This document shows positions 1 to 64,000 of a stretch of 64,000 nt of DNA, in pieces. Below the pieces are notes generated by a model. It was not told the origin of the DNA. It ran no database searches and was given only the letters and a program-made list of their open reading frames with translations. Origin of the DNA: Comamonas testosteroni ATCC 11996 (lineage in GTDB: Bacteria; Pseudomonadota; Gammaproteobacteria; Burkholderiales; Burkholderiaceae_C); contig NZ_AHIL01000043.1 in assembly GCF_000241525.1 (NCBI RefSeq), positions 62,001 to 126,000 on the forward strand, written 5' to 3'. A program made the position numbers and the translations under genes. Positions within the stretch are counted from its first letter, which is position 1; every line of letters starts with the position of its first letter.

Positions 1-807
1 ACCCACGCTGCCCGTGTTGCCGCGGCTGAAGCTGCCCGGAACCTTGCTCTGGCCCCAGCCGCTGCCCACGCGATAGTCTCCCGCGTTGCGCGCCACGCCT
101 TCGGCATGCAGCACCAACTGGCCGTTATCGTTCTTCAGCGGTGTGGCCGCGGTCAGGGAGAACGCACCTGCCGACATGCCTGCAGCTGTGCCAGCCTGCA
201 CCTCGGCCGAACCTTCCAGGCCCTTCTCGGGCGCCTGGGTCGGAATCTTGCCGTCCAGCACATTCACCACGCCACCCATGGCGCCAGGGCTGTAAAGCAA
301 GGCCGAAGGGCCGCGCAGCACTTCGATCTGCCGGGCCAGCAAAGGCTCGGTGGTCACCGCATGGTCGGGGCTGACGGTCGATGCGTCGAGCAACTCCGAG
401 CCATCGCTGAGCACGGAGACCCGTGCACCATCCATGCCGCGAATCACCGGGCGGCTGGCTCCCGCACCGAAATGGCTGGCATTGATGCCGGGCTCGGCCG
501 CCAGGGTCTCGCCCAGGGTTGCAGCGCGGCGCAGGCGCAGCTCCTCTTCGCCGAGCACCTGAACGGGCGTAGCCATATCGCCGGCGGCCATGCCGGTCGC
601 CGAAACGGTCACCTCAGCCAGGCTGGACTCCTGCTTGGCCGCATCGGACTGCGCAAAGGCCAGGGGTGAACAGGCCAGCAGGCCCAGGCCTGTGCCCAGG
701 GCCAGTCCGCGCCCTGCCGGCTGCAGCGCCTCGATGGCGCGGGCCAGAGCCGACTTGGGAGAGCGGCGCAAGGAATGGGCGGAAGAATTCGAAAAACGTT
801 GAGACAT
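1..807 (-). CDS. TonB-dependent outer-membrane receptor, N-terminal part (ZnuD-like)
   Basis: The frame is open from an ATG at 807 down to base 1, so this is the first 269 codons of a longer gene cut by the left edge. Residues 1-50 form a long signal peptide ending near ACSPLAFAQ. A TonB-box-like stretch (EVTVSAT) follows, then a plug domain with SRPVIRGMDGARVSVLSDG, SPDHAV and IEVLRGPSALLYSPGAMGGV. The SPDHAV segment followed by GGVVNVLDGKIP is what I remember of ZnuD-type zinc receptors, so zinc or another metal is the likely cargo; this is inferred, and the barrel is not visible. The gene lies downstream of the small His-rich protein gene on the same strand, with one copy of the dispersed intergenic repeat between them. 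I found no Zur operator I could defend. Confidence 0.85.
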   Translation of the reverse strand, partial: MSQRFSNSSAHSLRRSPKSALARAIEALQPAGRGLALGTGLGLLACSPLAFAQSDAAKQESSLAEVTVSATGMAAGDMATPVQVLGEEELRLRRAATLGETLAAEPGINASHFGAGASRPVIRGMDGARVSVLSDGSELLDASTVSPDHAVTTEPLLARQIEVLRGPSALLYSPGAMGGVVNVLDGKIPTQAPEKGLEGSAEVQAGTAAGMSAGAFSLTAATPLKNDNGQLVLHAEGVARNAGDYRVGSGWGQSKVPGSFSRGNTGSVG

Positions 808-870
808 CTCAGTTCCACAAACAACCGTGCGCACGCAGACGATCAAAGAAAGTACGCACGGATATTCAAT

Positions 871-920
871 AAAAACAGCCTTAATCGCTTATCTATAAAG
901 CGCTTATAGCTATCAATTCT
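871..920 (+). repeat. Dispersed intergenic palindromic repeat, copy a
   Basis: The core is cgcttatctataaagcgc followed by ttatagctatcaa. It belongs to a family seen about a dozen times in this window (consensus roughly gctctaacgctt, about 7 spacer bases, aagcgctagcagctatcaa). It sits between the small His-rich gene and the TonB receptor on the minus strand. Confidence 0.6.
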
Positions 921-967
921 GAAGTTTCTGGCCTGGGCGGCAAGCCATGCCGCAGTATGGCTCTTAC

Positions 968-1393
968 CTAGGCCAGGGAGCTGAGAGACAGAGGGGGCGC
1001 GCGTGCAGCCAGCGGCGCTGCAATAAAGACGGATCTGGGCGCGGGAGCAAAAGGCCGGGGGATGAAGCTGTCCGGTGGCGGCGCACTGAAAGCAAGCACG
1101 GCCACAGGCCCGGCATAGCCGTGATTGGCCTGGTCCAGCAGCTGGCATTCTGCCGGTCCATGACCGGCAAACAGCGCATGCACCCAGGACAGGTCCGAGG
1201 CGCAGTTGCTGCGGTCGGCCTGGCAATCTCCCGCCACTTCGGCAGAGGCTGCCGATAGCGCGGGTGCCGCATGGCTGTGCGCCGCATAGATCTTGCCCCC
1301 GGGCGAGCTGCCCAGGTGAACAGCACGGTGCATCTGGCCCAGCGTCGGCCCCAGCACCATGGCCAGGGCCAGCAGGCCCATCAGCCAGCGCAT
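968..1393 (-). CDS. Small exported His-rich protein upstream of the TonB receptor (DUF2946-like)
   Basis: A 141-residue protein. I chose the ATG at 1393 because the hydrophobic segment MRWLMGLLALAMVLGPTLG then starts at residue 1 as a signal peptide or anchor; the same frame could begin at a GTG at 1474. The mature part has scattered His and Cys residues (AAHSHAAP, then HALFAGHGPAECQLLDQ around residue 70) and a proline-rich C-terminus. From memory, small proteins with an H-x-x-C-x-L-x-D-Q motif (DUF2946-type) often sit beside metal-linked TonB receptors in beta-proteobacteria, which is the arrangement here. No enzyme motif is visible. A role in metal handling is a guess from the neighbour and the His/Cys content. 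Confidence 0.6.
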   Translation of the reverse strand: MRWLMGLLALAMVLGPTLGQMHRAVHLGSSPGGKIYAAHSHAAPALSAASAEVAGDCQADRSNCASDLSWVHALFAGHGPAECQLLDQANHGYAGPVAVLAFSAPPPDSFIPRPFAPAPRSVFIAAPLAARAPPLSLSSLA

Positions 1394-1565
1394 CACCCAG
1401 ATTTCGCGCAGACACAGACGACCGTCAGCAGGGGCTGAGCGGGTGGGTCGACGCAGATGGGAGTGAAGTGACACGTTATGGAGCTAGTTCAGCCTCGGAC
1501 GGTGCGAAAGCGGCCAAGGGTTGCAGAGTGTATCTGCACTCCGGGCCATACGCTGACAGACTGGC

Positions 1566-2102
1566 TTAATCCTTGAGCCAGCGTGAAAACGCTTTCTGGA
1601 ACTTCTGCACCTTGGGGCCCACCACGAAAGCGCAGTACCCCTGGCCGGGGTGCTGCAGAAAATAGTCCTGGTGATAGTCTTCGGCAGGCCAGTAATTGGT
1701 CAGGGGCTCGATCTGAGTGACCATGGGCGCATCAAATGCTTTTTCGTTCTGCATTTCCTGCAGCAATGCCTGTGCCTCGGCCGTTTGCTGCGCGTCGGTG
1801 GTGAAGATCGCGCTGCGGTACTGCGTGCCCACGTCGTTGCCCTGGCGGTTCAGTGTGGTCGGATCATGGGTGCCGAAGAAGATCAGCAACACATCGCGCA
1901 GGCTGATGACCGCGGGGTCGAACTCAAGCTTCACCACCTCGGCATGGCCGGTCTGTCCGGTACAGATATCGTCGTAGCTGGGATGATCCAGGTGGCCATT
2001 GGCATAGCCGCTCTGCACATCGACAATGCCGCGCACACGGTCGAATACGGCTTCAGTGCACCAGAAGCAACCTCCGCCCAGATAAATGGTTTCCGCTGCC
2101 AT
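1566..2102 (-). CDS. msrA: Peptide methionine sulfoxide reductase A
   Basis: MsrA reduces the S-epimer of methionine sulfoxide in proteins, using thioredoxin as donor. The active-site motif GCFWCTEAVFD starts near residue 11, with the catalytic Cys directly before Phe-Trp. Further family signatures are SGYANGHLDHPSYDDICTGQTGHAEVV and FFGTHDPTTLNRQGNDVGTQYRS in shorter pieces, and the C-terminal EDYHQDYF. At 178 residues it has the normal length. I start at the ATG at 2102 because GAGGAG lies six bases upstream; a TTG at 2132 would add ten unlikely residues. It is transcribed away from the efflux genes. No msrB is visible beside it. Confidence 0.95.
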   Translation of the reverse strand: MAAETIYLGGGCFWCTEAVFDRVRGIVDVQSGYANGHLDHPSYDDICTGQTGHAEVVKLEFDPAVISLRDVLLIFFGTHDPTTLNRQGNDVGTQYRSAIFTTDAQQTAEAQALLQEMQNEKAFDAPMVTQIEPLTNYWPAEDYHQDYFLQHPGQGYCAFVVGPKVQKFQKAFSRWLKD

Positions 2103-2299
2103 CACCGGCTCCTCGTTTTTAAGACGCGTCAAGCGTAGCTCAAATCAACTACCCATTTTCACCAATGACAGCGATTGCCGCCCCGCTATGCTGCAGGGCG
2201 CCCACTACACTGCTTGCTGCTTTGCAATACAAGCCGTTTACGGCGCACCTACCATGTGGCGCATAGAACAGAAAAACCTGCCTCAGAGGGATACACACC

Positions 2300-3586
2300 A
2301 TGAAGCGTTCCGGCCGTTGGGCCTTGAGTCTGGCCCTCATCGGCTTGCTGGTCGTCCTAGGCTGGCGCGCAGTCGTCAATCTGCAGCATAAAAAACAGGC
2401 CGCGAACCATGCTGCGGCTCCGCAGGAGCTGCCCATACAACTGGCTGCCCAGGAGGTTCTGACGGCCCAGCCCCTTCAGCTTGCTTTGAGTGTTCCGCTC
2501 AACGGTGTGGTTCAGGCGGTGAACTCGGCCGTGGTCAAGGCTTATGTCGCGGGCGAGCTGCGCGGCCTGACGGTGCGCGAAGGCGATAGCGTTCGCAAGG
2601 GCGAGCAGCTGGCGCGCGTCGATGCCACGGAGGCCGAGGCACGCTGGCGCCAGGCCCAGCAGCAGGCCGACGCTTCCAGAGCCCAGCTGGCGATTGCCCA
2701 GCGCAATCAGGACAACAATGCAGCCCTGGTACAAAAAGGCTTTATCTCCACCACGGCGCTGCTGACCTCTCAGGCCAACCTGGATTCGGCCCGCGCCAAT
2801 CTGGCCGCAGCCCAGGCCGCCGCCGATGCGGCCCGCAAGTCCGTCACCGACGCCGTCATCACCAGCCCCATGAACGGACAGATCGCCCAGCGCTTTGTCC
2901 AGAACGGCGAGCGCGTCGGTGTGGAAGCGCGCATCGTCGAAGTCGTCGACCCAGCCAAGCTGGAAATCATGGCCCAGCTCGCACCCGCAGATTCGGTACA
3001 GGTCCAGGTCGGCCAGATGGCCGAGCTGCAAGTGCCCGGAGCCCCCCAGGATATGACCGCCATCAGCGCCAAGGTGGCGCGCATCAATCCCAGCGCCCAG
3101 ACCGGCTCGCGCACCGTGGCCGCCTATCTGGCGGTACAAGAGAATGAGGCCGCCAAGAACAATAACAGCCAGCGCGCGCCCCAGTTGCGCCCCGGCCTCT
3201 TCTTGCAGGGAAGCATAACGACCGGCAAGGACAGCCAGTTGGCCGTGCCTCTGGCCGCCGTGCGCACCGACAAGCCCCTGCCCTATGTGCAAGTGCTGCA
3301 AGCCGGCAAGCCGGCCGTGGCCGCAGTTGCACCGGAGCGTGCCCAGGATATGGCCGGCCGCACAGAGCTTCGCGTGATCCACAAGACCGTGGAACTGGGG
3401 CGCCAGTCCGCCCATGAAGGCGCAACCTGGGTGCAGATACTCAAGGGCCTGAATGCGGGCGACCGAGTACTGGCCGGCAGCACCGGCGGTCTGCGCGAAG
3501 GCACGCTGGTTGAAGCGTCAAGCCCGGCTGCGGTTGCTGCCCAAGGCGCCAAGGCGGCGGATGCAGATCGCCCCGGGAGCCCATAA
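2300..3586 (+). CDS. RND efflux periplasmic adaptor (HlyD/MFP family)
   Basis: A 428-residue membrane-fusion protein that would bridge the inner-membrane pump encoded next to the outer-membrane channel. Residues 5-25 are a hydrophobic anchor or signal. A lipoyl-like half motif follows (VVKAYVAGELRGLTVREGDSV in parts, then ARVDATEAEA), then an alpha-helical hairpin rich in Ala and Gln (about residues 105-190), the second lipoyl half (SPMNGQIAQRFVQNGERV) and a beta-barrel region. The stop codon is followed directly by the ATG of the pump gene, so the two are translated together. The substrate cannot be told from the sequence. Confidence 0.93.
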   Translation: MKRSGRWALSLALIGLLVVLGWRAVVNLQHKKQAANHAAAPQELPIQLAAQEVLTAQPLQLALSVPLNGVVQAVNSAVVKAYVAGELRGLTVREGDSVRKGEQLARVDATEAEARWRQAQQQADASRAQLAIAQRNQDNNAALVQKGFISTTALLTSQANLDSARANLAAAQAAADAARKSVTDAVITSPMNGQIAQRFVQNGERVGVEARIVEVVDPAKLEIMAQLAPADSVQVQVGQMAELQVPGAPQDMTAISAKVARINPSAQTGSRTVAAYLAVQENEAAKNNNSQRAPQLRPGLFLQGSITTGKDSQLAVPLAAVRTDKPLPYVQVLQAGKPAVAAVAPERAQDMAGRTELRVIHKTVELGRQSAHEGATWVQILKGLNAGDRVLAGSTGGLREGTLVEASSPAAVAAQGAKAADADRPGSP

Positions 3587-6500
3587 ATGTGGTTCACGCG
3601 CATCAGTCTGAAAAACCCGGTGCTGGCCACCATGCTCATGCTGGCCTTTGTGGTGCTGGGCGTTTTTTCCTACCAGCGGCTCAAGGTCGACCAGTTCCCG
3701 AACATCGAATTTCCCGTGGTAGTGGTCACGGTCGAGTATCCGGGAGCCTCGCCCGAAATCGTGGAGAGCGAGGTCACCAAGAAGATCGAGGAGGCCGTCA
3801 ACTCGGTCGCCGGCATCAATGCTCTGACCTCACGCAGCTATGAAGGCACCAGCGTCGTCATCATCGAGTTCCAGCTGCATATAGACGGGCGCCGCGCTGC
3901 CGACGATGTGCGCGAGAAGGTCGCCTCGGTGCGCCCCACTCTGCGTGACGAGGTCAAGGAGCCGCGTGTCATCCGCTTCGACCCGGCCAGCACGGCGGTC
4001 TGGTCGCTGGCCGTGCTGCCAGACCCCCATGCCCTGCATGGCGAGACCGCCCCCGATGGCCAGAGCGTGACGCCGCCCGATGCGATTGCACTGACCAGCT
4101 GGGCAGATCAGGTGCTGAAAAAGCGGCTGGAGAACGTGCGAGGCGTGGGCGCCGTGAACATGGTGGGAGCCACCAAGCGGGAAGTCAATGTCTATCTGGA
4201 CCCACGGGCGCTTGAGGCCTACTCCATCACCCCCGAGCAGGTTGCCCAGGCGGTGCGGGCCGAGAACCAGGATCTGCCTGTGGGTTCGATCCGCTCCAAG
4301 GCCCAGGAACGCGTGGTGCAGATCGATGCCCGCATTCAGCGCCCCGAGGAATTCGCCCGCATCATCGTGGCCCACCGCAATGGCGCTCCGATCCGCGTCG
4401 GCCAGCTGGCCCGCGTGCAGGACGATGCGCAGGAGCTGCAGACCCTGGCGCTGTACAACGGCAGCCGTACCCTGCTGATGTCCGTTCAAAAAGCCCAGGA
4501 CGAAAACACCATCGAGGTGGTCGACGGCCTGAATGCAGCGATCAGGGCCATCGCCCCCGAGCTGCCGCCCGGCGTGCGCCTGCAGGCAATTGCCGACAAC
4601 TCGCGCGCCATCCGCGTGGGCGTGGACAACGTGCGCCAGACACTGATCGAGGGTGCCTTGCTCACGGTGCTCATCGTGTTTCTGTTCCTGAACTCCTGGC
4701 GCTCCACGGTGATCACGGGACTGACACTGCCCATCGCGCTGATCGGCACCTTCCTTTTCATGTACTGGTTCGGCTTTTCCATCAATATGGTCACGCTGAT
4801 GGCGCTCTCGCTGTGCGTGGGCCTGCTGATCGACGATGCCATCGTGGTGCGCGAGAACATCGTGCGCCATGTGCAGATGGGCAAGAACGCCTACCAGGCA
4901 GCCATGGAAGGCACGCAGGAGATCGGGCTGGCCGTGCTCGCCACCACGCTTTCCATCGTCGCCGTATTTCTGCCCATAGGCTTTATGGGCGGCATCATCG
5001 GGCAGTTCTTCCATGAGTTCGGCATCACCATCGTGGCAGCCGTGCTGATCTCCATGTTCGTCAGCTTCACGTTGGACCCCATGCTTTCCAGCGTCTGGCA
5101 TGACCCGGCGATTCATGCCCATGGCGAGCATGGCAGCAAAAGCCTGTACGACCGCACGCTGGGGCGCGTGACGGCCTGGGTGGAGCGCATGAGCGATCGG
5201 CTCTCGGACTTCTATCAAGGCATTCTGCGCTGGTCGCTGGCTCACAAGCTGCTCACCCTGGCGCTGGCCTTCATTATTTTCATAGCAAGCATCGCTCTTG
5301 TTCCCTTGCTTGGTACCGAATTTGTACCCAAGGCGGACTTCTCGGAAACTTCGATCAGCTTCAACACCCCCGAAGGCTCCTCGATCGAAGCCACCGAAGC
5401 CAAGGCCAGGCAGGTGACGGACATATTGCGCGCCTTGCCCGAGGTGCGCTACACGCTGACCACCATCAACACCGGCAATGCCAACGGCAAGAACTACGCC
5501 AATATCTACGTGCGCCTGGTTGACCGCCACCAGCGCAGCCGCAATGTGGACGAGATTTCGGCCTATCTGCGCCCCAGACTGCAGGCGATCGCAGGCATCA
5601 AGCTCACCCATGTGGGCCTGCGCGAGGCCGTGGGCGGGCAAAAGCAGGTCGAGTTCTCGCTCATGGGCCCGGATCTGGACGAGCTGGCCCGCCTGAGCCA
5701 GATCGTGCAGGAGCGCATAACCGACATTCCGGGCCTGGTCGATCTGGACTCCAGCCTCAAGCCCAACAAGCCCATGGTCAATATCGAGGTCCATCGGGAT
5801 GCCGCGGCCGATCTGGGCCTGTCGATAGGCAATATGGCCGGCGCGCTGCGCACCTGGGTGGCCGGCCAGACCGTGGGCAACTGGCGGGCCAGCGACGACC
5901 AGACCTATGACGTGAATGTGCGGCTCGAGCCCGAGGCGCGCACCACGCCGCAGGACCTGGAGCGGCTGCCGTTTGCACTGGCCACCGGAGATGGCGGCAT
6001 GCGCATCGTGCGCCTCAACCAGGTTGCCAGCGTGGTGGACAGCACCGGCCCCAGCCAGATCAACCGCCGCAATCTCAACCGCGAGGTCGCCATCAACGCC
6101 AATGTCTATCTGCGCAGCACAGGCGAGGTCACGGCCGATATCAAGCAGGCGCTGGCCACCATTCCCATGCCGCCCGGCTACAGCTACCAGTTCAGCGGCG
6201 CGGCCAAGAACATGGCCGAATCCTTTGGCTACGCGATTTCCGCGCTGATGCTGGCGATCATCTTCATCTACATGATTCTGGCCAGCCAGTTCAAGAGCTT
6301 TCTCCAGCCCCTGGCTCTCATGACCTCGCTGCCCCTGACACTGATAGGCGTGGTGCTGGCCCTGATGATGTTCGGCTCGGCCCTGTCCATGTTCTCCATC
6401 ATCGGCGTGGTCATGCTCATGGGGCTGGTGACCAAGAATGCCATTTTGCTGGTGGACTTTGCCATCCGCGCCCGCGAACCCCGCGTCAACGAGGTCAGCG

Positions 6501-6841
6501 GCCAGACCGAGCCGGGCCTGCCGCGCAACGAAGCGCTGCTGCTGGCGGCCCGCGTGCGCCTGCGCCCGATCCTGATGACCACGCTGGCCATGATCTTCGG
6601 CATGGTGCCGCTGGCGTTTGCCGTCACCGAAGGCTCCGAGCAGCGCGCCCCCATGGGTCAGGCCGTGATCGGCGGCGTCATCACTTCCTCGCTGCTGACC
6701 CTGGTCGTGGTGCCTGTGGTTTACTGCTATCTCGATGATTTTGCCAACTGGATACGCCGTAAATGGTCTGGCGCCCCCTCAAAAAGCGCTGAGCCGCCGC
6801 ACGAAGCCTCCGAGGCTCGTAGAATCGATGGTTTGTCCTGA
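3587..6841 (+). CDS. RND multidrug efflux permease (HAE-1/AcrB-type)
   Basis: A 1084-residue inner-membrane pump driven by proton uptake. It shows the usual duplicated layout: TM1 at the N-terminus, a large periplasmic loop, a TM block with the proton-relay pair Asp416-Asp417 ([13 protein letters not shown]), a second periplasmic loop, and a C-terminal TM block ending near residue 1055. The N-terminal [20 protein letters not shown] is typical of the group that exports drugs or small toxic organics. The gene starts at the base after the adaptor stop. A TolC-type channel gene follows 1.3 kb downstream, after a methyltransferase and a rhodanese. No dedicated regulator is adjacent. Confidence 0.96.
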
Positions 6842-6863
6842 TAAGTCTTTCCCCGGAGATACC

Positions 6864-7574
6864 ATGGCCCTGCCAATGAATGCCCAAGTGGACCCGCGCG
6901 ATGTGCACGCGCAGGCTCGTTTCAACATGATCGAACAGCAAATCCGTCCCTGGAATGTGCTGGACGAGTCCGTGCTGGAGCTGATGGGCAAGGTCCACCG
7001 TGAAGACTATGTGTCGCCCGAATACGCGAACATGGCCTATATGGACATTGAAGTCCCCCTGAAGGGCACTGCCGAAGAAGCTGCCGCCAAAGGCTGGCAC
7101 ATGCTGGCCCCCAGGATCGAAGCGCGCATGCTGCAAGACGTGAAGATCAAGCCCACCGACCGCGTGCTCGAGATCGGCACCGGCTCCGGCTACATGGCAG
7201 CCCTGCTGGCCGCCCAGGCCAAGGAAGTCGTGACGCTGGAGATCGACCCCGAGCTGGCCGAAATGGCCCGTGAGAATCTGCTCAGCGCCGGCGTCAAGAA
7301 TGTCGAAGTCAAGCTGGCCAACGGTGCCACAGCTTCCCTGGCTCAGGGTGCGTTTGACGTGATCGTGCTCAGCGGCTCGGTGGCTCAGGTCCCCGACGCC
7401 CTTTACGCCCAGCTCAACGAAGGCGGCCGCATTGCAGCCATCGTCGGTCACATGCCCATGATGCGCTTCACGCTGGTGACCAAGAACGGCAACAACTTCG
7501 AAGTCCAGCAACCCTGGGATACCGCTGCCACACGCCTCGTGGGCTTTGAAGAGCCTTCGCGCTTCTCGTTCTAA
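6864..7574 (+). CDS. Protein-L-isoaspartate O-methyltransferase-like protein
   Basis: A 236-residue class I SAM-dependent methyltransferase of the PCMT family. Motif I (VLEIGTGSGYMAALLA) begins at residue 101, the acidic ribose-binding end of strand 2 is VTLEIDPEL, and motif II-like FDVIVLSGSV follows. The classical PCMT substrate loop before motif I is replaced by GWHMLAPRIEARML, so repair of isoaspartyl residues is uncertain. The ATG at 6864 is preceded by CGGAGAT at good spacing; it is 22 bases after the pump stop, so co-transcription with the efflux genes is likely. A rhodanese and a TolC homologue follow, an order I remember from other Burkholderiales. Confidence 0.85.
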   Translation: MALPMNAQVDPRDVHAQARFNMIEQQIRPWNVLDESVLELMGKVHREDYVSPEYANMAYMDIEVPLKGTAEEAAAKGWHMLAPRIEARMLQDVKIKPTDRVLEIGTGSGYMAALLAAQAKEVVTLEIDPELAEMARENLLSAGVKNVEVKLANGATASLAQGAFDVIVLSGSVAQVPDALYAQLNEGGRIAAIVGHMPMMRFTLVTKNGNNFEVQQPWDTAATRLVGFEEPSRFSF

Positions 7575-7690
7575 ACGCTTGTTGCGTTCGCCCTGCTTTA
7601 TGCAACCGTCACTTCGGTGCATCCGGCAGGGCCTGTCTTTCAGTGTCAGGGCCGGCCCGCAGATTCGACGGCCGGCCGCCAGGAGTTTTT

Positions 7691-8038
7691 ATGTTGACCC
7701 AGGTCTTGCCCGCCCAGTTCCAGCAATGGCTGGCTTCTCATGCCGCGAACGGCGTCAAGCCCGTAGTGCTGGATGTGCGCGAACCCTGGGAAGTCACCCT
7801 GGCCAGCATTCAGCCCGGTGAAGGCTTCGAGCTGCGTTGCATTCCCATGCACGATATCCCCGGCCGCCTGCAGGAGCTGGACCCCGACCACCCCGTCGCC
7901 TGCCTGTGCCACCATGGCGCACGCAGCATGAGCGTGGCCGCGTTTCTGCTCAACAACGGCTTTGAGGACGTCAGCAACATCACCGGCGGCATTGACGCCT
8001 GGTCGCTCAGCGCCGACCCGGGCGTTCCCCGTTATTGA
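7691..8038 (+). CDS. Single-domain rhodanese-like sulfurtransferase
   Basis: A 115-residue rhodanese domain. VLDVREPWEV (residues 26-35) is the conserved first motif and the active-site loop is CHHGARS from Cys73, with the catalytic Cys followed by a six-residue loop ending in Arg. The C-terminal GGIDAWS is the usual closing motif. AGGAG sits seven bases before the ATG at 7691. It lies between the methyltransferase and tolC-like genes. It probably moves sulfane sulfur to an unidentified acceptor; why it travels with an efflux set is unknown. Confidence 0.9.
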   Translation: MLTQVLPAQFQQWLASHAANGVKPVVLDVREPWEVTLASIQPGEGFELRCIPMHDIPGRLQELDPDHPVACLCHHGARSMSVAAFLLNNGFEDVSNITGGIDAWSLSADPGVPRY

Positions 8039-8121
8039 AAGATTGCCGGGCCTATTGCTCGGACAATCCAGAGCTTTGTTGAGTTTTCCGTTGTGATCGA
8101 GACCGCCCAACCCTGACATCT

Positions 8122-9579
8122 ATGACCAAGCTGCCCAGGCCCCTGCAAGCCCCCTCCGCCCACGCTCTGCGTGCCATTTCCTTGGGAGTTTTGCTGGCAT
8201 GGGCCGGCGCTCAGACACAGGCCCAGACCTTGTCCGAGCTGGTAGCCCAGGCCCGCGGCTATGACGCTTCATGGCAGGCCCAACAAGCCGATGCGAGGGC
8301 TGCGGCCAGCCGCGCCGATCAGGCCCTGTCCGGGCTGCTGCCCAACGTGGGTCTGTCGGCGGGTGCCAACCGCACCCATGTGGACATCCATACCTCCGTG
8401 CCCCTACCCGGCATGGCCAGCAGCTTCAACAACACGCAGCAGAACGTGCAGCTCAGCGCCCAGCAGCCGCTGTACCGTCCTGCCAACAAGATTGCCTACG
8501 AGCAGGGGCAGCGCGGCGTGGATGTCGCCCAGGCTCAGCTGGATGCAGCTGCACAAAACCTGATCGTGCGTGTGGCCCAGGCTTATTTCGATGTACTGGC
8601 GGCCCAGGACAGCGTGCAGGTGGCTCAGTCGCAAAAGCAGGCCATCAGCACCCAGCTCGAGATGGCCAAGCGCAATTTCGAAGTCGGCACGGCCACCATC
8701 ACCGATTCGCGCGAAGCCCAGTCCCGCTTCGATCTGGTCACGGCCCAGGAAATCGCTGCGCAAAATGACCTGCAGGTCAAGCGCGTGGCCCTGGATCAGC
8801 TCGTGGGCCGCGTCGGCATTCAGCCCACGCCGCTGGCTGCGCCGCTGACCTTGCCAAGGGTGGAGCCCGACAATATGCAAGTCTGGGTGGACAAGGCCCT
8901 GGCCGCCCAGCCCCAGTTGCGCCAGGCCCAACTGGCCCTGGACATCGCCCGACTGGACACGCAGAAGGCCGAGGCCGGCCACAAGCCCACCGTGGACCTG
9001 CAGGCCGGTTATGTGGTCAACCGTTATCCCAACGGCTCCATGACTCCATCCATTCCCCTGAGCTATCGCACCAACGCGGCCCAGATCGGCGTGGTCATGA
9101 ACATGCCGCTGTTTGCGGGCTTTGCGGTTCAGAACCGCATCCGGGAAACCGTGGCGTTGGAGGAAAAAGCCCGTGCCCAACTCGACGATGCCCGCCGCAA
9201 CGTGGAGCAGACTACGCGCACAGCCTTCCTCGGCGTGCAATCCGGCCAGGCCCAGGTCAAGGCGCTGGAAGCCGCGCTCGCTTCCAGCCAGAGTGCGCTG
9301 GAAGCCAACAAGATGGGTTATGAGGTTGGCGTGCGCATCAATATCGATGTGCTCAACGCCCAGAGTCAGGTCTACCAGACCGAGCGCGATCTGGCCAATG
9401 CGCGCTATCAGGTGTTACTTGGCCAGCTCAAGCTCAGGCAGGCTGCGGGCGTGCTGACAGATGATGATCTTCGCAGCATTGACAGCCTGACTTTGCCAGC
9501 GCCGGTCGTTCAAAAAGCCACGCCCCAAACACCCGCAGTACCTGCACAACCTGTAGCGCACCAACGCAAAGCACGTTAA
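8122..9579 (+). CDS. tolC: TolC-family outer-membrane efflux channel
   Basis: A 485-residue outer-membrane factor. Residues 1-35 carry a signal peptide ending near AQTQAQT. Two OEP repeats follow: the first has LSGLLPNVGLSAGANRT and the helical run NLIVRVAQAYFDVLAAQDSV; the second has AGHKPTVDLQAGYVVNRYP and GVRINIDVLNAQSQVYQTERDL. This internal duplication and the length are normal for TolC. It would complete the tripartite pump with the adaptor and permease upstream. The C-terminal 30 residues (Pro, Gln and Ala rich) look like a disordered tail. The intergenic region downstream holds two repeat copies facing each other. Confidence 0.93.
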   Translation: MTKLPRPLQAPSAHALRAISLGVLLAWAGAQTQAQTLSELVAQARGYDASWQAQQADARAAASRADQALSGLLPNVGLSAGANRTHVDIHTSVPLPGMASSFNNTQQNVQLSAQQPLYRPANKIAYEQGQRGVDVAQAQLDAAAQNLIVRVAQAYFDVLAAQDSVQVAQSQKQAISTQLEMAKRNFEVGTATITDSREAQSRFDLVTAQEIAAQNDLQVKRVALDQLVGRVGIQPTPLAAPLTLPRVEPDNMQVWVDKALAAQPQLRQAQLALDIARLDTQKAEAGHKPTVDLQAGYVVNRYPNGSMTPSIPLSYRTNAAQIGVVMNMPLFAGFAVQNRIRETVALEEKARAQLDDARRNVEQTTRTAFLGVQSGQAQVKALEAALASSQSALEANKMGYEVGVRINIDVLNAQSQVYQTERDLANARYQVLLGQLKLRQAAGVLTDDDLRSIDSLTLPAPVVQKATPQTPAVPAQPVAHQRKAR

Positions 9580-9624
9580 GTAGCGAAACCGCCAGCTGGA
9601 ACAACGGTGAAGCAATCGCTACTG

Positions 9625-9675
9625 AAACAATAGCTGTTAGCGCTTTATACAAACCATAATTTTGCTGTTTCTTAT
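9625..9675 (-). repeat. Dispersed intergenic palindromic repeat, copy b
   Basis: Read on the minus strand this gives ataaagcgctaacagctatt, the right half of the family consensus, with a degenerate left half. It lies between the convergent tolC-like and waaA genes. Confidence 0.5.
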
Positions 9676-9676
9676 C

Positions 9677-9717
9677 TGAAATACTTGCTGAATCAGCGCA
9701 AGCAGCTCTTATTTCAG
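9677..9717 (+). repeat. Dispersed intergenic palindromic repeat, copy c
   Basis: The segment acttgctgaatcagcgcaag then cagctctt matches the family in plus orientation, directly abutting a copy in the opposite orientation. It overlaps the last codons of waaA. Confidence 0.45.
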
Positions 9718-11015
9718 GAGTTCATCAGTCGCACAATCGCATCCGCCGTAGCACCGGCTGCGCCGCGATGCTGCGCCATGAAGTCATGTGCTTTGGCGCG
9801 GGCGGCTTCCAGGTCGGCACCGTTCTGAACCCAGGCCAGCGCATCCTGCACGGCCTGGGCCATATCGGCACTGCGAATGGCTGCACCGGCCTGCACGGCC
9901 AGCTCAGACGCCTGGCTGAAATTAAAGGTATGTGGCCCCAGAATCACAGGCGTGCCACAGGCCAGCGACTCAATCAGGTTCTGCCCGCCCAGAGGCTCAA
10001 AACTGCCGCCCATCAACGCCAGATGCGACATGGCGTAGTACAGCGGCATCTCGCCCAAGGAATCGCCCAGCCAGATAGCGTTGGCCAGCGCGGGTGGCTG
10101 CGCTCCCCACAGACTACGCCTTGATACCGCAAAGCCCGCATCCGCAATCTGCTGCGCCACTGCCTCAAAGCGCTGCGGATGGCGCGGCACGATCAGCCAT
10201 TGCACAGCCTGCATTGCTTCCGGCTGACTTTTAAGCTGCCCCAGAAGCTGGGCTTCTTCACCCTCGCGGCTACTGGCAAAGAGCACGACGGGCTTGCTCA
10301 AGCGCTGCTTCCAGCTCGCAGCCAGACTCAGCAAATGCTCGTCGGGCTGCACATCAAATTTCAGATTGCCCAGCACGGCGCTGACCTGCGCGCCCACATT
10401 ACGCAGGCGGCGCGCATCTTCCTCGCTCTGTGCCCAGACGGCTGCCAGTGCACCATAGGTTCGGCGCGAAATCGCCCCCATCTTGAGCGCCCCCGCTTCG
10501 GACTTGGCATTGAGCCGCGCGTTGGCCAGCACCAGGGGAATGCCTGCGTTGGCACAGCCTGCAATCAGATTGGGCCAGATCTCGGTTTCCATCAGCACAC
10601 CCACGGCGGGGTGAAACTGCGCAATAAAGCGCTGCGTTGCACCCAGCGTGTCCCAAGGCAGCCAGACTTGAACATCGCCTGATTGGAGCAGCTTTGCGCC
10701 CTCTTCTCGCCCCGTCGCAGTGCTGTGCGTCAGCAGCAGACGCATAGCAGGCATGCGCTCGCGCAAGGCCTTGATCAGAATCGCGGCAGCTCGGGTCTCG
10801 CCCAGCGACACCGAATGAATCCACACCCATCGGCCGCGTCCATCGCGCCCCAGATCTGCGGGCTGGTAATGGCCGAAGCGTTCAGGCACGGCCACGCCGT
10901 AGCCTGGCTCAGCCAGCGCTCTGCGACGCAGCTTGCGCCGCAGCAGCGGCTGCACTGCCCAGGCCAACGCACTGAACAGCGCACGGGCAAAGCTCATGGG
11001 AGCCGGTTTGGCCAT
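9714..11015 (-). CDS. waaA: 3-deoxy-D-manno-octulosonic acid (Kdo) transferase
   Basis: WaaA attaches Kdo to lipid A at the cytoplasmic face of the inner membrane. The 433-residue protein has an N-terminal hydrophobic segment (LFSALAWAVQPLL), the GT30 signature WIHSVSLGET with LLTHSTATGREEG, PVGVLMETEIWPNLI (as HPAVGVLMETEIWPNLIAGC in shorter form) and the C-terminal donor-binding region GGSFEPLGGQNLIE plus GPHTFNFSQ. It starts 17 bases after the stop of the phosphomannomutase gene on the same strand, so the two are probably one operon for lipopolysaccharide precursors. Confidence 0.96.
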   Translation of the reverse strand: MAKPAPMSFARALFSALAWAVQPLLRRKLRRRALAEPGYGVAVPERFGHYQPADLGRDGRGRWVWIHSVSLGETRAAAILIKALRERMPAMRLLLTHSTATGREEGAKLLQSGDVQVWLPWDTLGATQRFIAQFHPAVGVLMETEIWPNLIAGCANAGIPLVLANARLNAKSEAGALKMGAISRRTYGALAAVWAQSEEDARRLRNVGAQVSAVLGNLKFDVQPDEHLLSLAASWKQRLSKPVVLFASSREGEEAQLLGQLKSQPEAMQAVQWLIVPRHPQRFEAVAQQIADAGFAVSRRSLWGAQPPALANAIWLGDSLGEMPLYYAMSHLALMGGSFEPLGGQNLIESLACGTPVILGPHTFNFSQASELAVQAGAAIRSADMAQAVQDALAWVQNGADLEAARAKAHDFMAQHRGAAGATADAIVRLMNS

Positions 11016-11032
11016 GCTTGAGGCTGCTTCGA

Positions 11033-12421
11033 TCAGTGCGCAGAAGCGCCCACCTGGGCGTCAGGCTTGACGCGCTTGAGCAAAGCCAGCATCTGCGCTT
11101 CTATGCGCTGCAAGGCTTGCTGTGTATGGCCTTCAAAGCGCAGCACCAGCACCGGCGTGGTATTGCTGGCACGGATCAGACCAAAACCGTCAGCCCAGTC
11201 CACGCGCAGGCCGTCAATGGTGCTGACCCGGGCAGGTTCAGCAAACTCCGTGGCAGCGAGCGCCTGCAGCTCGGCCGCCAGACGATGGGGCTCGCCTTCG
11301 GCACAGGCCACATTGAGCTCTGGTGTAGAGAAGCTGGTGGGCAATGCGTTGAGCAGTGCGCTGGGGTCGGTTTCGCGGCTGACGATTTCGAGCAGACGGC
11401 AGCCGGCATAAGTGCCATCGTCAAAGCCGAACCAGCGCTCCTTGAAGAAGATATGGCCGCTCATCTCGCCACCCAGCGGCGCGCCCAGCTCCTTCATGCG
11501 AGCCTTGACCAGCGAATGGCCGGTCTTGTACATCACGGCCTTGCCGCCGGCAGCTTCGATCTCGGGGGCCAGACGCTGGGTGCACTTGACGTCGAACACG
11601 ATGGAGCCGCCAGGCACGCGTGAAAGCACATCCTTGGCGAACAGCATCATCTGACGGTCGGGGAAGATGTTCTGGCCGTCCTTGGTCACAATGCCCAGGC
11701 GGTCGCCGTCACCGTCAAAGGCCAGACCCAGCTCGGCATCGCTTGTCTGCAGGGCCTGGATCACATCGCGCAGGTTCTCGGGCTTGCTGGGATCGGGATG
11801 ATGATTGGGGAAGTTGCCGTCGACTTCGGAGAACAGCTCGATCACCTCGCAGCCCAGCTGACGGAAGATGGCGGGAGCCGATGCACCGGCCACGCCGTTG
11901 CCGCAGTCCACCACAATCTTCATGGGCCGCGCCAGCTTCACATCGCCCACGATGCGGGCGGTGTAATCGGCCAGCACATCGGCGCGGCTGATCTGTCCGG
12001 CACCGGTAATCGTCCAGTCCTCGGACTCCATGCGCGCGCGCAAGGCCTGGATTTCCTCGCCATAAATGGCTCGGCCTGCCAGCACCATCTTGAAGCCGTT
12101 GTAATCCTTGGGGTTGTGACTGCCCGTCACCTGAATGCCGCTGGTGCACAAGGTGGCGGCGGCAAAGTACAGCATGGGCGTGGTGGCCAGGCCGATGTCG
12201 ATCACATTCACACCCACCTCGGTCAGGCCCTGCATCAACGCAGCCGACAACGCGGGACCCGACAGACGACCATCACGACCCACCGCCACGGCTTTTTCAC
12301 CGGCAACCAGCGCTGCCATGCCGAATGCGCGGCCGATGCCACGGGCGACTTCTTCAGTCAGTGTCGACGGCACGATGCCGCGAATGTCGTAAGCCTTGAA
12401 GATGGAGGATGCAACTTGCAC
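11033..12421 (-). CDS. Phosphomannomutase/phosphoglucomutase
   Basis: A 462-residue alpha-D-phosphohexomutase, interconverting hexose 1- and 6-phosphates for cell-surface sugars. The catalytic phosphoserine is Ser101 in TGSHNPKDYNG, the metal-binding loop is DGDGDR at 236-241, the sugar-specificity loop is GGEMSGHIFF, and the phosphate-binding loop is near RASNTTPVL. The N-terminal FKAYDIRG is standard. AlgC/ManB-type enzymes have this length and these motifs; whether glucose or mannose is preferred cannot be read off. It lies just upstream of waaA. A hairpin at 12509-12538 separates it from prpE. Confidence 0.94.
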   Translation of the reverse strand: MQVASSIFKAYDIRGIVPSTLTEEVARGIGRAFGMAALVAGEKAVAVGRDGRLSGPALSAALMQGLTEVGVNVIDIGLATTPMLYFAAATLCTSGIQVTGSHNPKDYNGFKMVLAGRAIYGEEIQALRARMESEDWTITGAGQISRADVLADYTARIVGDVKLARPMKIVVDCGNGVAGASAPAIFRQLGCEVIELFSEVDGNFPNHHPDPSKPENLRDVIQALQTSDAELGLAFDGDGDRLGIVTKDGQNIFPDRQMMLFAKDVLSRVPGGSIVFDVKCTQRLAPEIEAAGGKAVMYKTGHSLVKARMKELGAPLGGEMSGHIFFKERWFGFDDGTYAGCRLLEIVSRETDPSALLNALPTSFSTPELNVACAEGEPHRLAAELQALAATEFAEPARVSTIDGLRVDWADGFGLIRASNTTPVLVLRFEGHTQQALQRIEAQMLALLKRVKPDAQVGASAH

Positions 12422-12508
12422 GACAGCTCTTTCTCGAAGTTTTTCTATTTCATAGCGCCAGGCAACGGACCGCGTGGCGTGATCGGGCGATTTTAGGCTG
12501 CAAACAGC

Positions 12509-12538
12509 AAGGCCTGCGCCTTGATGGTCGCAGGCCTT
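12509..12538 (-). terminator. Hairpin between prpE and the phosphohexomutase gene
   Basis: A perfect 10-bp stem (aaggcctgcg / cgcaggcctt) around a 10-base loop, 85 bases past the prpE stop on the minus strand. The sequence after it on that strand (gctgtttgc) is only mildly T-rich, so this is a weak intrinsic terminator or another structured element. Confidence 0.5.
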
Positions 12539-12623
12539 GAACTATCGATTCGCCGCAATCCCGACACGCCGCCCCTGCGGCGCTAGCTGCGGGAGTGAAG
12601 CTCCACAACAACCGTTGCGGAAG

Positions 12624-14516
12624 TTACAGCCGCTGTTGCACCTGGGCCAGGGCCGCCGGATCTTCCATGGTGCTCAGGTCACCGGGATCACGACCTTCGG
12701 CCACGGCCTGCAAGGCCCGGCGCAGCAGCTTGCCGCTGCGTGTCTTGGGCAGAGCCGTGACGAAAATCACACGAGACGGACGCGCAACCGCACCCAGACG
12801 CGAATCGACCAGCTTCATCACATCGGCTTCGAGGGCCTTGCTGGAGACCTCGTCTGCCACCAAGGCCGCGTCACGCACCACGGCAAAGGCCAGTGCAGCC
12901 TGGCCCTTGAGATTGTCGGCAACGCCAACCACGGCCACTTCGGCAATCTGGGCATGGGCAGAGATGCTCTCCTCGATCTCCCGCGTGCCCAGGCGATGAC
13001 CCGCCACATTGATCACATCGTCGGTACGGCCGAGGATGAAGTAGTAGCCGTCCTCATCGCGGATGCCCCAGTCGAAGGTGCTGTAGATCAGCCGACCCGG
13101 AATGCTCTTCCAGTAGGTGTTGACAAAGCGGTTGTCGTCACGCCAGACCGTCTGCATGCAACCGGGCGGCAGCGGACCTTCGATCGCCAGCACGCCCTTC
13201 TGATTCGCCTGGGTCAACTCCTCGCCGCTGGCGTCATCGATGAGCTTGACGTTGTAGCCATAGACCGCCCGTCCCGGACTGCCAAAACGCGTGGCCTGCT
13301 TTTGCACGCCGTTGCACAGCGTCATGATGGGCCAGCCGGTCTCGGTCTGCCAGTAGTTGTCGATGATGGGCTTGCTGATGGCCTGGCTGATCCAGGTCGC
13401 CGTGGGCTCGTCCAGCGGCTCGCCGGCCAGCCACAGGGCCTTGAGGCTGGAGATGTCGTAGCGCTTGAGGTAATCCGCATCATGCTTTTTGAGCACGCGA
13501 ATCGCCGTCGGCGCCGAGAACATGTGCGTGACCTTGTATTTCTCGACAATGCTCCACCAGATGCCGGCATCAGGGTTGACCGGCAGACCCTCGTACATCA
13601 CCGTGGCCATGCCCGCAATCAGCGGCGCATAGATGATGTAGCTATGACCCACGACCCAGCCGATATCGCTGGTGCAGAAGAAGGTCTGCCCGGCCTGGGC
13701 ATCGAAGATGTGCGGCATGCTGGCCGCCAGCGCCACGGTATAGCCGCCCGTATCGCGCTGCACGCCCTTGGGCTTGCCCGTGGTGCCGCTGGTATAGAGG
13801 GTGTAGCTGGGATGGGTTGATTCCACCCAGACGCAATCCACCTGCGCATCCATGTGTCGGGCACGCAAGGCCGACCAGTCATGGTCGCGGCCCGCCTTCA
13901 TGGGCATTTCGGCCAGTCCGCGGTTGACCATCAGCACGGCAGCGGGCTGGTGACTGGACTGCCTGAGCGCTTCATCCAGCAAAGGCTTGTAGGCCACGAC
14001 GCGGCCGCCGCGCGAGCCCGCATCGGCACTGATGATGACCTTGGGTTCGGCATCATCGATTCGCGACGCCAGCGCGCCCGAAGCAAAGCCGCCGAACACG
14101 ACGGAGTGAACGGCACCCAGACGCACGCAGGCCAGCATGGCAAAGCAGGCCTCGGCAACCATGGGCATATAGATCTGCACGCGGTCGCCTTTTTGCACAC
14201 CCAGCGACTGCAGCACGGCAGCCATGCGATTGACCTCCGCATGCAGCTCGCGATAGCTATAGACCTTTTCGGTGCGGGTTTCGGTGGAAATGGCGATCAA
14301 CGCATTCTGATCGCCGCGCGCTGCCAGATGGCGGTCAATGGCGTTATGGCAAAGATTCGTTCTGCCGCCCACAAACCATTTGGCAAATGGCGGGTTGCTG
14401 TAGTCACAGATCTGCTGCGGCTTCTGCTGCCAATCGATCAGACCGGCCTGCTCTGCCCAGAAGCCGTCGCGGTCATCAATGGAACGCTGATAAAAATCTT
14501 CGAAATGCGTGGTCAT
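12624..14516 (-). CDS. prpE: Propionyl-CoA synthetase
   Basis: An AMP-forming acyl-CoA synthetase of 630 residues that activates propionate with ATP and CoA. The AMP-binding signature is YTSGTTGKPKGV, adenine-binding motifs include DNYWQTETGWP, the hinge region is FILGRTDDVINVAGHRLGT and the catalytic lysine lies in KTRSGKLLRR. The N-terminal DYSNPPFAKWFVGGRTN is, from memory, typical of PrpE rather than acetyl-CoA synthetase. I start at 14516 because AAGGAGAC lies eight bases upstream; an upstream ATG would add 17 residues. No prpBCD genes are adjacent, so the methylcitrate cycle must be encoded elsewhere. Confidence 0.93.
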   Translation of the reverse strand: MTTHFEDFYQRSIDDRDGFWAEQAGLIDWQQKPQQICDYSNPPFAKWFVGGRTNLCHNAIDRHLAARGDQNALIAISTETRTEKVYSYRELHAEVNRMAAVLQSLGVQKGDRVQIYMPMVAEACFAMLACVRLGAVHSVVFGGFASGALASRIDDAEPKVIISADAGSRGGRVVAYKPLLDEALRQSSHQPAAVLMVNRGLAEMPMKAGRDHDWSALRARHMDAQVDCVWVESTHPSYTLYTSGTTGKPKGVQRDTGGYTVALAASMPHIFDAQAGQTFFCTSDIGWVVGHSYIIYAPLIAGMATVMYEGLPVNPDAGIWWSIVEKYKVTHMFSAPTAIRVLKKHDADYLKRYDISSLKALWLAGEPLDEPTATWISQAISKPIIDNYWQTETGWPIMTLCNGVQKQATRFGSPGRAVYGYNVKLIDDASGEELTQANQKGVLAIEGPLPPGCMQTVWRDDNRFVNTYWKSIPGRLIYSTFDWGIRDEDGYYFILGRTDDVINVAGHRLGTREIEESISAHAQIAEVAVVGVADNLKGQAALAFAVVRDAALVADEVSSKALEADVMKLVDSRLGAVARPSRVIFVTALPKTRSGKLLRRALQAVAEGRDPGDLSTMEDPAALAQVQQRL

Positions 14517-14881
14517 GAATATGTCTCCTTGACTCTCCGTCTTTTGCAGAGAGCTTTCTGAATTCATAATTATTCATAACGCGCTTGCCGAAAACTGACA
14601 GCACTTGACTATCGCACCAACACCGCGTCAGAGCACAGGCCCCGAGCACGCTCAGTTCCTCGGTCCTCCTTGAAGCCCTCTTCCCGGATGTCGTGTCCGC
14701 CCCGCCATGGTGTAGAGCGTATGGCTCCTGGCTCCTCTGTGGACGCCCCATGAAGACGGAGTATCAAGCCGGGCCGCAACTCCCGGGACCTGAGTGCCAC
14801 AAGCCGAAAATGTGACGGTCGATGCGCAGCCCAAAGAAAAAGCGCCCAGAAGGCGCTTGTTTCCTGAATGGCTACCGGCAA
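14517..14881. other. Gene-free stretch upstream of prpE
   Basis: No supported gene. Next to prpE there is an AT-rich segment with the octamer attcataa at 14562-14569 and 14572-14579, exactly 10 bp apart. The distal end holds the terminator of the hydrolase gene. Short open frames here have poor codon use and no family resemblance. Confidence 0.6.
14834..14858 (-). terminator. Intrinsic terminator of the isochorismatase-like gene
   Basis: Stem aagcgcc / ggcgctt around cagaa. On the minus strand it is followed by a run of T (gcgctttttcttt), 24 bases past the stop of the hydrolase gene. Confidence 0.85.
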
Positions 14882-15484
14882 TTACTTGACCAGAGCCAGC
14901 ATCTCCTTGAAGGCAGGGTCTTCGCAGGTGCGCAGCCACTCGAACATCACCATCTCGGTGGTCACCAGCTCGGCGCCGGCACCTGCCAGACGGTCAAATG
15001 CTGCATCCCGGTTACGCTCGGTACGCGAGCCGCAGGCATCCGTCACCACCCACACATCGAACTCGTCTTCCAGCAGCTCCAGCGCCGTCTGCAACAGGCA
15101 GACATGGGTTTCGCAGCCGGCAATCACCACCATATTGCGCTCGGGCGCCTGCTGCTGGGGCTTTTGCAGATGCTTGGGCAGGCTGCGCGCATTGCCGCCC
15201 TGGGGCTTGGCGGGAGGACGCAGCCATTCGCCCAGCCCCTCCGGCACGGCGCTGAAATACATTTTCTCCAGTGTCTTCTGGCACAGAGCCTTGAGCTCCG
15301 CATTGTTGGCGCCAAGGCGCGAGGGGTTCTGCTCCGTCCCCCAGACAGGCACCTCCAGCAGCTGCGCCATCTTGGCCAGCTTGACCGCATTGGCCAGCGC
15401 TTGCGTGCCTTCGTGAATGACGGGCATCAGCTTGTCCTGGTAGTCCACCAGAACCAGTTGCGACTCGGAAGCTTCTAACAACAT
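14882..15484 (-). CDS. Isochorismatase-family cysteine hydrolase
   Basis: A 200-residue hydrolase of the isochorismatase superfamily (YcaC-like). The catalytic triad is readable: Asp14 in LVLVDYQDKL, Lys74 in EKMYFSA and Cys129 in GCETHVCLLQ, with the preceding cis-peptide region VVIAGCETH. Members cleave C-N or ether bonds in diverse small molecules, so the substrate is open. It is a single gene with its own terminator, transcribed away from the NlpC/P60 gene. Confidence 0.88.
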   Translation of the reverse strand: MLLEASESQLVLVDYQDKLMPVIHEGTQALANAVKLAKMAQLLEVPVWGTEQNPSRLGANNAELKALCQKTLEKMYFSAVPEGLGEWLRPPAKPQGGNARSLPKHLQKPQQQAPERNMVVIAGCETHVCLLQTALELLEDEFDVWVVTDACGSRTERNRDAAFDRLAGAGAELVTTEMVMFEWLRTCEDPAFKEMLALVK

Positions 15485-15836
15485 GGCAAATCTTTCTTAA
15501 AACTGTGTCAAGCCTGACGCAAAAAAGGCGCAGCGCTTGCGCAAGACCGTCGTGCGATGGGCTGAGGAAGCGCACCGCATCGGCTGCAATCGATGGCGCT
15601 ATTGTCGCTGCAAGCGCATGTCGGGGCAGAAAGTCCGTCAATGCAACGCCTTTCGCATGTCAATACCATGAATTGGTGCATTCCCGACCCGCATTCACCA
15701 GAATGGGGAAATTACGTACTGTCATACGCTGCAAATTTGAGAGCACCTCACGCAATAAGCTTATGCCCGCAGCTCACTTGCTGTGCCGCATCAAAAACCA
15801 AGAGAAAAAATTGGAAATAGAGCCCCCATCCTACAA
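15485..15836. other. Divergent intergenic region without a gene
   Basis: About 350 bases between the divergent hydrolase and NlpC/P60 genes. No convincing ORF or strong hairpin; the part nearer the NlpC gene is AT-richer and presumably holds its promoter. Confidence 0.5.
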
Positions 15837-16487
15837 ATGAACGTGTTACCCTCACGCCCCATGTCCCGATGGCTTATTGCACTTCTATTTGTCGGCGTTA
15901 CCTCAGCGCACGCGGCGCCTAGCGAGCAGCGTGACGACGACATGGCCCAGTTGCTGGTCAACCGCGGCCTCATCACCCAGTTGCGTGAAGCTCGCCACTC
16001 CGTGGCCGAGAAGACGACTGACTTCGTGCGCGAAGCACGTCAGAACGTGGCCGAAAAAACCTCCGATCTGGTGGTGACGGCCATGGGCTTCCTTGGTGTT
16101 CCCTATCGCCTGGGTGGGACCAACGCCGAAACCGGCTTCGACTGCAGCGGTTTCGTGCGCGCCATCTACTCCCAGACCATGGGCAAGGTTCTGCCTCGCG
16201 TCTCTGCCGAACAGGCCAATGCCACCCAGCAGATCGACCGCAGCGACCTCAAGCCTGGTGATCTGGTGTTTTTCAACACCATGCGCCGCACATTCAGCCA
16301 TGTGGGCATCTACGTGGGTGACGGCAAATTCATCCACGCACCGCGCACCGGTGCCAGCGTGCGCGTGGAAAGCATGCAGACCTCCTACTGGGCGCGCCGC
16401 TTCGACGGCGCCCGTCGCGTCGAAGGCGCTGACGCCTCGGCAACCACGGCTGCTGCATATAGCGCCCTGGGCCCATTGCAGCCCTGA
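15837..16487 (+). CDS. NlpC/P60 family peptidoglycan endopeptidase
   Basis: A 216-residue exported cysteine peptidase likely to cut peptide bonds of peptidoglycan stems. Residues 9-26 are a signal peptide (MSRWLIALLFVGVTSAHA). The NlpC/P60 domain spans about 80-195 with Cys103 (FDCSGFVRAIY), His155 (FSHVGIYVGDG) and His167 (KFIHAPRTG) as the triad. Between signal and domain there is a 14-residue duplication, REAR-x-x-VAEKT-x-D-x-V, at about 50-63 and 66-79, probably a helical linker. The start could also be the ATG at 15861; neither has a strong ribosome site. A classic terminator follows. Confidence 0.9.
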   Translation: MNVLPSRPMSRWLIALLFVGVTSAHAAPSEQRDDDMAQLLVNRGLITQLREARHSVAEKTTDFVREARQNVAEKTSDLVVTAMGFLGVPYRLGGTNAETGFDCSGFVRAIYSQTMGKVLPRVSAEQANATQQIDRSDLKPGDLVFFNTMRRTFSHVGIYVGDGKFIHAPRTGASVRVESMQTSYWARRFDGARRVEGADASATTAAAYSALGPLQP

Positions 16488-16507
16488 TTCCGAATCGGGG
16501 CTTGACC

Positions 16508-16538
16508 AAAACGCCTGCAGAAAGCAGGCGTTTTTGTT
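16508..16538 (+). terminator. Intrinsic terminator of the NlpC/P60 gene
   Basis: Stem aacgcctgc / gcaggcgtt around agaaa, then ttttgtttc, 21 bases after the stop codon. Confidence 0.92.
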
Positions 16539-16684
16539 TCGCCCTTGGGCCCCGATGTAGCCCATGCCTCTGTGTGTTTTCACGCAAGAACCGCGCTCGC
16601 GCCTACATTCAGAATCGTCCGACAGAGTCGAACCGTCGGGCCGCGTAGAGTCACTTTCGTCAAAGCACCAACAGGGAACAGAAT

Positions 16685-16936
16685 ATGTCCATCATCGGAA
16701 CCATCATCGTCGGCCTTATCGTCGGTTTGATTGCTCGGGCCATCAAGCCCGGCAATGACAGCATGGGCTGGATCATGACGATTCTTCTCGGTATCGTCGG
16801 CTCGTTTGTAGCTACCTATCTGGGCTCGGCCATGGGCTGGTACCAGCCCGGACAAACCGCAGGCTGGATTGCATCGGTCATTGGGGCCGTGATTCTTTTG
16901 TTTATTTATGGCATGGTGCGCGGTAAGGCCAACTGA
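16685..16936 (+). CDS. GlsB/YeaQ/YmgE-family stress-response membrane protein
   Basis: An 83-residue protein of the transglycosylase-associated (YeaQ/YmgE) family. It has three predicted TM helices: residues 3-20, 27-47 and 58-77, with the conserved GLIARAIKPG after helix 1 and a Gly-rich second helix (ILLGIVGSFVATYLG). AACAGGGAACAG lies before the ATG. The family is linked to general or acid stress in enterics, but its biochemical role is not known. It stands as its own unit between two terminators. Confidence 0.93.
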   Translation: MSIIGTIIVGLIVGLIARAIKPGNDSMGWIMTILLGIVGSFVATYLGSAMGWYQPGQTAGWIASVIGAVILLFIYGMVRGKAN

Positions 16937-16951
16937 ATCTGAATTCCGACC

Positions 16952-16976
16952 AAAAGGGGCCGACAAGCCCCTTTTT
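16952..16976 (+). terminator. Intrinsic terminator of the GlsB/YeaQ gene
   Basis: Stem aaaaggggc / gcccctttt around cgacaa with a T-run, just past the stop. Confidence 0.9.
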
Positions 16977-17002
16977 CTATTTCCGTCATCTCCTTATCGA
17001 AT

Positions 17003-17608
17003 ATGTGGAAAAAAGACCCGAGCTTCAGAAACCTTAGTGCGACCAGAGCGGAGCGCAAAGACATTGCCCAAGCCGCTGAACGGGCCCGCAAATTACTGAG
17101 AAGACGGGCACTCGTCAGCGCTGCCGCCAGTGCCATCCCCATACCCGGTCTGGACTGGGCTGCAGATGCCGCCCTGCTCGCCCAGCTCTATCCGCGCATC
17201 AACCAGGAGTTCGGGTTGACGCCAGAGCAACTCGACCAACTCACGCCAGGAAAGCGCGAGCAAGTCCAGAAAGCCATCGCCATGGTTGGCTCCGTGCTGA
17301 TCGGCAAGTTCATCACCCGCGACATGGTGCTGCGCCTCGGCAAAGCCATGGGTTTGCGCACGAGCACCAGGCAGGCCGCCAAATATGTGCCGCTACTGGG
17401 CCAGCTCGCAGCTGCGTCCATAGGCTACGCGACGCTGCGCTATCTGGGCGAGCGCCATATTCAGGACTGTATGCGGGTGGTGGAAGAAGCCGAACTGGAC
17501 ATTCCAGGCCGCTGGCTGGACACCCGAAATCTGCTGCAACGCAATAGCGATCTGGTGCGCAATTGGCAGCAGGATCGCGGTCCCTGGCAGCGTGGCCGTG
17601 AAGACTGA
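17003..17608 (+). CDS. DUF697/YcjF-like hypothetical protein
   Basis: A 201-residue protein without a signal peptide. After a basic N-terminus (RARKLLRRRALVSAAAS) it has the motif SAIPIPGLDWAADAALLAQLYPRI in parts; the IP-x-PG-x-D segment and the later KYVPLLGQLAAASIGYATLRYLG recall the DUF697 region of YcjF-type proteins, where two hydrophobic helices may touch the membrane. No catalytic motif is seen. It lies 30 bases before the EVE-domain gene on the same strand and may share its transcript. Function unknown. Confidence 0.75.
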   Translation: MWKKDPSFRNLSATRAERKDIAQAAERARKLLRRRALVSAAASAIPIPGLDWAADAALLAQLYPRINQEFGLTPEQLDQLTPGKREQVQKAIAMVGSVLIGKFITRDMVLRLGKAMGLRTSTRQAAKYVPLLGQLAAASIGYATLRYLGERHIQDCMRVVEEAELDIPGRWLDTRNLLQRNSDLVRNWQQDRGPWQRGRED

Positions 17609-17638
17609 GACAGCTCCCCCCTCACAGACAATGCACCT

Positions 17639-18127
17639 ATGAACGACAGCAGCCCCCAAGCCCATCGTTACTGGCTCATGAAGAACGAGCCCGACGAGTA
17701 CTCCATCGACCATGCTCTGGCATCCCCCGAGCAGACCATTGCCTGGAATGGCGTGCGCAATTACCAGGCACGCAATTTCATGCGTGACGATATGCAGGTG
17801 GGTGACGGCGTGCTGTACTGGCATTCCAGTTGCGCCGAACCCGGGATTTACGGCATTGCCCGCATTGCTGGCAATCTGCGCGTGGACCCTTCCCAGTTCG
17901 ACCCTGCGGACCCCTACTACGACCCAAAGTCACAGACAGACAAACCGCGCTGGCTTATGCTGGATGTGCAGGCGCTGAAAAAGATCCGCCCACTGCTGAT
18001 GCCGGAACTACGCGAGCAACCTCAACTGGCGCAGATGCGCGTGCTGCAAAAAGGCAATCGTCTCTCCATTACCCCCGTGACCGAAGCCGAATGGCAATGC
18101 ATTCAGTCTCTGCTGCAAGAGAGTTGA
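17639..18127 (+). CDS. EVE-domain protein
   Basis: A 162-residue single EVE domain, related to PUA and YTH folds, which bind modified bases in DNA or RNA. The family markers are present: WLMKNEPDEYSID at the N-terminus, WNGVRNYQARNFMRDDM, GDGVLYWHSS, GIYGIARI, and DPKSQTDKPRWLMLDV. This is the full usual length. Bacterial single-domain members are widespread and their ligands are mostly unknown. It follows the DUF697-like gene by 30 bases, and no modification or restriction genes are next to it. Confidence 0.92.
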   Translation: MNDSSPQAHRYWLMKNEPDEYSIDHALASPEQTIAWNGVRNYQARNFMRDDMQVGDGVLYWHSSCAEPGIYGIARIAGNLRVDPSQFDPADPYYDPKSQTDKPRWLMLDVQALKKIRPLLMPELREQPQLAQMRVLQKGNRLSITPVTEAEWQCIQSLLQES

Positions 18128-18416
18128 GGCTGAGCATGTGCATGCTCTTCCTGTCATAGCAAGCTGTGCTGATACTGGCGTGAAATTAATGCGATTTCCA
18201 TCATAAGCAATCTCGAGAGTAACAAAATCCGATAATGCCGGCTTTGCGTTGCTGCCCGACCCAAGGCTCAGCGGAACCCAAGAACGGTGCCCTGCTTCAG
18301 GGTATGTCCTAACCATTAATAACACAGTGGCAACCAAGCTGAGACTCATCTCTGCGGCGCATTGCCACGCGCAGGCCGGTGCAGATTTTGTGCCGGCTCT
18401 CTTGTTCTTGTAGAAG
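18128..18416 (+). promoter_or_regulatory. Candidate structured leader of puuP
   Basis: This 289-base untranslated stretch ends at the puuP start and shows several potential pairings on the plus strand. A small hairpin gccct-gcttc-agggt lies at 18289-18303. Segment gtggcaa (18327-18333) can pair with ttgccac (18362-18368). Segment ctgcg (18352-18356) can pair with cgcag (18370-18374); the two pairings cross, so they would form a pseudoknot or exclude each other. A stable terminator-like hairpin follows at 18375-18397. It matches none of the riboswitch consensus sequences I can recall (TPP, guanidine-I/II, SAM, SAH, glycine). Attenuation is an inference. Confidence 0.4.
18375..18410 (+). terminator. 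Terminator-like hairpin just before the puuP start codon
   Basis: Stem gccggtgca / tgtgccggc (nine pairs, two of them G-U) around gattt, followed by tctcttgttcttg. It ends about 20 bases before the ATG, where a terminator makes sense only as a control switch. Confidence 0.55.
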
Positions 18417-19829
18417 ATGACTGCACTGACTGATCGCCCTCCCTTGGCAGCCTCGACCACCTCCCCCGCTCGCCTGCAAAAGACTCTGCTGCTATGGCAT
18501 GTGGTCATCATCGGCCTGGCCTACATCCAGCCGATGACATTGCTGGACACTTTCGGCATGGTCTCGCGCGATTCGCTGCAGCATGTGCCCACCTCCTACT
18601 TCGTTGCCTTGCTGGCAGTGCTGCTGACCTCGCTGAGCTACGGCCACATGATCCGGCGCTACCCCTCCTCGGGCTCGGCCTACACCTATGCGCAAAAGGC
18701 CATTCACCCCAATGTGGGCTTCATGGTGGGCTGGTCGTCGTTGTTGGACTACCTGCTCTCGCCCATGGTCAATATCTTGCTGGCAAGGATCTATCTGACC
18801 TCCATGTTCCCCGAGGTCAACCACTGGGTCTGGATCTTCGGCCTGACCGCGCTGATGGTCTGCGTGAATCTGCGCGGCATTCGCTTTGTCGCCCATTTCA
18901 ACGGCTTGATCGTCTTCTTCCAACTGCTCATCATCGCCATCTTCACCTGCATGGTCTGGCGCGATCTGCATGCAGGCCGCAATGCCCTGGGCGCGATTGC
19001 CGAACATGGTGGCCAGGGCCTGTGGACGCTGTCGCCCTTCTGGAGCTCCCAGGCCGAAATCGGCGCACTGATTACGGGAGCCACCATTCTCTGTTTTTCG
19101 TTCACAGGCTTTGACTCACTGAGTTCACTGGCCGAAGAGACCCACGACACCCGAAACACCTTGCCCAAGGCCATTTTTCTGACGGCACTGATTTCCGGCC
19201 TGATCTTCATCGCGGCCACTTATTTTCTGCAGCTCTATTTCCCCGGCGACCCCAGTCGATACTTCGAGGCCGTGGACGAAACCCAACCCGAGATCCTCTA
19301 TCTGGTGGGCGGAGCACTGTTCAAGTCTGTGGTGCTGTCCTTTGCCATCGTCACCGTCATGGCCTCGGGCATCGCGGCTCACGCGGGTGTATCGCGCCTG
19401 ATGTATGTGATGGGCCGCGACGGCGTGATCCACAAGCGCTTCTTCGGCCATATCAGCCCCAAGTCCTTCACGCCTTCCTACAACATTGTGCTGGTGGGCG
19501 CGGTGGCCCTGACCGCTGGCTTTCTGAGCCTGGAATATGTGGTCGCCCTGATCAGCTTCGGCGCGCTGACGGCTTTCAGTTTTGTCAATCTGTCGGTGCT
19601 GGCTGAATACATGTGGCGCCAGGGCTGCTGGCACAGTCCAGGCGACCTGCTGCGCTATCTTGTCACCCCGGTGCTGGGCTTCATGAGCGTAGGCGCCATG
19701 TGGCTGGAGGTGGAGCCCAGCTCGCTGAGTTCGGGCCTTATCTGGGGCAGCATCGGCCTTGTCTATCTGGCCATCATCACCAGTGGCTTTCGCAAGACCC
19801 CACCCCAATACGACGACTCGGCGGACTGA
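18417..19829 (+). CDS. puuP: Putrescine importer, APC family
   Basis: A 470-residue amino acid/polyamine/organocation transporter with about 12 TM helices. It follows the E. coli PuuP pattern as I remember it almost segment by segment: GLAYIQPMTLLDTFGMVS, SYGHMIRRYPSSGSAYTYAQK, VGFMVGWSSLLDYL, CFSFTGFDSLSSLAEET, ASGIAAHAGVSRLMYVMGRD and the C-terminal SLSSGLIWGSIGLVYL. Import of putrescine with protons is therefore likely. No puuA-D catabolic genes are adjacent. The unusual feature is the long leader with a terminator-like hairpin, which suggests control by transcription attenuation. Confidence 0.88.
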   Translation: MTALTDRPPLAASTTSPARLQKTLLLWHVVIIGLAYIQPMTLLDTFGMVSRDSLQHVPTSYFVALLAVLLTSLSYGHMIRRYPSSGSAYTYAQKAIHPNVGFMVGWSSLLDYLLSPMVNILLARIYLTSMFPEVNHWVWIFGLTALMVCVNLRGIRFVAHFNGLIVFFQLLIIAIFTCMVWRDLHAGRNALGAIAEHGGQGLWTLSPFWSSQAEIGALITGATILCFSFTGFDSLSSLAEETHDTRNTLPKAIFLTALISGLIFIAATYFLQLYFPGDPSRYFEAVDETQPEILYLVGGALFKSVVLSFAIVTVMASGIAAHAGVSRLMYVMGRDGVIHKRFFGHISPKSFTPSYNIVLVGAVALTAGFLSLEYVVALISFGALTAFSFVNLSVLAEYMWRQGCWHSPGDLLRYLVTPVLGFMSVGAMWLEVEPSSLSSGLIWGSIGLVYLAIITSGFRKTPPQYDDSAD

Positions 19830-19926
19830 TCCGCCGGCCTGCATTTTCGGATGGCGTGGCGTATTTCCCACAAGGCAATCTCGCCGCGCCCTCTAACATC
19901 CTTGAATCGGAGTCTGATCGACCGCC

Positions 19927-21015
19927 ATGCCAAGGAGTTTGAGATTGCGCTGGAGCACCCCGTTCATGCTGGCCTGGCGTCGTGCCAAGACCACTTTTCC
20001 ATCGCGGGCCAGGCTGGCCCTGCGTGATGCGATTGCTGCAGCACTGGCCAGCATGCTGGCCTGGGTCATCGCCCAGCAGCTTTGGGGCCACCCCAAGCCC
20101 GCCTTCGCCGTGGTCACCGCCGTGATCTGCCTCGCCCCGGGACTGCCCAGCCATCTGAAACAGGCGCGCAGTCTGCTCATAGGCTGCACACTGGGCATCG
20201 TGATCGGCGATCTGCTGTGGCAGTTGCCCGAGCAGCATCTGTTGCTGCGCATGAGTCTTGGCGCATTCCTCTCCATCCTGCTCGGCGCCATCATCGGCCC
20301 CGCACCCGTGGTGCCTATTCAAGCCGGGGTCTCGGTGATTCTGGTGCTGGTGCTCGGCCCCAGCATGGCGGGCGGAGCGCGTCTGCTGGACGTCACGGTC
20401 GGTGCTGCGGTCGGGCTTATCTTCAGCCAGGTGCTGCTGACCTCCAATCCCATCAAGGATATGGGCCGGGCCGCCTCGATCTTTCTCAAGCAGCTTGCCA
20501 ACGGTCTGGATCTGATTCTCAAGGCCTGCCAGCAGCAAAAAGCCGATGCAGCCGAAACCGCCCTCGGCCAGCTATCACTGGCCCATGAATCGCTGGCCGC
20601 CCTGCGCGCCGCCGTAGGCCAGGCCCATTCCTCACGCCGCTGGTCCTTGCGCGGACGACTCAATGCAGAGCGACTGGCTTTTGTCACCCGCCGCTATGAC
20701 CGCCATGCCGTGCGCGTCTATGCCACGGCTCTGCTGCTGGCCGAAAGTCTGAACCGTGCCACCGCCCACACCGGGAAGCCGCCGCCTGCGGCGATGGCCG
20801 ACTACTGCCGCTGGCTGACGCATGCCTGTCTCGATCTGGCCAATCAGCCAACCGTGGTCGCGCTCAAGGCCGATGATCCACTGGCGATCATGGACAGCTG
20901 CCCTGCATCAACTGCACCGACTGAAGTACTTCAGCCCGAATGGCTGCTGGTGCATGAAAACGCCCAGCAACTGGAGCGTGCATTGCGCGCCCTTATCGGC
21001 TCGCGCGATGCGTGA
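19927..21015 (+). CDS. Aromatic acid exporter-like (FUSC/ArAE) membrane protein
   Basis: A 362-residue protein. The N-terminal half has about six TM helices starting with RLALRDAIAAALASMLAWVIAQ and including the FAVVTAVICLAPGLPSHLKQA region, characteristic of the ArAE/FUSC superfamily (AaeB- and YeeA-like). The C-terminal half (from about residue 190) is soluble and helical. Full AaeB proteins are about twice this size, so this is the single-unit type. Export of aromatic acids or a related organic is inferred from the family. It stands alone between puuP and a convergent amidohydrolase. Confidence 0.75.
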   Translation: MPRSLRLRWSTPFMLAWRRAKTTFPSRARLALRDAIAAALASMLAWVIAQQLWGHPKPAFAVVTAVICLAPGLPSHLKQARSLLIGCTLGIVIGDLLWQLPEQHLLLRMSLGAFLSILLGAIIGPAPVVPIQAGVSVILVLVLGPSMAGGARLLDVTVGAAVGLIFSQVLLTSNPIKDMGRAASIFLKQLANGLDLILKACQQQKADAAETALGQLSLAHESLAALRAAVGQAHSSRRWSLRGRLNAERLAFVTRRYDRHAVRVYATALLLAESLNRATAHTGKPPPAAMADYCRWLTHACLDLANQPTVVALKADDPLAIMDSCPASTAPTEVLQPEWLLVHENAQQLERALRALIGSRDA

Positions 21016-21063
21016 AAAACATTCACCCAGACGAACACCTATCAATCGCAAGCAGCCCTCAAA

Positions 21064-22818
21064 TCAGAAGTTTGCCCCGTCGCGCTTGTAAACCGTGCGC
21101 CCTTCCTTGATGGTCTCCAGCACCTGAAGATTGGCAAGCTGATGAGACTCCACGGTCAGCGGGTTGTCCGAAAGCACGACCAGATCAGCCAGCTTGCCGA
21201 CTTCGATGGAGCCCTTGCGGTCTTCCTCGAAATGCTGGTAGGCCGACCAGATGGTCTGCGCCTTGAGCGCCACCCAGGGCGAGACGCGATGCTCAGGCCC
21301 CAGCACGCGGCCCGAACGCGTGGTGCGATTGACGGTGGCATCGAGCACGCGCATCGATGACGGCAGAGCAACAGGTGCATCGTGGTGAGAAGTGAACACC
21401 ATGCCCTCGCCCAGCACCCAGCCTGTCGGCGAAATGTTCTGCGCGCGCGGATCGCCGAGCACCGAATCATGGTGCCAATCGCCCCAGTAAAAGGTATGCA
21501 TGGGAAACAGCGATGGGAAAATGCCCAGCTCCTTGAGCTGGCTCACCTGGTCCCGCCGCAGCGTCTGTCCGTGGATCAGCACAGGGCGAACGGCACGCGC
21601 CTGCTCCACCGGGCCGCTGGCACGTACAGCTGCGATGAACTGATCGATCGCCGCGTCACCGTTGCCATGCACCAGAATCTGCCAGCCGTTGTGAATGGCC
21701 TTGGCCACCTGCTCATTGGCCCTGACATCGCTGAGCACCCCGTAGCCACGATAGCCGGGCTGCTGGCCATCGGGCGGCACCAGATAGGGCTCGGTCAGCC
21801 AGGCGGTCTTGCCCTGGGGCGAGCCATCAAGCGTGAGCTTGACACCGCCAATGCGGAAGCGATTGGTATAGCTGCGACTGAACTTGAGCTTGTTGGCCAG
21901 CGCGCCGTCGCCCAGTTGCAGTATGTCGGGATAGGACACCACGTCGATGACCAGCCGACGCGACTCGGCAGCCGCCATGGCCGAGGCAATGGCGCCTGCG
22001 TCGGAGCGACCGTCCTGCACCGTGGTATAGCCGAACTCCAGATAGAGCTGCTGGGCTTTTTCCAGCCAGTCCATGGATTGCTCCAGCGTGAGCTTGGGCA
22101 TGATCCTGCCCAGGCTGTGGAAGAAGGCGTTCTCCTCCAGCACCCCGTTGGGCACCGGGCTGCCGGCACGGCGGCGGATCACGCCGCCCTCTGGATTGGG
22201 TGTGCCGGGACCGATGCCAGCACGGGCCAGGGCCGCAGAATTGAGTGCACCGAAGTGCCCGGACTGGTGAATCACGGCAATCGGCAGATCCCGGGAGACG
22301 GCATCGAGGTCATCACGTGTGGGATGGCGCCGCTCCTGAAGCTGGGAATCGTCATAACCAAAGCCGAGCACGATACCCAGCTGTTTGACCTCGGGCGAAG
22401 TCTGGATGTATTCACGCAGCGTCTGCTGCAAGTCGGCGATAGAGGCGTTGCCGCCGTCGGGCGGGGGCAGCAGATTGGCCGAAATTGCCTGCAGCCCCAC
22501 GCCGCCGATATGGCTGTGCGGGTCCACAAAACCCGGAATCAGCGTGCGCCCCTGCAAGTCCACCATGCGCGTGGCAGCGCCGCGCAAGGCCTCCAGCTCC
22601 TGAGCCGAGCCAATTGCAGTAATCATCCCGGCGCTAACGGCCACGGCCTCCACCTGAGGCTGTGCGTCATTCATGGTGAGAATCGGGCCGCCGTAATAGA
22701 TCAGCTCGGCCGGCTTGACCGCCGTCTTGGTACGACGCGAGGCACAGCCCGCGAGCCAGGGCGTTGATGACAATGCCGTCAGCGAAGCTGCGGTGGCGAG
22801 AAACTGGCGCTTTTGCAT
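21064..22818 (-). CDS. Exported amidohydrolase, YtcJ-like (amidohydrolase 3 family)
   Basis: A 584-residue metal-dependent hydrolase. I start at the ATG at 22818: GGAGG is six bases upstream, and an adjacent ATG at 22821 is too close. The N-terminus MQKRQFLATAASL ends in a lipobox-like WLAGC, so the protein is probably a lipoprotein. The metal motif is VDPHSHIGG, the second His pair lies near VLIHGQTLRR, and the C-terminal GSIEVGKLADLVVLSDNPL is the usual closure. YtcJ-type enzymes hydrolyse N-substituted formamides or related amides; the substrate is open. The next upstream gene on the same strand is an MFS carrier, 166 bases away. Confidence 0.85.
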   Translation of the reverse strand: MQKRQFLATAASLTALSSTPWLAGCASRRTKTAVKPAELIYYGGPILTMNDAQPQVEAVAVSAGMITAIGSAQELEALRGAATRMVDLQGRTLIPGFVDPHSHIGGVGLQAISANLLPPPDGGNASIADLQQTLREYIQTSPEVKQLGIVLGFGYDDSQLQERRHPTRDDLDAVSRDLPIAVIHQSGHFGALNSAALARAGIGPGTPNPEGGVIRRRAGSPVPNGVLEENAFFHSLGRIMPKLTLEQSMDWLEKAQQLYLEFGYTTVQDGRSDAGAIASAMAAAESRRLVIDVVSYPDILQLGDGALANKLKFSRSYTNRFRIGGVKLTLDGSPQGKTAWLTEPYLVPPDGQQPGYRGYGVLSDVRANEQVAKAIHNGWQILVHGNGDAAIDQFIAAVRASGPVEQARAVRPVLIHGQTLRRDQVSQLKELGIFPSLFPMHTFYWGDWHHDSVLGDPRAQNISPTGWVLGEGMVFTSHHDAPVALPSSMRVLDATVNRTTRSGRVLGPEHRVSPWVALKAQTIWSAYQHFEEDRKGSIEVGKLADLVVLSDNPLTVESHQLANLQVLETIKEGRTVYKRDGANF

Positions 22819-22984
22819 CATGGACCTCCACAAGCCTGCAGCGTAACCGCAGTTCAGACTCGAATCATGCTTGAGCTGGCAATTGAGTCCTGTGCGCCAA
22901 CTCAAAACGATGCATCAAATCGGGCTACCGCACCTATCCGGCAAGAACTGAAAGCTCACAAATACAGAGCATCATTCCCTGGTC

Positions 22985-24208
22985 TCAGGGCCTGAGGCGG
23001 CTCCAGCAACGGCCCACTCCCAGCGCCAGCAACCAGCCCAGCACGCACATGCTGCCCGTCACCATCCAGGTGAACTGCCAGCCGCCCATCTGCATGGCCA
23101 CGGCCGCCACCAGCGGCGGACCTGCGAACTGCCCCACGCAAGACCATTGCTGCATGAAACCCACGGTGGTGGACACCGTGGCCTGGCTGGGCGCCAGATG
23201 CATGGCCGTTGTGAACAAGGTCGCCGGTATCAGGCCGCCCGTCGCCGAGAACAGCGCCACGGCCACAAAGCGCAGCCACAGAGGAGCCAGCGACTCGCCC
23301 CCGACCTGCGCATAGGCCAGCAGCGCCGTCAGGCCCATCAGCACATAGCCGGTCTGCAGGCAGCGCGCAGGACTCCAGCCGCGGTGCAACAACCGGCCTG
23401 CCGCCACATTGCCCAGCATATTGCTGGCAGCGACCACGGCCGTCAGCAGGCCTGCCAGCTTGGCACTGAGCCCTGCTTCCGAATAAAGCGTGGGCAGAAA
23501 GCCGACAATGCCCATCCACTGACCTGAATACACCATGAAGCCCAGTGAAACCAGCCAGGGGCCGGGGCTGCGCAATGTGAGCGCCAGACGCGGGCGCCAT
23601 CCCTCATCGACAATGGCTGCGACGGCTGCAGTTGCAGCAGCATCCGCAGGCACCATGCGCCAGACGGCATAGGCCGCCAAGGCGGAGGTACAGCCCAGTG
23701 CAAGCCACCAGGTCTGCCAACTGGTCGCCTGCAGCACCCAAGGCCCAAGCAGCAAGCCCATGGCGCTGCCAATGGGCATATAAGAGCCCCACCAGCCCAT
23801 GCGCGCCCCCAGCTCTGACGGCTTGACGCTGCGACGAATCAGCCCTGGAGCAGGCATGGCGACCAGCAAAAATCCCAGGCCTTCAAACGCGCGCAGCGCC
23901 AGCAGCCAGGCAAAGCCCGTGGCCGCAGCGCCCACCGCGCTGGACAGAGCCATCAGCACCAGCCCGGTCAGCAGGCTGCGACGCAGACCCCATTTGTCGG
24001 CGCCCAGGCCCACCACCAGGCCCAGCACCATGCCCGCCACCTGGACGGTGGAAAGCAAGAATCCCGCCTGCACCAGGGACACGCCCAGTTGCTGCTGCAG
24101 CAGGGGCACGGCGGGCGGCAGCTTGCCCACATGCAGCGAGGCACTGACGCCCGCAGCGACGATGATCCATGAGGGGTTCAGACCCCGGCTAGTCACAGGC
24201 TCCACCAC
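22985..24208 (-). CDS. MFS transporter (CynX/NimT-like)
   Basis: A 407-residue major facilitator with about 12 TM helices. The loop between TM2 and TM3 carries GLGADKWGLRRSLLTG, the MFS motif A. The start is a GTG at 24208 followed directly by a second GTG; AGAGA lies upstream. The overall pattern (short loops, Pro-Gly rich TM5: GSYMPIGSAMGLLLGPW) is closest to cyanate/nitrate-type members, but the cargo is not evident. It precedes the exported amidohydrolase on the same strand, so uptake of its substrate or product is possible but unproved. Confidence 0.85.
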   Translation of the reverse strand: MVEPVTSRGLNPSWIIVAAGVSASLHVGKLPPAVPLLQQQLGVSLVQAGFLLSTVQVAGMVLGLVVGLGADKWGLRRSLLTGLVLMALSSAVGAAATGFAWLLALRAFEGLGFLLVAMPAPGLIRRSVKPSELGARMGWWGSYMPIGSAMGLLLGPWVLQATSWQTWWLALGCTSALAAYAVWRMVPADAAATAAVAAIVDEGWRPRLALTLRSPGPWLVSLGFMVYSGQWMGIVGFLPTLYSEAGLSAKLAGLLTAVVAASNMLGNVAAGRLLHRGWSPARCLQTGYVLMGLTALLAYAQVGGESLAPLWLRFVAVALFSATGGLIPATLFTTAMHLAPSQATVSTTVGFMQQWSCVGQFAGPPLVAAVAMQMGGWQFTWMVTGSMCVLGWLLALGVGRCWSRLRP

Positions 24209-24547
24209 GTTGTCTCTTTTTCTCAGCTAGGTGATATGTCAACTATCTAGCATATGACAAAACATGAGGCCGATCGACAAGCGGGCTCGCAAGTAATGTC
24301 AATGCAGGCAGCGCTTAGCCCGGATCGCGCCAGAACACGGCCTAGCATGGGGGAGCCGGAGGGATCTGCAAAACTGTCGAAGGTAAGAGTGCTGGTGGCC
24401 ATGGCGACGCAGACGCCAGCGACCCGGGAGCAGGAGTGGGAGCGATGGGCATTGGTCTGGGGGCCGGACCGGGTTCTGGTCTGAATGCCGGCACGGGTAG
24501 GGGCGCCGCCAGTAACGCCACTCGACTGACGCTGGCGCCCTCCTTGC
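24209..24547. other. Intergenic stretch without a supported gene
   Basis: About 340 bases between two minus-strand genes. Short open frames on both strands have no recognizable protein features. The sequence is purine-rich on the plus strand (24340-24480) and ends in the imperfect inverted repeat ggcgccgccag / ctggcgcc at about 24503-24541. It may be a decayed gene. Confidence 0.5.
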
Positions 24548-25402
24548 TCAGAGAATGTCCAGCGGCTGCTTGAAGCGCGGCGGGGGCGATGCAGCATCTA
24601 TCAGTGCCAGCTCCTCGGCACTGAGCCTGAGCTGCAGTGCGCAGACGTTGTCTCGGATATGGTCTGCCGAGCCGCTCTCGGGAATTGGCAGCACATGGCC
24701 GCTGCGCAACGCCCAGGCCAGAGCCACCACACTGGCACTGACACCATGGCGACCACCAATTTCGGCCAGCAAACTCTGCTCGATCAGCTCACCATGTCCA
24801 AGCGGGCAATACGCCATCACGGTCACGCCGTTGTTCTGGCACCAGGGCAGCAAGTCATATTCGATGCCGCGGCTGAAAACGTTGTAGAGCACCTGATTGA
24901 CCACGCAGTTGCTTCCGCCCGGAACTTGCCACAGCTCCTGCATATCGTCAGTGTCGAAATTGGAGACTCCCCAATGGCGAATCTTGCCCTGCGTCTTCAG
25001 GTCCTCAAACGCAGCTACCGTCTCGGCCAGCGGCGTGTTTCCGCGCCAGTGCAGCAAATAGAGGTCGATACACTCCACTCCCAGCTTGTAGGCACTCGCC
25101 TCAAACGCGCGCATCACTCCCTTGCGGCTGGCATGCATGGGTAGCACCTTGCTGACCAGAAAGGGCCGGGGCTTGGCGGATGGCCACTCACGCAGCACAT
25201 CGCCAATCAGTTCCTCGGATAGGCCGTCGCCATACATCTCGGCGGTGTCGATCACGCTCAGGCCGAGCTGCGCCCCCGTGAGCAGGGCCGCTTTCTCCTC
25301 GTCCCGGCTGCGCCGCCCCTGGCCAAGATGCCAGCTGCCCATGCCCAGACCGGCATGTTCCTGCAAGAAAGCTATGGCACTGTGCATATGACCGATCTCC
25401 AT
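24548..25402 (-). CDS. Aldo/keto reductase
   Basis: A 284-residue NADPH-dependent oxidoreductase with the AKR tetrad: Asp52 and Tyr57 (IDTAEMYGDG), Lys85 (FLVSKV) and His118 (YLLHWRG). The C-terminal cofactor-binding region is VLPIPESGSADHIRDNV, where many family members have IPG or IPKS. The TIM-barrel length is normal. Substrates of such stand-alone enzymes (aldehydes, keto esters, methylglyoxal) cannot be told apart by sequence. An internal ATG at 25387 is an alternative start. Confidence 0.92.
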   Translation of the reverse strand: MEIGHMHSAIAFLQEHAGLGMGSWHLGQGRRSRDEEKAALLTGAQLGLSVIDTAEMYGDGLSEELIGDVLREWPSAKPRPFLVSKVLPMHASRKGVMRAFEASAYKLGVECIDLYLLHWRGNTPLAETVAAFEDLKTQGKIRHWGVSNFDTDDMQELWQVPGGSNCVVNQVLYNVFSRGIEYDLLPWCQNNGVTVMAYCPLGHGELIEQSLLAEIGGRHGVSASVVALAWALRSGHVLPIPESGSADHIRDNVCALQLRLSAEELALIDAASPPPRFKQPLDIL

Positions 25403-25601
25403 GAAAAATCTTTAAAACATGCTTTTTGTCCGATATTACTGACGCTTTACGCTATCAATCCTGCTAATTTTGTCAGCTCAGTTTGAGCCGCGTTATGCTT
25501 CGCGTGCGAATCAACGACGATGATTCGAATGCGAATCTGAAACCAAGTTCGCTATTACCAATAGCAATCCTCAATAAATTCATAACACGGGAGTTCATTG
25601 A

Positions 25602-26453
25602 ATGTTCAAGTCCATCGCGGCCGCCGTTCTCGGCCTGTCACTTTCTCTAGGCGTCTGGGCCAAGACGGAAGCCACTCAGGAGTTACCCCCTGAAATCAAG
25701 GCACTGCACTGGCAGGAAAGCGGCAAGGGAGAAATCGCTGACAAGGCCAGCGTCAAGATTCCATCGGGCTATGCCTTTCTCGGCGAGGCCGACACCTCCA
25801 AGCTGTTGCAGGCATTTGGCAACCCGCCCAGCAGCGATCACTTTCTGATAGCCCCCAAATCGCTGGACTGGTTTGCAGTGTTCTCCTATGACGAAACTGG
25901 TTACGTGAAGGATGACGAGAAGATCGATGCCGATGACTTGCTCAAATCCATGCAATCAGGCGACAAGGCCGGCAACGAGCAACGCAAGAAGCTGGGTCTT
26001 GAAGCGCTGTACACCGATGGCTGGCAGGTTCCCCCCCATTACGACACTGCCACCAAGCGACTGGAGTGGGGCCTGCGTCTGCGCGGAGAATCGGGCGAGA
26101 AAAATGTCAACTACACCTCGCGCATTCTGGGCCGCAGCGGCGTGATGACAGCCACCCTGGTATCCGACACCGCGACACTGGCCCAGAACACCGATGAGTT
26201 CAAAAAGGTACTTGCCGGCTTCGACTACAACAGCGGCCAGACCTATGCCGAGTTCAAGAACGGTGACAAGGTCGCCGCAATCGGCCTGGGTGCACTGGTA
26301 CTCGGCGGCGCTGCCGCAGTGGCCACCAAGAAAGGCCTGTGGGGTGCGATTGCAGGCTTTCTGGCTGCAGGCTGGAAGATCATCGCCGCAGCAGCGGTCG
26401 CGCTGTTCGCTGGCATAGGCAAATTGCTTGGCCGCAAGAAAGCCGCTGAATAA
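25602..26453 (+). CDS. DUF2167 membrane-anchored protein
   Basis: A 283-residue exported protein: signal peptide at 1-20 (cleavage near GVWAK), a soluble domain (about 25-215) matching DUF2167 as I remember it (KIPSGYAFLGEADTSKLL, GYVKDDEKIDADDLLKSM, GWQVPPHYD, LEWGLRLRG, NYTSRILGRSGVM), then a C-terminal hydrophobic tail with two TM helices (about 225-275) ending in basic residues (LLGRKKAAE). Its function is not established. GGGAG precedes the ATG by eight bases, and a terminator follows. Confidence 0.88.
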   Translation: MFKSIAAAVLGLSLSLGVWAKTEATQELPPEIKALHWQESGKGEIADKASVKIPSGYAFLGEADTSKLLQAFGNPPSSDHFLIAPKSLDWFAVFSYDETGYVKDDEKIDADDLLKSMQSGDKAGNEQRKKLGLEALYTDGWQVPPHYDTATKRLEWGLRLRGESGEKNVNYTSRILGRSGVMTATLVSDTATLAQNTDEFKKVLAGFDYNSGQTYAEFKNGDKVAAIGLGALVLGGAAAVATKKGLWGAIAGFLAAGWKIIAAAAVALFAGIGKLLGRKKAAE

Positions 26454-26491
26454 AGCATTAGGTCGGCCGCAGATTCACCCCCTCTAACCCC

Positions 26492-26527
26492 ACCCCGCGC
26501 ATCGCTAAGATCGCGGGGTTTGTCTTG
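26492..26527 (+). terminator. Intrinsic terminator of the DUF2167 gene
   Basis: Stem accccgcg / cgcggggt around catcgctaagat, then ttgtctt. It lies 38 bases past the stop and just before the next gene. Confidence 0.8.
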
Positions 26528-26541
26528 TCCCGAAAGCCGTC

Positions 26542-27294
26542 TTGTACTTCACGATCTCCACGCAGTTGCAGGTAGTTCTGGCCATCGTACTGTTCTATCT
26601 ATATGACACGGCCTTGCTGCTCAAGCCAGAAGAGGGTTTGCTGCGCCCGCTAAGGTCGGGATGGCGGGCACAGCTGGCAAGCCGAGGCTTCGAGCTGCGT
26701 CAGAACCGCCTGCTATGGCTGCCTGTCTTTGCACTGCACCGGCCCGTCTACCGTCAGCACTGGAGCAGCACCCGGATTCATCTGCCCGGTGACGCGGCAT
26801 TTTCAAAGGCGGTGGAGGCACATGCCCGCAGCTTCAAAGCGTTTGCGCTGCCGCTGTATCTGCTGGCCGCGCTGCTGTTTCTCGGTCTTCCCGCCGCCTT
26901 GCTGGTGCTGCATTCCGAATTGCTGCAGCTGATCGCACTCGCGCTGATCTATCTGAGCACCGCCTGCCTGAGCTGGCTGGCCCTGCGCCACGGCAAGCAG
27001 GGCCACAGCAATCGTTCCTTCGCGCGCTCCACTGCGTTTCAGATTCTGCTGTGCCCCCCATTTGCCCTCAATGTGGTGCGCAAGCTCTCGCTGTCATATG
27101 AAATACAAGCCGACTTGCTGCAGACGGCCCAGGCCCTCATGAGCGTCTCTCAGTGGCAGGACCTGGCAGCACAGGTGCAACAGCTGATGCAGCGTGAAAT
27201 GGATGAAATTGCCGAGTTGCCCGAATATGCACCAACGCTTGCGCAGATGCAGCAGGCACTGCGGGTGCTGGAGCAAAACAAGGCCCGAAACTGA
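26542..27294 (+). CDS. Hypothetical inner-membrane protein
   Basis: A 250-residue protein I do not recognise. It starts with TTG at 26542; no ATG is available before the first TM helix (LQVVLAIVLFYLYDTALLL, residues 9-27). Two further helices lie at about 107-127 and 131-150 in a Leu-rich block. The region between helix 1 and 2 is basic and soluble, and the C-terminal 65 residues are helical and acidic with many Gln (AAQVQQLMQREMDEIAELPEY), possibly a coiled coil in the cytoplasm. It follows the DUF2167 terminator closely and precedes the DUF2322 gene by 61 bases. Confidence 0.7.
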   Translation: MYFTISTQLQVVLAIVLFYLYDTALLLKPEEGLLRPLRSGWRAQLASRGFELRQNRLLWLPVFALHRPVYRQHWSSTRIHLPGDAAFSKAVEAHARSFKAFALPLYLLAALLFLGLPAALLVLHSELLQLIALALIYLSTACLSWLALRHGKQGHSNRSFARSTAFQILLCPPFALNVVRKLSLSYEIQADLLQTAQALMSVSQWQDLAAQVQQLMQREMDEIAELPEYAPTLAQMQQALRVLEQNKARN

Positions 27295-27355
27295 ACGGGC
27301 CATCAGGCTGCCCCACAATAGCGGCTTCCATCACAGCGACCATCGCGAGCACACC

Positions 27356-27670
27356 ATGGCCTTTGCCGACAACCTCAAGCAACTTCCCTCCATCGCCCAT
27401 ATCGCCGAGCTGCAGCTGATCGACTCCGACGGCAAGCTGGCCGCAAGCATTCCGAATGCGCCTGGCAAGGCCGGCTCGGTCACGGTCTACAACGCGCTCT
27501 ACGCAAAACATGGCAGCATCGATGTCGCCGCTGCCGAAGAAGGCCTGCAGCTGTTTGCCGAGCACACCGAAGACGCCAAGGCACGCCCCGGTGCCCATCC
27601 CAATATCGATCGCCTTCTGGACGTGATTGCCAGCGGCAAGGGCTATGCCGTGACGGTGATTGCAGCCTGA
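27356..27670 (+). CDS. DUF2322 family protein
   Basis: A 104-residue soluble protein that fits DUF2322 in length and motifs: FADNLKQLPSIAHI at the N-terminus, LQLIDSDGKLAASIPNAPGKAGS, and HPNIDRLLDVIASGKG at the C-terminus. The ATG at 27356 is chosen because upstream codons in the frame overlap the previous gene and do not look like protein. The family has no assigned function that I know of. It converges on the diguanylate cyclase gene. Confidence 0.88.
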   Translation: MAFADNLKQLPSIAHIAELQLIDSDGKLAASIPNAPGKAGSVTVYNALYAKHGSIDVAAAEEGLQLFAEHTEDAKARPGAHPNIDRLLDVIASGKGYAVTVIAA

Positions 27671-27676
27671 CAGCCC

Positions 27677-28918
27677 TCAGGCCCTTTCCCGGTTAGAAAG
27701 GCTTGATCTTCTTGCCTTGCTTTCTGGCGCCCGAGGCACAAGGTATTCGGGGTCCGCACGCTGAACGCGGTTGCGCCCGGCGCTCTTGCCCCGATAAAGA
27801 GCGACATCGGCCTGCTGCAGCGTGATGTCAAATGCCTGAGTAGAGATGAACGGATTGGAAATGCCAATCGTCGCCGTGCAAGTGACAGAGCCGTGCAGGC
27901 TGATGCCAGGTAGCGCGATTGCCGCAATCGCTGCACGTATTCTTTCGGCCAGTTGCAGAACTTCATCGCCCTTCAGGCCAGGGCAAAGGACCAGAAACTC
28001 CTCGCCGCCCAGACGACATTTCAGATCACTTCTGCGCGTGCTTTGCTGAATCGCTTCTGCCACGCGACACAGCACATTGTCGCCAAACTGGTGCCCATAG
28101 TTGTCGTTGATGCGCTTGAAATGGTCAATGTCCACGATCAAGAGGTGGACAGGTTCGGCTTTCCTGGCAGCGAAATGCGCCTCCAGTCCATCCAGCAAAC
28201 CACGACGATTGAGCAGTTTGGTCAGCGGGTCCTGCGCTGCCATGCTGCCGAGTTCGTCGGTCAGGCGGCGCAACGCCAACCAGACAGCACCTGGCGGAAT
28301 CACCGTGCCCAGGAAGGACATATAAATATAGAACACCATCTGGAAACGGCTGTTCATGTCCAAAGCCTGCAAGCCGCCCTGCAGGATCAGCACGAACTTC
28401 ATGACATTGAGAATGCAGATGCCGCAGATCAGAATGGCAAACACCATCATCTCCACGGCCATATTCCTGGCAAAGCTGCGCGCTCCCCAGAGCAAAGTGA
28501 TCGTCATGCAGAGAAACAGCAAAGCACATGCTGCGGCCAACATGGCATGACGCGCCTCCGGACCCAGCGTAGACTGCACCAGCATCTGAGCCGCGCTGTA
28601 GGCCAGCGCCAGAACCAGCAACGGACGCCATACCGGCGTCGGCCGATTGAAAAACCGCATCGCGCCCAGCACATACACTACCGGCGCACACAGCGTCAGC
28701 GTGTGATTGACGAGGCTCATCACACTCCAGCCAGGCTTGCCGCCCAGCAGCTGCAATATATACGCGCAGCCAAGCAGCAGATTGCCCAGAGCAAAGACTT
28801 CCATGCCCATTTTTCTGCGGGGCAGCCTGCGACTGATCAGCATGAACAGCACGCAAAAACACAACAGATGCACGCAGAGCATGCCAAGGATGACGGTCGC
28901 AACCATGAAATCGCTCAT
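27677..28918 (-). CDS. Membrane-bound diguanylate cyclase (GGDEF)
   Basis: A 413-residue protein with six or seven TM helices in residues 5-215 and a GGDEF domain at about 228-390. The active-site motif is GGEEF at 304-308, so cyclase activity is expected. The inhibitory site RxxD is present as R295-R-S-D298, five residues before the motif. IDHFKRINDNYGHQFGD is the nucleotide and metal-binding segment. No EAL domain is attached. The membrane domain would sense an unknown signal. Confidence 0.93.
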   Translation of the reverse strand: MSDFMVATVILGMLCVHLLCFCVLFMLISRRLPRRKMGMEVFALGNLLLGCAYILQLLGGKPGWSVMSLVNHTLTLCAPVVYVLGAMRFFNRPTPVWRPLLVLALAYSAAQMLVQSTLGPEARHAMLAAACALLFLCMTITLLWGARSFARNMAVEMMVFAILICGICILNVMKFVLILQGGLQALDMNSRFQMVFYIYMSFLGTVIPPGAVWLALRRLTDELGSMAAQDPLTKLLNRRGLLDGLEAHFAARKAEPVHLLIVDIDHFKRINDNYGHQFGDNVLCRVAEAIQQSTRRSDLKCRLGGEEFLVLCPGLKGDEVLQLAERIRAAIAAIALPGISLHGSVTCTATIGISNPFISTQAFDITLQQADVALYRGKSAGRNRVQRADPEYLVPRAPESKARRSSLSNRERA

Positions 28919-29082
28919 TTCCGATAAAGGTAGGCGCCGCTTGGCTCAGGCAATGAAAAAAGCCGGACCTGCGGGTCAAAGCAGGACTGGCACAGGCTTT
29001 ACTCAAGCCTTATCAACCCGCACTCTTAATTAAGTGTTGGCAACTCTAATGCCTTGCGCCGAGCCGATAATGTCAACGCCAA

Positions 29083-30243
29083 TCAGGGCCTGCCGGCGAA
29101 TCTGAGCGAAGCCTGGCGTACCACCTCCGGCAACTGCTGCACCCGGGCATAGCTCTCGCGCAGCCAGCTCGCATCGTTGCCGCCCTGCAGCACCTGGGCC
29201 AGCTCCCGCAAAGCGCTCTTGCCTGATGCCGGCGCATGGCTGGTGATGCGTTCCAGCGTTTGTTCAATATGCTCGCGCAGCGGCAGTTGCTCGCTGGTGG
29301 CGGGGTCCACATAAGTGCCGTCCAAGCCGAAGCGACAGGCCTGGAAGCGGTTATAGGTATAGACCAGATAGTCGTCCTCGCTGGGCACGAAGGGCTGCTC
29401 GCTGAGGAACCAGGCGCCCAGCGCCTGAACATAGGCCGCCAGTTGCGCCGCGCGGTGGATGGACAGCGGCGTATCGAAGACACGTACTTCCACAGTGCCG
29501 AACTCCGGCTTGGGACGGATATCCCAGTAAAAATCCTTCATGCTGTGAATCACGCCCGTGGCCGCCATCTTGGCGAAGTAGCGCTCGAAGTCTTCCCAGT
29601 GCAGAGCAAACGGCGCACGACCCGAGAGCGGAAATGCGAACACCGAGTTCAGGCGCGCAGAGTCAAACGCCGTATCCTGCCCCTGCACAAAGGGGCTTGA
29701 TGCCGACAGCGCGATGAAATGAGGGATATAGCGTGAAAGCCGGTGAAGCATCATCAACGCATCGTCGGCACTGGGACAGCCCACATGCACATGCTGACCA
29801 AAGATGGTGAACTGCTTGGTCAGATAGCCGTACAGCGCCGTCAGCTCCTTGAAGCGCGGCTTGTCGTAGATGCGCTGCTGGTGCCATTGCTGGAACGGGT
29901 GCGTGCCGCCACCGGCCAGCGCAATATTGAGTCGGTCGGCCGCCTTGACCAAGGCATCGCGCGTAACAGCCAGCTGCTCATAGGCGTCCTGTGCATCCTG
30001 ACAGATGCCGGTCGAGATCTCGATCATGCTGGAGGTCACCTCCGGCACGATGGAGCCCGGCACCTTGGCATTCTTGAGCAAAGCCAGCATATCGGGCGCA
30101 TATGGCGTCATATCGTAGTGATGGGTGTTGAGCAGCTGCAACTCCAGCTCCACGCCCAGCGTCAAAGCCTGTGATGGCGCAAATTCGCCCAGACCGCCGA
30201 CCTCCGCCGCAGCCGGCTGACTTTGTTCTATCTCATGCGTCAT
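29083..30243 (-). CDS. YbdK-type carboxylate-amine ligase (glutamate-cysteine ligase 2 family)
   Basis: A 386-residue GCS2-family enzyme. Conserved blocks are [69 protein letters not shown] (in parts) and [13 protein letters not shown]. Members show weak ATP-dependent gamma-glutamylcysteine synthesis; true substrates are often unknown. The ATG at 30243 has AGGGGGGAAG upstream; a longer frame begins at 30294. It overlaps the end of the antiporter gene by 11 bases, so the two are translationally coupled. Confidence 0.88.
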
Positions 30244-31516
30244 GGCGCTTCCCCCCTCTTTGCAAGGCCGCTCGACCCACTCCGCGATGGGCATCGCCGC
30301 TGCGCCAGAGTGCGGTAGCAGCCAGCAACACGCCCAATACCTCGCACACTACAATCACCGGCAGGGCAATGGCAGCCACCTGCTGGGCCACGCTGGCGTT
30401 GAAGGCGGTCCATTGCAGCGCGATACCGGACAGCATCAGCAGAGCCAGACCCGACAAAGCCAATTGCCCGCAAGCCACAGGCCACTGCCTGCGCCAGCCT
30501 ATCCCGGTCCCCAGGCCCAGCAGCAAGATGGAGCCGAACTTCCCCAGAATCCTCGCCAGGACGACGCTGGCGACCACCGAAACCATGGCCCAAGACAGGT
30601 TCACCTGAGAGGCCATGCTGGCCACCAGCACGAACATCAGCAGATTGAGCATGGCATGGGCAGCCTGAAAGGCCTGGGGCCAGACCAGGGGCATGGGGCT
30701 GAAATTGCGCAACATCAGCCCAGCAACCACGAAGCCGAGTGCGGCCGAGCCACCCCATTGTTCGGCCAGCAGACAGACCGCAGCCATGGCCGCCAGCAGA
30801 TACAGGGCCGTGGTGTCGCTGCGCGATGACTGCCAGCGCAGCACCGGCCAGAAGGCAACCGTGACCAGCAAGGCCCAGAACAGAGTCAGAAGCAAGCTCA
30901 GCAGCAAGCGTCCAAGGCCCGCCGTCGAGAATTGCAGGCCTCCGCCCGCCGCTTCGGCGACCGGCACAAACACTACCGTCAGCACCAGCGCCCCCAGCAG
31001 CGCCAGCAAGGTACTGATGGTGGCAAGAAGCAGGCTGCGATCGGTCACCGCACCGCTGGCACGCAGATCATCGGCAATACGCAGCAGCACGGCCGGCGAG
31101 GCCGCCATGGAAATCACACCAACGCCCAGCGCCACGGCCCAGCCCCAGCCCAGCGCCAGCAAGGTCGCAGCCACCACGGCCAGCGTGACCAGGGACTCGC
31201 CAAGGCTTTGCAGCATCAACCAGGGCTGGCGCAGCAGCCAGGGCAAGGAGACCTGGGAGGCCGCCAGCAACAAGCTGGCGCCCACGGCCACCTCCAGCAG
31301 CAAGGCCGTGCTGCCCTGCAACGGCCAGGGCAGATCGCCAAATCCCACCCAGCCGGCCACGAGGCCGACCAGGGTGTAGCCCAGCATGCGCGGATAGCCG
31401 GAAAAACGGTGAACCATATGGCCAAGCAAGGCTGCAGCCGCTACCAGCACGCACCAGCTCAGCAGCGGCGGAAAACCGGCAGGCCAGATGCCCGCCTCCA
31501 ATTTGCCAAACGGCAT
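30233..31516 (-). CDS. Cation/proton antiporter (Kef/CPA2-type)
   Basis: A 427-residue integral membrane protein with about 12 TM helices. The ATG at 31516 is preceded by CAGGAGGGCGC; an open frame reaches 31729 but the extra residues look untranslated. [19 protein letters not shown] begins TM1, followed by [11 protein letters not shown] and helices rich in Ala, Leu and Gly, as in Kef-like monovalent cation exchangers. It lacks the C-terminal RCK/TrkA domain of true KefB/C. Ion specificity is open. The coupling to a YbdK-type ligase is interesting because KefC is controlled by glutathione adducts, but no such link is known here. Confidence 0.8.
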
Positions 31517-31851
31517 AAAGCGCCCTCCTGTATCAAGACCCGTACAGTGCGACAAAGTCACGGCACCAGGGTTGGTGCAGGCAGCGTTGCGAGAGATGCG
31601 GTCAGCGCCGCTTGAAAGCCCGGACATGCGCCGGAATGCAACACCTGCTATTGCGCGACCAGCTCTTCTCCAGAGGATCAAGGCGGTCGCCACGCACGCT
31701 CCGTGGCCTGCCTGGAACACAACAGGCACTATCGCGGAGCGCTACAAACATCATAGGGGCGCCAGGTCGAATGGCGTTACAGGGTGTCAGCCTTCCGACA
31801 TTTCTGTGTCCGAATGCATTGCATGTTAGAGTTTTGCAAATTGTCCAAGTA
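31517..31851. other. Intergenic region between antiporter and amidohydrolase genes
   Basis: About 335 bases without a supported gene. The antiporter promoter should lie near its upper end on the minus strand. Beyond the terminator that follows I see no clear structure. Confidence 0.5.
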
Positions 31852-31890
31852 TGAAAAATGCCGGGCTCAACCTTGCGTTGCCCCGGCATT
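31852..31890 (-). terminator. Intrinsic terminator of the M20 amidohydrolase operon
   Basis: A perfect 9-bp stem (aatgccggg / cccggcatt) with a 16-base loop. On the minus strand it continues into cattttt, 25 bases past the gene's stop. Confidence 0.85.
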
Positions 31891-31914
31891 GATTCATGTG
31901 AAAAAGCCCTTCTG

Positions 31915-33090
31915 TCAGGCCGGCAGCTTGCCGCCCTTCAGCAGCGCGCCCACCAGTTCCACCCAATAACGCATGCCCAGCGGCAGATTGGCGTCATTGA
32001 AGTCGTACTTGGGGTTGTGCAGGGAAGCGCTGTCCTCGCCATTTCCCAGCCAGATATAGACACCCGGGCACTCCTGCGCCATGAAGGCAAAGTCTTCCGA
32101 GGCCATGCTGGGCACCATGTCCCGGCGGACCTTGCCTTCGCCCAGCACGTCGGTCAGCACTTCGGCGCAGACTTCGGCATGCTGGGGGTTATTGATGGTT
32201 GCAGGGTAGCTGACGCGGTAGTCGAGCTGGGCCTCCAGTCCGTGCAGCGCGCAGGTCGCGGCAATCGCATCGCGAAAACGTTGCTCGATGCGCGCGCGCT
32301 GAGCCATGTCGAAGCAGCGCACAGTGCCGCGCAGCTTGATGGCTTCGGGCATCACGTTATAGGTATCGCCGGCGTTGAAGCTGGTCACGCTCAGCACGGC
32401 CGGCTTGTGCACCTCCTGCTCACGCGCAATCAGCGCGGGCAGCTGCGTCACAAGCTGGCAGGCCGCCAGCAGTGCGTCTTTGCCCAGATGCGGCATGGCG
32501 GCATGGCAGCCCTTGCCGGTCAGCGTCAGATCGAAGATGTCAAAGGCCGCCATCACGGCCGTGGAATGCACTGCCGCCGTACCTACGGGCAGGCCCGGCC
32601 AGTTGTGCATGCTGTAGACCGCGTCCATGGGGAAGCGCTTGAACAGCCCTTCCTCGATCATGGCGCGCGCGCCACCTTCGTTTTCCTCGGCAGGCTGGAA
32701 GATGAAATGCACGATACCGGCAAAGTCGGGGGCCGAGGCCAAAGCCTGGGCCGCCCCCAGCAGCATGCTGGTGTGGCCGTCATGGCCGCAGGCGTGCATA
32801 CGGCCAGCGTGCGTGGACGCATGCTCGCACTGGTTGAGCTCCGTCACATTCAGCGCATCCATATCGGCGCGCAGGCCGATGGAGGGACCCGCGCCCAGAT
32901 TACCCTTGAGCACGGCAACCACGCCCGTACCGGCCAGGCCGGTGTGCACTTCCAGACCGAAGCTCTTGAGCAGCTCGGCCACGCGTGCGCTGGTTCGGTG
33001 CTCCTGAAACGCGGTTTCGGGATGACGATGAAAGTCATGGCGCCAGGCTTGCAGCTCCTGCTGACCGGGCCATTTGATGGTGTTCATCAT
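31915..33090 (-). CDS. M20-family amidohydrolase (hippurate hydrolase-like)
   Basis: A 391-residue dinuclear zinc peptidase-fold amidohydrolase. Metal and catalytic residues are visible: ACGHDGHTSMLLG, the Glu pair in FIFQPAEENEGGA, SMHNWPGLPVG, and the late His of SLHNPKYDFND. This is the HipO/AmaA pattern: hippurate or N-acyl-amino-acid cleavage is likely. GGAG is seven bases upstream of the ATG at 33090. It is 15 bases after the DUF3100 carrier gene, and a LysR gene diverges from that pair, giving a compact uptake-and-hydrolysis locus. Confidence 0.92.
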   Translation of the reverse strand: MMNTIKWPGQQELQAWRHDFHRHPETAFQEHRTSARVAELLKSFGLEVHTGLAGTGVVAVLKGNLGAGPSIGLRADMDALNVTELNQCEHASTHAGRMHACGHDGHTSMLLGAAQALASAPDFAGIVHFIFQPAEENEGGARAMIEEGLFKRFPMDAVYSMHNWPGLPVGTAAVHSTAVMAAFDIFDLTLTGKGCHAAMPHLGKDALLAACQLVTQLPALIAREQEVHKPAVLSVTSFNAGDTYNVMPEAIKLRGTVRCFDMAQRARIEQRFRDAIAATCALHGLEAQLDYRVSYPATINNPQHAEVCAEVLTDVLGEGKVRRDMVPSMASEDFAFMAQECPGVYIWLGNGEDSASLHNPKYDFNDANLPLGMRYWVELVGALLKGGKLPA

Positions 33091-33105
33091 GGTCTTGCTC
33101 CGTTT

Positions 33106-34449
33106 TTACAGCGTGTGGACAAAGGTCTGGGCGATCAGCGTCGCGGCCAGGAACACACCGGCATTGGCCAGCAGCGAAACCACAACGATGCGCCAGCCCA
33201 GACGGCGGAAGGCCGGGATGTCCTTGGCCAGTGACAGGCCCGCAAACGTCAGCATGGGCGTGATCATGGCCAGGAAGTTGACCTTGCCGGTCAAAGCTGC
33301 CACTTCGGCGGCATAAGGCGTGAGCGGGAAGGTCATGGCCATGGCGATGAACGAAATCCAGCACACGGCGGGCAGCATGCGGCGCGTGCCGACATAGATC
33401 AGGTCGCCGACAAACACGGCGGCAATGATGAGCAGCACGCCAGGCAGCGCATCCATCACGGGAACGCCATGGCCGATGCGGTTGCCGATCAGCACCATGG
33501 CGCCGACCAAAACCCAGGAAGCGAAGCGCATGCCCAGACCCAGCGCCGGAACCTGCGCCTGTTCTTCATCCTTGGCGGCAGACAGGTCTACCGCCTGCTC
33601 CACCACGGCCTGCTTGCGCTTGCGGCCCAGAATCGGCTCCAGCCATTGATAGGCACGCAAGGCCAGGGGCAGCGAGATGAACAGCGTCAGATAAGTGCCC
33701 ACCGTCGTCGCAATCAGATTGGCGGCAGCAGCAAAGGTGGCAATCTGGTCGCTCATCTCGGGATGCTGGGCGGCAATCGCGCCCACGGCGGCTGCCGTCA
33801 TGCTGCCCGAGCCCACACCGGCGCCCATGCCCAGGGCCAGGGGGTGGAAGATATTGAGGCTGGAGACAAAGCCTGCCATCAGCGAGATGAAGATGGCACC
33901 GATCAGCGTACCGGTAATGTACTCGGCCAGCACGCCGCGGCCTTCGGGCGAATCCATGCCGAAGCGCTCGCCGATGATGGCCAGACCCGGTTCACGACCG
34001 ATGGAGAACGTCGCGCCAATCGCTTCGCGCTTGATGCCCAGCAGCAGCGCCACCGGCATGCCCAGGGCCACGCAACCGACCAGATTGCCCAACTCCTGCA
34101 GCACCAGCCCCCAGCCGACCTCCGCCAGCTTCGGCAGCGAGCCACCGACCAGCAGACCCAGCTTGGCAATGAACAGAAACAGCGCGCAAGACAACACGGC
34201 AGCGGCCAGATTCTGGCTGTACAGGCTCAGCTGCAGCGGGCCGGGCATGCGCTTGCGCAGCAGACCCAGCACCAGGCCAATGAGCAGCGCCCAGATCATG
34301 GGCAGCAGCACCACCTTGCCCACGCCCAGCGCAATGGGCAGCGGCCCCAGCCACTCGGACAATGCTGCAATCACCAGCGCCAGCGCAAATACCTGCACCA
34401 CGCTGCCCACATTCAACGCGGCCTTGGCCGGCTGCACCTCTGTACGCAT
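33106..34449 (-). CDS. DUF3100 integral membrane protein, probable carrier
   Basis: A 447-residue protein with about 12 TM helices. It fits DUF3100 as I remember it (GKREAI-type loop KREAIGATFSIGREPGLAII, GMGAGVGSGSMTAAAVGAI, LIYVGTRRMLPAVCWISF). Such genes often sit beside N-acyl-amino-acid or hippurate hydrolases, as here, which supports uptake of the amide substrate or export of a product. The ATG at 34449 has AAGGAAAG upstream. The Gly-rich GAGVGSGSM segment could line a pore. The transport role is inferred from topology and neighbours. Confidence 0.85.
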   Translation of the reverse strand: MRTEVQPAKAALNVGSVVQVFALALVIAALSEWLGPLPIALGVGKVVLLPMIWALLIGLVLGLLRKRMPGPLQLSLYSQNLAAAVLSCALFLFIAKLGLLVGGSLPKLAEVGWGLVLQELGNLVGCVALGMPVALLLGIKREAIGATFSIGREPGLAIIGERFGMDSPEGRGVLAEYITGTLIGAIFISLMAGFVSSLNIFHPLALGMGAGVGSGSMTAAAVGAIAAQHPEMSDQIATFAAAANLIATTVGTYLTLFISLPLALRAYQWLEPILGRKRKQAVVEQAVDLSAAKDEEQAQVPALGLGMRFASWVLVGAMVLIGNRIGHGVPVMDALPGVLLIIAAVFVGDLIYVGTRRMLPAVCWISFIAMAMTFPLTPYAAEVAALTGKVNFLAMITPMLTFAGLSLAKDIPAFRRLGWRIVVVSLLANAGVFLAATLIAQTFVHTL

Positions 34450-34563
34450 CAACTTTCCTTGCGCACGACGGCCGCTGCCGACGCGCTGAAATAGCTTTGA
34501 ACCCTGAAAATGGGCACGGCCAGCCCAAGCTGGCGCTCACCCATGCGGGCGCTGAATATAACA

Positions 34564-34619
34564 ATGCATTTATTGCATACGCATTCTTTTTCTGTTCTAA
34601 AAAAGTGAACATACGTATG
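34564..34619. promoter_or_regulatory. Candidate LysR operator pair in the DUF3100/LysR divergent region
   Basis: Two inverted repeats lie in the AT-rich centre of the 177-base divergent gap: atgca-tttat-tgcat at 34564-34578 and the perfect palindrome catacgtatg at 34610-34619, eight bases before the LysR start. LysR regulators usually bind such sites between divergent genes; binding is not shown. Confidence 0.45.
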
Positions 34620-34626
34620 AATACAG

Positions 34627-35565
34627 ATGCAATTTGGCGACGACAATCGCCGCATGCCCGCCTTTCAAGACTCCCGCGCCCGCTATCTGTTTGAAGCCGT
34701 CTACTGCGGCTCTGTCCGTGCCGCAGCCGAAAAACTGGGCATCGTGCCCTCGGCCGTCAGCCGCCAGATCAGCCTGCTCGAAGAGGAACTGGGCGTTGCC
34801 CTGCTGGAGCGCCACCGCAGCGGCGTGGTGCCCACCGAAGCCGGCCAGCTGCTGCTGGACTATCACCGCGAACACACGGCCCACCGCCACGACATGCTGG
34901 CCAAGGTCGATGCGCTGCGCGGGCTGCACAGCGGCAGTGTCAGCGTGGTCAGTGGCGAGGGCTTTGCGCAGGAGCTGATCGACGGACCCATTCGCAATTT
35001 TCGCCAGCAATATCCGGGCGTCAGCATCTCGCTGGAAATCTACGGCACGACCGAGATCATGCGCCGCATTCGCGAGGACGCTGCCGAGATCGGCCTGGTC
35101 TACTACCCACCCGCCGACAGCCATATCACCGCGCGCGGTGCGGCGCGCCAGCCCATGCATGCCATCGTGCATGCACAGCACCCGCTGGCCAGCGCTGAGC
35201 AAACCTCGCTGCAGGAGCTCAGCCAATGGCCTGTTGCCATGCTTCAAGGCGTGTATGGCATTCGCCAGCTCGTGGAGTATGCAGAACACAAGGACAAGAT
35301 CCACCTCAGCCCTGCTCTGACCAGCAATCTCATCAGCGTGCTGCTGGCCTTTGTCACCAGCGGCCAGGGCGTGACCTTGCTGCCGCCCTGCTCCGTCACG
35401 GCCGAGCTGGCAAGCGGGCGCCTGCGCGCCATTCCCATTCACAACCCTGCATTTCAGGACGCGGAGATGCAGCTCATCACCCGCACCGGCCGCCATCTAT
35501 CCCCGGCCGCCAATCGCTTTCTGCTCTACTGCATGCAAGGCATGCAGGCGTTTCAGGAGCCATGA
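34627..35565 (+). CDS. LysR-family regulator of the DUF3100/amidohydrolase locus
   Basis: A 312-residue LysR-type transcription factor. The N-terminal HTH covers about residues 13-72 (LFEAVYCGSVRAAAEKLG, PSAVSRQISLLEEELGVALLERHRSG), and the effector-binding domain fills the rest. It is divergent from the DUF3100 gene, the usual arrangement for a LysR protein controlling its neighbours; an N-acyl amino acid or its product would be a natural inducer. The start is uncertain: ATG 34627 or ATG 34654, neither with a good ribosome site. Confidence 0.92.
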   Translation: MQFGDDNRRMPAFQDSRARYLFEAVYCGSVRAAAEKLGIVPSAVSRQISLLEEELGVALLERHRSGVVPTEAGQLLLDYHREHTAHRHDMLAKVDALRGLHSGSVSVVSGEGFAQELIDGPIRNFRQQYPGVSISLEIYGTTEIMRRIREDAAEIGLVYYPPADSHITARGAARQPMHAIVHAQHPLASAEQTSLQELSQWPVAMLQGVYGIRQLVEYAEHKDKIHLSPALTSNLISVLLAFVTSGQGVTLLPPCSVTAELASGRLRAIPIHNPAFQDAEMQLITRTGRHLSPAANRFLLYCMQGMQAFQEP

Positions 35566-35656
35566 GCGACTTGCCGTCCATAAGGCCAAGACTCTGAGTC
35601 ATGGCCGCCTGCGCACGCTCAGAACACCGCTGCACTTGCCTTAGACTGCAGGCAGC

Positions 35657-36817
35657 ATGCAAACCAGTCTGGCTCTCACTCCTTCGCAACTGAGCGAATT
35701 CCTTCTCAACGTCGCCACCGTGCGCCCCGTGTTCATCTGGGGTCCACCCGGTATTGGCAAATCGGCACTGGTACAGAACTTTGCGCAAAGCGTGGGGCTT
35801 GATTGCGTGTCCCTGCTGGGCAGCCAGCTCGCACCAGAGGATCTGCTGGGCGTGCCGCAGATCATTGACGGCGTGACTCGCTTTTGCCCGCCCGCAATGA
35901 TTGCGCGCGAGCAACCTTATTGCCTGTTCCTGGACGAGCTCAATGCCTGCAGCCAGGATGTGCAAAAAGCTTTCTACAGCCTGATCCTGGAGCGCCGCGT
36001 GGGCGAGTATGTGATGCCCGAGGGCTCCATCGTGATCGCGGCTGGCAACCGGGCTCAGGATTCCGCGATTGTGCGCACCATGTCCTCGGCCCTGGTCAAC
36101 CGCATGATTCATGTGCAGCTCAAGGTCAGCGCCAGCGAGTGGCTGCAATGGGCGCAGCAGGCCCAGCTGCATACGCTGGTGCTCGAATACCTGGCCCAGC
36201 GTCCCGACCATCTGTGGAGCCAGCCGCCCAAGCATGAAGAGGCGTTTTCCACGCCGCGCTCCTGGCATATGCTGAGCGACGCCTTGCAGTCCTATGGCGA
36301 TGCGCTGAACCTGCATACGCTCGAAGCCCTTGGCAGCGGCTGCCTCACGCCCCAGCATGCGGCGCAGTTCAAAGCCTTCTACAAGCTGGCCGAGGACCGC
36401 CACCGTCTGGATGCCATTTTCAAGGGCGACGCCAACTGGCCTCATGCGCCGCAGGACAGAGATGTGCTGTATTTCCTGGCCCAGGCCTTCCGCGCGCGTC
36501 TGCTCAAGATCCTGCCCGCCGACAAGCAGCAAAGCGGCGGCGAGTTGCAGCAAACCGTGCACCGCTCCAAGGCCATGCTCAAGGAGCTGGCCCAGATCAG
36601 CCTGGAAATGGCCCAGATCGTCGCCACCGAAAGCGACGGCCAGACCCTGCCCGCCTGGTATATGGTGGAAATCGTGCGTGACCTGCCACGCCTGGTGGAA
36701 GCGCGCGAATGTGGCCTGCGACTTTGTCATCAACGACTGGCTGATCCAGATGGACGTGGGTCAACCGCCGGGCATTGGCCTGCTCTACGACCCGGAGCTG
36801 CGCGGGCTGGCAGCTGA
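35657..36817 (+). CDS. MoxR-type AAA+ ATPase with an aberrant C-terminal tail
   Basis: A 386-residue ATPase. Walker A is GPPGIGKS at 29-36 and Walker B is LFLDELN from residue 90; sensor-1-type AAGNRAQDS and SALVNRMIHV follow. MoxR ATPases work as chaperone-like partners of VWA proteins. The native protein seems to end near residue 350 (DLPRLVEAR); the last 36 residues read Arg/Gly/Pro-rich sequence in a frame that overlaps the downstream VWA-like gene. The simplest explanation is that its normal stop and the start of the next gene were deleted together. The catalytic part is intact. Confidence 0.8.
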   Translation: MQTSLALTPSQLSEFLLNVATVRPVFIWGPPGIGKSALVQNFAQSVGLDCVSLLGSQLAPEDLLGVPQIIDGVTRFCPPAMIAREQPYCLFLDELNACSQDVQKAFYSLILERRVGEYVMPEGSIVIAAGNRAQDSAIVRTMSSALVNRMIHVQLKVSASEWLQWAQQAQLHTLVLEYLAQRPDHLWSQPPKHEEAFSTPRSWHMLSDALQSYGDALNLHTLEALGSGCLTPQHAAQFKAFYKLAEDRHRLDAIFKGDANWPHAPQDRDVLYFLAQAFRARLLKILPADKQQSGGELQQTVHRSKAMLKELAQISLEMAQIVATESDGQTLPAWYMVEIVRDLPRLVEARECGLRLCHQRLADPDGRGSTAGHWPALRPGAARAGS

Positions 36818-37604
36818 AGAGGTCTACGACCGCATCGCGAGCGATCTGCGCCGCATGCGCAAGCTGCGCACCCTGGCCGGTGGCCAGGGCGACATGCTGG
36901 AGCGCAATGTGCGAGGTCAGCGCAACGCGGGCGACTACACCGATATCGACGAGTTCTGCCGCACCCAACTGGGCAAAGGCCTGCTGCGCCACGAGCAAAG
37001 CGCACGCGGGCTGCTGCCCGCGGGATTGATCGAGGAAATCCGCGCTCTGCTGCAGCCGCCGATTGACTGGCAGGTGGAACTGGCACGCTGGTTCGATCAC
37101 CACTTTCCGCCCATAGAGACGCGGCGCAGCTATGCCCGCATAAGCCGCCGTCAGAGCGCCACGCCCGATATACCCAGGCCCCGCATTCAGGCCGACAGCC
37201 GCTGGCTGGAAGGCCGCACCTTCGGCGTGGTGCTGGACACCTCGGGCTCCATGGAGCGCCATGTGCTTGCCAAAGCACTGGGGGCCATCGCCAGCTATGC
37301 CGAGGCCAAGGATGTGCCCGCTGCACGCCTGATCTGCTGCGACGCTGCCGCCTACGACCTGGGTTATCTTCCAGTCGCCGACATTGCCCAGCGCATTGCC
37401 CTCAAAGGTCGTGGCGGCACCGTGCTGCAACCGGGCGTGGATCTGCTGCTTGAGGCCGACGACTTTCCCAACGACGGCCCCATCCTCATCATCACCGATG
37501 GCCAGTGTGACCCACTGCGCGTGCCACGCGAGCATGCCTATCTGTTGCCTGCAGGACGCAGGCTGCCGTTTCGCACAGCTGCGCCCATCTTTGCGATGGG
37601 CTGA
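36711..37604 (+). pseudogene. VWA-like (DUF2201-type) gene lacking its N-terminal half
   Basis: The frame carries conserved sequence from VACDFVINDWLIQMDVG at 36711 to the end, about 297 codons. A C-terminal VWA-like domain has the MIDAS motif DTSGSM (about 37233-37250) and GRGGTVLQPG. Full-length relatives, as I recall them, begin with a metallopeptidase-like segment of about 90 residues holding an HExxH-type motif just before VACDF; here that part is absent and the ATPase frame runs straight into the junction. No start with a good ribosome site exists: candidates are GTG 36711 or ATG 36750. It is either a truncated gene, a deletion product, or an assembly error. The rest of the frame is undamaged, so loss would be recent. 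Confidence 0.65.
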
Positions 37605-37613
37605 GATTCAAGA

Positions 37614-38015
37614 TCAAGCAATAGCTGTCTCGTGCAGCGCATGCCACAGCACGCCGCCAGCTGCGACTTCCAGAATGGCCGTGGAATAGCGCGCATGGCT
37701 ATGGCCGGCCAGCATATGTGCTTCGCGGTAGCGCAGCGCGATATGTGAGCCCGCCTGCCAGATGGTTGTCAGTTCATCCACCGCCATCTGCAAACCGGGC
37801 CTGCCGCCAGCAGCGCTCTCAAACATCTGCTGTACCTGGGCACGCGTCACGATCCGGCCGCCTGTGGTGACCATGCTGAAGCCTTCGGCAAACACCTGCA
37901 TCAGCGCCTTGGTAGCGGCCTGGGCGGCATCGCCCTTTTGAGTAAAAACGGTCTGGATCAGCGCATGCACATCGTTAATGCTTTGTGCGGCGGCTTTGAG
38001 GTTCTGGTCGTTCAT
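37614..38015 (-). CDS. SnoaL/DUF4440-like small protein
   Basis: A 133-residue soluble protein resembling the NTF2/SnoaL-like fold. It has an N-terminal helix (NDVHALIQTVFTQKGDAAQA), then GFSMVTTGGRIVTRAQVQQMF and AVDELTTIWQAGSHIALRYRE, typical of ketosteroid-isomerase-like subunits used as small enzymes or binding domains. The ATG overlaps the stop of the upstream MFS pump gene (ATGA), so the two are translated together. Its role next to an efflux pump is unclear. Confidence 0.75.
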   Translation of the reverse strand: MNDQNLKAAAQSINDVHALIQTVFTQKGDAAQAATKALMQVFAEGFSMVTTGGRIVTRAQVQQMFESAAGGRPGLQMAVDELTTIWQAGSHIALRYREAHMLAGHSHARYSTAILEVAAGGVLWHALHETAIA

Positions 38016-39370
38016 TCCTGGCTTTTTCTCAATGTGTGTAAACAGGTCAGCGGCAGCAGCCCAACCAGGGCGGCAACGGCAAAGCTTGCGTGATAGGCCG
38101 ACAGCGCACCGGTATGCGGCTGCAGCAGGTTGAAGATCATCAGAAACAGGGCCGCGCCCACGCTGAATGCCATCTGCCGGTTGATGTTCCAGACCACGCT
38201 GGCCTGGGGCAGTTCCGAGCCGTGAAAATCCATCAACGCCGTGGTTTGTGCGGCATTGGCAGCCAGACCGCCGCCCAGGCCCATCAGGGCATAGGCGAGC
38301 ACCAGGGTTAGCAGATCGCCCGCGCTGTTCACCGCCATCAGGCAGGCAATACCCAGGCTGTGCAGCAGCAGACTGACCACAAACAGCGGCCTCGCCCCCA
38401 CGCGGTTGTAGATGCGGCCGCACATCAGCATGGCCAGCAGCGCGCCGCCGGCATAGACCAGCATGAACATGCCCGAGCGCTGGGCGCTCAGTGCCAGCAG
38501 GTCCTGCAGAAAAAACAGGCTCAGTAGATTGACGCCCGTAAACACGCCGGGCACGGCGTAGTACACGGCCATGGACACCCACAGGCGTGGGCTGCGCAGC
38601 AGGCGCAGCTCGACCACTGGGTCTGCCGCGTTGCGCCAGTGCCGCAAATAGAGCACGCTGGCTGCCAGACCGAGCGCAAGACACAGCAGCGCCCCAACCC
38701 GGCCACGGCCTGCACCGTACAGCGACATGCCCATGAGCACAGCAGTCAGTGCCGTGCTGATCAGCAGCAGTCCGTTCATATCCGGCTTGGCTGCGACCGA
38801 CGGCTCGAATGACCCTGCCGAATCGCGCACCCAGCACCAGGCCAGCAGAGCGGCTGCCAGAGCCAACGGAATATTGGCAAAAAACACCCAGCGCCAGGAA
38901 CTGCTGTCCACAATCAGCCCACCCAGTCCCGGTGACAAAGCCGGTGCAATCAGGGCCACGGCCATGACCAGGGTGGAGATGCGTGCACGCTCCGCCCCCT
39001 GAAACAAGGCAAAGGCCATGGCCTGCCCGACGGGAATCAACAGCCCGCCGGCCATCCCCTGCACGAAGCGCCAAACCACCACGGCCGTAAAGCTGCCCGC
39101 CATGCCGCAAGCGGCCACAGCCAGTGCAAACACCAGCATGGAAGCTGCCAGCAAACGCCGCGCGCCCCAGCGGCCGGCCAACCAGGTGCTGATGGGAATC
39201 ACCAAGGTCAGGCCCAGGATGTAGGCATTGCCCACCCAGGCGGTGTCCAGGCTGGCTGTCTCGAACTCGGCAGCCAGACGCGGCAAGGCGACTGCGGGCA
39301 TGAAGATATTGATGCAGTCTATAAAAAACCCGGTCAAAAACACCAGGGCAATGCGGTAACGGTAGCTCAT
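38012..39370 (-). CDS. DHA2-type MFS drug exporter (EmrB/QacA family)
   Basis: A 452-residue carrier starting MSYRYRIALVFLTGFFIDCI. Motif A is WLAGRWGARRLLAASM, and GGLLIPVGQAMAFALFQG with APALSPGLGGLIVD is the drug/proton antiporter motif C region. It has 13 or 14 predicted TM helices. Its substrate is unknown. The divergent LysR gene is the likely regulator, and the SnoaL-like gene overlaps its 3' end. Confidence 0.9.
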   Translation of the reverse strand: MSYRYRIALVFLTGFFIDCINIFMPAVALPRLAAEFETASLDTAWVGNAYILGLTLVIPISTWLAGRWGARRLLAASMLVFALAVAACGMAGSFTAVVVWRFVQGMAGGLLIPVGQAMAFALFQGAERARISTLVMAVALIAPALSPGLGGLIVDSSSWRWVFFANIPLALAAALLAWCWVRDSAGSFEPSVAAKPDMNGLLLISTALTAVLMGMSLYGAGRGRVGALLCLALGLAASVLYLRHWRNAADPVVELRLLRSPRLWVSMAVYYAVPGVFTGVNLLSLFFLQDLLALSAQRSGMFMLVYAGGALLAMLMCGRIYNRVGARPLFVVSLLLHSLGIACLMAVNSAGDLLTLVLAYALMGLGGGLAANAAQTTALMDFHGSELPQASVVWNINRQMAFSVGAALFLMIFNLLQPHTGALSAYHASFAVAALVGLLPLTCLHTLRKSQE

Positions 39371-39440
39371 GTCTGTCCTTTGAGCTGCGCATGGTAGGCA
39401 GCGCAGTTGCCCGAGTCGATACCGCTATGCTTGATACTTT

Positions 39441-39452
39441 GTTTGACCAAAC
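39441..39452. promoter_or_regulatory. Candidate LysR operator between efflux and regulator genes
   Basis: A perfect inverted repeat gtttg-ac-caaac, six bases before the LysR start, in the 88-base divergent gap. A T-N11-A core is present. Autoregulation is an inference. Confidence 0.4.
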
Positions 39453-39458
39453 TGAACA

Positions 39459-40370
39459 ATGGCCGCCATCACAAGCACTGCCACCCACACCCAGCTTCAC
39501 CGAGTGCAGACTTTTCTGGCCGTGGTGGAACTGGGCAGCTACACCAAGGCTGCCGACTACCTGAACATCAGCAAAGCCATGGCCAGCCTGCATGTAAAGG
39601 CGCTGGAAGAAGCCCTGTCCATTACCTTGCTGGTGCGCAGCACGCGGTCGGTGGCGTTGACGGAAAGCGGCCAGCAGTTCTATGACGAGTTCAAGCAGAT
39701 CTTCGGCCATATCGAAGCTGCATTTGACAATGCCCAGCACGGCAGCCGCCGCCTGCGCGGACAGTTACGCATCAGCACCACGGCCGAGTTCGGCGAGCGC
39801 TATGTGCTGCCGCTGATCCCGCAGTTTGTGCAGCGCTACCCAGGCATTGCCATCAGCCACGATGCCAATTCCTCGCTCAGTGATCTGGTGGCCGAAAAGC
39901 TCGACCTGGTTGTGCGCCTGGGCAGCCTGGCCGATTCCAGCCTCAAAAGCCGCAAGCTGGCAGATTATGAAATCTGGCTGGTCGCATCGCCCCGGTTGAC
40001 TGGTCTGCAAGCCGTGCAGCAGCCGCAAGACCTGGCCGATCTGCCCTGGATTGCCAACAGTAATCTGGACAGCCCCACGCACTGGGTGCTGGAAAGCGCC
40101 CAGGGCCAGCAAACCGAGGTGCAGGGCCGCGCCGCCCACCAGTCCAATTCATCGAGCGCGATTCGTGCGCTGGCGCTGGCGGGCCTGGGTGTAGCCGTGC
40201 TGCCCGACTGGCTGGTGCAGGACGATGTGCGCAGCGGCCAGCTGCAGCGCGTGCTGCCCGAGTACGCCCTGCCCAACCAGCCGATTCATCTGGTCTTCCC
40301 CGGCAGCCGCCACCTGCCGCGCAAGACACGGGTGTTCATCGACTTTCTGGCCGAGCATCTGGTGCGTTGA
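39459..40370 (+). CDS. LysR-family regulator divergent from the DHA2 exporter
   Basis: A 303-residue LysR protein. The HTH spans about 12-70 ([25 protein letters not shown] in parts, then [22 protein letters not shown]), with the co-inducer domain following ([21 protein letters not shown]). The recognition helix segment [14 protein letters not shown] is a little unlike the common PS-x-VS-x-x-I pattern. It faces the MFS exporter across 88 bases and probably controls it. Confidence 0.92.
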
Positions 40371-40392
40371 TTTCCCACAAAAAACTCAAGAC

Positions 40393-40440
40393 AAAACAAG
40401 CTCTGACGCTTACCCAGAAAGCGCCAGCAGCTATCAAAAA
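40393..40440 (+). repeat. Dispersed intergenic palindromic repeat, copy d
   Basis: Matches the family: gctctgacgcttacccagaa then agcgccagcagctatcaaaa, directly downstream of the LysR gene. Confidence 0.7.
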
Positions 40441-40566
40441 AACAAAATTCATGCCATGCGGCGGCGCCCTAGCCTCGGGCATGGTCGTCTTGCAATCCGC
40501 ACCAATCCGGGACACTACTGTTTAGCAGCTAGGCTTGGTGCTTACTCTTTGAACGGAAGCGAATCC

Positions 40567-40923
40567 TTGAGCACAGCCACCCTCCCCTCTTGCCCCCAAT
40601 GCGGTCTGGACAACACCTATCCCGATGGCGATCTGCTGATCTGCCCCGATTGCGCCCATGAATGGTCGGTCCATGCAGAAACCATTGCCGATGAAGACAA
40701 CGGCCCCCGCATCATCAAGGATGCCAACGGCACGCCACTGGCCGACGGCGACAGCGTGCTGCTGGTCAAGGACCTGAAGGTCAAGGGTTCCTCTACCGTC
40801 ATCAAAAAAGGCACCAAGATCAAAGGCATTCGCCTGGTCTATGACAACGGCGACCATGACGTGGACTGCAAGACGGATCAGGGTCCATTCATTCTCAAAT
40901 CCGAGTTTCTGAAAAAGGCCTAA
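40567..40923 (+). CDS. yjdM: YjdM (PhnA-like) zinc-ribbon protein
   Basis: A 118-residue protein with an N-terminal zinc ribbon (Cys9, Cys12, Cys26, Cys29 in CPQCG and CPDCAHEW) and a C-terminal beta-rich domain with [20 protein letters not shown] and [17 protein letters not shown]. This is the YjdM family, once called PhnA, with no proven enzyme activity. The start is TTG at 40567, since no ATG is in frame nearby; GGAAGCG lies upstream. It has its own terminator. Confidence 0.92.
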
Positions 40924-40961
40924 CGCAGCCCTCCCCATCGCTGCCCACTGCGATGCCCTCC

Positions 40962-40990
40962 AACGCCCGGAGCCATGCCGGGCGTTCCTT
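40962..40990 (+). terminator. Intrinsic terminator of yjdM
   Basis: Stem aacgcccgg / ccgggcgtt around agccatg, then cctt; the stem is strong but the T-run is weak. Confidence 0.7.
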
Positions 40991-41044
40991 CAAGCACCAT
41001 GTGGCGGCTCAACAGTTCTGGCAACCCGCTGGTACAAATAGAAG

Positions 41045-41096
41045 CCCAACCGGTCCCGGCCCTGATATTCAAAGCGCTGGCCGTTATCAAAAAACA
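41045..41096 (+). repeat. Dispersed intergenic palindromic repeat, copy e (degenerate)
   Basis: The part attcaaagcgctggccgtta then tcaaaa matches the right half of the family; the left half is diverged. Confidence 0.4.
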
Positions 41097-41464
41097 GACT
41101 CAGCCACATCAGCCATCCGCAAATGAAACGGCTGCCTGTCCCCGCGCAAGTACAAGCTCAGGGCAACATGGCTCTCAATGGCACACGCCATCGCCGCGCA
41201 AAACTGCCGCTTCTTCCACCGCCTCGCTGCGGCAAGGCCGACCCTAAGGCTTACCCTCGGATGTCATGATCTGGCAATTTAATTGCGGCATGCGTTAAGT
41301 CCATTCAGGGCACCGGCCCTACATTGCCCCTCGAACTCCTTGATTTCTGCCCCTGCAGAGGTCAAGACAGGCTGATGCATACCTCGTGCGCAGCCAGGTC
41401 CAGGCCATGAAGGGCAATAGCAGGAAATGAACCGGGAACTCGAAGGCAAGCAACCCAATCACTG

Positions 41465-41493
41465 GTCACAGTCACAGTCACAGTCACAGTCAC
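41465..41493. repeat. Hexanucleotide tandem repeat (gtcaca)
   Basis: Almost five copies of gtcaca. In the plus frame starting at 41427 it encodes a Ser-Gln run. Confidence 0.9.
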
Positions 41494-41709
41494 CGCACTG
41501 GCCTGGAGAGATCCTGGCACAAAGACTTGGCAGCCTATGCCTCACAGGTTTGACGCTGTGGGCCTGCGCAGTTCCCCCCTGCATCAAGACAACAACTAAA
41601 AGCCCTGCCTAGCCCTAGCACTGCGGCTTGCAGCGTCTACGTCGTGATGCTTGCAACTCGTGCAGCAGGGATCCGCCCATCGCCCCATACCAACTTCCAA
41701 GAGACAAGC

Positions 41710-43080
41710 ATGACCCCAAGCGCGACGACCATTTCGGGTGCAACGCCCAGGCAGGATACCAGCCATGACATCGATGCAGACAACGCGCTGTATGCCAAGG
41801 TCAGCTGGCGGCTGCTGCCCCTGCTGCTGATCTGCTACATGGTCGCCTACCTGGACCGCATCAACATCGGCTATGCCCAGATCCAGATGAAGCAGACGCT
41901 GGATTTCGGCGACGCTGCCTACGGCTTTGGCGCGGGTCTGTTCTTCATCGGCTACTTTCTGTTCGAAGTGCCCAGCAATCTGCTGCTGGAGAAGATAGGC
42001 ACGCGCAAGACGCTGATGCGCATCATGCTGGTCTGGGGCGTCATCGCCACGGCCATGGCCTGGGTCTCCACTCCCATGCAGTTCTATGTGGCGCGTTTTC
42101 TGCTGGGCGCCTTCGAAGCCGGCTTCTTTCCCGGCGTCATTCTCTACTTCACCTACTGGTACCCCTCGGCCCGCCGTGGCCGTGTGATCTCCATCTTTCT
42201 CTCAGCCGTCATGGCCATGGCCATCGTGGCCGGACCGCTGTGCGGCGCCATCCTCAAATATATGGATGGCATCGACGGCCTGCATGGCTGGCAATGGCTG
42301 TTTCTCATCCAGGGCCCTCCCGCCTGCATGCTGGGCCTGATCCTCTACTTCTATCTCCAGGACAGGCCAGCCGACGCAAAATGGCTGACAGACGCCGAAA
42401 AAGCGCGCCTGCAACACAACATCGCCAACGACGGCGGCCAAGTTGCTCATCATGGCGGCCACGGGCACAAGGCGGCCCACAGCAGCGCCACTCTGGGCCA
42501 GCTGCTGCGCGACCCCAAGGTCTATGCCCTGTCACTGGTGTATTTCATGATGCACGGTGCCACCTATCTGTTTGTCTTCTGGATGCCTACCGTGATTCAG
42601 GGCCTGGGCGTGCAGGACGTGCTGCATGTCGGCATCTACTCGGCCATTCCCTTTGTCGCAGGCTTCTTCGGCATGATTGCCTTCGGTGCCAGCTCCGACC
42701 GGTTCCGCGACCGCCGCTGGCATCTGTTCATCGCCACCGGCATGGCCATTGCTGGCCTGCTCGTCACCCTGCAGATGCACGGCCATCTCGAAGGCTCGCT
42801 GATTGCACTGGCCTTCACGCTGATCGGCCTTGCGGCCCTTCCCCCGCTGTTCTTTGCCCTGGTCAGCGACTATCTGTCACCTGCCGTGGCCGCCGGCGGC
42901 ATAGCGCTCATCAGCAGCCTGGGCAACTTGGGCTCGGCCGCCAGCCCCACGCTGGCCGGCCTGCTGACCCAGTACACAGGCAACAAGCACTACAGCATCT
43001 ATCTGGTGCTGGTCATGCTGGTCCTCTCGGCACTGGTGCTGATGGTGGCAGTGCGCAGCGCCAAGACCAGGCGCGCCTGA
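41710..43080 (+). CDS. MFS transporter, anion:cation symporter (ACS) family
   Basis: A 456-residue carrier with 12 TM helices. The N-terminal RLLPLLLICYMVAYLDRINI is the ACS-family signature, with FEVPSNLLLEKIGTRKTLMR after TM2 as motif A and YWYPSARRGRVISIFLSA after TM4. Relatives carry tartrate, phthalate, 4-hydroxyphenylacetate and other organic acids. The His-rich loop HHGGHGHKAAH at about 244-254 in the central loop is unusual and could bind metal. No adjacent catabolic genes point to a substrate. Confidence 0.9.
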   Translation: MTPSATTISGATPRQDTSHDIDADNALYAKVSWRLLPLLLICYMVAYLDRINIGYAQIQMKQTLDFGDAAYGFGAGLFFIGYFLFEVPSNLLLEKIGTRKTLMRIMLVWGVIATAMAWVSTPMQFYVARFLLGAFEAGFFPGVILYFTYWYPSARRGRVISIFLSAVMAMAIVAGPLCGAILKYMDGIDGLHGWQWLFLIQGPPACMLGLILYFYLQDRPADAKWLTDAEKARLQHNIANDGGQVAHHGGHGHKAAHSSATLGQLLRDPKVYALSLVYFMMHGATYLFVFWMPTVIQGLGVQDVLHVGIYSAIPFVAGFFGMIAFGASSDRFRDRRWHLFIATGMAIAGLLVTLQMHGHLEGSLIALAFTLIGLAALPPLFFALVSDYLSPAVAAGGIALISSLGNLGSAASPTLAGLLTQYTGNKHYSIYLVLVMLVLSALVLMVAVRSAKTRRA

Positions 43081-43174
43081 CCCATGCCGGGCGCGCTTGC
43101 CGGGCTGCGCCCCGCCTGTACCTCCCGCCAGTCTATCTGGCTGGCTGTTTCGATGCGGAACGCAGAAAATTTCA

Positions 43175-43226
43175 GTAAAAACGACCGCTAACGCTTTCCT
43201 GCAAATCGTTAGTAGCTATCAAAATC
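43175..43226 (+). repeat. Dispersed intergenic palindromic repeat, copy f
   Basis: Sequence gaccgctaacgctttcctgc then aaatcgttagtagctatcaa fits the family; it ends inside the last codons of the GFA-family gene. Confidence 0.6.
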
Positions 43227-43701
43227 ATTCTTCCAGCTGCACTTCGGCCAAGGGATTCGCCTTGTAACTCAGCCAGCCTGCCGCCACAGACTTGCCTCCA
43301 GAAGCGCCTGCGCGGCGGTCATTGGGATGCGAGCGTCCCTCACTCACCACCACTTCGGCAAAGTCAAACGGGCTCATGCCTTCAATACAAGCCACATTCA
43401 CTCCGTACTGATGCGGCGACGAGCGCCGCTGGTGAAAGGTATAGATGCCGCAGTGCTTGCAGAAGAAGTGCCTGGCCTGCCCGGTGTTGAACTGGTAGAG
43501 CGTCAGCGCGTCCTGCCCTTGCAGCACCTCGATTCCGCTCAAATCAGCCGACACCGCCACGGCCCCGCGCATGCGGCAAAACGAGCAATTGCAGCGCCGC
43601 GCGGTGTTCAGTCCGTCGCTTAGCAGAACGGTAAAACGCACTGCACCGCAGTGGCAGGCAGCTTGGAGCGGACGGGAAAAATCAAGGCTGGTACTGAGCA
43701 T
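43225..43701 (-). CDS. GFA-family protein (glutathione-dependent formaldehyde-activating-like)
   Basis: A 158-residue zinc protein. Metal ligands are visible: CHCGAVRFT (Cys16, Cys18), CNCSFCRMRG (Cys37, Cys39, Cys42) and CKHCGIYTFHQ (Cys81, Cys84), the two-zinc layout of the GFA fold. Many such proteins are called formaldehyde-activating, but for most the substrate is unproved. I start at 43701, which has GGAG seven bases upstream; the frame could begin at 43713 or a TTG at 43716. The paired palindromes at 43817-43886 lie in its upstream region. Confidence 0.88.
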   Translation of the reverse strand: MLSTSLDFSRPLQAACHCGAVRFTVLLSDGLNTARRCNCSFCRMRGAVAVSADLSGIEVLQGQDALTLYQFNTGQARHFFCKHCGIYTFHQRRSSPHQYGVNVACIEGMSPFDFAEVVVSEGRSHPNDRRAGASGGKSVAAGWLSYKANPLAEVQLEE

Positions 43702-43765
43702 GGTTGTCTCCATCAAGTGGCAGTTTTGTGGCGAGCACTGAAATCAATGGCATCCAATATCGGCC

Positions 43766-43815
43766 AAATCAGACTCAAGCGCTTATTTATCAGGCGCAAG
43801 CAGCTATGAAGTTTT
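43766..43815 (+). repeat. Dispersed intergenic palindromic repeat, copy g
   Basis: Sequence ctcaagcgcttatttatcag then gcgcaagcagctatgaag matches the family and abuts the first of the two palindromes. Confidence 0.65.
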
Positions 43816-43816
43816 T

Positions 43817-43838
43817 AAATTTCCCGATCAGGAAATTT
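43817..43838. promoter_or_regulatory. Palindrome 1 of a pair (putative operator)
   Basis: A 22-bp near-perfect palindrome: arms aaatttcc and ggaaattt around cgatca, one mismatched pair. It shares the core ttcccg with palindrome 2, centred exactly 50 bp away. Confidence 0.6.
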
Positions 43839-43868
43839 TTCGACTTGTTGCAGCTGATCTAAATACAT

Positions 43869-43886
43869 ATTTCCCGTTCGGGAAAT
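43869..43886. promoter_or_regulatory. Palindrome 2 of a pair (putative operator)
   Basis: A perfect 18-bp palindrome: atttcccg-tt-cgggaaat. Such sites suit a homodimeric helix-turn-helix repressor of the HipB/Xre kind. It lies between the hipA remnant and the GFA gene; which gene it controls is unknown. Confidence 0.6.
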
Positions 43887-43934
43887 TTAATTGATATCGC
43901 CGCTTTCCGTTTTAGAGTGAAATCACCCGCGCGT

Positions 43935-44335
43935 TCAGACCAAACGCCGCAGCGTCAAGGTGCAGCGCTGCTCAATCAATTGCACGATCTGCTCCACCAC
44001 GGCATTGCCCACAAAGCCATGCGGTGGCGCGGCCTGCAGCTTGCGGGCGGCGGTGGGTAGCTCATTCGCCAACTGCTGCAAACGCTTGCGCGTCGCAGCC
44101 TTGGCTAGACCTGCTTCTTCGGCAAACTGCTCCCAGTGCCTGGCCTCCAGCTCGCGGAACTTGTATTTGCTGCCCAGCTTCATAGCCATCTTGGGCGTCA
44201 GCTGGGGGTAGACCGCTGTAGCCAGCAGGTCGTAGAACGGTGCCAGCACAGAACTCCTACCCCGTACAGCAGCGAAAGACTCTTGCCATGCACATCATGG
44301 TTGCCAATCAGCGCATTGAAGCTCAGCAGGCATAG
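43935..44335 (-). pseudogene. hipA: hipA remnant (toxin-kinase C-terminal part, frameshifted)
   Basis: Read on the minus strand, the upstream part gives LLSFNALIGNHDVHGKSLSLLYG (as NALIGNHDVHGKSLSLLYG), a HipA kinase catalytic loop, then after a frame change near 44250 the sequence LAPFYDLLATAVYPQLTPKM and HWEQFAEEAGLAKAATRKRL, the HipA C-terminal lobe. The frame holding the second part begins only at a GTG at 44249. Everything N-terminal of the catalytic loop is missing; at 44335 the sequence passes into a repeat copy. No hipB gene is nearby. This is a decayed toxin gene, about 400 of an expected 1,250 bases. Confidence 0.85.
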
Positions 44336-44341
44336 AAAATA

Positions 44342-44396
44342 TAAAAATCAGATATGCCTCCAGCGCTTGCCAATTCAGCGCAAGCAGCCATCAAAG
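44342..44396 (+). repeat. Dispersed intergenic palindromic repeat, copy h
   Basis: Sequence tccagcgcttgccaattcag then cgcaagcagccatcaaag. It marks the broken 5' end of the hipA remnant. Confidence 0.65.
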
Positions 44397-44424
44397 TAAA
44401 AAAGGCAGCCCGAAGGCTGCCTTT
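44397..44424 (-). terminator. Terminator of the pyruvate dehydrogenase operon
   Basis: Stem aaaggcagcc / ggctgccttt with a UUCG-type loop on the transcribed minus strand and a T-run after it, 35 bases past the lpdA stop. Confidence 0.93.
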
Positions 44425-44458
44425 GCTTTGATCAAGCGATAACGCTTGATCGCTGCGC

Positions 44459-46297
44459 TTACTTACGCACTGGTGGCACGTCCGTGCAGGAACCATGCGC
44501 CACTTCCGCAGCCATGCCGATGCTTTCGCCCAGCGTGGGATGGGGGTGGATGGTCTTGCCGATATCCACGGTGTCTGCGCCCATTTCGATGGCCAGGGCG
44601 ATCTCACCGATCATGTCGCCAGCGTGCGTGCCGACCATGCCGCCGCCCAGGATGCGGCCGTGGCCGTGGGCTTCGGGGGAGTCATCAAACAGCAGCTTGG
44701 TGAAGCCTTCGTCGCGGCCGTTGGCGATTGCGCGCCCGGACGCAGCCCAGGGGAACAGGCCCTTCTTGACCTTGATGCCTTGTGCCTTGGCCTGGTCTTC
44801 GGTCAGACCCACCCACGCCACTTCGGGGTCGGTATAGGCGACCGAAGGAATCACGCGGGCGTTGAAGGCAGCGGAAGCCAGTTCCTTGTTGCCTTGCAAC
44901 TCGCCTGCGATGACTTCAGCGGCCACGTGCGCTTCGTGCACGGCCTTGTGCGCCAGCATGGGCTGACCCACGATGTCGCCGATCGCGAAGATGTTGGGCA
45001 CGTTGGTGCGCATCTGGATGTCGACGTCGATAAAGCCGCGGTCTGTCACGGCCACGCCAGCCTTTTCGGCGCTGATCTTCTTGCCATTGGGCGTGCGGCC
45101 CACGGCTTGCAGAACCAGGTCGTAGGTCTGGGGTTCGGGCACGGTGACGCCGTCCTTGGCAGGAGCAAACGTGACCTTGATGCCTTCGGGCGTGGCTTCG
45201 GCACCCACGGTCTTGGTGTTGACCATGATGTTGTCGAAACGTGGCGCGTTCATCTTTTGCCAGACCTTAACCAGATCGCGGTCAGCACCCTGCATCAGAC
45301 CGTCCATCATTTCCACCACGTCCAGGCGCGCGCCCAGCGTGCTGTAGACGGTGCCCATTTCCAGGCCGATGATGCCGCCACCCAGAATCAGCATGCGCTT
45401 TGGCACTTCCTTCAGGTCCAGGGCGCCGGTGGAGTCAACCACGCGGGGGTCTTTGGGCATGAAGGGCAGGTGCACGGCTTGCGAGCCTGCGGCAATGATG
45501 GCGTTCTTGAACTGAACAACCTTCTTGCTGCCGGTCTTTTCCTGGCCGGAACCGGTGGTTTCTTCGACTTCGATGTGGTTAGCCGACACGAAGTTGCCGT
45601 AGCCGCGCACGACGGTGACCTTGCGCATCTTGGCCATCTGGCCCAGACCGCCGGTCAGCTTGCCGATGACCTTTTCCTTGTGGCCGCGCAGCTGGTCGAT
45701 GTTCACTTCGGGAGCAGCAAACTTCACGCCAGCCACTTCCAGGTGCTTGACTTCGTCCATCACGGCAGCCACGTGCAGCAGCGCCTTGGATGGGATGCAA
45801 CCCACGTTCAGGCAGACGCCGCCCAGAGTGGCGTAGCGCTCGACCAACACGACCTTCAGACCCAGGTCGGCAGCGCGGAAGGCTGCGGAGTAACCGCCGG
45901 GGCCACCGCCCAGAACGACGACGTCGCAGTCCATGTCCACGGTGCCGGCAAAGTTGCTGGCCACGGGAGCAGGAGCAGCAGCCACGGGGGCTGCCACAGG
46001 TGTTGGAGCGGCTGCGGCAGGCGCAGGGGCTGCTGCCTGAGCAGGTGCGGCGGCGCCGGCTGCGGCTTCCAAAGTCAGCACCAGCGAGCCTTCGGCAACC
46101 TTGTCGCCGACCTTGACCTTGATTTCCTTCACGACGCCGGCATGGCTGGAAGGAATCTCCATGGAGGCCTTGTCGCTCTCCACGGTAATGAGGGACTGGT
46201 CCACGGCCACGGTGTCGCCGGGGTTGACCAGCAGTTCGATCACGCCCACTTCGGCGAAGTCGCCGATATTGGGCACCTTGATATCGATGAGGCTCAT
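44459..46297 (-). CDS. lpdA: Dihydrolipoyl dehydrogenase with N-terminal lipoyl domain (pyruvate dehydrogenase E3)
   Basis: A 612-residue FAD enzyme that reoxidises the dihydrolipoyl groups of E2 with NAD+. Residues 1-78 are a lipoyl domain (Lys43 in [10 protein letters not shown]), followed by an Ala/Pro linker (about 79-113) and the E3 body: FAD motif [11 protein letters not shown], redox cysteines Cys162 and Cys167 ([17 protein letters not shown]), NAD-binding [11 protein letters not shown] and C-terminal HPHPTLGES. The lipoyl fusion is a known variant in beta-proteobacteria. It is the last gene of the minus-strand pdh set, after aceE, aceF and an unidentified gene. AGGAG precedes the ATG. 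Confidence 0.96.
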
Positions 46298-46383
46298 ATG
46301 CGCTCCTATCTTGGTTTTTGTCTCTGCGCCGCCTGATCGCTCAGGCCGCTCAAACGGTTTATTCGGTCTTTGAAACTGAGCCT

Positions 46384-47277
46384 TCAGCTCCAGTCAAAGG
46401 TCTGCAGCACGGTGCGGCTTTGGGGTTCGTAGAACAACAGAATTTCGCAGTCGCTACCGGTGAATTCACTGGCATAGGTGCTGGTAATGAATTCAAAGGG
46501 CGCGCCGGTTTCCGGGTGGATGGGGTGAATGCCATCGTCGGTGCCGGTGTCGCTGAGCAGCTCGTTGGTGAGGTTGCTCCAGTTACCGCCCCACGCGGGC
46601 CCGCCCAGTACGCCGAGCAGATAACGGCCACTCGTCGAGTCATAGCAGTCTGTGCCCGGCTCGTACAAAGGCAGCTTGGCGACTTCAGCAGCGTCGTCCC
46701 AGGGCTTGGCTGCGTTCCAGCCGTGGGTCAGAAAGTCTTGCCTGGCCTGCTCATAGATCGCATGCTGAAGCGCGTAATGCAACTCCATGACGTCGTTCCA
46801 CGAGTATTTGGCTTCGTGATGCAGCTCAAACGGGGGCTGTGCGCCCAGTTTGACCAGCTCACGGTGCATGTCCCTAACCTCGCGCCAACTGGAATTTTTT
46901 TCCGCCCACTCCGCACGGTGTTGCTCGAGCATGAAGTAGCGCCAATCGCCCAGCAGCTCGTACTTGCCTGCGTCGTTCAGCTTGAAAGCCAGCCAGTCGG
47001 GCTTGAGCAGCGCATTTCCAAACTCCTCACCTCCCCACTCCCCCACGCGCCCGTCATAGGGCTCACAAGGTGCCAGAAGATGAATCGGCCCACTCCAGCT
47101 ATCGTCAAGCAGCGCCAGATCGATGGTGACGAGCGGCAGAAGGTGCCGCGCGTATTTCTCGACCGGCTCTGCGAAGACGTCAGCAGCTTCCGGAAAAGGC
47201 CGGATGCCGGGGATGACGCCACGCAGATGCTCAATGGGGTGCTGTCGAAGGTTCTTCATCTCGCTCGTGTCACTCAC
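46384..47277 (-). CDS. Unidentified soluble protein inside the pyruvate dehydrogenase gene set
   Basis: A 297-residue protein I do not recognise. There is no signal peptide or TM helix. It is acidic and rich in Trp, Glu and Leu; notable stretches are [55 protein letters not shown] and, at the C-terminus, [20 protein letters not shown]. The GGPAWGG and LLFYEPQ segments faintly recall the DUF1963/YwqG fold, but I would not assign it. It lies between aceF and lpdA with 121 and 86 bases on either side, and a repeat copy flanks it on the aceF side. Codon use looks normal. Confidence 0.75.
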
Positions 47278-47316
47278 AGACTGGCAAGGTGGGCTCGCAA
47301 GGTGAAGCGCAAGAGC

Positions 47317-47372
47317 ATCAAAAAAGATAGCTTCTCGCGCAATTCAGATAAGCGCTGCAGGCCGATTTCATT
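47317..47372 (-). repeat. Dispersed intergenic palindromic repeat, copy i
   Basis: On the minus strand: gcctgcagcgcttatctgaa then ttgcgcgagaagctatc. It lies between aceF and the unidentified gene, inside the presumed pdh operon. Confidence 0.5.
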
Positions 47373-47398
47373 CAAAACCGACCTGCCCTGTGACTACC

Positions 47399-49093
47399 TT
47401 ACAGCAGGATGCGACGGTAGTCGGCCAGCACGGCACCCAGATAGGCGTTGAAACGCGCGGCAGCTGCGCCGTCGATGACACGGTGGTCGTACGACAGGCT
47501 CAGAGGCAGCATCAGGCGCGGCACGAACTGCTTGCCGTCCCACACGGGCTTCATGGCGCCCTTGGACAGACCCAGGATGGCGACTTCAGGCGCATTGATG
47601 ATGGGCGTGAAGTTGGTGCCGCCGATGCCGCCCAAAGACGAAATCGAGAAGCAGCCGCCTTGCATGTCTGCAGCGCCCAGCTTTCCGTCACGGGCCTTCT
47701 TGGCCAGCTCGCCCATTTCCTGGCTGATCTGCAAAATGCCCTTCTTGTCGGCGTCCTTGAGCACAGGAACGACCAGGCCGTTCGGCGTGTCGGCGGCAAA
47801 ACCGATGTTGAAGTACTGCTTGTAGACCAGAGTGTCGCCGTCCAGAGAGGCATTGAACTCGGGGAACTTCTTGAGCGCAGCCACCACGGCCTTGATCACG
47901 AAAGCCAGCATCGTCACCTTGACATCACTCTTGGCCTTGGCGCTTTCGGCATTGGTCGAAACGCGGAAGGCTTCCAGCTCGGTGATGTCGGCCTCGTCAT
48001 TGTTGGTGACGTGAGGGATGACCACCCAGTTGCGGTGCAGGTTGGCGCCTGAGATCTTCTTGATGCGCGACAGTTCCTTGCGCTCGACAGCGCCAAACTT
48101 GGCGAAGTCGACCTTGGGCCAGGCCAGCACTTCCAGACCGCCGACGTTGCCGCCGGAAGACTTGGGAGCCACAGCCTGCTGAGCCAGGGTCTGCACGGCA
48201 CCGGCCATCACCGACTTGGTGAAGGACTGGATGTCTTCTGCCGTGATGCGGCCCTTGTTGCCTGAACCCTTGACTTCTGCCAGAGGAACGCCCAGTTCAC
48301 GAGCGAACTTGCGCACCGAAGGTGATGCGTGGGGCAGCTGACCCGAGGGAGCCACGGTGGGATTGTGCGCAGGAGCAGCCACAGAAGCCGATGCCACGGG
48401 GGCGGAGGCAACAGGAGCAGCTGCCACAGGTGCAGCGGCCTGAGCGGGTGCAGCCACGGGGGCAGCAGCTTGCACAGGAGCGGCTGCGGGCGCAGCGCCC
48501 TGCACCGTGATCTGACCGACCACGTCACCGATGTTGACGGTGTCGCCGAGCTTGATGCTCAGCGCGGTAATGGTGCCGGCTGTGGGCGATGGAATTTCCA
48601 TCGAAGCCTTGTCGGACTCGACAGTGAACAGCGATTGCTCGACGGCCACGGTGTCGCCCACCTTGACCAGCATTTCAATCACGGCCACGTCCTTGAAGTC
48701 ACCGATATCGGGGATCTTCAGGTCCACGGTCGACGAGGCAGCAGGCGCGGATGCAACAGAAGCAACCGGTGCAGCAGCCACAGGAGCGGCGGCCACGGGC
48801 GCAGGTGCTGCAGCCACGGGAGCTGGAGCAGCCGCTGTCGGTGCGGGGGCCGCGTCAGCGGTTTCCAGCACCACGATCACGGAGCCTTCCTTGACCTTGT
48901 CGCCCAGAGCGACCTTGATCTCTTTGACCACGCCAGCGTGGCTGGAAGGGATCTCCATGGAAGCCTTGTCGGACTCCACGGTCAGCAGGGACTGCTCGAC
49001 CTTGATGGTGTCACCCACCTGGACCAGCACTTCGATCACGCCAACTTCGGAGAAGTCGCCGATGTCGGGGACTTTGATGTCTGTCAATGCCAT
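47399..49093 (-). CDS. aceF: Dihydrolipoyl acetyltransferase (pyruvate dehydrogenase E2)
   Basis: A 564-residue E2 core subunit. It has two lipoyl domains (lipoyl lysines Lys43 and Lys162, both in [10 protein letters not shown]), Ala/Pro/Val linkers (about 80-121 and 198-250), a peripheral-subunit-binding domain (about 254-292: ASPSVRKFARELGVPLAEVK) and the catalytic domain ending in SYDHRVIDGAAAARF, where His and Asp of HRVIDG form the active site. It transfers acetyl groups from E1 to CoA. It begins 18 bases after the aceE stop, so the two are co-transcribed. Confidence 0.97.
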   Translation of the reverse strand: MALTDIKVPDIGDFSEVGVIEVLVQVGDTIKVEQSLLTVESDKASMEIPSSHAGVVKEIKVALGDKVKEGSVIVVLETADAAPAPTAAAPAPVAAAPAPVAAAPVAAAPVASVASAPAASSTVDLKIPDIGDFKDVAVIEMLVKVGDTVAVEQSLFTVESDKASMEIPSPTAGTITALSIKLGDTVNIGDVVGQITVQGAAPAAAPVQAAAPVAAPAQAAAPVAAAPVASAPVASASVAAPAHNPTVAPSGQLPHASPSVRKFARELGVPLAEVKGSGNKGRITAEDIQSFTKSVMAGAVQTLAQQAVAPKSSGGNVGGLEVLAWPKVDFAKFGAVERKELSRIKKISGANLHRNWVVIPHVTNNDEADITELEAFRVSTNAESAKAKSDVKVTMLAFVIKAVVAALKKFPEFNASLDGDTLVYKQYFNIGFAADTPNGLVVPVLKDADKKGILQISQEMGELAKKARDGKLGAADMQGGCFSISSLGGIGGTNFTPIINAPEVAILGLSKGAMKPVWDGKQFVPRLMLPLSLSYDHRVIDGAAAARFNAYLGAVLADYRRILL

Positions 49094-49111
49094 GTTCGAT
49101 ATCTCCCGTTC

Positions 49112-51826
<2,715 letters not shown>

Positions 51827-52135
51827 TGTGAGTGTCTCCTTCGAGAGGGGGTAGCTTTATCACGAAGCAGTGAGTGCAGCGTCAACCGGGTGCGGCAAGC
51901 GCCACACCGCATAACGCGTGGCACAGCACCTTCGGGTGCTCCCCGGATTAAACCGATTCACTGTGTCGATCGCTGGCAAGTTTCGCACATTTTTTTTGAA
52001 TTTCAAATTGTGCTTTGTGATTTCACTATATAAAAAAATGCTGCAAATGCACATACAGTGAAGCCTCTATAGATTGTCTTTTACGCGACAGAAATAGTCG
52101 CAGATTCCACTGGGTCTCTCCCCTACACTGGAGGC
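51827..52135. promoter_or_regulatory. Divergent promoter region of aceE and the histidine kinase operon
   Basis: About 309 bases. It holds a perfect hairpin agcacc-ttcg-ggtgct at 51925-51940 and the pair gccac / gtggc at 51901-51922, both on the aceE leader side. The palindrome tttga-att-tcaaa (51995-52007) lies in an AT-rich stretch that probably contains both promoters. Regulator identity is not shown. Confidence 0.5.
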
Positions 52136-54703
52136 ATGCAAACAAGCAATAACGAACGAGAAAAAGAGGATGCAAAAAGCGCGCAATCCGTTGCATCCCC
52201 TGTGCGCTGGTGGCGTAGCTGGTGGCGTAGCCTGTCGCCGACTCGGCAGGATCGCTATGCCGCGCTCGCGCCGTTGGCATCCGTGCTGATGTTCATGGCT
52301 GCAATCATTGCGTCGTTCTGGTATTTGCGCACGGAAGAAGTGGATCGCGAGCAGGAGGCGCTGCGCCGCGATGTGGAATACGCCCAGCAGCGCGTGCGGC
52401 TGCGACTGCTGGAGCGCCAGGAGCAGCTGATGCGCATGGCCCGCGACATCGGCACCCGCGAAATGCGCAAGGCCGACTTCGACGGCCGCACCGAAGCGCT
52501 GATCAGCCAGTACCCCGAGCTGCAATCCATCACCTGGATCAACGACAAGCGTCAGGTTTTGTACAGCCAGTCCGCCCCGACAGTGGCCACGGATCAGTTG
52601 CGTGCCGTCGGCGAAGGCCTGCATCAGGGCGAAACCCTGCAAGCCTATGAGCAGGCCCGTGAAATGCTGCAGCCCATTTACGTGCAAGAAAGAGCCCAGC
52701 CCAACGAGTTGCCTCCGCTGCTGCAGCTGCATGTCCCCATCAGCTCCAACAGCCGCTACCAGGGCGAGTTGTTGGCCGAATTTTCGGTGGACAGTCTGCT
52801 GCGCTATGGCACGCCCACGGAAGTGATGGCCCGTTACGCCATCACCATGCGCGACGCCGACAACCATGTGCTGGCCGGCACTCCGCTGGCACCGCGCAAG
52901 ACGCCCACCGAGCTGCTGCACTGGCGTGCCATTGCAAATGAATACGAAGTGCCAGTCTCCCCTGTGGGCACGGCGCTGATGATGCGCGCCCAGGCCTATC
53001 AGACCTCGCTGGGCGTAGTCGGCAGCGGCCTGTTCTGGCTGGTGGGCACCTTGTCGGCCATGACGGCCTGGCTGCTGCTGGCCACCTGGCGCCACACGCG
53101 CCGCCGTCAGCGTGCCCAGGAGGCCCTGGTGGCCGAGACCAACTTCCGCCGTGCCATGGAAAATTCCGTGCTGACCGGCATGCGAGCACTGGATCTGCAC
53201 GGCCGCATCACCTATGTGAACGCGGCCTTCTGCCAGATGACGGGCTGGAGCGAGAAGGATCTGGTCGGCCAGGTTCCCCCCTATTCCTACTGGCCCGACA
53301 ATGACTACGACAATCTGCATTCGCAGCTGCGCGAAGAGCTGTCGGGCAAGACCATCGTTGGCGGTTTCCAGGTACGTGTGAAGCGCAAGAACGGCAGCCT
53401 GTTCGACGCGCGCCTGTATGTATCGCCGCTGATTGATGCCCATGGCCAGCATACGGGGTGGATGTCGTCCATGACGGACATTACCGAGCCCAATCGGATT
53501 CGCGAACAGCTTTCTGCCTCGTACGAGCGCTTCACCATCGTGCTGGAAGCGCTGGATGCCTCCGTTTCCGTGGCACCGCTTGGCAGTGCCGAGCTGCTGT
53601 TTGCCAACAAGCTGTACCGCCAGTGGTTTGGTTCGCACACCGAAGGGCATCTGCAGCTGGTCGCCCAGGCCGGCAAACTGCCGATTCGCCACCAGCCCGA
53701 AGCCGAGAACGAGGACGGCCTCATGGGCTTGCCCACGGATACGCTGACTGCCGCACGCAGCGAGAATGCCGAGATCTTCGTGCCTAGCCTTGGCAAATGG
53801 CTGGAAGTCCGTTCGCGCTATCTGAGCTGGGTGGACGGCCGTCTGGCCCAGATGGTGATTGCCACCGACATCACCCAGCGCCGCCTGGCCGAGGAACAGG
53901 CTGCGGCCCAGGCCGAAAAGGCCCAGACCGCCAGCCGCCTCATCACCATGGGCGAGATGGCATCCAGCGTGGCCCACGAGCTCAACCAGCCCCTGACCGC
54001 CATCAGCAATTACAGCTCGGGCATGCTGACACGCCTCGAAAACGGCACGCTTACACCCGAGCAGATGAAGTTCGCACTGGAAAAGACAGCACACCAGGCC
54101 CAGCGTGCCGGACAGATCATTCAGCGCATCCGCTCCTTCGTGAAAAAGAGCGAGCCCAATCGCATGCTGGCCCAGGTGGGCGAGATGGTGAGTGAGGCGC
54201 TGGAACTGGCCGGTATCGAGTTGCGCCGCCGCAATGTGCAGCTGACCTCGCATATTGCCGAACGCATGCCGCCGGTAATGGCCGATGCCATCCTCATCGA
54301 GCAGGTCCTCATCAATTTGATGAAAAACAGTGCTGAGTCAATTGATATGTCCGACCGCCCGCTGGGTCAGCGCAATGTGGAATTGCGCGTGCGCCCCCAG
54401 GTCTTTGAAAGCCTGCCGGGGGTGGAGTTCACCGTGGAAGACACGGGCAAGGGCCTGCCGCCGGAAGTGTTGGAACACTTGTTCGAAGCCTTCTTCTCCA
54501 CCAAGAGCGAAGGCATGGGCATAGGCCTGAACCTTTGCCGCTCGATTGTCGAATCACATCAGGGCCGAATGCATGCCGAGAACCTCTACAATGGAAGCGA
54601 AGTCACTGGTTGCCGGTTCTCATTCTGGCTACCGTTGGCAACGGGTGTGGAGACGACAACACTCACCACGACAAGCGAACCCATAAAGAGGACGATTGCA
54701 TGA
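52136..54703 (+). CDS. PAS-domain sensor histidine kinase
   Basis: An 855-residue inner-membrane kinase. TM1 is at 42-64, a periplasmic domain at about 67-290, TM2 at about 293-318, then PAS domain 1 (335-450, ending in MSSMTDIT), PAS domain 2 (about 460-580), a coiled linker, and the kinase core. Phosphoacceptor is His614 in SSVAHELNQPLTAI; the N box is LINLMKNSAE, and the ATP-binding motifs are EDTGKGLP and GMGIGLNL. This is the FixL/DctB-like subfamily. The PAS sequences lack an obvious heme-ligand context, so the signal is open. The response regulator gene overlaps by ATGA. Located opposite aceE, it may sense a metabolic state tied to pyruvate. Confidence 0.93.
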   Translation: MQTSNNEREKEDAKSAQSVASPVRWWRSWWRSLSPTRQDRYAALAPLASVLMFMAAIIASFWYLRTEEVDREQEALRRDVEYAQQRVRLRLLERQEQLMRMARDIGTREMRKADFDGRTEALISQYPELQSITWINDKRQVLYSQSAPTVATDQLRAVGEGLHQGETLQAYEQAREMLQPIYVQERAQPNELPPLLQLHVPISSNSRYQGELLAEFSVDSLLRYGTPTEVMARYAITMRDADNHVLAGTPLAPRKTPTELLHWRAIANEYEVPVSPVGTALMMRAQAYQTSLGVVGSGLFWLVGTLSAMTAWLLLATWRHTRRRQRAQEALVAETNFRRAMENSVLTGMRALDLHGRITYVNAAFCQMTGWSEKDLVGQVPPYSYWPDNDYDNLHSQLREELSGKTIVGGFQVRVKRKNGSLFDARLYVSPLIDAHGQHTGWMSSMTDITEPNRIREQLSASYERFTIVLEALDASVSVAPLGSAELLFANKLYRQWFGSHTEGHLQLVAQAGKLPIRHQPEAENEDGLMGLPTDTLTAARSENAEIFVPSLGKWLEVRSRYLSWVDGRLAQMVIATDITQRRLAEEQAAAQAEKAQTASRLITMGEMASSVAHELNQPLTAISNYSSGMLTRLENGTLTPEQMKFALEKTAHQAQRAGQIIQRIRSFVKKSEPNRMLAQVGEMVSEALELAGIELRRRNVQLTSHIAERMPPVMADAILIEQVLINLMKNSAESIDMSDRPLGQRNVELRVRPQVFESLPGVEFTVEDTGKGLPPEVLEHLFEAFFSTKSEGMGIGLNLCRSIVESHQGRMHAENLYNGSEVTGCRFSFWLPLATGVETTTLTTTSEPIKRTIA

Positions 54704-55353
54704 GTTTGATTCCCAAAAAAGGCACTGTTTACGTAGTTGACGACGACGAAGCAGTCCGTGATTCGCTGCAATGGCTGCTGGAAGGCAAGGACTACCGCGT
54801 GCGTTGCTTTGACTCAGCCGAGACCTTTTTGTCGCGCTATGACCCGCGTGAAGTGGCCTGCCTGATCGTCGACATCCGCATGGGCGGCATGACCGGTCTG
54901 GAACTGCAGGACCGACTGATCGAGCGCAAGTCTCCTCTACCCATCGTCTTCATCACCGGTCACGGCGATGTGCCCATGGCTGTGAACACCATGAAGAAAG
55001 GCGCACTGGACTTCATCCAGAAGCCTTTCAACGAGGAAGAACTGCTGGGTCTGGTCGAGCGCATGCTGGATCACGCCCGCGAGGCCTTTACCGGCCACCA
55101 GCAGGCCGCCAGCCGCGATGCGCTGCTGGCCAAGCTCACGGGCCGCGAAGCTCAGGTGCTCGAGCGCATCGTCGCCGGCCGCCTGAACAAGCAGATCGCC
55201 GACGATCTGGGCATCTCCATCAAGACCGTGGAAGCCCACCGCGCGAACATCATGGAAAAGCTCAACGCCAATACCGTGGCCGATCTGCTCAAGATTGCGC
55301 TGGGCCAGGGCCAGACCAGCGCTGCGGCCAAGGCGGCAGCTGCCGTCAATTAA
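54700..55353 (+). CDS. FixJ-type response regulator
   Basis: A 217-residue regulator. The receiver domain (about 8-125) has the acidic pocket VVDDDEAVRDSL, phosphoacceptor Asp58 (CLIVDIRMGG), the Thr switch FITGHGD and Lys of FIQKPF. The LuxR-type HTH (about 150-215) includes LTGREAQVLERIVAGRLNKQ and ADDLGISIKTVEAHRANIME (in parts). It overlaps the kinase gene by four bases with AGAGGACG upstream of the ATG. A repeat copy followed by a T-run ends the operon. Confidence 0.95.
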   Translation: MSLIPKKGTVYVVDDDEAVRDSLQWLLEGKDYRVRCFDSAETFLSRYDPREVACLIVDIRMGGMTGLELQDRLIERKSPLPIVFITGHGDVPMAVNTMKKGALDFIQKPFNEEELLGLVERMLDHAREAFTGHQQAASRDALLAKLTGREAQVLERIVAGRLNKQIADDLGISIKTVEAHRANIMEKLNANTVADLLKIALGQGQTSAAAKAAAAVN

Positions 55354-55436
55354 GTGCTCCCCGCGAAATTGGAAGCCATTCCAATCGCGAGATAATCCTA
55401 GGAGCACTGGCCAAGCCTCGCGCTTTAGCCAACTCC

Positions 55437-55488
55437 TATTCTGATAGCTGCTAGTGCTTGTACATCAAGGGCTAGCAGCATTTTTTAT
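55437..55488 (-). repeat. Dispersed intergenic palindromic repeat, copy j, doubling as terminator
   Basis: The stem gctgctag / ctagcagc closes a 13-base loop and is followed on the plus strand by attttttatt, so this copy probably ends the kinase-regulator transcript. It immediately precedes folD. Confidence 0.7.
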
Positions 55489-55501
55489 TGGTACTCCAGC
55501 A

Positions 55502-56356
55502 ATGACAGCCCAACTCATCGACGGCAAAGCACTCTCCGAACAACTGCGCAAGGAAGTCGCCACACGCGCGGCAGCACTCAAGGCCAAGGGCATCACGCCC
55601 GGCCTAGCCGTAGTTCTGGTGGGCGACAACCAGGCCTCCCAGGTCTATGTGCGCAACAAGGTCAAGGCCTGCGAAGACGTGGGCTTCCACTCGGTGCTGG
55701 AAAAGTACGATGCCTCCATGACCGAAGCCGAACTGCTGGCACGTGTCGAAGCGCTGAACAACGACCCCAGCATTCACGGCATTCTGGTGCAGTTGCCCCT
55801 GCCCAAGCACATCGACGACCACAAGGTCATCGAAACCATCTCCCCTGCCAAGGATGTGGATGGCTTCCACGTGGCCAGCGCCGGCGCACTGATGGTCGGC
55901 GAAGTCGGCTTCAAGGCCTGCACGCCCTATGGCTGCATGAAGATGCTGGAATCCATCGGTATGAAGGATCTGCGCGGCAAGCACGCCGTGGTCATCGGCC
56001 GCTCCAACATCGTGGGCAAGCCCATGGCCATGATGCTGCTGGCCGCCAACGCCACGGTCACCGTCACCCATAGCGGCACCGCCGATCTGGCTGCCATGAC
56101 TCGCCAGGCCGACATCATCGTCGCGGCCGTGGGCAAGGTCGACGTGCTGACCGCCGACATGGTCAAGCCCGGTGCCGTGGTCATCGACGTGGGTATGAAC
56201 CGCAACGCCGAAGGCAAGCTCTGCGGCGATGTTGACTTCAACGGCGTCAAGGAAGTGGCCGGCTACATCACCCCTGTGCCCGGTGGTGTCGGCCCCATGA
56301 CGATTACCATGCTGCTGGTCAACACCATGGAATCTGCGGAACGCGCTACGCGCTGA
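55502..56356 (+). CDS. folD: Bifunctional methylenetetrahydrofolate dehydrogenase/cyclohydrolase
   Basis: A 284-residue NADP-dependent enzyme of one-carbon metabolism. The catalytic lysine region is [16 protein letters not shown], folate-binding motifs are [14 protein letters not shown] and DVDGFH, the cofactor loop is [16 protein letters not shown], and the C-terminus carries [17 protein letters not shown]. The ATG at 55502 is chosen: the frame opens at 55454, but upstream residues come from the repeat. The length is normal. Confidence 0.97.
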
Positions 56357-56365
56357 CCCCCCCTG

Positions 56366-56406
56366 AGGCGCTTTCGCGCCTTCCCCCTCTCTATTCGGGA
56401 GGGGGA
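56366..56406. repeat. Twin-hairpin intergenic element after folD
   Basis: Two adjacent hairpins: aggcgc-tttc-gcgcct (56366-56381), then tccccctc / gagggga-a type stem at 56382-56406 with a nine-base loop. The C-rich/G-rich arrangement is, from memory, common after genes in Comamonadaceae. It may protect or end the folD transcript. Confidence 0.6.
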
Positions 56407-56559
56407 CGACAGCATCGCTGCGGGGCGGCCCTTGCTTGCTGTCTCTGGCTTAAAACCAGCACAGCGCGCTTCTGACCAATGGCTGACGCTATGACTGCCA
56501 TAGCAAATATTGCCGTGGCAGTGCTTGATTTTCCCGACCTTGCCGGCACCTAATACAGC

Positions 56560-58611
56560 ATGAGCAATCCACTTCTCGAATCCTCCTCCCTGCCCTTGTT
56601 TGACCGCATTCAGCCTGCGGATGTGGCACCCGCCATCGACACTTTGCTGGCCCGTGCCAGCGAGGCGCTGGAGACCGTGGTTGCACCGGACTTCCCCGCA
56701 CAGTGGGAAGCCATCTCTGCCGTGCTGGACGTGGCGACCGAAAGGCTTGGCACCGCCTGGTCGGCCATCAACCATCTCAACAGCGTGGCCGACACCCCCG
56801 AGTTGCGTGCGGCCTATAACGAAGCCCTGCCAAAAGTCACCGAGTTCTGGACCAATCTGGGCGCCGATGAGCGCCTGTATGCCAAGTACAAGGCCATTGA
56901 CCCGGCCAGCCTCAACAAGGAACAGCGCGCCGCCTGGGACCATGCCATGCGCGGCTTTGTGCTCTCCGGTGCAGAACTGCAGGGCGCTGCCAAGGAACGC
57001 TTTGCGCAGATTCAGGCACGCTCTGCCGAGCTGGCCCAGAAATTCAGCGAGAACGCGCTGGACGCCACCGATGCCTTTGCCTACTACGCCAGGCTCGACG
57101 AGCTGGACGGTGTTCCGGCCGATGTGATCGCCGCGGCCAAGGCTGGCGCCGAAGCCGATGGCAAGGAAGGCTACAAGCTGACGCTTAAGATGCCCAGCTA
57201 TCTGCCCGTGATGCAGTTTGCCAAGAGCAGCGCACTGCGCGAGAAAATCTATCAGGCCTATGTGACCCGAGCTTCCGATCAGGCCGAGGGCGATGGCAAA
57301 CGCTTTGACAACACTGCCGTGATGAAGGAAATCCTCGCGCTGCGCCTGGAAGAATCCCAGTTGCTGGGTTACAGGAACTTCGGCGAAGTCTCGATCGTGC
57401 CCAAGATGGCCGATTCGCCCCAGCAGGTCATTGACTTTCTGCGCGATCTGGCGAAACGTGCCCGTCCCTATGCCGAAAAGGATGCAGCCGATCTGCGTGC
57501 CTTTGCCAAGGCTGAACTCGGCATTGCCGACCCGCAGCCCTGGGACTGGGCCTTCATCGGCGAAAAGCTCAAGGAAGCCCGCTACTCCTTCAGCGAACAG
57601 GAGCTCAAGCAGTACTTTCCGGCCCCCAAGGTGCTGGCCGGCCTGTTCAAGATTGTCGAAACCCTGTTCGAAGTCTCCATCCGCCGCGATGAAGCTCCGG
57701 TCTGGAACCCCTGCGTGGAGTTCTACCGGATCGAGCGCTCCACCGCACAAGGCCCTCAGCTGGTCGGCCAGTTCTATCTGGACCCTCAGGCGCGCAAGGG
57801 CAAGCGCGGCGGCGCCTGGATGGATGATGTGCGCACGCGCTGGCTGCGCCCCGACACCCATAAGCTGCAAACACCTGTGGCCCATCTGGTCTGCAATTTC
57901 GCGTCCGGCGTGGACGGCAAGCCCGCGCTGCTCACGCACGATGACGTGATCACCCTGTTCCACGAAACCGGCCACGGACTGCACCACATGCTCACGCAGG
58001 TCAACGAACGCGATGTCTCGGGCATTGCTGGCGTGGAATGGGATGCGGTCGAACTGCCCAGCCAGTTCATGGAAAACTTTTGTTGGGAATGGGATGTGCT
58101 CAAGCACATGACCGCCCATGTGGACACGGGCGAGGCCCTGCCCCGCACGCTGTACGACAAGATGATTGCCGCCAAGAACTTCCAGTCCGGCATGCAGACC
58201 CTGCGCCAGATCGAGTTCGCGTTGTTCGACATGTTGCTGCACACCGAGCACAACCCGGCAGACGACTTCATGGCGCTGCTGAACCAGGTGCGCGCCGAGG
58301 TGTCCGTGCTGCAATCGCCAGCCTACAACCGCATGGCCCACACCTTCAGCCATATCTTTGCCGGTGGCTATGCCGCCGGTTATTACAGCTACAAATGGGC
58401 CGAGGTGCTGAGCGCGGACGCCTATGCGGCTTTCGAAGAAACCATGCTGGCCGATGGCTCGCCCAACCCCGAGACCGGCCGCAAGTACCGCGAGTCGATC
58501 CTGGCGGCCGGCGGCAGCCGCCCTGCCATGGAATCCTTCAAGGCTTTCCGTGGTCGCGAACCACAGATTGACGCCCTGCTGCGCCACCAAGGCATGAGCC
58601 AGGCCGCCTAA
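56560..58611 (+). CDS. prlC: Oligopeptidase A (M3 metallopeptidase)
   Basis: A 683-residue cytoplasmic zinc peptidase degrading short peptides and signal-peptide fragments. The zinc motif is FHETGHGLHHML with His468, Glu469 and His472; the third ligand lies in the downstream VEWDAVELPSQFMENF region. The N-terminal PLFDRIQPADVAPAIDTLL and the late YSYKWAEVLSADAYAAFEE are family hallmarks. The length is standard. A strong terminator follows. Confidence 0.96.
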   Translation: MSNPLLESSSLPLFDRIQPADVAPAIDTLLARASEALETVVAPDFPAQWEAISAVLDVATERLGTAWSAINHLNSVADTPELRAAYNEALPKVTEFWTNLGADERLYAKYKAIDPASLNKEQRAAWDHAMRGFVLSGAELQGAAKERFAQIQARSAELAQKFSENALDATDAFAYYARLDELDGVPADVIAAAKAGAEADGKEGYKLTLKMPSYLPVMQFAKSSALREKIYQAYVTRASDQAEGDGKRFDNTAVMKEILALRLEESQLLGYRNFGEVSIVPKMADSPQQVIDFLRDLAKRARPYAEKDAADLRAFAKAELGIADPQPWDWAFIGEKLKEARYSFSEQELKQYFPAPKVLAGLFKIVETLFEVSIRRDEAPVWNPCVEFYRIERSTAQGPQLVGQFYLDPQARKGKRGGAWMDDVRTRWLRPDTHKLQTPVAHLVCNFASGVDGKPALLTHDDVITLFHETGHGLHHMLTQVNERDVSGIAGVEWDAVELPSQFMENFCWEWDVLKHMTAHVDTGEALPRTLYDKMIAAKNFQSGMQTLRQIEFALFDMLLHTEHNPADDFMALLNQVRAEVSVLQSPAYNRMAHTFSHIFAGGYAAGYYSYKWAEVLSADAYAAFEETMLADGSPNPETGRKYRESILAAGGSRPAMESFKAFRGREPQIDALLRHQGMSQAA

Positions 58612-58630
58612 GTTCTTGTGCGGCCTCTCA

Positions 58631-58657
58631 AAAAAGCGCCCCTCCAGGGCGCTTTTT
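58631..58657 (+). terminator. Intrinsic terminator of prlC
   Basis: Stem aaaaagcgccc / gggcgcttttt around ctcca, 20 bases past the stop. Confidence 0.93.
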
Positions 58658-58832
58658 CATGCCCGCGACTGCGAGCAGAAGGCATAGACTGACACTGGCT
58701 GACTTGCGCACCGGGACCAGATCAAGACAAACCGGAGTCTGGCTGCAGACAGACCTTCATGCAGGCTATGCTCTGCCCATTGGCGTTCGCGCCCTCAGAC
58801 CTCTTCATTGCACTTCATTGATCAAGATTGAG

Positions 58833-59531
58833 ATGCCACGATCTTTCATTGCCCGGCCTTCGGCCGAGAAACCGACTTCACGCAACGCCCTGCTACTGAC
58901 GATGCTTGTGGCCGCCTTTGCCGCATTGGCGGGCGGAGTCAGCCAGGCCCAGAACCTTTATCGCAGTGTAGGCCCCGATGGGCGAGTCACTTATTCCGAC
59001 CGGGCCATCAGCCCCAACGCCAAGCCCAGCGCCGAAGCCGTGAGCAATGCCGATGGCCCGGCGTCTACGGCCAACGTGCAGCTGCCTTACGACTTGCGCC
59101 AGACGGCCAACCGTTACCCCGTCACGATCTATACGGGCAAGGACTGCGGCCCGTGCGACGAGGCTCGGTCGCATCTGCAGAACCGCGGAATCCCGTTCAA
59201 CGAGCGCACCATAGATACCAGCAGCGATGTTGCAGCGCTGCGCAAGCTCAGCGGACAGGACAACCTGCCCTTTGCCACCATCGGCAACCAGCACCTCAAG
59301 GGCTTTGGCGCCGACAGCTGGGACCAATACCTGAGCGCCGCAGGCTACCCCAAGCAGCCCCAGTTGCCGAAGAACTACAAAGCCCCCGCTGCCAAGCCCT
59401 TGACCGTACCGGCGCCAGCCGCGACCGATGCGGTCAAGCCTGCAGAGCGCCCCGCTGCACGCATCACGGCGCCCGCAGCCCCCGCCCCGGGCGCACCCAC
59501 ACCCGACAACCCCGCAGGCCTGCGCTTCTAG
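58833..59531 (+). CDS. Exported glutaredoxin-like protein with an N-terminal DUF4124 motif
   Basis: A 232-residue protein. I choose the ATG at 58833 because it puts the hydrophobic signal (ALLLTMLVAAFAALAGGVSQA, given here as about residues 19-39) near the N-terminus; the frame opens at 58659. After the signal comes QNLYRSVGPDGRVTYSDRAI, the DUF4124 motif, then a glutaredoxin domain (about 94-170) with the redox pair Cys105-x-x-Cys108 (KDCGPCDEARSHLQNRGI). The C-terminal 60 residues are Ala/Pro rich and probably unstructured. A periplasmic thiol-disulfide role is likely. Confidence 0.85.
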   Translation: MPRSFIARPSAEKPTSRNALLLTMLVAAFAALAGGVSQAQNLYRSVGPDGRVTYSDRAISPNAKPSAEAVSNADGPASTANVQLPYDLRQTANRYPVTIYTGKDCGPCDEARSHLQNRGIPFNERTIDTSSDVAALRKLSGQDNLPFATIGNQHLKGFGADSWDQYLSAAGYPKQPQLPKNYKAPAAKPLTVPAPAATDAVKPAERPAARITAPAAPAPGAPTPDNPAGLRF

Positions 59532-59546
59532 AATTCATGAACTTCA

Positions 59547-59600
59547 ATAAAATCAGGCTCTAACGCTTACCCATCAAGCGCTAGCAGCTATCAATTTCAT
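59547..59600 (+). repeat. Dispersed intergenic palindromic repeat, copy k (best copy)
   Basis: Sequence gctctaacgcttacccatca then agcgctagcagctatcaat gives the cleanest example of the family. It sits between convergent genes next to a terminator. Confidence 0.75.
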
Positions 59601-59632
59601 AAAAAAAGCCACCTGCACAAGCAGGTGGCTTT
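59601..59632 (-). terminator. Intrinsic terminator of rpiA
   Basis: A 12-bp stem (aaagccacctgc / gcaggtggcttt) around acaa, with a run of T on the minus strand, 18 bases past the rpiA stop. Confidence 0.92.
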
Positions 59633-59650
59633 CGGGCAGCTGCTTGCTGC

Positions 59651-60349
59651 TTAGTATTCCAGCGTCTGCACGCCTTGCGCGGTTCCCAGCAGGCAAACCG
59701 CAGCCTTCTGATGGGCAAACACGCCGACGGTCACCACGCCTGGCCACTGGTTGACTTCGGACTCGAAGGCCAGCGGCTCGGCGATCTTCAGGCCGCGGAC
59801 ATCCAGAATATGCTGGCCGTTGTCGGTCACCAGCGGCGCTCCATCCTTCATGCGAATTTGCGCCGTCACGTCAGCGCCCATGGCTTCGAAGCGACGGGCG
59901 ATCTGGGCAGCTGCCATGGGAATGACTTCCACGGGCAGTGGAAAATTGCCCAGCACTGGCACGCGCTTGGATTCATCGGCAATACAGACAAAACGTTGAG
60001 CCAGCGCCGCCACGATCTTCTCGCGCGTCAGCGCCGCACCGCCGCCCTTGACCATATGGCCCTTGCCGTCGATCTCGTCGGCACCGTCGATATAGACAGC
60101 CAGGCTGGTGACTTCATTGGCATCGAATACCTTGATGCCCAGGGCCTTCAGGCGCTCGGTACTGGCCACGGAGCTGGAAACGGCGCCAGGAATCTGATCC
60201 TTGATGGTGGCCAGTGCATCAATGAATTTGTTGACCGTGGAGCCTGTGCCCACGCCCACAATTTCACCAGCGACCACATATTTCAGGGCAGCTTGTCCGA
60301 CCAAAGTTTTCAGTTCATCTTGAGAAAGAGGTGCAGCAGATGTCGTCAT
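59651..60349 (-). CDS. rpiA: Ribose-5-phosphate isomerase A
   Basis: A 232-residue enzyme interconverting ribose 5-phosphate and ribulose 5-phosphate. The motifs are [15 protein letters not shown] (phosphate binding), [34 protein letters not shown] (as DGADEID and [10 protein letters not shown], with the catalytic Asp and Lys) and [12 protein letters not shown] start at the ATG at 60349; the longer frame from 60385 runs into the pyrD start region. Only 34 bases separate its start from the divergent pyrD start. Confidence 0.96.
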
Positions 60350-60383
60350 GAGGGAAAATCCAGGTAATCCAGCGATTATCTCC

Positions 60384-61442
60384 ATGTCTCTTATTCCTTA
60401 CTCACTGACGCGTCCTATTCTTTTCGGCATGGACCCCGAAGCGGCCCACGACCTCACCATGAACTTCATGGCCAAGGGTCAAAATACCTTGCTCCAGAAA
60501 GCCTGGGCGCGCCCTCTGATCAGCGACCCCATCGAGCTGGCGGGCCTCAAGTTCCCGAACCGCGTCGGCATGGCCGCCGGCCTGGACAAGAATGCACGCT
60601 GCATCGATGCGCTGGCCGCCATGGGGTTCGGCTTTGTGGAAGTGGGTACCGTCACGCCCCGCCCCCAGCCCGGCAACCCCAAGCCCCGCATGTTCCGCAT
60701 TCCGGAAAAGAACGCGCTGATCAACCGTCTGGGCTTCAACAACGAAGGCCTGGATGCTTTCCTGGCCAATGTGCGTCGCTCGCAGGTGCGTGCAAAAGCA
60801 GGAAACAATGGCGGCGCCATGCTGCTGGGCCTGAACATCGGCAAGAACGCCACAACCCCCATCGAAGAGGCCACCAGCGACTACATCAAGGCGCTGGACG
60901 GTGTTTACCCTCATGCCGACTACGTGACGGTCAACATCAGTTCGCCCAACACCAAGAATCTGCGTGCGCTGCAAAGCGACGAAGCGCTGGATGCTCTGCT
61001 GGGTGCTGTCGCCAATCGCCGCGAACAGCTTTCCAGCCAGCATGGCAAGCGCACGCCGGTGTTCGTGAAGATCGCTCCCGACCTCGATGAAGAGCAAGTC
61101 GGCGTGATTGCGGCGACGCTGGAGCGCCACGGCATGGATGGCGTGATTGCCACCAACACCACCATCAGCCGCGACGCCGTCAAGGGGCTGCCGCATGCCG
61201 AAGAAGCCGGCGGCCTGTCCGGCGCGCCCGTGCTCGAAGCCAGCAACCAGATCATTCGCCAGCTGCGCTCAGCCCTTGGCAGCCGCTTTCCCATCATTGG
61301 CGTGGGCGGCATCCTCAGCGGTGCCGACGCCGTGAGCAAGATCCGCGCGGGCGCCGATGTGGTGCAGATCTACAGCGGCCTGATCTATCGCGGCCCCGAC
61401 CTGGTCACCGAAGCAGCCCAGGCCATCGCTCATATGCACTGA
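60384..61442 (+). CDS. pyrD: Dihydroorotate dehydrogenase (quinone), class 2
   Basis: A 352-residue membrane-associated flavoprotein of pyrimidine synthesis. The N-terminal amphipathic segment ([22 protein letters not shown] in parts) binds the membrane and quinone. FMN and substrate motifs include [43 protein letters not shown] with the catalytic Ser, NTTISRDAV, and [19 protein letters not shown]. The start is the ATG at 60384; the frame opens at 60348. It diverges from rpiA. Confidence 0.97.
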
Positions 61443-61472
61443 GTTTGACGCGTGGCCTGGCCGCGCCAAAAG

Positions 61473-61511
61473 AAACAGCCCGTCATGCCTGAGCCTGACG
61501 GGCTGTTTTTT
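61473..61511 (+). terminator. Intrinsic terminator of pyrD
   Basis: A 13-bp stem (aaacagcccgtca / tgacgggctgttt) with a 10-base loop and a T-run. It may serve the convergent minus-strand genes as well, since the stem is near-symmetrical. Confidence 0.93.
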
Positions 61512-61520
61512 CATGCCCCT

Positions 61521-61895
61521 TCAGCCGCGTGTACGTTGCTGCAGTTTGAGGATCCAGGGCAGTGCTGCGCTACCCCAGCGAATCAGCTTGCGTGGTCCCA
61601 GAACCATGAGCAAGCCACCCGCTGCCGCAGTTGCCAGTGGATGCAGGCGAACAAAAGACAGCAGCCGCTCAGGCAAGGGAGCCTCCGCGTCTACATGCGG
61701 AGTTTGCGTAGTGCGCAAGGCGAGTGCCTGCGCCTTGGCCGTGGCTCGGGCCTTGACGCGCGCGCGTTGCTTGGCAATGCGCGACAGCACCAGCTTTTGC
61801 TCGGCGGTCGCTTCATCCCAGAGCAGAGCATCCATGTCTGCGGGCTTGATGGGCTCCAGCTCTGTGGATCGCGAATCGGGAGAGATCCTGCTCAT
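61521..61895 (-). CDS. YqjK-like hypothetical protein
   Basis: A 124-residue protein, mostly helical and basic (KQRARVKARATAKAQALAL), with a short hydrophobic segment at about 86-101 (HPLATAAAGGLLMVLG). It lies one base after the holin-like gene and follows the DUF883 gene on the same strand, the order of E. coli yqjD-yqjE-yqjK. The E. coli YqjK protein is of similar size and position; sequence support beyond that is thin. Confidence 0.65.
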   Translation of the reverse strand: MSRISPDSRSTELEPIKPADMDALLWDEATAEQKLVLSRIAKQRARVKARATAKAQALALRTTQTPHVDAEAPLPERLLSFVRLHPLATAAAGGLLMVLGPRKLIRWGSAALPWILKLQQRTRG

Positions 61896-61896
61896 G

Positions 61897-62298
61897 CTAA
61901 ATCCTCTCCTTCAGCGCTTGCCAATCCGATTTGAGCTCGCGCCGCGTGAGCCTGAAAGGACTGGAGAGTTGATTGACAGCTGCCAGCAGTCGCCACAGCC
62001 CCAGGCCCCAGACCAGAACCCAGCCACCGACCAGCAGCCATGCCACCAGCCGACGATGCTCGCTGTCCCAGAACTGCACGAGCACAGCCATGGACAGGAC
62101 GATGAGCACGACCACGGTGAGTGCACCCAGCACAATGGCCAGCACCGCCAGCACTTGCATGCTGCGCTTGTGCTGCTGCCACTCAAGCTGGGCAAGATCA
62201 ACCCGATCTTCGGCCGCGATCGCGGCCTCGTTCAGATTGGCACGCCAGCGCTCCAGCAGGGAATCAAGACCTAGTAGTGAAATCAAATTCACAGGCAC
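61897..62298 (-). CDS. Phage-holin-family/YqjE-like membrane protein
   Basis: A 133-residue protein with two TM helices (about 48-73 and 84-107) after a helical N-terminus (WRANLNEAAIAAEDRVDLAQ). This is the YqjE or holin-3-like family often found next to DUF883 proteins in beta- and gamma-proteobacteria. There is no sign of a prophage here, so the holin name is a family label only. Its stop and the next gene's start are one base apart. Confidence 0.82.
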   Translation of the reverse strand: MPVNLISLLGLDSLLERWRANLNEAAIAAEDRVDLAQLEWQQHKRSMQVLAVLAIVLGALTVVVLIVLSMAVLVQFWDSEHRRLVAWLLVGGWVLVWGLGLWRLLAAVNQLSSPFRLTRRELKSDWQALKERI

Positions 62299-62323
62299 TT
62301 GTCCTTTTGCAGCTCAGCAATGC

Positions 62324-62635
62324 TTAGCGACGACCCAGCATGAAACCCAGCAGTGCACCCACTGCCAGCGCGGCACCGGCGACGCGCCAGGGTTCGTCAT
62401 GAGCGTAACGATCCGCCACATCGGCAGCTTCACGTGCCTGGCGAGCGGCATCCTGAGCCGCACGCACGGCAGACTCGCGCACGTTGGCCATGCCGTCGTC
62501 GATGCGCTGACGAAGCACGCCGATTTCAGGAAGCTTGTCCAGTTCACGGGCAGACAGCAGACCACGCAGATCGCTGACCAGTTTTTCCAGATCGTCTTGG
62601 GCGGTGGAAACGGCGTCGGAAACAGAGCGTGACAT
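62324..62635 (-). CDS. DUF883 (ElaB/YqjD-like) membrane-anchored protein
   Basis: A 103-residue protein with a helical, charged N-terminal part (TAQDDLEKLVSDLRGLLSA), Ala-rich middle (AAQDAARQAREAADVADRY) and one C-terminal TM helix followed by Arg-Arg (VAGAALAVGALLGFMLGRR). This is the ElaB/YqjD layout; the E. coli relatives bind ribosomes and sit in the membrane in stationary phase. The ATG at 62635 is chosen; AAAGGAT lies upstream. It heads the three-gene set. Confidence 0.9.
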   Translation of the reverse strand: MSRSVSDAVSTAQDDLEKLVSDLRGLLSARELDKLPEIGVLRQRIDDGMANVRESAVRAAQDAARQAREAADVADRYAHDEPWRVAGAALAVGALLGFMLGRR

Positions 62636-63098
62636 ATCGATCCTTTCAATGTGACGAAATTGGAATATCGCATGCACTTTGCAGTGCACCAAGATAGCTG
62701 CGAGACAGCAAGCATCAGGGCCGGCCGCTCATAAAACCTGCAGCATGTGAACATCTTACAGAAAACGCACCGCCTCTAAGAAACTCGCGGGCCTGCAGCA
62801 CTGTCGGACAGCAGCGAAACTGCCTTGCGTCAAGGACATACAAAGCCACCCAAGGCTCCAAACCGATCTGTTTGCTGCAGCAGCCGTTGCGGTGGCGCAG
62901 CACATCGAACTCAGACTGCGCTCAGGCACGCCATGTATGCATCAGCTTGATCTCCAGAACTTGCCACCAAGTAAAGCCGATTACATACGGCAACACACCG
63001 ATTGCTTAACAGTTCATTAATAAAGTGACTGCATGCTCGGCGGCAAGTCATCTTCTCGCGAGATTTCCATTCAAAAAAACTCCTGGGCAAGCGAAGAC

Positions 63099-63112
63099 TT
63101 GACTCAAATCAA
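63099..63112 (+). promoter_or_regulatory. FNR/ANR-type binding site upstream of ttrB
   Basis: TTGAC-tcaa-ATCAA matches the FNR consensus TTGAT-N4-ATCAA at nine of ten positions. Its centre (63105.5) is 41.5 bases before the start predicted from TATAGT at 63135-63140, the geometry of a class II FNR-activated promoter. Confidence 0.8.
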
Positions 63113-63134
63113 GTGACACAAACGGCAACTTTCA

Positions 63135-63140
63135 TATAGT
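63135..63140 (+). promoter_or_regulatory. Predicted -10 element of the ttrB promoter
   Basis: TATAGT, giving a transcription start near 63147 and a leader of about 85 bases. A -35 box is replaced by the FNR site, as expected. Confidence 0.55.
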
Positions 63141-63231
63141 CAATTAGACATAAAAGATATTAATTTAATACTATTTTGTGTTTAAGGCATCGGGGTTTTC
63201 TGGTGCCAGTGCGACGATGAAAGGAAGGGCC

Positions 63232-64000
63232 ATGCCACTTCAGAAACGAGAATTCTCCGACTGCTCAACCAGCAGCTCGGACTGCACCTGCAGCACCCCA
63301 TCCATTGCCCGGACACCTCAGCAGGCAGTGACAGCGCCCACCAAGCGCGGTTTTTTGCAGGACTTGATTGCCATGGCCGCCAGCTTCGGCGTTGCGGGCA
63401 GCGCCCGCGCAGCGCTGCCCGGCGACCCCAGCTTCCAGCCCCTACGCCGACCCGGCATGGAAGGCAAGCGCTTCGGCATGCTGGTCGATATGCGCAAGTG
63501 CATTGGCTGCCAGGCCTGCACAGTGAGCTGCTCGGTCGAAAACCAGCCCCCTATCGGCCAGTTCCGCACCACGGTGCTGCAGTACGAGATCGACCAGGCC
63601 GGCGACACGGCTGCCGCTATGGTCAGTCTGCCGCGACTGTGCAACCACTGCGATGAACCGCCTTGCGTGCCCGTCTGCCCGGTACAAGCCACATTTCAGC
63701 GCACCGACGGAATCGTTCTTGTCGACAACGAGCGCTGCGTAGGCTGCGGCTATTGCGTACAGGCCTGCCCTTACGACGCACGCTTCATCAATCACGAAAC
63801 GCAGACCGCCGACAAATGCACCTTCTGCGAACACCGCCTGGAAGCCGGTCTGCTGCCCGCCTGCGTGGAAAGCTGCGTGGGCGGTGCGCGCGTGATTGGC
63901 GACCTGAACGACGCACACAGCGAAATCAACCAGCGCATCAATGCTCACAAGGACGAGATCAAGGTCCTCAAACCCGGCATGAAGACCAAGCCGCATGTCT
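63232..64000 (+). CDS. ttrB: Tetrathionate reductase iron-sulfur subunit B (partial)
   Basis: The first 256 codons, still open at the right edge. Sixteen cysteines form four ferredoxin clusters: Cys90-93-96-100, 137-140-145-149, 169-172-175-179 and 196-199-211-215. The blocks RKCIGCQACTVSCSVENQ, PRLCNHCDEPPCVPVCPVQA and YDARFINHETQTADKCTFC agree with TtrB as I remember it, and LEAGLLPACVESCVGGAR with its C-terminal part. TtrB passes electrons from the membrane subunit TtrC to the molybdopterin subunit TtrA, allowing respiration on tetrathionate. The N-terminus before the Tat-like TKRGFLQDL is about 38 residues longer than I expect and has three Cys. AAGGAAGGG precedes the ATG. ttrC and ttrA should follow outside the window. 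Confidence 0.92.
   Translation, partial: MPLQKREFSDCSTSSSDCTCSTPSIARTPQQAVTAPTKRGFLQDLIAMAASFGVAGSARAALPGDPSFQPLRRPGMEGKRFGMLVDMRKCIGCQACTVSCSVENQPPIGQFRTTVLQYEIDQAGDTAAAMVSLPRLCNHCDEPPCVPVCPVQATFQRTDGIVLVDNERCVGCGYCVQACPYDARFINHETQTADKCTFCEHRLEAGLLPACVESCVGGARVIGDLNDAHSEINQRINAHKDEIKVLKPGMKTKPHV

Follow-up and report, generated by a model that had tools for sequence, protein, structure and literature searches.

The leader of the plaP-type importer gene in the Comamonas testosteroni ATCC 11996 window (the whole stretch of 64,000 nucleotides that was analysed) is probably a new and narrowly distributed candidate for a cis-regulatory leader RNA, and one that appears not to have been described before, as judged from sequence comparison. 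The conserved RNA occupies positions 18279–18410, where three hairpins (P2, P3, and P4) are enclosed by a closing helix (P1) whose 3' end is next to the Shine-Dalgarno region. We would give an even chance to the reading that this leader is a conserved four-helix RNA, acting in cis and mainly at the translation initiation of the importer gene.

Architecture and comparative support

Our DNA search with positions 18128–18480, covering 289 bases of leader and the first 64 of the gene, matched 13 of 53 genomes of the genus, and 13 species-level Comamonas sequences out of 15 orthologs linked to an EVE-domain gene were aligned with MAFFT. Among these 15, P1 is altered or absent in three; L027 and L029 were left out because the P1 5' strand is missing from their leaders, and L026 was retained despite its diverged P1. 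Unconstrained RNAalifold on the plain MAFFT alignment (n = 13) yielded P1 to P4, with a z of −5.7 for the consensus fold and none of 1000 column shuffles being equally good. Here, 93.6% of the 344 pair cells were kept, as against 36.9–48.8% with the partners slid by 1–3 columns. Both sides had changed with the pairing kept in nine of 27 pairs, five of them in P3, a count reached by 1 of 500 shuffles. The model-refitted alignment, which itself leans towards the structure, gave the same result, with 0 of 500 shuffles for the both-side changes. One of the five measures, the occurrence of further pair types, was not above the shuffles (192 of 500, and 259 of 500 on the model-refitted alignment). 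When folded singly, the leader was unremarkable, as 46 of 200 shuffles were at least as stable for positions 18128–18416 (z −0.61) and 19 of 200 for positions 18320–18440 (z −1.57). The leader alone is no stabler than shuffled sequence, and therefore the case rests on comparison, where the signal in these sequences, unlike that from single-sequence folding, is well above chance.

All of the elements of this RNA are on the + strand. P1 joins the 5' strand CAAGAAC (18279–18285) to the 3' strand GTTCTTG (18404–18410), with 97.8% of its cells paired in the 13 sequences, a column conservation of 0.98 (98% on both strands), four of seven pairs invariant, and no both-side change. This is followed by the P2 hairpin at 18287–18305 (18287–18293 with 18299–18305), in which 92.2% of the cells are paired and two of seven pairs have both-side changes, and then by the joining segment J2/3 (18306–18326), a candidate recognition region. 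The P3 hairpin at 18327–18368 (18327–18333 with 18362–18368) has 92.3% of its cells paired and both-side changes in five of seven pairs; it is the gtggcaa/ttgccac pairing of the original prediction, which does covary in the relatives. Between P3 and P4 is the joining segment J3/4 (GCGCAG, 18369–18374), unpaired in the consensus. P4 (18375–18397), the hairpin described earlier as terminator-like, has six consensus pairs, with 91.7% of the cells paired and two pairs with both-side changes. Taken as a whole, the helices and joints are conserved and the loops are not, the column conservation being 0.50 and 0.57 for loops L3 and L4 versus 0.76 and 0.94 for J2/3 and J3/4. On these sequence comparisons, P2, P3, and P4 are supported by covariation, and P1 by its conserved perfect complementarity and position.

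Neither P1 nor P2 figured in the original prediction, and P1 takes as its 3' strand part of what was there called a T-rich run. The nine-pair hairpin proposed before the start codon checked out in its coordinates (18375–18383 with 18389–18397), about 20 nt 5' of the annotated ATG at 18417, and it is followed by TCTCTTGTTCTTG; this run, on the other hand, is interrupted by C and G and is therefore no proper U-tract. Similarly, the proposed crossing of ctgcg and cgcag is present in the window, though it is not conserved, as such spacing occurs in four of the 13 leaders, the window included. Both motifs are also found in L028, but with CTGCG further upstream. The broader idea, that a putrescine-type importer is preceded by an RNA element, is borne out, since 13 of the 15 EVE-linked orthologs keep the element with compensatory changes. 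A lack of stem conservation upstream of orthologs had been set beforehand as refuting; within this group the stems are conserved, and the idea survives, while the other orthologs searched gave no match.

We regard it as distinctly improbable that the pairing merely combines shared ancestry with chance, or that the leader does no switching and simply provides a stable 5' end or binds a protein. Such a view gains from the relatedness of the 13 sequences, from shuffle controls that do not preserve phylogeny, and from the mixed P1 energies given below. Against this, sliding the partners, a control that keeps the phylogeny, cut the pairing to 37–49% and the both-side changes to 0–4 pairs.

Gene context and distribution

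The gene behind the leader (18417–19829, + strand) encodes a 470-residue APC permease (PF00324/PF13520) of the PlaP/PuuP type, a putative putrescine importer as judged from its homologs. A tblastn search of plasmid records gave about 54–55% identity to the PlaP of E. coli (about 54%), Klebsiella, and Salmonella, annotated as putrescine importer, and 61–67% to the Acinetobacter homologs of the permease, and therefore the earlier name puuP was correct in kind. Nothing in NCBIfam scored above the curated cut-off for this protein. Close orthologs were found in 28 of the 53 genus genomes (E ≤ 1e-40) and in two of 399 evenly drawn family genomes (E ≤ 1e-60), both of the same genus. A domain search placed an EVE-domain gene (17639–18127) directly upstream of the leader. 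Such a gene directly precedes 15 of the orthologs (L015–L029), and was found at E ≤ 1e-5 in none of 12 other loci tested, one of which (L036) offered only a short upstream sequence.

The covariance model, trained on the 13 sequences, gave strong matches (E ≤ 1.7e-25) in 13 of the 53 genus genomes, one in each and before the permease gene, these being its own training sequences and not independent support. The 53 genomes yielded no other strong copy. There was a weak remnant at the plaP locus of one genome (G043, E 0.042), and the other weak matches (E ≥ 0.018) were set aside as chance-like, lying elsewhere than plaP. In a smaller search, L027 and L029 matched weakly, and there was no match at 11 further loci of Comamonas or at 12 of Moraxellaceae. 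Four of the 399 family genomes matched at E ≤ 0.01; two are genus members and the only strong ones, and the other two (E about 0.0075, with their genes unmapped) appear to be chance-like. As far as was searched, and on sequence matches, the leader is a single-gene element of one Comamonas species group.

With Rfam release 15 (4227 models), no match reached the gathering threshold in the 64-kb window, and none was found at E ≤ 10 over 18100–18450, SAM-I included, in agreement with the earlier statement that no known riboswitch class could be recognized. For the ortholog L023, three matches were far below threshold (e.g., SAH riboswitch, 11.4 versus 37 bits), and the remaining Rfam searches returned two tRNAs only, or matches far below threshold.

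Further upstream, GATAAT (18231–18236, + strand) is a candidate promoter −10 element, and stands at the matching place in 15 of 15 EVE-linked orthologs. Our consensus scan of positions 16000–22000 listed no sigma-70 site. We noticed that GATAAT precedes a GC-rich stretch with a T-run (18231–18250 and equivalents, with GCG-TTTTT-CGC in several orthologs), an arrangement that is similar in L032 and loosely similar in Acinetobacter. This could be the GC-rich discriminator of a stringent-type promoter. A supposed DNA repeat at 18140–18215 was discarded, as its own genome has no convincing second copy (best other match, E 0.1).

Termination, leader peptides, and translation initiation

According to the original prediction, P4 and the U-rich tract would form an intrinsic terminator that is opened or closed by alternative pairing, i.e., a transcription attenuator. 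We now find this unlikely. P4 is indeed stable and GC-rich (nine pairs, −14.0 kcal/mol) with a U-rich stretch behind it, and a pattern scan, counting 11 pairs, listed it as a terminator-like site. Moreover, L029, which is not among the 13, has the d-score of a terminator (+7.3, the sole positive among 14 loci scored), and a hairpin overlapping P4 (18351–18385; UCUGC/GCAGA followed by UUUU) comes 14th among the window's 216 candidates on the + strand, albeit with a negative score (−14.6). However, the best d-score at the P4 site is −16.8 in the window, and the scores are negative in 13 of 13 members. By comparison, 22 other window sites, putative terminators chosen by the same d-score, have a value above 0 (nine on the + strand and 13 on the − strand, the top ones at +22 to +55). 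In addition, the GTTCTTG of the tract is accounted for by P1, L026 has lost the U-rich tract with the hairpin remaining, and no conserved antiterminator pairing was found, ctgcg/cgcag occurring in four of 13 leaders. Terminator-based attenuation is not well supported, in view of the negative d-scores, the tract lost in L026, and the unconserved crossing pair, and the leader is probably not a simple terminator. Given the poor terminator tail in all 13 members, control is likely placed at translation initiation instead.

Some further observations concern hairpins of this kind. The terminator scan of 6 kb on both strands gave nine sites versus 4.0 ± 2.5 in shuffles. The terminator-like hairpins of the window that score above 0 on the + as well as the − strand, and that served as a yardstick, include those at 16512–16530, 16956–16971, 44404–44421, 58636–58652, 59608–59629, and 61476–61505. 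In L029, we noticed by eye a CCTTTG/CAAAGG pairing across its own Shine-Dalgarno sequence.

Very improbable, in our estimate, is control by a leader peptide that overlaps the structure, such as the one encoded by a GTG-initiated ORF at 18327–18413, whose end is three bases before the ATG. A 28-codon ORF with a PALLFL or SALLFL ending is found in L015–L019, shorter ORFs end with PALLFL in L020 or ALFL in L028, and related Comamonas outside the EVE-linked group do have a conserved leader peptide. Nonetheless, there is no codon-position bias in L015–L019 (40, 40, and 30 changes by position), where the codon differences summed over 10 pairs are 22 synonymous versus 68 non-synonymous, and in L020 single-base deletions shift the frame with the hairpin kept. 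This GTG leader peptide was consequently rejected as a selected feature.

As regards the start region, the purine-rich AGAAG (18412–18416, + strand) is Shine-Dalgarno-like, aligns near AGAAGGAAG in the relatives, and would presumably serve in ribosome binding. We noticed that AGAAG directly abuts the ATG at 18417, because of which the annotated start may be misplaced or unusual. The annotated ATG is missing in L021–L025 and L028, and the likely start there is a TTG aligned with the CTG at 18426–18428 of the window; TTG also closes the Acinetobacter leaders. In L018, a CCG at the CTG position favours ATG as its start.

Control of the importer would probably be exerted at the translation start, as modelled by folding with P1 either forced or its 5' strand blocked. 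With P1 forced, the Shine-Dalgarno region was predicted to become more accessible in eight of 12 sequences, and for the window the predicted values were 0.83 (forced) versus 0.33 (blocked), with the ensembles 1 kcal/mol apart. In the other four (L020, L023, L025, and L028) this effect was absent or reversed. On longer segments, the P1 ensemble was the more stable in six of 12 and the less stable in five (by 3.9 kcal/mol in L016, 5.3 in L023, 1.0 in L025 and L028, and 0.1 in L019), with no difference in L018. On shorter segments, P1 pairing was low in L016, L018, and L019 and high in the other nine of 12. Where the window RNA lacks the P1 5' strand, pairing between the P4 5' arm and the Shine-Dalgarno/start region is predicted; this would represent the closed state. 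We envisage a leader RNA that would control, in cis, the gene that immediately follows it. With P1 and P4 formed, the CUUGUUCUUG strand would be kept off the Shine-Dalgarno region. With P1 open, the Shine-Dalgarno/start region could pair either with the CUUGUUCUU strand or, in the RNA of the window itself, with the P4 5' arm. The balance could be tipped by a metabolite (a polyamine or some other), by a protein, or by temperature.

Related leaders and known RNA systems

Genes of the plaP type in Acinetobacter have a different conserved leader with two hairpins (60 distinct leaders; column-shuffle z −8.4, 0 of 200). The 60 came from 65 of 66 Moraxellaceae loci, with L122 not anchored and L120 visibly misplaced in the alignment. 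The trimmed set had 40 distinct leaders (24 of them in alignment A5), with L060, L065, L117, and L120 excluded beforehand, and was also without L122 (no start match) and the untrimmed L059, L119, and L123. In most of these loci (L059–L124, nearly all Acinetobacter), we observed a strongly conserved leader about 80 nt before a TTG start (e.g., L093:2912–2991), with a GGGGATCGTT/AACGATCC hairpin, then TGATCCTTGATCA, and then an almost invariant Shine-Dalgarno/start region; L060, L065, and L117 deviate. The loci compared with Rfam gave no match. The leader contains GATC palindromes, for which reason it could also be a DNA operator. Upstream peptides are encoded in other Comamonas, as RPxAKPP plus F within two residues is found in seven of 12 leaders that have no EVE neighbour (L030, L031, L033, L034, L038, L041, and L055), and another shared upstream ORF, beginning with MPP and containing RLRVAVGW, in three of the 12 (L035, L037, and L040). 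The RPxAKPP motif is near the end of its ORF, which stops shortly before the start region of the importer, and the product is possibly an arrest peptide. Homology of the four-helix leader to the Acinetobacter or other Comamonas leaders was considered and rejected, as the five of 45 local alignments at ≤ 6 of 300 shuffles were all short stretches. With the P1–P4 RNA, the Acinetobacter two-hairpin element, and the Comamonas upstream peptides, several kinds of leader thus precede one gene family.

That the P1–P4 junction might be the putative aptamer of a true metabolite riboswitch, for putrescine or another polyamine, we consider unlikely. The PlaP-type importer downstream, the P1-closed multi-helix form with its conserved joints and covarying helices (P1 itself not covarying), and the lack of a matching Rfam class are all in keeping with it. 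Yet the element was seen, in the genomes searched, in one group of one genus and before one gene, and the known spermidine riboswitch is, in the accessible part of its description, a SAM-I variant (PMC10853860), with no SAM-I match at 18100–18450. Quite unlikely is the fuller proposal of a new riboswitch class, so far seen in the Comamonas group only, in which the P1-closed four-helix RNA would sense putrescine (or a different diamine) and set importer translation, as one of several unrelated post-transcriptional controls on PlaP-type importers.

The four-helix leader shares features with several known systems. Like translational riboswitches of the kind that sequester the Shine-Dalgarno sequence, the Comamonas leader is a closed multi-helix RNA directly before a Shine-Dalgarno region, with predicted alternative pairings to it; unlike these, it has no second gene and no Rfam family, and its ligand is only hypothetical. 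The speF leader carries a leader peptide, whereas a selected one was not found in the Comamonas leader. The two would be alike in their alternative mRNA conformations, which in the Salmonella speF leader control a polyamine gene, as stated in the accessible part of the report (PMC6386406). The spermidine riboswitch, as far as its description is accessible, is associated with biosynthesis genes that include speE, speB, and speD (PMC10853860), and is likewise a cis-acting leader RNA on polyamine-related genes, but with a SAM-I-like aptamer. The potE (WRC-18-1) motif, from the accessible part of its survey, occurs in Veillonella and environmental samples, is poorly supported by covariation, and is about 200 nt from its gene (PMC8632094). 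This motif is also a candidate leader RNA, placed before a putrescine-ornithine antiporter gene, whereas the Comamonas leader abuts its gene and covaries. The main texts of three motif surveys, so far as accessible to a term search, mention neither Comamonas nor Acinetobacter (PMC11109978, PMC8632094, and PMC6429828). Titles and abstract openings contained no prior report of a Comamonas plaP leader, a search that mostly did not extend to subscription papers, preprints, and supplements. The Acinetobacter leader, for its part, precedes the same gene family and is a conserved leader ending at the start codon, but consists of two short GATC-rich hairpins, and none of the 12 Moraxellaceae loci searched matches the Comamonas model.

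Polyamine-sensing RNAs have long been expected. The literature searched, in its accessible part, yielded one validated class of polyamine riboswitch, with the evidence for earlier claims judged unconvincing (PMC10853860). A covarying leader that has no Rfam match and is tied to one importer would offer a small and specific system for RNA polyamine sensing in proteobacteria. If the fuller riboswitch proposal is true, several unrelated post-transcriptional controls would act on PlaP-type importers, namely the Comamonas RNA, the GATC-rich hairpin leader of Acinetobacter, and the AKPP-containing peptide in other Comamonas. Different conserved leaders on PlaP-type genes across lineages would suggest that post-transcriptional control of putrescine uptake has evolved repeatedly.
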